20,568 nt of DNA from a virus. Shown here one piece after another: positions 1 through 20,568 of this stretch (positions are counted from its first letter, which is position 1; every line of letters starts with the position of its first letter). The notes below the pieces were generated by a model. That model was given only the letters and a program-made list of their open reading frames with translations, did no database searches and was not told the DNA's origin. The stretch lies in the IMG/VR virus record IMGVR_UViG_3300025645_000577, positions 1 to 20,568 of that record; one strand, given 5' to 3'. The position numbers and the translations under genes were made by a program.

Positions 1-225
1 ATAAAGAAGCAAGGTAGTATTCTAAGTGGTATTGCACTAATGCAAGACTATGAAATGATAGTAGACAGACAAAGCCACGGAGTAATGAGAGAGCTGAATA
101 ACTATGTATGGCAGGAAAGGAATGAGAAGCCAATAGATAAGTTCAATCACTACATTGATGCGATACGTTACGGATTACAATATTTAGTTCAAGGAATTAA
201 TTCTGGAAAATATGTTGTGAGGTAA
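1..225 (+). CDS. terL: Terminase large subunit, C-terminal end (5' partial)
   Basis: The reading frame is open from base 1 and stops at 223-225, so only the last 74 residues are present. The segment resembles the end of the RuvC/RNase H-like nuclease domain that cuts concatemeric DNA during phage packaging. The key motif is KFNHYIDAIRYGLQY near the C-terminus. In this family a late acidic residue in an NH-x-x-DA-x-RY context helps bind the catalytic metal, and D57 of the fragment (in YIDAIRY) fits. The ATPase domain lies outside the window. The nearby portal, capsid, protease and tape measure genes support the call. A terminator follows after about 90 bases. The first in-frame ATG at 40 is internal to the domain and is not taken as a start. 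Confidence 0.8.
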   Translation: MKKQGSILSGIALMQDYEMIVDRQSHGVMRELNNYVWQERNEKPIDKFNHYIDAIRYGLQYLVQGINSGKYVVR

Positions 226-272
226 CCCCCCCCTGTCACCCCCCCATATCATATGTGGTGCGTTTTGTAATT

Positions 273-451
273 CTTAAACATAGTACCCCCTTAAACATAG
301 TACCCATAAATTATAAAGAGCCTGGAATAACCAGGCTCTCTTTTATTTGCTTCCCAGGTTGTAACACAGAAGCAAAATATAATCTCTTAAACATAGTAAG
401 GGTACTCTTAAACATAGTACTCTTAAACATAGTACCCCCTTAAACATAGTA
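273..451 (+). repeat. Six copies of a CTTAAACATAGTA(C) direct repeat
   Basis: Copies with the same 13-base core start at 273, 290, 386, 407, 422 and 439; four of them also carry the final C. Spacings of 15, 17 and 21 bases appear inside the two sub-clusters. A degenerate copy (AACACAGAAG) lies at 363-372. The same unit with one change (CTTAAACACAGTAC) recurs at 17017-17045. Several copies are flanked by short complementary G and C tracts (GGGTAC at 400-405 with GTACCC at 432-437), so the cluster can fold. The function is unknown; a protein-binding array, a recombination substrate or a 3' untranslated element are all possible. Confidence 0.85.
317..344 (+). terminator. Rho-independent terminator after the terminase gene
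   Basis: A perfect 9-bp stem, AGAGCCTGG (317-325) with CCAGGCTCT (331-339), closes an AATAA loop and is followed by CTTTTATTT. It lies about 90 bases after the terminase stop and probably ends the packaging transcript. It sits between the second and third repeat copies. Confidence 0.85.
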
Positions 452-464
452 GGGGTATTTTTTT
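433..464 (+). terminator. Terminator-like hairpin whose loop is a repeat unit
   Basis: TACCCC (433-438) pairs with GGGGTA (452-457), and seven T follow at 458-464. The 13-base loop is exactly one CTTAAACATAGTA repeat. The stem is only 6 bp but GC-rich. It may be a second terminator in tandem, or a side effect of the repeat array's G/C-tract flanks. Confidence 0.55.
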
Positions 465-610
465 GTGCTTTTTGCTTATTTAGACCGATCCTAAATTAGG
501 GCTTAGGCTTGCACATCTCAAACAAAATGCTTATTCGTGCGTGCGTTCCTATTATTACAAATTTGCAGATAAAAAAAAGCAGATTAAAACAAAAAAAGTT
601 GATTTTTTGC

Positions 611-638
611 TTGTGTATTAAAAAATTTACTATATTTG
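611..638 (+). promoter_or_regulatory. Bacteroidota-type promoter for the small-gene cassette
   Basis: TATATTTG at 631-638 matches the Bacteroidota -7 consensus TAnnTTTG. A TTG at 611-613 lies 17 bases upstream as a candidate -33 element. Transcription would start near 645, just before the ATG at 662. It is the best match to this consensus in any intergenic space here and would drive the genes at 662-2779. Confidence 0.65.
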
Positions 639-661
639 ATAAACTTTAAAACCCAATAACA

Positions 662-841
662 ATGGAAAATTTATTGAAATCACTTTTAACACCCTTTGTT
701 CTTTGCCTTTGTGCAACTGCGGAAATAATGGTGTTCAACTTAAATGCAAAGCAAACAGAAATTGTACTAATTTTATGCGGTGTTTTTAGCATCTATCTTT
801 TTGCGGATGTTTACACCTCATTAACTACAAAAACTAATTAA
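662..841 (+). CDS. Small two-helix membrane protein, 59 residues
   Basis: This short gene begins MENLLKSLL and ends LTTKTN. It has two hydrophobic stretches, about residues 8-26 (TPFVLCLCATAEIMVF) and 34-51 (IVLILCGVFSIYLFADVY), separated by a short polar turn. Two membrane-spanning helices are therefore likely. It is the first gene after the promoter at 611-638, and A-rich sequence (CCCAATAAC) precedes the ATG. The next gene starts one base after its stop. Size and topology would suit a small holin or another inner-membrane phage protein, but I recognise no family signature and no lysin gene is adjacent, so the function is left open. Confidence 0.6.
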   Translation: MENLLKSLLTPFVLCLCATAEIMVFNLNAKQTEIVLILCGVFSIYLFADVYTSLTTKTN

Positions 842-842
842 G

Positions 843-1055
843 ATGCAGAAATCAATTAATATGAAAGAAACTCACAAAGTTTTATCGCAAATGCTGTATG
901 AAAGAACTATTGATTTTGTTCAAGAGCAATGTTTTGAAATGCTAAAGGAAATTGATTTAATCAATGATTTAGATGACAAAGGAATTCATTTAATGAATAA
1001 AGTAATGGGTAAATATTTTAACAAAAAAAATATAGAACAATGGGCAAAGCAATAA
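843..1055 (+). CDS. Small hypothetical protein, 70 residues
   Basis: A soluble, mostly helical-looking protein (HKVLSQMLYERTIDFVQEQ) with charged residues throughout and one Cys near residue 30. The ATG at 843 is two bases after the upstream stop, which fits coupled translation; a second Met at 861 is an alternative start. It overlaps the next gene by 16 bases. It belongs to the promoter-driven small-gene cassette. I do not recognise the family. Codon use and dense packing support it as a real gene. Confidence 0.6.
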   Translation: MQKSINMKETHKVLSQMLYERTIDFVQEQCFEMLKEIDLINDLDDKGIHLMNKVMGKYFNKKNIEQWAKQ

Positions 1056-1237
1056 CAGAACTAAAAAAGCTATCCTTAAGAGATAGGTTGAGAATATCAA
1101 AATCCAATAAGGATTTTGTTGTAATTGATAAGGATTTGAAATACATCCTAACAAATGACCTTGAGAGGTTTAAAAATATCTATATAAAAGAGGGCGGTAA
1201 ATTTGCCGTTATTAGTGCAATCAAAAACGAACTGTAA
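1040..1237 (+). CDS. Small hypothetical protein, 65 residues
   Basis: A lysine-rich, basic small protein (MGKAITELKKLSLRDRLRI at the N-terminus) that ends in KFAVISAIKNEL. The start lies 16 bases inside the preceding gene, and the stop overlaps the next start as TAATG, so it appears locked into the cassette. No domain is recognised. A basic, helical N-terminus could suit nucleic-acid or protein binding, but nothing in the sequence shows this. Confidence 0.6.
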   Translation: MGKAITELKKLSLRDRLRISKSNKDFVVIDKDLKYILTNDLERFKNIYIKEGGKFAVISAIKNEL

Positions 1238-1542
1238 TGCAAGCAATAAAAAAAATATCCTTTGAGGATTTTAGGAAAAGCAGAAAGTATACAAATATTC
1301 AAGACTATAAATATGCGGAGGACTTTCTTTTTAATGATGGTTTAGAACCTAATGATAAGTTTTATACAATAGGTGTTTTTACTTATTTTGGTCACTACTT
1401 GCAGTTATTAAACGATGGAACAATTTATTTTGCAATTGAAAGAAGCGGTTTTTGGAGTTCCGATGGTTACACCTTAGAACAACTTGAGAGAATGCTTTTT
1501 GACTACTGTTTAGAATATGAACTTTATGAGGAAATTAAATAA
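1237..1542 (+). CDS. Hypothetical acidic protein, 101 residues
   Basis: The start codon overlaps the upstream stop (TAATG). The protein starts with MQAIKKISFEDFRKSRKYT and continues with an acidic, aromatic-rich body: FYTIGVFTYFGHYLQLLNDG (about residues 43-62) and FAIERSGFWSSDG. The pattern suggests a compact mixed alpha/beta fold. The C-terminus (MLFDYCLEYELYEEIK) is helical and acidic. I do not recognise the family. It sits just upstream of the GP88-type gene. Confidence 0.6.
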   Translation: MQAIKKISFEDFRKSRKYTNIQDYKYAEDFLFNDGLEPNDKFYTIGVFTYFGHYLQLLNDGTIYFAIERSGFWSSDGYTLEQLERMLFDYCLEYELYEEIK

Positions 1543-1550
1543 CAAACAAG

Positions 1551-2267
1551 ATGGAAAAAATAAACTTATTATCACAAGGAAATACGAATACCAAAACAGC
1601 TAAAAACAGCTTAAAAACTTTTATCCTATATCTAAGCCCATACAACCTAAATAGTAAAGGCGTAAACATTTGCCCCAAAGCTTCTAAAGGTTGTGCGGCC
1701 GCTTGTTTATTCTCAGCGGGAAGAGGTGCTTTTTCTAATGTACAAAAGGCAAGGCAAAATAAAACTGAATATTACTTAAAAGACAAACAAGGCTTTGTTT
1801 TGAATTTATCTAATCAAATAATGAAAGAATACACCAAAGCCAAAAAAGGCAATTATAAAATTGCCTTTAGACTAAATGGAACGTCCGATATTGATTTTGT
1901 TTATTTGCTTAATAAATATGCAAATTTAGATATTAGCACCTTAAAAGATTTTGCGGTCTTTTATGATTACACCAAGATTTTAGGCAAAGCAAAAAAGTAC
2001 ATTAATCATCCAAATTATACGGTTACTTTTTCAAGGGCAGAGGATAATAATGAGGATGCAAATGAAGCCATTAAATTGGGTGTTAATGTTGCCGCAGTCT
2101 TTTCTGGAGATCTCCCACAAAGATACAAAGGTGCAAAGGTGTTGGATGGTGATGCATCGGATTTAGTAATGATTTACAATAAAGGTATTGTCTTAGGCTT
2201 AAAAGCAAAAGGCAAAGCCAAAAAAGACAACAGCGGTTTTGTTATTAATACAAACCTACCCTTTTAA
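1551..2267 (+). CDS. GP88-family phage protein, 238 residues
   Basis: This protein resembles the 'gene product 88' family found in many phages and some plasmids; its biochemical role is not established. Visible features are an N-terminal LLSQGNTNTKTAKN segment, a three-Cys cluster C41-x6-C48-x3-C52 (NICPKASKGCAAACLFSAGR), an aromatic/basic stretch FSNVQKARQNKTEYY, and then FRLNGTSDIDF. The second half alternates strands and helices, including FYDYTKILGKA, VTFSRAEDNNE, VAAVFSGDLPQ and VLDGDASDLVMIY. The ordered Cys cluster hints at a metal or iron-sulfur site, which is inference. It is the largest gene of the early cassette and lies eight bases after its neighbour. A-rich sequence (AACAAAC) precedes the ATG. 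Confidence 0.7.
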   Translation: MEKINLLSQGNTNTKTAKNSLKTFILYLSPYNLNSKGVNICPKASKGCAAACLFSAGRGAFSNVQKARQNKTEYYLKDKQGFVLNLSNQIMKEYTKAKKGNYKIAFRLNGTSDIDFVYLLNKYANLDISTLKDFAVFYDYTKILGKAKKYINHPNYTVTFSRAEDNNEDANEAIKLGVNVAAVFSGDLPQRYKGAKVLDGDASDLVMIYNKGIVLGLKAKGKAKKDNSGFVINTNLPF

Positions 2268-2287
2268 CTAACTTAAACAAATAAATT

Positions 2288-2545
2288 ATGGACTCATTTG
2301 CAATGGAATTAATAGATAATTTAGCAACCTATTTAATAGAAAATAAATACAAAGAAAATACCTACATTATTCAACCAAATAAAGATGTTAGATTTAGTGA
2401 AACCGCACAAGATGAATACAACCATATTTGTGCAGAAATTGAAACGCTTATTATTGAATCTGATTTGATTAGTATTAAAAAGAAATGCGAATATTCTAAG
2501 GGCTTTGCAGAATACTTAAAGCAAGGCGGTCGGGATTGGGATTAA
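2288..2545 (+). CDS. Small hypothetical protein, 85 residues
   Basis: An acidic, soluble small protein with an N-terminal helix (MELIDNLATYLIENKYKEN), a middle segment YIIQPNKDVRFSETAQDEY, and a C-terminal tail FAEYLKQGGRDWD. It follows the GP88-type gene after about 20 bases of AT-rich sequence (AAACAAATAAATT) and has no overlap with its neighbours. No domain is recognised. It belongs to the same transcription unit, ahead of the terminator at 2802-2826. Confidence 0.6.
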   Translation: MDSFAMELIDNLATYLIENKYKENTYIIQPNKDVRFSETAQDEYNHICAEIETLIIESDLISIKKKCEYSKGFAEYLKQGGRDWD

Positions 2546-2569
2546 TTAAACTATAAAAGTAAATAAGAT

Positions 2570-2779
2570 ATGACAACAGAGCAAAGGGATAATGTTTTAA
2601 ACATTATAAACAAAACAACAACAGAACAACAAATGTACTTAATACAATGCATAGCGGATAAGATTACAATTAATGTACCCACAAAAAAGGGTGTTAATTG
2701 CTGCAGTATATACGAACCGCATTTTAATATAAATTTGAACGGCATTTACATTGACATAAACATTGATTTAAACAAATAA
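2570..2779 (+). CDS. Small hypothetical protein, 69 residues
   Basis: Last gene of the small-gene cassette. The N-terminal half is Thr/Gln/Asn-rich and helical (MTTEQRDNVLNIINKTTTEQ). The C-terminal half looks like alternating strands (FNINLNGIYIDINIDLNK), with Cys residues near 29 and 46-47. The minus-strand frame opposite is a shadow. A strong terminator lies 22 bases after the stop. No family is recognised. Confidence 0.55.
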   Translation: MTTEQRDNVLNIINKTTTEQQMYLIQCIADKITINVPTKKGVNCCSIYEPHFNINLNGIYIDINIDLNK

Positions 2780-2801
2780 ACAGCTTTAAAATAGATTAAT
2801 T

Positions 2802-2826
2802 AAGCCCCTTAACGGGGCTTTTTTTG
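2802..2826 (+). terminator. Strong rho-independent terminator of the small-gene cassette
   Basis: AAGCCCC (2802-2808) pairs with GGGGCTT (2814-2820) around a TTAAC loop and runs into seven T (2819-2825). It separates the cassette from the proposed RNA gene downstream. Confidence 0.9.
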
Positions 2827-2877
2827 TGCCTTATATTTAATTATCTTTTTTTGTAACTGCTTGAAAAATAAAGGTAG

Positions 2878-2885
2878 TAGATTTG
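2878..2885 (+). promoter_or_regulatory. Candidate -7 box upstream of the structured region
   Basis: TAGATTTG matches the Bacteroidota -7 consensus TAnnTTTG, placing a start site near 2890, right where the structure-rich region begins. The -33 element is poor: TTG occurs 24 (2851-2853) or 14 (2861-2863) bases upstream, neither at an ideal spacing. Position and consensus match make it worth noting; confidence is limited. Confidence 0.4.
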
Positions 2886-2889
2886 TGAG

Positions 2890-3370
2890 GTGTAGCCATC
2901 TCTTTTAAGCTACCTTACAGCCCGTCTAAGCCCTTATATCTTCTGCCTAATGGTTGACAGCCTGGCTCAGAGTAAATGCGGTAAATGGACGTAAAATGAG
3001 AGATGCCGCCTCTTATTACCCCTCTTTAATGAATTCAAACCCTTTTGGTAGGGGTGGCCCAAACCCTGTGAATCAGAATCGGTTAGGTGGGTTAGAAAAT
3101 ATATTTGGAAATGGGTTTGTACTTGCGGACAGTAGCAAGCCCTTAAAGGCTTGCCTTTACTAATATACAGAAGGAATGGAGAGATGCACCCCCTATAACC
3201 TTAAATAAATAGATAAATGCTGGTTAAGTTGAATATTACTGGGGTGCTACAAAGGTTATAAAAGAGTCAGTAATGCAATTCTTAAGCAGACTTAGTGTAC
3301 ACGATCCAATAGGTGGTGTGCCTAAAGTTTGGGAACTTATACAGATTTCCTTCTGTTATACTAAGATAAC
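2890..3370 (+). ncRNA. Candidate large structured non-coding RNA (unassigned class)
   Basis: About 480 bases without a credible gene, visibly richer in G and C than the AT-rich flanks. Perfect complementary pairs seen are: GTAGC 2892-2896 with GCTAC 2909-2913; ACCCCT 3018-3023 with AGGGGT 3050-3055; GCAAGCC 3135-3141 with GGCTTGC 3148-3154 (flanked by AGTA/TACT); ACAGAAGGAA 3167-3176 with TTCCTTCTGT 3347-3356; GCACCCC 3186-3192 with GGGGTGC 3241-3247; TATAACCTT 3194-3202 with AAGGTTATA 3252-3260; and AAGTT/AACTT around a TGGG loop near 3325-3338. The fifth and sixth pairs interleave, giving an H-type pseudoknot or a switch, and both lie inside the 10-bp fourth helix. The size and phage setting recall the large phage RNA classes ROOL and GOLLD, but I cannot assign it. 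The plus strand is preferred because of the upstream -7 box and terminator. Ends are approximate. Confidence 0.55.
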
Positions 3371-3451
3371 TATAAAGTACCATTTTTGTTTTATGGTTTA
3401 GCTATTATTTGTTATATTATTTTCTTATGGTTTATGTGTTTACTATAAGGT
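3371..3451. other. AT-rich spacer with a 10-base direct repeat
   Basis: This lies between the structured region and the end of the minus-strand gene. TTATGGTTTA occurs at 3391-3400 and again at 3425-3434, 34 bases apart. No gene or clear terminator for either strand was seen. Confidence 0.5.
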
Positions 3452-3688
3452 TTATCTATAGTTCTTTATTTCATATTCAACTTCTCCCCAAAACTGCAAA
3501 TCACTTAAATCTTTACTTGGTAATTTATTTAATTCTGTCACAACTTCTCTTACGCAAATTAAAGCTGAATTTATTGCAATATCTCTATCAACCTCTATGT
3601 TATGATTTAGATAATGATTATTTGGCTTAAACATTTCCTTTACTAATTCCTCTGCTTTTTCTTTTGGTTTCATAATATCTTTACTCAT
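3452..3688 (-). CDS. Small hypothetical phage protein, 78 residues, minus strand
   Basis: This is the only well-supported minus-strand gene in the window. I chose the ATG at 3688-3686 (protein MSKDIMKPKEKAEELVKEMF) because an A-rich tract (AAAAACA) precedes it; the 14 upstream residues in the same frame look like read-through of the leader. The body, ending near LSDLQFWGEVEYEIKNYR, contains an amphipathic helix with IAINSALICVREVVTEL. It resembles small acidic proteins often seen in Bacteroidota phages, though the function is unknown. It converges on the proposed RNA region and is divergent from the tail module. A separate promoter, and hence separate timing from late genes, is likely. Confidence 0.6.
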   Translation of the reverse strand: MSKDIMKPKEKAEELVKEMFKPNNHYLNHNIEVDRDIAINSALICVREVVTELNKLPSKDLSDLQFWGEVEYEIKNYR

Positions 3689-3743
3689 TGTTTTTATACT
3701 GCAATATACAAAAATTACAGACAAAAACAAAATAGCTATAAAT

Positions 3744-3754
3744 CAGTTATCATA
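3744..3754 (+). promoter_or_regulatory. CAGTTATCATA element upstream of the tail chaperone gene
   Basis: One of three exact copies (also 14973 and 17098), plus a two-mismatch copy at 12975. It ends 15 bases before the ATG at 3770, in the divergent space between the minus-strand gene and the tail module. It may be a late regulatory site; see findings. Confidence 0.45.
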
Positions 3755-3769
3755 CTATATAGAAAATAT

Positions 3770-4486
3770 ATGGCAGTAGTAGAATTAGAAGTAAGCATAC
3801 CACAAGACTTAAGTGCAATTAAGTTGCATCAGTATCAGAAGTATTTATCTGTTGCTAAAGGAGTAGACGAAGGAGACAAGAACAATGAGTTCTTGAATCT
3901 TAAAGCACTTGAGATATTCTGTGGTTTGTCACTAAAAGATAGTTACAACTTACCTGTATCTATGTTTGAGTCAGTTCTTAAACAGCTTAGTGATTGTTTT
4001 GAAGAGAAGACTGACTTGGTGCAGAGATTTAAGATGACTGGTTCTGATGGTGTGACTGCGGAGTTCGGTTTTATACCGAACTTAGACAAGATGACTTTTG
4101 GTGAGTATATTGACTTAGAGTCTTATATTACTGATTGGGATAATATGCACAAGGCTATGGCTGTTATGTATAGACCTATAGTTGCTGGCAAGAAACATCT
4201 ATATGAGATAGAGCCTTATGAAGGCTCAGACAAATGGGCGGATGTAATGAAGGATGCACCCGTAAATGTAGCAATGGGAGCTTTGGTTTTTTTTTATCGT
4301 TTAGGGAGCAAATTGTCAAAATATACGATGAACTCTTTACTGGAGGAGGAAGAGAAGAAGGGGAATACAGCCTTGAAGCAGGCTTTGGAAGAAAATGGGG
4401 TTGGTATCAGTCAATATATGGACTTGCTGGAGGCGATGTCCACAAACTTGAGTCAGTCACCAAGATTCCATTACACACCTGCTTAA
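3770..4486 (+). CDS. Tail assembly chaperone, short (zero-frame) form
   Basis: A 238-residue protein in the position and with the layout of the lambda gpG-type tail assembly chaperones, which coat or recruit the tape measure protein before tube polymerisation. It is helical and acidic, with FGEYIDLESYITDWDN near residues 108-123 and MAVMYRPIVAGKKHLYEIEP after that. The zero frame continues past a T9 run at 4287-4295 (LVFFYRLGSKL) for 63 more residues to FHYTPA. It is the first gene of the tail operon, preceded by the CAGTTATCATA element. The body pattern is like phage proteins that precede the tape measure gene in Bacteroidota phages. The -1 frame product is listed separately. Confidence 0.7.
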   Translation: MAVVELEVSIPQDLSAIKLHQYQKYLSVAKGVDEGDKNNEFLNLKALEIFCGLSLKDSYNLPVSMFESVLKQLSDCFEEKTDLVQRFKMTGSDGVTAEFGFIPNLDKMTFGEYIDLESYITDWDNMHKAMAVMYRPIVAGKKHLYEIEPYEGSDKWADVMKDAPVNVAMGALVFFYRLGSKLSKYTMNSLLEEEEKKGNTALKQALEENGVGISQYMDLLEAMSTNLSQSPRFHYTPA

Positions 4487-4563
4487 TGTGGTTAAGCTTT
4501 GAGAAAGAGAAGAACGACATAGAAGCTAAGATGATAAAACAATCATATAATAAAAATACATAA
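3770..4563 (+). CDS. Tail assembly chaperone, long -1 frameshift form (about 264 residues)
   Basis: This is a composite product. Residues 1-175 are read in the zero frame, then ribosomes slip back one base on the T run (4288-4294) and read about 89 residues to the stop at 4561-4563. The new tail reads LSFREQIVKIYDELFTGGG and continues to WGWYQSIYGLAGGDVHKLES and LHTCLMWLSFEKEKNDIE. The WGWYQSIY...FEKEKNDIE pattern is typical of C-terminal extensions of phage tail chaperones (the GT-type product). The next gene's ATG overlaps this stop as TAATG, so translation reaching 4563 is expected. About 190 bases are coded in two frames. A sequencing error in the T run is the main alternative, but both frames look protein-like. 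Confidence 0.7.
4287..4295 (+). promoter_or_regulatory. Programmed -1 ribosomal frameshift site
   Basis: Nine T in a row after GG. In the zero frame the codons are GTT-TTT-TTT-TAT, so a T-TTT-TTT slippery heptamer lies at 4288-4294 and allows full re-pairing of both tRNAs after a -1 slip. No strong stem follows; only a weak 5-bp ATCGT/ACGAT pair (4296-4300 with 4325-4329) was seen. Confidence 0.7.
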
Positions 4564-5021
4564 TGACACAAGTATACGACATAGTAAATAAGATAAAGGA
4601 TCGTCTAAGGACGAATCCTAATGTGTTTACTGTTACTTATGGGGATATTAGTGAAGTAGACCTCAACAAGACTACTATATTTCCTTTAAGTCACTTAAAT
4701 ATAACAGATGTGACCTTTGATGGCCCAGTAATGAATTTCACACTTCAATTACTTGCTTTAGATATTGTAGATTATAATAAGGATGCTCCTACTAAGGATG
4801 TGATTAATGGTAATGATAATCTGCAAGATGTTTATAATAGTCAGTTACAAGTTATTAATGATGTAATTGAGCAGCTTAGAAGGGGTGATATGTTCTCTGA
4901 GCGGCTTCAGTTGCTTGAAGCACCTTCAGCCACTCCATTTAAAGACAGATTTGAGAATGAGTTAGCAGGATGGGGAGTGAATATTATTGTTAGTATGCCT
5001 AATGAAATTAGTATCTGCTAA
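4563..5021 (+). CDS. Tail completion / tail terminator-like protein, 152 residues
   Basis: Starts inside the upstream stop (TAATG) and ends the same way with the next gene. The N-terminus MTQVYDIVNKIKDRLRTNP is helical. A mixed body follows with TIFPLSHLNITDVTF, MNFTLQLLALDIVDYNKD and a helical stretch VYNSQLQVINDVIEQLRRGD. It ends in a strand (WGVNIIVSMPNEI). The layout, helix then beta sheet with a long connecting helix, is like the tail-terminator or neck proteins encoded near gp10-type genes. The call rests on this layout and on position between the tail chaperone and the gp10-like gene. A general minor structural protein is the alternative. Confidence 0.5.
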   Translation: MTQVYDIVNKIKDRLRTNPNVFTVTYGDISEVDLNKTTIFPLSHLNITDVTFDGPVMNFTLQLLALDIVDYNKDAPTKDVINGNDNLQDVYNSQLQVINDVIEQLRRGDMFSERLQLLEAPSATPFKDRFENELAGWGVNIIVSMPNEISIC

Positions 5022-5512
5022 TGGACTTAAGTAACTTACAGTCTGAATTAGTTAAATATGGGAATTTACTTGTAGAAAAGTATAAAGCTCAGTTAAAGAT
5101 TGATGGTACTTATGCTACTGGAGATACTGCGAATAGTATAGCTTACATTGCAACGAGAGATAAGTTAGAAATAATTGCAAGTAATGTTTTAGAAAAGATT
5201 GATAAAGGTACCGAGCCAGGAGAAAGACCAAAAGTTAGTAGTATTATTAAATGGGCTGAAGCTAAAAGCGTAAGACCTAAAGACGGAAAAGGAAGATTTA
5301 TTAAGGTTACAGATAAAACTATGTTTTGGATGGCTAAAAATATAGCTGACTCAATAGAAGATGTAGGTACTATAAAAAGATTTAATGGGGCAGGATCTGG
5401 CATAATAGATTTTGTATATCAAAATCAAAAGGATGAAATGCTAAATAATATATTCGCTGCTTATGGCAGAGACATTCAAGAAACGATTGACGAAATAGTA
5501 AAAATAAAGTAA
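5021..5512 (+). CDS. HK97 gp10-like head-tail joining / tail completion protein, 163 residues
   Basis: It resembles the HK97 gp10-type family, which sits at the head-tail interface. Typical features are an N-terminal helix (MDLSNLQSELVKYGNLLVEK), a TGDTANSIAYI strand around residues 32-42, and the segment GTEPGERPKVSSIIKWAEAK (about 63-82), where the GT-x-P-G-x-RP turn leads into a helix ending in KWA. A helix near FWMAKNIADSIEDVG follows and then a C-terminal helix (MLNNIFAAYGRDI). It shares TAATG overlaps with both neighbours, so it is in the same translationally coupled set as the tail completion gene. Confidence 0.65.
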   Translation: MDLSNLQSELVKYGNLLVEKYKAQLKIDGTYATGDTANSIAYIATRDKLEIIASNVLEKIDKGTEPGERPKVSSIIKWAEAKSVRPKDGKGRFIKVTDKTMFWMAKNIADSIEDVGTIKRFNGAGSGIIDFVYQNQKDEMLNNIFAAYGRDIQETIDEIVKIK

Positions 5513-6354
5513 TGCTAAAGATAAACACAAGAAGCCCATTTTATATTATAGCTAACAGCGAAGACCCTCCAACTTATACTCCGCCTACAGCTCCACTACA
5601 AACTATACCAGTTAATTGTGGTGAAACTTATAATACTGGAACTGATGTTGGAGAAAACTTATTTGAGTTTAATACATCTGAGGTAGGTGTCGTTACTTTA
5701 AGTATAACAGGTAATCAAGTACCTATTAGGTTTGTTGCTGATTGGAATGGAAATGAAGCTGATACTGGTTACATAGGATCAAGTGATTATGATGCCGAGT
5801 TAATAGCTAAAAATATAGACCCAGCTGACATTAACACAGCCAATCCTTCCAATAAGAATACTATAATAACTATAGATAAAACTACTGCAACACCTACATT
5901 AGTTACTTTAAGAGCTTATGCTCCTTTAGTAAATGATGATTACGAGGTTACATTTAGCTGTCCTCCTCCAGTTGTGGCAGATGTTCCTTGTGGTGCAGGT
6001 TCTCAATATTCTGGTGGGCCAGCATTCCCTCAAGTAGATGTAGTAGATCTTGGTAGTGCTACTGGAATTGTTACTTTAAACTTCAATGCCTCTTTTATAC
6101 CAGATAAATTCATAGTAGAGTTTGACGGAGTAGAGGTTATAAATACTGGATACAGAGGTACTACTGATAATCAAACGCTATTAAATACAGCTTTAGCAAA
6201 CTTAGGTCTACCATCAGAAACAATACAAGCACCTGGACAGGGAATTGCAACATTCCAAAAAACAACAGCAACAACAACTGCTACTGTTAAGGTTTTTGCT
6301 CCTATTAGCAATCCAACAACATATTGGGATTATACATTAAGTTGTCCACAATAA
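5512..6354 (+). CDS. Two-domain beta-sandwich structural protein, 280 residues
   Basis: After an N-terminal INTRSPFYII segment and a Pro-rich linker (PPTYTPPTAPLQ), the protein holds two related domains. Domain 1 (about 34-150) begins VNCGETYNTG, has an LSITGNQVPIRFVADWNG core, and ends VTLRAYAPLVNDDYEVTFSC. Domain 2 (about 154-280) begins PCGAGSQYSG, has FNASFIPDKFIVEFDGVEV, and ends VKVFAPISNP...YTLSCPQ. Each domain starts and ends with a Cys, so they look like an internal duplication. Such Ig- or jelly-roll-like modules decorate phage tails and often bind carbohydrate. That role is inference. It is coupled to the gp10-like gene by a TAATG overlap. Confidence 0.55.
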   Translation: MLKINTRSPFYIIANSEDPPTYTPPTAPLQTIPVNCGETYNTGTDVGENLFEFNTSEVGVVTLSITGNQVPIRFVADWNGNEADTGYIGSSDYDAELIAKNIDPADINTANPSNKNTIITIDKTTATPTLVTLRAYAPLVNDDYEVTFSCPPPVVADVPCGAGSQYSGGPAFPQVDVVDLGSATGIVTLNFNASFIPDKFIVEFDGVEVINTGYRGTTDNQTLLNTALANLGLPSETIQAPGQGIATFQKTTATTTATVKVFAPISNPTTYWDYTLSCPQ

Positions 6355-6364
6355 AAACATAGAA

Positions 6365-7453
6365 ATGGCAAACATACAAAGTGCAAACTTAAAATTATGG
6401 GTCTATGATGGGGTGTTCGGACAGAAAGCTGTCCTTACACCTAATTATACGATATACAAGGAAAAACTACCTACTAATGATATTGTGGTATTTGAAGTAG
6501 CTGAACTCATTAGAGACTTTATAGATATACAGTTTGATGGAGATTACGACAACATCAAACAGAATGTTTGGGTGGAGTGGGAACTAACAAGAGTATTTGA
6601 TGACGCTACTTCTGATGTGGAGGAGGGCTACGGAATTGCTTTTGATGGTTATGGATATTTTGAGGATGAAATAAACCCACAGCTTAGCTATGGTTTATTA
6701 CAATCTAATACCATAATGTATGTTAAAGAGGGTGATTTAGCAAGAATACCTGTGTATACTGGTTCTAATGGAACATTTAAAGTAGATTATTACAAGGCTG
6801 GCACTCTTTTAGTATCTAATAGCTATGGTACTACTGTTACACCAATAACTATAGACAGTACAGCTTATAGAACTGATAATGATGCTGGAATTATAACTAC
6901 TGACTTAACACACTTAAAAAGCCAAACAAATAACAACACAAGCTCTTCAGTTGCTTATGGTGACCCAGATACGGCTATTATTGTAGATGTTTATGGCAAC
7001 GAGACTATAGTTCACATAAACTACCTTACAGAATGTAAGTACGACCCAAGCAAAGTGTCATTTATGAATAAGTTTGGAGTAGTACAAGACTTATACTTCT
7101 TTAAGAGACGAGATGATTCAGTTAACGTGACTAAGGACTCATTTAAGGCTAATACTCTTAATTTTGGTACTACAGCACTATCTTATAGTACAAGCGTGCC
7201 TCAGAACAAGGATTTCAATGTTAACGGAAGTAAATCTCTTAAACTTAATACAGGGTTTGTAGACGAGCAATTCAACGAGGTCATTAAACAACTCCTTATG
7301 TCTGAGAATGTATGGATTAACGAAGACAGTAAAGTTTATCCTATAAGACCAAAGACAGATTCATTAGAGATGAAAAAGAGTGTTAACAATAAACTGATTG
7401 ACTACGCTATAGACTTTGACTATTCATTTGACACTATAAACAGCATAAGATAA
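6365..7453 (+). CDS. Tail-associated structural protein, 362 residues
   Basis: A beta-rich protein starting MANIQSANLKLWVYDGVFGQ, with VVFEVAELIRDFIDIQFDGD near residues 41-60 and NVWVEWELTRVFDD after. The second half has YKYDPSKVSF-like segments (TECKYDPSKVSFMNKFG), FFKRRDD and a C-terminal region ELIKQLLMSE-like helix followed by strands ending YSFDTINSIR. The pattern matches tail proteins that sit between tail completion genes and the large tail-tip gene in Bacteroidota siphophages. It holds an IDSTAYRTD motif (D164-D171) shared with the 66-residue protein at 19856. The start is preceded by A-rich AAAAACATAGAA. The exact role (distal tail or baseplate) is not shown. Confidence 0.5.
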   Translation: MANIQSANLKLWVYDGVFGQKAVLTPNYTIYKEKLPTNDIVVFEVAELIRDFIDIQFDGDYDNIKQNVWVEWELTRVFDDATSDVEEGYGIAFDGYGYFEDEINPQLSYGLLQSNTIMYVKEGDLARIPVYTGSNGTFKVDYYKAGTLLVSNSYGTTVTPITIDSTAYRTDNDAGIITTDLTHLKSQTNNNTSSSVAYGDPDTAIIVDVYGNETIVHINYLTECKYDPSKVSFMNKFGVVQDLYFFKRRDDSVNVTKDSFKANTLNFGTTALSYSTSVPQNKDFNVNGSKSLKLNTGFVDEQFNEVIKQLLMSENVWINEDSKVYPIRPKTDSLEMKKSVNNKLIDYAIDFDYSFDTINSIR

Positions 7454-10400
7454 ATGCAGACTATCCAAATATATATAGACAATAAAAGGCTTGATATGTT
7501 TGAAGACGAGAGTGTTGAACTCACGTCTTCTATTCAAGATGTAAAAGATATCTCCAAGATATTTACCGACTACTCTCAATCTTTTACTGTCCCAGCTTCT
7601 AAAACAAATAACAAGATATTTAAGCATTACTATGACAATGCTTTAGTTGACGGATACGATGCAAGATTTAGAAGCGACTCTGAAATACAATTAAACCATA
7701 CTCCATTTAGAAAGGGAACCATTAGACTTAATAAGGTCTTAATGAAAAGTAATAAGGCTTATGCTTACGAGCTTACTTTCTTTGGGTCTACCGTAACATT
7801 AAATAGAATACTTGGAGAGAAGAGACTTAATAGTTTAACTAAGCTAACTGCTTATAATCACGATTGGAATTATGCTAATGTAAAGCAAGGCTTAGAAAGC
7901 GGTCTTGTTGTTGGCACAGATAACGAGGCTATAATATATCCTCTTATTACTCCAGATAAAAGATTTATTTATAATTCTAATGGAGCTTATGTAACTCCAG
8001 AGAACTATAGGAACTTAGGTAATGACTCAAACGGAGAAGGGTTGTTTAAATCTGACTTAAAGCCAGCTATAAGAGCTATTCATATTATTGAAGCTATAGA
8101 AGCTCAATACCCAGAGTTGCAATTCTCAAGAGACTTCTTTGGAGAAGATGTGTTTAATGAAATGTATTTGTGGTTAAATAGAGAAGCTGGAGAATTAGGA
8201 AACTCTAAAGGTAAATATGAGGTTGAGCTGGGTGTTGTTCTTGGGTGGAATGGCCCAACAACAGGTACTGACTATTTTAATTTAGATGGAAATGACACAG
8301 TAAAGCTTGGTGCTATAAAAACCAACTTTGGAACAGACACTTCTGCGTTTCAATTAAACATAGAAACCACTTCTTCTGAAGTTTACGACATCGTAGTTTA
8401 TAACAATGTAACTAACATTGTAACTAATCAGACCACAAGGTCTGTGTTATACGAATACAAAGGACTTAGCGGTAATCAATCTGTATCAGAAACTATATTA
8501 CCTGGAGTAAACAACTTCAATCAAGCTTTCTTACAGTTTGAAGTTAAGTCTTTTTCAGCTATAGAGTTTACATCTACATTAGACTTAGAGTTTCTAAGAA
8601 ATGCATCAATAGTAGAAGAAAGACAGTACTCAGCAGGAGATGATGAGTCTGGCGTTGTAAGCACCATAAGTTATGTTAATGTATCTCAAGAGATGCCTAA
8701 CATTAAAATAATAGACTTTCTTATAGGCTTGTTTAAGATGTTTAACTTAACTGCTTACGTTGAAGATAGCGTTATTGTAGTAAAAGACTTGAACGCTTTT
8801 TACAATGCAGACTACAATACATACGATGTAACAGAGTATATGGACGTTACTACGTCTTCTGTTAATAGACTTGATTTGTATTCTAATATTAAGTATGAGT
8901 TTAAGGAGCCTTCTACAAGGCTCGCTGTTAAGTTTAACGAGCTATTTGATTATCCATTTGGACACGAAGAATTCAATGTTGTTATAGATGGAAAATATAT
9001 AGATGGAACAGAGTACTTAATTCAATTGCCATTTGAAAAAGTTATATACGAGAAGTTATTAGATGACAACGATGATGTTTACACTAATATTCAATATGGC
9101 TACTTTGTCAGCGAAAATGAAGAGCCTATAAAAGGTAGTCCATTGTTGTTCTATAACTGCAATACAAGTGTAGATGCTGGTAAGCCATTATATTTAAGTG
9201 CTGATGATGGACTCAGTAGGGTTTCTCTTGCTGATTATAATAGACCGAGTAATGTTAAAGCAGATGGAACACAGACATTAAACTTTGATGCAGAAAATGA
9301 TGAGTTTACAGTTGGATTAACAACTCCTTCTTATAATGAGAACTCGCTATTTAGGAATTACCACGAGGATTATATTAAGAACATATTTGATTCTCAGAGT
9401 AGAATATTAGAGATTAGTGCATTACTACCTATAAAAATACTATACAAATATAAACTAAATGATAGGTTTGTTATAAATGGGAAGCAATACACAATAAACA
9501 AAGTGTCTTCTAACCTTATGTCTGGTAGAAGTAATCTTGAGTTGATTAGCGAGATTGTTGAGCCATTTGTTCAGCCAAGAAATATTATTATAGCATTTGG
9601 AAGCTATACAAGTGGATTAGATGTGCCTATTAACATAACCACTTATGGCGGCTGTGATAGCTCAACTATACAATGGTCTACAGACCCAGCATTCCCAGGA
9701 GGAGGAACACCAGTTTCTGCTGGGTGTTCTGGTGAAACTGTAATTACTATGCCTTCTTATGGCACTTTCTACTATAGAGCTTTCTCTATTGATGTTAATG
9801 ACCCATCTAATACAGCTATATCTAATATCATCAGCAAGACTATAACTCAGGATACTTATTATACCCCTGAAGTACTTAGATTTGGCGCTACAGATGTACT
9901 TGCTTGTAGCGGCTCAAATGTAACTCTTTACATTAGTAGTGCTGATGGATTATACTATGACTCAGCCTCTGCAAGCGGAAACTTAGTTAACGGTTCTTTT
10001 TATTCTAATGGCACTAATGTTTATACATTTGTAGGTGGCGTTAAGAATGATACTGGATACTGCTTTTCTTATTCAGCTCAAACATTTAAATACTCTGCTG
10101 TGCAACAAGACTCTTGCTCTGGGACTAACGCAACTCTATACTACAACCCTCAAGATGGATTGTATTATACTGCTGGCGATGGTACTGGAACATTATTTAC
10201 TGGAAGCTACTATTCTAATGGAAACTTTATATACTCATTTAGTAATGGTGCTAAAACACAAGTAGCAACTTGTGATAGCTATACTTCAGAGACATATGTT
10301 TTCGCAGCAAGTACTGATTTTGTTTGCGAATCTACAGTTTTTATAAACCTATACATAAGTAGTAATGATGGGTTGTATTATTACACAAATTCTGGAGTAG

Positions 10401-10702
10401 GAAGCCCTGTGACAGGAGGCTATTATATGAAAGACGATATTGTTTATCAATTCTTAAATGGAGAAAGAATCACTTTAGGGCCTTGTTCTGATACTACTGG
10501 TGACTATTACTACTTGGATAAATGTGGGTCAAATACAAGTTTACGATATAGATCTAATCAGAGTATACAAGAAATAAGTTTAAGTTTTAATAATCGGGTT
10601 GAAGATGATTTAGGAAATACTTATACAGTAATTGGATCCACGGGATTTAGTGCAATAAACGTAGGAGACGTTGTTCTTGTACCTGGATTCTTTTGCCCTT
10701 AA
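7454..10702 (+). CDS. Large tail-tip / host-contact protein with 70-residue repeats, 1082 residues
   Basis: The N-terminal part (IYIDNKRLDMFEDESVELTS, then IFTDYSQSFTVPASKTNN) resembles tail-tip or baseplate proteins of Bacteroidota phages. The middle (about 150-700) is beta-rich, including IKIIDFLIGLFKMFNLTAYV near residues 417-436. An FN3/Ig-like domain lies about 710-800. The end carries four Cys-marked repeats, with Cys at 818, 888, 958 and 1024; the first three are exactly 70 residues apart. Each unit reads roughly C-x(7)-LY-x(4)-DGLYY...YYSNG-x-x-IY-x-F-x-x-G. The modular end looks like a receptor-binding region. It starts right after the upstream stop and is followed by a 52-residue gene. 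Confidence 0.6.
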   Translation: MQTIQIYIDNKRLDMFEDESVELTSSIQDVKDISKIFTDYSQSFTVPASKTNNKIFKHYYDNALVDGYDARFRSDSEIQLNHTPFRKGTIRLNKVLMKSNKAYAYELTFFGSTVTLNRILGEKRLNSLTKLTAYNHDWNYANVKQGLESGLVVGTDNEAIIYPLITPDKRFIYNSNGAYVTPENYRNLGNDSNGEGLFKSDLKPAIRAIHIIEAIEAQYPELQFSRDFFGEDVFNEMYLWLNREAGELGNSKGKYEVELGVVLGWNGPTTGTDYFNLDGNDTVKLGAIKTNFGTDTSAFQLNIETTSSEVYDIVVYNNVTNIVTNQTTRSVLYEYKGLSGNQSVSETILPGVNNFNQAFLQFEVKSFSAIEFTSTLDLEFLRNASIVEERQYSAGDDESGVVSTISYVNVSQEMPNIKIIDFLIGLFKMFNLTAYVEDSVIVVKDLNAFYNADYNTYDVTEYMDVTTSSVNRLDLYSNIKYEFKEPSTRLAVKFNELFDYPFGHEEFNVVIDGKYIDGTEYLIQLPFEKVIYEKLLDDNDDVYTNIQYGYFVSENEEPIKGSPLLFYNCNTSVDAGKPLYLSADDGLSRVSLADYNRPSNVKADGTQTLNFDAENDEFTVGLTTPSYNENSLFRNYHEDYIKNIFDSQSRILEISALLPIKILYKYKLNDRFVINGKQYTINKVSSNLMSGRSNLELISEIVEPFVQPRNIIIAFGSYTSGLDVPINITTYGGCDSSTIQWSTDPAFPGGGTPVSAGCSGETVITMPSYGTFYYRAFSIDVNDPSNTAISNIISKTITQDTYYTPEVLRFGATDVLACSGSNVTLYISSADGLYYDSASASGNLVNGSFYSNGTNVYTFVGGVKNDTGYCFSYSAQTFKYSAVQQDSCSGTNATLYYNPQDGLYYTAGDGTGTLFTGSYYSNGNFIYSFSNGAKTQVATCDSYTSETYVFAASTDFVCESTVFINLYISSNDGLYYYTNSGVGSPVTGGYYMKDDIVYQFLNGERITLGPCSDTTGDYYYLDKCGSNTSLRYRSNQSIQEISLSFNNRVEDDLGNTYTVIGSTGFSAINVGDVVLVPGFFCP
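9893..10531 (+). repeat. Coding tandem repeats, 210-base period, in the tail-tip gene
   Basis: Codons for the marker Cys fall at 9905, 10115 and 10325 (210-base steps) and 10523 (198 bases). Protein features recurring in each unit are DGLYY, an aromatic-Gly stretch (GSFYSNG, GSYYSNG, GGYYMKD), a VYTF/IYSF/VYQF strand and an NG or GG turn. The last unit is truncated. Confidence 0.8.
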
Positions 10703-10713
10703 ATAATTAAAAT

Positions 10714-10872
10714 ATGATAAAGAACATAATAGACCTACTTAATACTTCTGACTGGTATGTTGGAGATGAGGACATAGATATTGCAAAAGGAAAGTATCAA
10801 GCTCCTAAGAGCTTGAAGGAAATGAGAACAAGTATAAAACGTAACACATACAAGGGAAATGGCAGAAACTAA
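10714..10872 (+). CDS. Small hypothetical protein, 52 residues
   Basis: Starts MIKNIIDLLNTSDWYVGDED and continues basic at the C-terminus (SLKEMRTSIKRNTYKGNGRN). The ATG lies 11 bases after the stop of the tail-tip gene behind AT-rich AATTAAAAT. The stop lies 14 bases inside the tape measure gene, so it bridges the two genes and fills the otherwise unexplained gap. An acidic, Trp-containing N-terminal half and a Lys/Arg-rich C-terminal half are visible. The position fits a small tail-assembly or translation-coupling gene. No known family is assigned. Confidence 0.6.
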   Translation: MIKNIIDLLNTSDWYVGDEDIDIAKGKYQAPKSLKEMRTSIKRNTYKGNGRN

Positions 10873-12952
10873 CATTAAGTATTTAAAGATTGAACTTGAT
10901 ACCAGTAACGGAGAATTAAAAGTTAATGGATTAAAATCAAGCATTCAGGCTCTTGAAAAGAATGTTTCAAGTGTAACAAAAGAAGCGAGAAGTTTAAATT
11001 CTGCATTAAAAGACACTTCAAGTTCCGCTGGTATAGCAGGTGCAACAGCACAAGAACTTGGTAGATTTGTGTCGGATTTGCCTTACGGATTAAATGCAGT
11101 AACAAACAACCTTTCTCAATTAGGTAGTTTATTTGGAATACTTGTTGTAAAAGCTGGAAGTTTTAGAGGAGCAATTGCAAGTCTTTGGAAGACTATGATG
11201 GGGCCTATTGGGATTTTGTTTGCATTTCAAGCAGTAGTTGCTGCTATTGAATTCTTTTCAACAAGAACAAAAAGAGCTGAGCAGGCTATAGATTCTCAAG
11301 TAAAGAGTATGTTGTTTCAAATAGAGGTTATTAAACTTTTAAATGATGAACTTGATAACTCAAATACAAGCTCAGAAAGAAAGATTCAGATACAAAACAC
11401 TCTATTAAGGTTAGACAAAAAAATGTCTGATGACTTAAAAGAATTTAATGGCAATTTAAGGGTACAAAACGAATTAATTGAAAGAAGGAGAATAGTACTT
11501 CAGAAAGAAATTGAATTTAAGGAGAAAGAGAAAAATGCAGAAGAGAATTTAGCTAAAGTAAGAAAGGAATTAGAGAAAATAAGAGCAAGGGAAGCTTTTC
11601 TTCGTGAAGGAGAGTTTTCCAATGCAAACGAACTTTATCAGCTTAACATTCAAAGAAAAGATTTAGAACTTGAGCTCTCTAACATTAAAGAAGATTTAAT
11701 AAACTATTCAGAAGCTTTAACTAAGGCTGAAGCAAATTATAATACAGTATTAGATGAAAATACAGCCAGCCTAAAAAGAAATACTAAAGGACTTGAAAAA
11801 AGAGCAAAGGCTTTAAAAGAAATTAACGAAGGCATCTTGTCTGAACAAATATCACTTCTTGAGTCAATAGAGGGAGGTTCTGAAGAAGAACAAAAATCAA
11901 GATTAGATCAAATTACAGCTTTAAAACTAAAAGAACTTGAAATAGAAGGAGCTGCTGCTGAAGAAAAAGCCAAGCAAGAAGGGCTTGCTGAAGTTGAACT
12001 TATAGCTGTTAGAAATTTATACGCAGCAAAAAGACAAGTATTGCTTCAAGAACATAATAATACTCTTCTGGGTATTATGAAGTCTTTTAACTTGGAACTT
12101 AATGAGGAACTTAAAAAAATAGGAGAACCTACTGATGAAGAGTCTGGATTAGCATTTTTAAATAAAATATTTGGAACAGACGTTAAGACAGTTAAAGAAC
12201 AGTTGTCAAAAGGAGCAAAAGAAGTTACGGATGGTCTCGCTGCATATCAAAAGAAAAGAGAAGAGGTAGAAGACAATGGAAATAAAGCTGTAGCTAAATT
12301 AAGGGAGGAAGATAAGCTTGCTGCCATATATGCTTTTCAAGATATTTCAAATGCTGTTTTTGGAGTAATGGATGCGTCGTTTCAAAGAGAAATAGACTTA
12401 GAGCAGGATAAGACAAACAAAGTAAACAATGAACTAAAAGAAAGGCTTGCTAATGAGAATTTGTCGGCTCAAGAAAGAAAGAAAATACAAAACCAAATAG
12501 CTGCAAATGACGAAGAACTTAGAAAAAAGCAAGACAAAATAGAAGAAAAGAAGTTCAAGCTAAATAAAGCAGCCAGTATTGCAAACGCAACCATAAACAC
12601 TTATTTAGCCGCTTCAGCAGCTCTAAAAGATCCTGCGCTTTCTACGTTCCAACGAATAGCATCAATGGTGGCTATTATTGGTAGTGGATTAGCTCAAGTA
12701 GCTATGATTGCTAAACAAAAGTTTGTCTCAAGTCAATCTGGATTATCTGGTTCTGGTGCAGGAGGTGCGGGAGGCGGTGCAGGAGTGCAAGCTCCAGACT
12801 TTAATATAGTAGGGCAGTCTCCAAGTAATCAATTGGCTGCTGCTGTACAAGGACAATTCCAACAACCAGTAAAAGCTTATGTAGTATCTAAAGATGTATC
12901 TACTGCTCAAGAGATGGATAGAAACATTATAGGCTCTGCAAGTTTAGGTTAA
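10859..12952 (+). CDS. Tail tape measure protein, 697 residues
   Basis: Tape measure proteins set tail length and leave the tail during DNA ejection. This one has LKIELDTSNGELKVNGLKSS at the start, then GRFVSDLPYGLNAVTNNLSQ (about 64-83). A hydrophobic stretch FGILVVKAGSFRGAI...GPIGILFAFQAVVAAIEFF runs about 92-135. A long Glu/Lys coiled coil (about 140-330) and another charged helix (about 500-570) follow. A second hydrophobic segment (INTYLAASAALKD to MVAIIGSGLAQVAMIAK) lies about 578-623, then a Gly-rich linker (about 630-645). The C-terminus is VKAYVVSKDVSTAQEMDRN. At about 0.15 nm per residue the tail would be near 100 nm. No peptidase domain is seen. Confidence 0.8.
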   Translation: MAETNIKYLKIELDTSNGELKVNGLKSSIQALEKNVSSVTKEARSLNSALKDTSSSAGIAGATAQELGRFVSDLPYGLNAVTNNLSQLGSLFGILVVKAGSFRGAIASLWKTMMGPIGILFAFQAVVAAIEFFSTRTKRAEQAIDSQVKSMLFQIEVIKLLNDELDNSNTSSERKIQIQNTLLRLDKKMSDDLKEFNGNLRVQNELIERRRIVLQKEIEFKEKEKNAEENLAKVRKELEKIRAREAFLREGEFSNANELYQLNIQRKDLELELSNIKEDLINYSEALTKAEANYNTVLDENTASLKRNTKGLEKRAKALKEINEGILSEQISLLESIEGGSEEEQKSRLDQITALKLKELEIEGAAAEEKAKQEGLAEVELIAVRNLYAAKRQVLLQEHNNTLLGIMKSFNLELNEELKKIGEPTDEESGLAFLNKIFGTDVKTVKEQLSKGAKEVTDGLAAYQKKREEVEDNGNKAVAKLREEDKLAAIYAFQDISNAVFGVMDASFQREIDLEQDKTNKVNNELKERLANENLSAQERKKIQNQIAANDEELRKKQDKIEEKKFKLNKAASIANATINTYLAASAALKDPALSTFQRIASMVAIIGSGLAQVAMIAKQKFVSSQSGLSGSGAGGAGGGAGVQAPDFNIVGQSPSNQLAAAVQGQFQQPVKAYVVSKDVSTAQEMDRNIIGSASLG

Positions 12953-12974
12953 TTAAAACAAAAAGTAAACTAAT

Positions 12975-12985
12975 AAGTTACCATA
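12975..12985 (+). promoter_or_regulatory. AAGTTACCATA element just before the protease gene
   Basis: Differs at two positions from the CAGTTATCATA element and, like the copy at 17098, is followed by TT and then the ATG. This strengthens the case that the element is placed relative to start codons. Confidence 0.35.
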
Positions 12986-12987
12986 TT

Positions 12988-13908
12988 ATGAAAACAATTG
13001 AATTATACATAGACGAGGAAAACGAGTTTAGCGGCATAGAAGCTATATCTGTTGTTGAGAATCCTGCTATAGAAGAGGACTTCATTGCTTTAAAGAAGCA
13101 CGAAGTCCAATTAGCTGAGGTAGATGCTGAGAAGAGAATCCTTATGGGGCCAGCTCTTATACCGAACAAACAAATATATAGAACTAATGGCGAAGAAGAA
13201 TACAACATCTTCTTTAGTGAAGATACTGTTAAAAAGGCTTCAGAGTTGTTTTTATCAAGAGGTAAACAGAACAATTCAACATTGGAACATCAAGTAGACA
13301 TACAAGGATTATCCGTAGTAGAATCTTGGATTATAGAAGATACTGATATGGATAAATCTAAGAAGTATGGTCTTAGCTTGCCTAAAGGCACTTGGATGGT
13401 TTCTGTCAAAGTAAACAACGATGACATCTGGAACAACTATGTGAAAGAGGGTAAGGTCAAAGGCTTCTCTATAGAAGGTTTCTTTGCTGATAAGTTAGAC
13501 GGCCCAAATGAATCTGTAGAAGAAGACTTCTCATCAGATGAGTTAGATGCTATAGCTACCTTATACGACTTAGAGGACGCTATGCTTGCTTCTTATGGAG
13601 AAGAGCTTGAATCATATACTGATTATCCAGAAAGTGCATCAAACAACGCTAAAAGAGCTTTAAAATGGAAGGAAGAGAATGGGACTTCTTGTGGGACATC
13701 AGTAGGTTGGAGGAGAGCCAGTCAACTGGCGAACAGACAACCACTAAGCCGATCAACAATAGCAAGAATGGCGTCATTCAAGAGACATCAACAAAACAAA
13801 GATGTTCCTTACTCAGAAGGTTGTGGAGGAATTATGTGGGATGCTTGGGGTGGTTCAGCAGGAGTTAACTGGGCTATATCTAAACTTAAAAAGATAGACA
13901 ATGATTAA
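12988..13908 (+). CDS. XkdF-like prohead protease with an added C-terminal domain, 306 residues
   Basis: Residues 1-170 resemble the XkdF / S78-type phage serine proteases that process scaffold and capsid proteins. N-terminal marks are GIEAISVVENPAIEEDFIAL. The likely catalytic His is H101 in STLEHQVDIQG, followed by SVVESWIIED (109-118), LPKGTWMVSVKV (131-142) and GKVKGFSIEGFF, where S161 is the likely nucleophile. After an acidic linker (170-210), a separate C-terminal domain runs from YPESASNNAKRALKWKEENG to the end (about 213-306). It carries C235, C279 and the pattern GWRRASQLANR, IARMASFKRHQQN and CGGIMWDAWGGSAG. This domain recurs in Bacteroidota phage head proteins; its function is unknown. 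The gene precedes scaffold and capsid genes, as expected. Confidence 0.75.
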   Translation: MKTIELYIDEENEFSGIEAISVVENPAIEEDFIALKKHEVQLAEVDAEKRILMGPALIPNKQIYRTNGEEEYNIFFSEDTVKKASELFLSRGKQNNSTLEHQVDIQGLSVVESWIIEDTDMDKSKKYGLSLPKGTWMVSVKVNNDDIWNNYVKEGKVKGFSIEGFFADKLDGPNESVEEDFSSDELDAIATLYDLEDAMLASYGEELESYTDYPESASNNAKRALKWKEENGTSCGTSVGWRRASQLANRQPLSRSTIARMASFKRHQQNKDVPYSEGCGGIMWDAWGGSAGVNWAISKLKKIDND

Positions 13909-14059
13909 CGGATGGGAAATTAGTTTGGGTTTTTACCCAGGTATATTATTTGGAGTAAGGAGTTACGATTATAACGAGACAAATACAACCGATCACGTTT
14001 TGTATTTGCCTTTTGTAGATTTATGTTTAACAATATATAAAGAAGAGGATGACGAGTAA
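13901..14059 (+). CDS. Small hypothetical protein, 52 residues
   Basis: Starts 8 bases inside the protease gene and overlaps the next gene by 11 bases. The protein begins MINGWEISLGFYPGILFGVR, then YDYNETNTTDHVLYLPFVDL and an acidic tail ending EEDDE. It is aromatic-rich with a strand-like centre. Tight overlap on both sides, a sensible start and a non-random composition support it as a real gene. Similar small proteins occur next to head genes in Bacteroidota phages. The role is unknown. Confidence 0.65.
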   Translation: MINGWEISLGFYPGILFGVRSYDYNETNTTDHVLYLPFVDLCLTIYKEEDDE

Positions 14060-14675
14060 CAACACATCATATAAAGTACACGCACACCAAACTACTGATG
14101 CTAAAAGATTAACTTTTAATATAGAAGAAGGAGCTATGGTTACTACTGAAAGTGGTATATGGCAAGTCTATAATGGTGCTTGGAGAAAGATATACCCACA
14201 ATCTGGAATAGGTAGTGGTTTAGGTTGGACAAGATACGATGACGGATTATATACCGCTGCCAATAAATTAATTTTATTGGAAGATAATGAAATATCTTTG
14301 CCTAATAATGCCGCTAATACTTATAGAAGCTACGCAGGAATAGACTACTATAACGGAACAAGAATAACAGCTGATAACTTAAACGATGTTTACATATTGA
14401 CAGTTGCTTTTAAATGTTCTGCATTAAATGCTAATCAAACATATTTAAGATTACAACTTGATGCACAAAACGGCACACCATACGAAAGGGTTGGAGTAGA
14501 TATAGCTTTCCCAAAAGGCAATAACATAGAACACGAATTTCACCAAGTTTTTCAATACTATGCAGACCAAAATTTTGTAGATAATGGGTCTTTGTTAAAT
14601 ATTACGCCATCAGGCGGTACTGCCAAAATATGGGACATAATATACTTTATACAAAAAACACAATCGTATGCATAA
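14049..14675 (+). CDS. Putative head decoration or fibre-like protein, 208 residues
   Basis: The N-terminal region holds VHAHQTTDAKRLTFNIEEGA and SGIWQVYNGAWRKIYP, a segment typical of proteins that attach to phage virions through a short beta-rich anchor. The rest is beta-rich with WTRYDDGLYTAANKLILLED, then AGIDYYNGTRITADNLND, and ends with IWDIIYFIQKTQSYA. The layout suits a single jelly-roll-type head domain. It lies between the protease and scaffold genes, so a capsid-surface decoration or head fibre is the favoured guess; a carbohydrate-binding domain is an alternative. No catalytic motif was seen. Confidence 0.4.
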   Translation: MTSNNTSYKVHAHQTTDAKRLTFNIEEGAMVTTESGIWQVYNGAWRKIYPQSGIGSGLGWTRYDDGLYTAANKLILLEDNEISLPNNAANTYRSYAGIDYYNGTRITADNLNDVYILTVAFKCSALNANQTYLRLQLDAQNGTPYERVGVDIAFPKGNNIEHEFHQVFQYYADQNFVDNGSLLNITPSGGTAKIWDIIYFIQKTQSYA

Positions 14676-14820
14676 TAAAATGAAAGCTACTCCAAGTAGA
14701 ACAAGCCCAAAGTCATCCAAGAGAGGATGCCTTTGCAAAAATGGAACCTACTCAACTAAATGCTGTAAAGGCAATATGATTAATCAAGGAATAGGAAGTA
14801 TAACTAAAATATCAGAATAA
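14668..14820 (+). CDS. Small Cys-motif protein, 46-50 residues
   Basis: Two starts are possible: ATG at 14668 (50 residues, overlapping the upstream gene by 8 bases) or ATG at 14680 (46 residues). The second is preceded by AATAAA and gives a start MKATPSRTSPKSSKRG that looks natural, so either may be used. The hallmark is GCLCKNGTYSTKCCKG, a C-x-C...CC pattern, followed by NMINQGIGSI. Very small proteins with this motif recur beside head genes in Bacteroidota phages. Four closely spaced Cys could bind a metal or form disulfides, which is not shown. The stop overlaps the next start (TAATG). Confidence 0.65.
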   Translation: MHNKMKATPSRTSPKSSKRGCLCKNGTYSTKCCKGNMINQGIGSITKISE

Positions 14821-14945
14821 TGTTTAAAAGCAAGAAAAGTAAATCAAAGAAAGAAGAGGCTCCTAAGCCTCTGATTGAAAAAGTAGAAGTACAAGAAATT
14901 AAGAAAGATGACGGAGTAAGAGTCATCACAAGAAGCAACGGATAG
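14820..14945 (+). CDS. Very small basic protein, 41 residues
   Basis: The start overlaps the upstream stop as TAATG. The first 11 residues are almost all Lys and Ser (MFKSKKSKSKK), followed by EEAPKPLIEKVEVQEIKKDD and a strand-like end (GVRVITRSNG). A basic, probably unfolded N-terminus and a short beta tail are all that can be seen. No family recognised. The overlap and the following intergenic gap with a regulatory element make it the last gene of this small block. Confidence 0.5.
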   Translation: MFKSKKSKSKKEEAPKPLIEKVEVQEIKKDDGVRVITRSNG

Positions 14946-14972
14946 TTAAAAATATAACAGTTCGTTGTATTT

Positions 14973-14983
14973 CAGTTATCATA
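14973..14983 (+). promoter_or_regulatory. CAGTTATCATA element upstream of the scaffold gene
   Basis: An exact copy of the element at 3744 and 17098, ending 31 bases before the ATG at 15015, in the 69-base gap that separates the small-gene block from the scaffold and capsid genes. Confidence 0.45.
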
Positions 14984-15014
14984 ACATATTTAGTAAATAA
15001 ATAACCCAATTAAT

Positions 15015-15470
15015 ATGAACGCAAAAGAAATCGTTGACAAATTCAAGGAGATTCTGCTTTCTAAGCCAGAAGAAGTAGCTACTGAAGCTATTGAGGTTCA
15101 AGAAGAAGTAGTTTTATCCGAGCAGGAGCAAGAGGTTTTAGCTGAAGAGCCAGTTGTTGATGCAGCTGAAGACATCGTAGAAGATGCTGTTGAAAGCGAA
15201 GACAAGTATGCTACTAAAGAAGAGTTGGCTCAAGCAATGGCTGAAATGAAAGCTATGTATGACCAAATTATGGAATCTATGAGTACGGAGGAGCCTAAAG
15301 ATGCTCCTGCTGAGTTAGCTGATGCTACTGAGTTATCTGCTCAAGAAGAAGTAAAAGAATTAACTCACTCTCCAGAGGAAGTGGTTGGTTCAAGAAATTT
15401 AAACTTGTATGCTCAAAAAAGAGCCGCTACTACATTTGACTTAGTATTATCAAAAATCTCTAAACAATAA
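15015..15470 (+). CDS. Capsid scaffold protein, 151 residues
   Basis: Strongly acidic and helical, with long Glu/Ala/Val-rich runs (VEATEAIEVQEEVVLSEQEQ-type composition) and a coiled-coil centre (about 63-95, KEELAQAMAEMKAMYDQIME). The C-terminus is basic (YAQKRAATTFDLVLSKISKQ). Scaffolds of HK97-fold phages have this acidic-coil and basic-tail design; the tail binds the capsid protein. It lies directly before the major capsid gene (4-base gap) and after the protease block, the usual place. The protease at 12988 would degrade it during maturation. Sequence identity to known scaffolds cannot be judged here; the call is by composition and position. Confidence 0.7.
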   Translation: MNAKEIVDKFKEILLSKPEEVATEAIEVQEEVVLSEQEQEVLAEEPVVDAAEDIVEDAVESEDKYATKEELAQAMAEMKAMYDQIMESMSTEEPKDAPAELADATELSAQEEVKELTHSPEEVVGSRNLNLYAQKRAATTFDLVLSKISKQ

Positions 15471-15474
15471 AACA

Positions 15475-16407
15475 ATGCCAACTAACACATCTATCACTAC
15501 TACTTACGCAGGTGAATTTGCTGGAAAATATATTTCTGCTGCATTATTATCTGCTTCTACCATTGAAAATGGTGGAATTGAAGTAAAACCAAACATCAAG
15601 TACAAAGAAGTAATCAAAAAGATTGCTACTGACGATGTACTTAAAAACGCAACTTGTGACTTTGATCCAACATCAACTGTTACATTAACTGAAAGAATCA
15701 TCCAACCAGAGGAGTTCCAAGTTAACTTACAATTATGTAAGAAAGACTTCCGTTCTGACTGGGAGGCTGTACAAATGGGAGTTTCTGCTTTTGATAGCTT
15801 ACCTCCATCATTTGCTGATTTCTTAATCGCTCACGTTGCTGCTAAAGTAGCACAAAAGAACGAAACTAACATCTGGTCTGGTACTAACGCTACTGCTGGT
15901 GAGTTTGACGGATTAGTAACTTTAATGACTGCTGACGGAGATGTAACTGACGTAGTAGGTACTACTGTTACTGCTGCTAACGTAATTGCTGAGTTAGGAA
16001 AAGTTGTTGATGCTATTCCTGCTACATTATACGGAAAAGAAGATTTATACTTATATGTATCTCAAAACGTAGCAAGAGCTTACGTTAGAGCATTAGGTGG
16101 ATTCGGAGCTTCTGGATTAGGTGCTGCTGGTACAAACGCACAAGGTACTCAATGGTGGAACAACGGTTCTCTTTCTTTTGACGGAGTTAAAATCTTTGTT
16201 GCTAACGGACTTGGAAGCAACTACATCGTAGCTGCTGAAAAATCTAACTTATACTTTGGTACAGGTTTATTATCTGACCACAACGAAGTAAAAGTTATTG
16301 ATATGGCGGATATTGACGGATCTCAGAATGTGAGAATCGTAATGAGGCTGACAGCTGGTGTACAATACGGAATCGGTTCTGACATCGTTCTTTATACTCC
16401 TGCATAA
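15475..16407 (+). CDS. Major capsid protein, 310 residues
   Basis: Length, position after the scaffold and sequence style fit an HK97-fold capsid protein. Visible landmarks are an N-terminal arm MPTNTSITTTYAGEFAGKYI, then VKPNIKYKEVIKKI, ERIIQPEEFQVNLQLCKKDF (about 74-93, typical of these capsids), SFADFLIAHVAAKVAQKNET (about 112-131, spine-helix-like) and EFDGLVTLMTADGD. An ALGGFGASGLGAAG glycine-rich stretch sits about residues 205-218. The C-terminus is RIVMRLTAGVQYGIGSDIVL. Codon use is more even and GC-rich than in neighbours, as expected for a highly expressed gene. A strong terminator follows within 25 bases. Confidence 0.85.
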   Translation: MPTNTSITTTYAGEFAGKYISAALLSASTIENGGIEVKPNIKYKEVIKKIATDDVLKNATCDFDPTSTVTLTERIIQPEEFQVNLQLCKKDFRSDWEAVQMGVSAFDSLPPSFADFLIAHVAAKVAQKNETNIWSGTNATAGEFDGLVTLMTADGDVTDVVGTTVTAANVIAELGKVVDAIPATLYGKEDLYLYVSQNVARAYVRALGGFGASGLGAAGTNAQGTQWWNNGSLSFDGVKIFVANGLGSNYIVAAEKSNLYFGTGLLSDHNEVKVIDMADIDGSQNVRIVMRLTAGVQYGIGSDIVLYTPA

Positions 16408-16430
16408 GTAACACTTAAATAAAAACAAAA

Positions 16431-16467
16431 GGGTAGGTAAGCCGTAAAGCCTGCCTACCCTTTTTTT
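16431..16467 (+). terminator. Rho-independent terminator after the capsid gene
   Basis: GGGTAGGTAAGC (16431-16442) pairs with GCCTGCCTACCC (16449-16460) with one mismatch and one G-T pair, around loop CGTAAA, followed by seven T. It should raise capsid transcript levels relative to downstream genes. Confidence 0.9.
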
Positions 16468-16493
16468 AATTAATCTATAAAATATAAAAACAT

Positions 16494-17021
16494 ATGGCCT
16501 GCGATTTATCATTAGGAAGAATTGAGCCTTGTAAAGATTCAGTAGGTGGTTTAAACGCTATTTACTTTGTAAACTTCGGGGACTTAGGTGCCATCACTTA
16601 TGATGTTACCAATACTGATGTTATTGATGCGATTGCTGGAACTCCAAGTGCATATAAATATGACATTAAAGGAACTTCAACATTCACACAAAACATCCAA
16701 TCAGATAGAGCTACTGGTACTACTGCTTTTGAGCAAGTATTAGAAATTACTCTAAAGAAGCTATCTATAGCTGACCACAACGAGTTAAAATTATTAGCTT
16801 ACGGAAGACCACAAGTTATCGTTGAAGATTACAACGGAAACTACTTCTTAGCTGGATTAGAACACGGAATGGATGTAACTGGAGGTACTATCGTTACTGG
16901 TGGTGCAATGAATGAATTAAGTGGATACACACTTACATTGACAGGAATGGAAAGAGTTCCTGCTAACTTCTTAGGAGATACTCCTACAGCAGTTGGATTT
17001 ACTGTAGTAGCTGGTTCTTAA
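16494..17021 (+). CDS. Probable major tail tube protein, 175 residues
   Basis: Resembles small beta-barrel tail tube proteins of Bacteroidota siphophages. Landmarks are IEPCKDSVGGLNAIYFVNFG (about 10-29), TSTFTQNIQSDRATGTTAFE, LEITLKKLSIADHNELKLLA (about 83-102), and a beta-rich end: VIVEDYNGNYFLAGLEHGMD (about 108-127), then GYTLTLTGMERVP near 144-156. The DYNGNYFLAG and GYTLTLTGME pair is the strongest point. It follows the capsid gene after a terminator and ends just before another terminator, so it can be made at its own high level. Placement next to the capsid gene, away from the tape measure gene, is unusual. A head decoration protein is the alternative. Confidence 0.65.
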   Translation: MACDLSLGRIEPCKDSVGGLNAIYFVNFGDLGAITYDVTNTDVIDAIAGTPSAYKYDIKGTSTFTQNIQSDRATGTTAFEQVLEITLKKLSIADHNELKLLAYGRPQVIVEDYNGNYFLAGLEHGMDVTGGTIVTGGAMNELSGYTLTLTGMERVPANFLGDTPTAVGFTVVAGS

Positions 17022-17045
17022 ACACAGTACTCTTAAACACAGAAG
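17017..17045 (+). repeat. Two copies of the CTTAAACA(T/C)AGTAC repeat family
   Basis: CTTAAACACAGTAC at 17017-17030 and CTTAAACACAGAAG at 17032-17045, 15 bases apart. They differ from the cluster at 273-451 mainly by C for T in the core. The first copy contains the tail tube gene's TAA stop (17019-17021), and both copies lie just before a terminator. Confidence 0.8.
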
Positions 17046-17047
17046 GG

Positions 17048-17073
17048 GGGAGGGCGAAAGCCCTCCCTTTTCT
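17048..17073 (+). terminator. Rho-independent terminator with a GAAA tetraloop
   Basis: GGGAGGGC (17048-17055) pairs perfectly with GCCCTCCC (17060-17067), closing a GAAA loop, followed by TTTTCT. It ends the tail tube transcript. Confidence 0.9.
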
Positions 17074-17097
17074 ATTTAAAACAAAAAACATACTTTT

Positions 17098-17117
17098 CAG
17101 TTATCATATTATGATAA
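17098..17117 (+). promoter_or_regulatory. CAGTTATCATA element and 17-bp palindrome over a start codon
   Basis: An exact element copy at 17098-17108. TTATCATA (17101-17108) and TATGATAA (17110-17117) form a perfect inverted repeat around a single T, and the ATG of the gene at 17111 lies inside the right arm. A binding site or a hairpin that hides the start codon are both possible. Confidence 0.5.
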
Positions 17118-17485
17118 GATTACTACCAAGTACAGATGCTCAAACAATTGCAGTTATTCCAAGGGAATTTCCAACTGTAGCTGCATCATTTACTAATGTT
17201 AGTTTGACAATAACAGAGGATGGCACAAACAATTCTGAGACTATTACAGATATTGAAGCGACAATTCCAGATAGCAATAGTAATTTTGTATATATGGATA
17301 TTGCATTTAGTATACTATCTGAGGAAAACGCATATTATTTAGAGTTTACAAGAGGAGGCTCTTTATTTTACAGAGATAAGGCTTATGTAACAAGCCAAAC
17401 TGATGACGAGATTGTTCACACTATAAATACTAACAAATACAATGAATACGTTGGTAATGGTGATGATGAATATATAGTATTATAA
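17111..17485 (+). CDS. Small beta-rich structural protein, 124 residues
   Basis: A soluble, beta-rich protein: MIRLLPSTDAQTIAVIPREF, then VSLTITEDGTNNSETITDIE, a strand FVYMDIAFSILSEENAYYLE and a terminal part SLFYRDKAYVTSQTDDEIVH ending EYVGNGDDEYIVL. Proteins with a DKAYVTSQ-like end and a DNEYIVL-like finish recur beside portal genes in Bacteroidota phages. The function is unknown; a minor virion protein is likely. It starts inside the palindrome at 17101-17117 and the portal gene follows after a single base, so it is the first gene of the portal unit. Confidence 0.6.
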   Translation: MIRLLPSTDAQTIAVIPREFPTVAASFTNVSLTITEDGTNNSETITDIEATIPDSNSNFVYMDIAFSILSEENAYYLEFTRGGSLFYRDKAYVTSQTDDEIVHTINTNKYNEYVGNGDDEYIVL

Positions 17486-17486
17486 T

Positions 17487-19253
17487 ATGAAACACAGAAA
17501 CGTAACAATACAGCCAAAACAGAAAGTGCAAGGTTCTACAAGGATCGTAAACTTATCTGGATACCAAACACCAACTGTTAAGGAGGTTTATGGTAAAGAT
17601 TGGGTTCAATATGGCGAAGATAATGACTACTTTGATAGCTTAATAGACAAGTATTTAGGTAGTCCTACCAATGCTCGTTGTATTAATGGTATTGTTGATA
17701 TGATATATGGCCGTGGCCTTGAAGCCACGGACTCTGCAATCAAGCCAGAGATGTATACTAAAATGAAGATGCTTCTTAAATCAAGAGAGATTAAGAGGGT
17801 CGCTAATGACTACAAGATGCTTGGTCAAGCTGCAATTCAAGTAGTGTATAACAAACAAAAAACAAGTATAGTAAAAGTACTACACTTCCCAATGGAAACA
17901 TTGAGAGCTGAGAAGGCTAAAGATGGAAAGATTAGTGCTTACTACTATCATCCTAAGTGGGCTGATATAAAGCCTTCTGATAACCCTAAAAGAATACCTA
18001 CTTTTGGGTGCGGAAGTAAATCAGACCAAATAGAGCTTTATGTATTTAAGCCTTACAGATCTGGATTCTATTACTATGCTCCTGTAGATTACAATGGCTG
18101 TCTTCAGTACTGCTCACTTGAAGAAGAAGTATCAAACTACCACATAAACAACATAAAGAATGGCTTACAGCCATCTTTACTAATTAACTTCAATAATGGT
18201 GTTCCTAATGAGGAAACTCAAGAGTTAATTGAAAGAAAGATAATGGATAAGTTTAGTGGCTCTTCTAATGCTGGTAAGTTTATTCTTACCTTCAATGAGT
18301 CTGCTGAAACAAAGGCTGACTTAGAGCCAATACATTTGCCAGATGCTCACGCTCAGTATCAGTTCTTAGCTGATGAGAGTAGAGAGAAGATAATGCTTGG
18401 TCACGGTATTGTATCTCCAATACTTTTAGGTATTAAAGATAATACTGGTTTTGGTAATAACGCAGAAGAATTAAGAACTGCTTCTATCCTTATGGATAAC
18501 ATTGTTATTAGACCATTCCAACAAGCCATTTTAGATGGCTTGGAAGAGATACTTAATTTCAATAGCATCTTCTTAAACCTATACTTCGTAACATTACAAC
18601 CAATAGAGTTTACAGAGTTAGAAAATATATCCACTAAAGTTAGAAAAGAAGAAGAGACTGGGGAGAAATTATCTTCCCAGGCTAAATTAGACTTTTCTGA
18701 TGATGAGGGTGATGATTTATATGCTCAGTTAGAAGAGATGGGCGAGGTAATTAGCTCTGATTGGGAGCTTGTACACTCTGAAGAAGTGACTAACGACAAT
18801 GAAGAGTTTGATTTAACAGCATTAGCAGTCACAGAGAGCGATTCTAAGGCATCTGCACGCTCTTCTCAAGACAATTCGGGGTATAAGATTAGATATAGCT
18901 ACGGGCCTCTTAGAGAGTCTGCAAATAGCCGAAAGTTCTGTAAGCAATTAGAGTCTTTAACTAAGAAGGAGATAGTGTTCAGAAAGGAAGACATCTCACA
19001 GATGTCGTTCAGAGGATTAAACAAAGAATTAGGTCATAATGGAGCAAATTACAGCCTATTTAAATTCAAGGGCGGTGTAAATTGCCACCATTTCTGGGAA
19101 AGAAGGGTTTACAAGAAGAAAGTAAGTGCTGATACGGAAGTAGAAGCATCAGATGCTGTAAAAGATGGTTTTAACGAGCCTACAAACCCTAAAGAAGTAC
19201 CAGTAAGACCTACTGATATGCCGAATAGAGGTGCATATCCTAAAACTAAGTAA
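17487..19253 (+). CDS. Portal protein with an added C-terminal domain, 588 residues
   Basis: The portal forms the dodecameric ring through which terminase pumps DNA. The core (about 1-420) shows GSPTNARCINGIVDMIYGRG (about 57-76), YKMLGQAAIQVVYNKQKTSI, LHFPMETLRAEKAKDGKISA, and the helical stem region DESREKIMLGHGIVSPILLG (about 302-321) with GFGNNAEELRTASILMDNIV. After an acidic linker a second domain lies about 465-545: YSYGPLRESANSRKFCKQLE, then VFRKEDISQMSFRGLNKELG and GGVNCHHFWERRVYKKK (C533, H534, H535). This Cys/His segment is common at portal C-termini in Bacteroidota phages; a metal site is possible. It runs one base after the upstream gene and 2 bases before the next. Confidence 0.8.
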   Translation: MKHRNVTIQPKQKVQGSTRIVNLSGYQTPTVKEVYGKDWVQYGEDNDYFDSLIDKYLGSPTNARCINGIVDMIYGRGLEATDSAIKPEMYTKMKMLLKSREIKRVANDYKMLGQAAIQVVYNKQKTSIVKVLHFPMETLRAEKAKDGKISAYYYHPKWADIKPSDNPKRIPTFGCGSKSDQIELYVFKPYRSGFYYYAPVDYNGCLQYCSLEEEVSNYHINNIKNGLQPSLLINFNNGVPNEETQELIERKIMDKFSGSSNAGKFILTFNESAETKADLEPIHLPDAHAQYQFLADESREKIMLGHGIVSPILLGIKDNTGFGNNAEELRTASILMDNIVIRPFQQAILDGLEEILNFNSIFLNLYFVTLQPIEFTELENISTKVRKEEETGEKLSSQAKLDFSDDEGDDLYAQLEEMGEVISSDWELVHSEEVTNDNEEFDLTALAVTESDSKASARSSQDNSGYKIRYSYGPLRESANSRKFCKQLESLTKKEIVFRKEDISQMSFRGLNKELGHNGANYSLFKFKGGVNCHHFWERRVYKKKVSADTEVEASDAVKDGFNEPTNPKEVPVRPTDMPNRGAYPKTK

Positions 19254-19255
19254 AT

Positions 19256-19771
19256 ATGGCAGAAAAGGCACTTTTTATAACAATAAACGACTTAAAAAGA
19301 AAATCAATCATTGATGGGAATGTTGATGCTGATAAATTAATACAATTTATTGAAGTAGCACAAGATACTCACATACAGAATTACTTAGGAGGTAAATTAT
19401 ACAACAAGTTGCAAGCTTTAGTAATATCTAATGAGATTAATGATGCTGGGAACCTTAAGTATAAGAATTTGATTGATATATACATCAAACCTATGCTTGT
19501 TTGGTTTACGCAAAGTGCTTATTTGCCCTTTGCTATGTATCAAGTTAGTAATGGTGGTGTATTTAAACATAGAAGTGAAAATGCTGAGACTATATCTGTT
19601 GAAGAGTTAAACTCTATGTTGAATAGGGTAACAGAAACCGCAGAGTTTTATACTCGTAGGTTTGTGGACTATATGGGATTCTATAGCCAGGATTATCCTG
19701 AATATAACGAATCTACTAATGGTGAAATGTATCCAGATCGTGATGTAAACTTTCATTCTTGGGTTCTGTAA
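19256..19771 (+). CDS. Head-tail connector-like protein, 171 residues
   Basis: A mostly helical protein: MAEKALFITINDLKRKSIID, then KLIQFIEVAQDTHIQNYLGG (about 26-45), a second helical part YKNLIDIYIKPMLVWFTQSA (about 68-87), and FKHRSENAETISVEELNSML. It ends in an aromatic tail RFVDYMGFYSQDYPEYNEST. Small helical adaptor proteins next to portals usually form the ring below the portal; length and position match, and similar proteins follow the portal in Bacteroidota phages. It overlaps the next small gene (TAATG). Confidence 0.6.
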   Translation: MAEKALFITINDLKRKSIIDGNVDADKLIQFIEVAQDTHIQNYLGGKLYNKLQALVISNEINDAGNLKYKNLIDIYIKPMLVWFTQSAYLPFAMYQVSNGGVFKHRSENAETISVEELNSMLNRVTETAEFYTRRFVDYMGFYSQDYPEYNESTNGEMYPDRDVNFHSWVL

Positions 19772-19893
19772 TGGAGAAAAAGGAAATTAAAACATATAAG
19801 CCTAAAAAGAGTAATATAATAAAGTTAGAAGCTTACTTAAAACAAATAGAAAAGAATGTCAAACATAATAAATTGGGGAAAGATATATTGTGA
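19771..19893 (+). CDS. Very small basic protein, 40 residues
   Basis: The start overlaps the upstream stop (TAATG) and the stop lies 38 bases inside the next gene. The protein is Lys-rich: MEKKEIKTYKPKKSNIIKLE, then AYLKQIEKNVKHNKLGKDIL, with a likely amphipathic helix in the second half. No family is recognised. The start-stop overlap makes it likely to be translated, but such a short Lys-rich reading frame in an AT-rich genome could also be incidental. Confidence 0.5.
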   Translation: MEKKEIKTYKPKKSNIIKLEAYLKQIEKNVKHNKLGKDIL

Positions 19894-20056
19894 AATGGAA
19901 CAAGACGGCTCTTTTGGAGCCGATACTTTATGGAGTACTAACGCAATAAACGACATAGCATCTCCAACTTGTTGGGTTACATTCAGAATATCAGTAGACT
20001 CAACGGCTTATAGAACAGACACAACATATTTAACAACAGATAGAACACAACTTTAA
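19856..20056 (+). CDS. Small hypothetical protein, 66 residues
   Basis: Begins MSNIINWGKIYCEMEQDGSF, then GADTLWSTNAINDIASPTCW. Similar short proteins with an INWGKIYCEME start and a DTLW...AINDI...PTCW pattern are seen beside tail-fibre genes in Bacteroidota phages. The C-terminal VDSTAYRTD...LTTDRTQL echoes IDSTAYRTD...ITTDLTHL in the 362-residue tail protein (6365-7453). The function is unknown; a small virion or fibre-associated protein is the best guess. It overlaps the preceding 40-residue gene and ends 18 bases before the fibre gene. Confidence 0.6.
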   Translation: MSNIINWGKIYCEMEQDGSFGADTLWSTNAINDIASPTCWVTFRISVDSTAYRTDTTYLTTDRTQL

Positions 20057-20074
20057 CAGATAAAAAACAAATAA

Positions 20075-20568
20075 ATGGCACAACAAGACATTAATATTGG
20101 CCCAGCGAATCAAGGACAAGGAGACACCTTGTTTGATGCGTTCACAAAGGTGCAATCTAACTTTACAGAACTTTACACAGACGAAAGTCAAGGCGAAGTA
20201 AATTCAATAGTAGCTGGAACAGGGGTTTCTGTAAGTTCAGCAACAGGTGATGTAACGGTTACAAATACCGCACCAGACCAAACAGTATCTTTAGCAGATG
20301 GCGGAGATATTGCAGTTAGTGGAACATATCCAAGTTTCACATTAACTAACTCTGCACCTAATGCAACCCATACAGGGGATGTAACAGGAGCAACCGCATT
20401 AACTATAGCAGACGATGTAATTAGTTATGCTAAATTAGGAGCTGAATTTACAACAACAGATGCACAAGGAAATGTAAGCGGAACGGCAACTTTAGACTTT
20501 GCTTCTAAACAAATATTTACTGCTACGATGACGGCTGATACCGCTTTTTCATTTAGCAACGCTAATAT
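20075..20568 (+). CDS. Tail fibre-like protein, N-terminal part (3' partial)
   Basis: The frame runs off the right edge after about 164 residues. The start is preceded by A-rich AAAAAACAAATAA. The N-terminus MAQQDINIGPANQGQGDTLF, then DAFTKVQSNFTELYTDE, matches the attachment segment of many phage fibres (NxG-x-x-N-x-G-x-GD...AF-K-x-x-x-NF-x-ELY). After this the sequence is Thr/Ser/Gly/Val-rich with repeated short strands (GTGVSVSSATGDVTVTNTAP, then SFTLTNSAPNATHTGDVTGA), as in trimeric fibre shafts. A host-contact role is likely, but the receptor-binding end lies outside the window. Confidence 0.7.
   Translation, partial: MAQQDINIGPANQGQGDTLFDAFTKVQSNFTELYTDESQGEVNSIVAGTGVSVSSATGDVTVTNTAPDQTVSLADGGDIAVSGTYPSFTLTNSAPNATHTGDVTGATALTIADDVISYAKLGAEFTTTDAQGNVSGTATLDFASKQIFTATMTADTAFSFSNAN

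Follow-up and report, generated by a model that had tools for sequence, protein, structure and literature searches.

The locus

The DNA that we analysed (hereafter the window, meaning the whole stretch) is 20,568 nt long and corresponds to positions 1-20,568 of the IMG/VR virus record IMGVR_UViG_3300025645_000577, a phage of marine/freshwater origin. An initial annotation had pointed to a gap of about 480 bases (2890-3370) without any convincing gene, and had placed a strong terminator to its left, at 2802-2826. In the ORF listing of the window there is indeed no credible gene at about 2827-3358, and the terminator was confirmed. On the other side the region is followed by a small gene and by the tail operon.

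2802-2820, plus strand: Rho-independent terminator of the upstream plus-strand operon, where the RNA region may end on the left
3452-3730, minus strand: small gene (phrog_21441) that separates the RNA from the tail operon

In two related loci (L094 and L029) zinc-finger and HNH-like ORFs were seen by eye in place of phrog_21441, and these replacement ORFs had no Pfam nuclease match. With respect to coding potential, no frame stays open across the homologues of the region, which are set apart from each other by indels and insertions.

The region had also been described as richer in G and C than its flanks. This holds for the nearer flanks (0.27-0.29, against 0.35-0.38 in the region), but GC contents as high occur in several coding parts of the window (e.g. 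0.41 at 4001-4500). Likewise, its many complementary segments had been taken as a sign of structure. We discarded minimum-energy folding as evidence on both strands, since the fold energy was no better than that of dinucleotide shuffles (z of 0.03 for the plus strand and -0.88 for the minus strand); complementarity within the single sequence is therefore uninformative, and the evidence for structure is supplied by the homologues.

Homologues and distribution

Relatives of the tail gene downstream of the region are encoded on at least 236 viral-contig stretches. Of the 82 loci examined at that stage, about 32 matched an iterated profile of the intergenic region, and a pattern built on the right-hand end of the region, used to scan IMG/VR, matched at least 119 stretches. 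With the iterated profile the element is present in at least 140 viral loci, corresponding to at least 43 clusters at about 93% identity. At E below 0.01 there was one copy per record in 19 of 20 records; in the twentieth (that of L012, whose locus is of the type of L010 and L011) the element was not detected at this threshold.

In 84,980 species genomes the strict pattern gave zero matches. A looser pattern gave 31, and we read the best 6 of them according to the covariance model; the three for which genes had been mapped were all inside coding sequence. On these best 6 of 31 matches the RNA family appears to be limited to viruses, the species-genome matches being apparently due to chance and, where mapped, located in coding sequence. 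Among the phage isolates of INPHARED no homologue was detected, either for the window region or for a short-form probe. The nearest cultured phages by major capsid protein are the Nonlabens phages P12024S/L (35% identity), for which reason the host is probably a bacterium of the Flavobacteriia; the model of the 5′ domain described below had no match in P12024S at E up to 5.

The 5′ domain

The element occurs in a long form, as in the window, and in a short form, which consists of the helices E, D and F only and is found elsewhere in related phages.

3301-3357, minus strand: 5′ domain (pseudoknot E/D, hairpin F, then UUGGAUC), common to the long and the short forms
3353-3356, minus strand: 5′ strand of helix E (ACAG), partner 3341-3344; 99.4% of cells paired, two-sided changes in 2 of 4 pairs
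3341-3344, minus strand: 3′ strand of helix E, from the same alignment
3347-3350, minus strand: 5′ strand of helix D (GGAA), partner 3332-3335, crossing E; 100% of cells paired, two-sided changes in 3 of 4 pairs
3332-3335, minus strand: 3′ strand of helix D, from the same alignment
3321-3324, minus strand: 5′ strand of hairpin F, partner 3310-3313; two-sided changes in 4 of 4 pairs, 18 strand combinations
3310-3313, minus strand: 3′ strand of hairpin F, from the same alignment

Read on the minus strand, the order of the domain is E1-NN-D1-AU-E2-...-D2-YAMACUU-F1-...-F2-UUGG. The covariance model R1 scores 3301-3357 at 64.1 bits, the window itself being among its 39 training sequences. In 39 distinct sequences, E, D and F taken together are paired in 98.7% of cells (74.1 when shuffled) and have two-sided changes in 9 of 12 pairs; their covariation score is 0.689 against 0.204 shuffled and was reached by 0 of 500 shuffles, and, since relatedness alone can lift related sequences above such shuffles, it has to be read beside slid controls, which retain relatedness and yet fall to 0.05-0.11.

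From this comparison, E and D form an H-type pseudoknot that is kept by compensatory changes. In the closest relatives, for instance, helix D changes from GGAA/TTCC to GAAG/CTTC with its pairing intact. The same relatives decide about a 10-bp long-range helix (3167-3176 with 3347-3356) that had been proposed at first: it is perfect in the window only, and in six close relatives the arm 3347-3356 reads CTTCAACTGT and only 5-8 of the 10 pairs are left. We therefore rejected this helix, because these relatives break it and keep D paired; judging from the alignment, the arm belongs to the local helices D and E. A bulged hairpin proposed at 3131-3161 was not borne out either, given that around 3135-3154 it is kept in close relatives only and without covariation.

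The core of crossing helices

Downstream of the 5′ domain on the minus strand, the long form has a core of three helices.

3269-3274, minus strand: 5′ strand of core helix C (AUUACU), partner 3235-3240; 19 haplotypes
3235-3240, minus strand: 3′ strand of core helix C, adjoining A
3252-3260, minus strand: 5′ strand of core helix B, partner 3194-3202; 17 haplotypes
3194-3202, minus strand: 3′ strand of core helix B, from the same alignment
3241-3247, minus strand: 5′ strand of core helix A (GCACCCC), partner 3186-3192; 14 haplotypes
3186-3192, minus strand: 3′ strand of core helix A, preceded by a conserved G run

Pairing was 96.5% for C against 67.7% shuffled (shuffle maximum 78.1% of 2000), 95.0% against 59.1% for B and 97.6% against 65.5% for A, and each of the three tops all 2000 shuffles in cells paired; the strands were located with anchors and chosen partly by pairing, so that the absolute percentages are inflated, and the value for B, whose strands were picked by best pairing, is optimistic. 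The order of the strands is C B A C′ B′ A′, in which every pair among A, B and C crosses. By this alignment C and A, whose strands adjoin, constitute a second H-type pseudoknot, and B joins its two loops.

Two interleaved helices had been recognised from the single sequence, and these are exactly A and B. Both covary across lineages, so that the alignment of homologous intergenic regions upheld this pair and broke the 10-bp helix. Altogether the comparison gives six helices (E, D, F, A, B and C) that are kept by compensatory changes, two pseudoknots included. It is rare for an RNA to have three helices that all cross one another.

Strand, promoter and start

3362-3389, minus strand: RNA promoter ACAAAA-N12-AGTTATCTTA, with the motif and the 28-nt length of the structural-gene promoters
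3727-3754, plus strand: promoter of the tail operon (gene 3770-4486), of the same class and in the direction opposite to that of the RNA promoter
17081-17108, plus strand: the same motif before the structural gene 17111

The motif ACAAAA-N12-AGTTATCWTA is present in 3 copies in the window, with 0 expected in shuffles, and the minus-strand copy (3389-3362) stops a few bases before helix E. Gene 15015 is preceded by a fourth AGTTATCATA. The facing promoters of the RNA and of the tail operon change in step by lineage, for example both having CGTTATC in L145 and L119 and both having AGTTATC in the window and L027. In short-form phages the place of the RNA promoter is occupied by TATATTTG/A, of the Bacteroidota -7 type. 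Moreover, GIY-YIG ORFs are found within the locus of L008, L010 and L011, at differing positions and always on the minus strand.

From the promoter and the gene evidence we infer, with high confidence, that the RNA is on the minus strand; it most likely starts near 3357 and runs leftwards. The initial annotation, which had assumed the plus strand and a start on the left, was in this respect most likely wrong. The same structured RNA on the plus strand, with D/E at its 3′ end, would be compatible with the paired elements, which are all strand-symmetric, and with the wobble pairs (about 13 haplotype cells with G.U on the minus strand, 9 that would be G.U on the plus strand), a difference that fits either strand. 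There is also a TAnnTTTG box at the left edge (2879-2886), as had been noted, but the window has 34 such boxes and the relatives that we inspected do not conserve this one, whereas the conserved promoter is on the minus strand, at the other end, and the GIY-YIG genes of the locus share its strand. We consider the plus strand unlikely.

The class of the promoter suggests that the candidate RNA is made together with the virion genes, that is at a late time. As a separate observation, two relatives carry a sigma-factor-like ORF (L236 10526-11086 and L232 5284-5838; a weak Sigma70_r2 match, E 0.024, in one, no match in the other) whose product may recognise the AGTTATC promoters, and gp33 of P12024S is annotated with Sigma-70 region 2.

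Gene context of the long and short forms

Downstream of the long form a gene is in view in 21 clusters; in 17 it is antisense and usually 600-1100 nt off, and in the other four, where it is co-directional, it lies at 321-535 nt (in L008 it is a GIY-YIG gene). In complete-looking 35-kb relatives nearly all the genes have one direction and the RNA is opposed to them. The short form has a co-directional gene 145-196 nt downstream in 15 of 18 clusters, usually a 76-78-aa ORF beside a NinG/HNH-like gene and downstream of a holin, and is antisense to both neighbours in L093 and L108. In L152 the RNA sits between terS and terL. Most long forms have no fixed downstream gene and most short forms do have one; the neighbours of the RNA vary between lineages, and in every context seen the locus is intergenic and splits no gene.

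The co-directional genes behind four long-form and most short-form clusters count against a stand-alone RNA and suit a cis-acting 5′ leader. Its pseudoknot and hairpin would act on the genes behind it, through transcript stability, translation or elongation (put-like antitermination), and the location of the 5′ domain where the transcript presumably begins would suit it too. Such a leader seems to us rather improbable, given that nothing co-directional follows most long forms or the short forms of L093 and L108, that the neighbouring genes change between lineages, and that the RNA occurs once per genome, not at every promoter. A trans-acting RNA gene fits better because the neighbours vary, the promoter is fixed and the structural constraint is deep; as for such a gene, we found an own promoter directly upstream and compensatory base-pair changes.

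Short forms are usually followed, on the RNA strand and about 100-120 nt from the RNA start, by a polypyrimidine mirror repeat (L093, L099, L101, L103, L108, L111, L127, L134, L137, L147, L151 and L181). A G run usually precedes it; its arms are 20-24 nt long and its spacer is mostly GTCC, GGCTAC or ACCC. The arms vary by lineage and the mirror symmetry stays, which is what one would expect if a triplex formed, either as H-DNA or as a double U-rich motif in RNA. Weaker mirror repeats are present in L116, L155 and L195, and none was found in the window, G001, G016 and G017.

In other relatives (L010 5583-5990, the equivalents in L011/L012, L038 and L040) the core is replaced at the locus by a different, apparently structured element, for which there was no Rfam match in L010, L011, L038 and L040. 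In L010/L011 the AGTTATC promoter is kept before this element and a GIY-YIG ORF then follows.

The distal part

2987-3037, minus strand: conserved distal module, probably a stem as read by eye, TGAATTCAT...TTTTACGTCC
2897-2935, no strand assigned: TTTAAGCC-like repeats, spaced about 10-12 nt, near the distal end, seen by eye in the window, L068 and L038

The distal module is located at +261 to +360 nt in most long-form loci, and it is also present in the core-less L010/L011. In L018 (5450-5550) and L021 (5460-5580) it occurs twice in tandem (ACGTAAAATG...ATGAATTCA), with about 50 nt per unit. No clear minus-strand terminator was found for the RNA, whose left limit is probably at about 2802-2900. 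Elsewhere between genes, the window has six CTTAAACATAGTA repeats at 274-449 and two CTTAAACACAG at 17018-17042, which may be an operator; boxes that resemble these repeats, ATATTAAACAT, recur in long-form loci (L106, for example), in their distal part.

The TTTAAGCC-like repeats are more likely a DNA site than an RNA structure, and two readings of the locus start from them. In the first, the RNA would serve, like RNA II of ColE1, to prime or open DNA synthesis at these repeats; the proposed transcription is directed towards them, their spacing is close to one helical turn, the G run at A′ is kept, and endonuclease genes enter the locus repeatedly. There is, however, no skew switch at the RNA in the window, the short forms are far away and without repeats, and neither a DnaA box nor an initiator gene is tied to the RNA, which makes a replication-origin transcript quite unlikely. 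In the second, the whole locus would be a DNA site (for packaging, for recombination or as an endonuclease target), with inverted repeats that function at the DNA level. Beyond the distal repeats this could draw on the triplex-type mirror repeat of the short forms and on the preference of homing endonuclease genes for conserved DNA. Since crossing helices cannot all be cruciforms in duplex DNA, and the distance between the promoter and the first helix is constant, we regard it as very unlikely.

Comparison with known RNAs

The Rfam search (4227 families, ROOL, GOLLD and introns among them) covered the window, two trimmed regions and six homologous loci, also with lax filters, and gave only sub-threshold chance matches. 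A literature search, which was short on subscription journals, found no description of the family. The first reading of the gap as a large structured RNA that is neither ROOL nor GOLLD and may be a new class thus agrees with six covarying helices and no Rfam match, and the region very probably represents a new phage RNA family.

ROOL and GOLLD are phage-encoded RNAs of hundreds of nt with several pseudoknots, seen as stand-alone RNAs of unknown function, and the level of GOLLD rises during lysis (PMC12286853). As far as visible, the present family falls within such large structured phage RNAs and resembles this type, apparently as a member of neither: the candidate is likewise phage-encoded, hundreds of nt long, with several pseudoknots and apparently stand-alone, but it has no Rfam match, other helices, an exchangeable short form and GIY-YIG genes that it hosts. 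ROOL is characterised by a site near phage tRNA genes and by an RNA-only nanocage, and the Rfam model of GOLLD by a conserved 3′ region; ARAGORN, run on the window alone, found neither a tRNA nor a tmRNA gene, so that the site near tRNA genes is a difference from ROOL.

The packaging RNA (pRNA) of phi29 is a phage RNA transcribed outside the protein operons, from a promoter of its own. The candidate shares this arrangement; no link in sequence or structure was found, and a link with packaging is positional only (L152). In HK022, put consists of two hairpins that act in cis to the early genes in antitermination. The short form resembles it as a compact structured RNA at the very start of a phage transcript, unlike it in having pseudoknots, a single copy and, for the long form, usually no gene behind.

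Group I introns with GIY-YIG endonucleases share with the locus an endonuclease ORF and, in C/A, a pseudoknot topology like that of P3/P7, and the differing positions of the ORFs in L008, L010 and L011 would suit a known ribozyme, such as a group I intron that has degenerated. Nevertheless, no Rfam intron matched with lax filters (one plastid-intron match, of 11.8 bits, was below threshold), P4-P6 and the conserved group I core sequences are absent, B crosses both other helices, and L010/L011 carry a different element instead of the core. The RNA lies between genes in several contexts, without exons and with no gene or tRNA interrupted, and we rejected this reading as extremely unlikely.

Proposed role

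Our proposal, to which we assign a probability of roughly two in three, is that the minus strand of the region specifies a phage RNA, structured and non-coding, that belongs to a new family, is transcribed from a late-class promoter near 3357 and is most likely stand-alone and trans-acting. Precisely, transcription would begin near 3357, at a promoter of the class of tail and head genes, and would extend leftwards in the direction of 2802-2826, giving an RNA no longer than about 550 nt. This RNA would open with the E/D pseudoknot and hairpin F, followed by the core C B A C′ B′ A′; made alongside the virion proteins, it would act in trans via its own fold or a protein partner. Candidate roles are assembly, packaging or control of late expression, and an action in trans as a structural or ribonucleoprotein RNA in one of these is a tentative reading, near even odds but below them. 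Held with the same reserve is the idea of a new RNA class with a three-helix knot as core, made with the virion genes as an RNA machine, whose 5′ domain would be exchangeable and elsewhere coupled to a triplex-forming mirror repeat.

Large phage RNAs like ROOL and GOLLD are few and unexplained, and the family described here would be an independent one with unusually strong comparative support. Its two forms, the long one and the short one with the mirror repeat, come with an exact promoter and helix map, which makes expression, structure and function directly testable.
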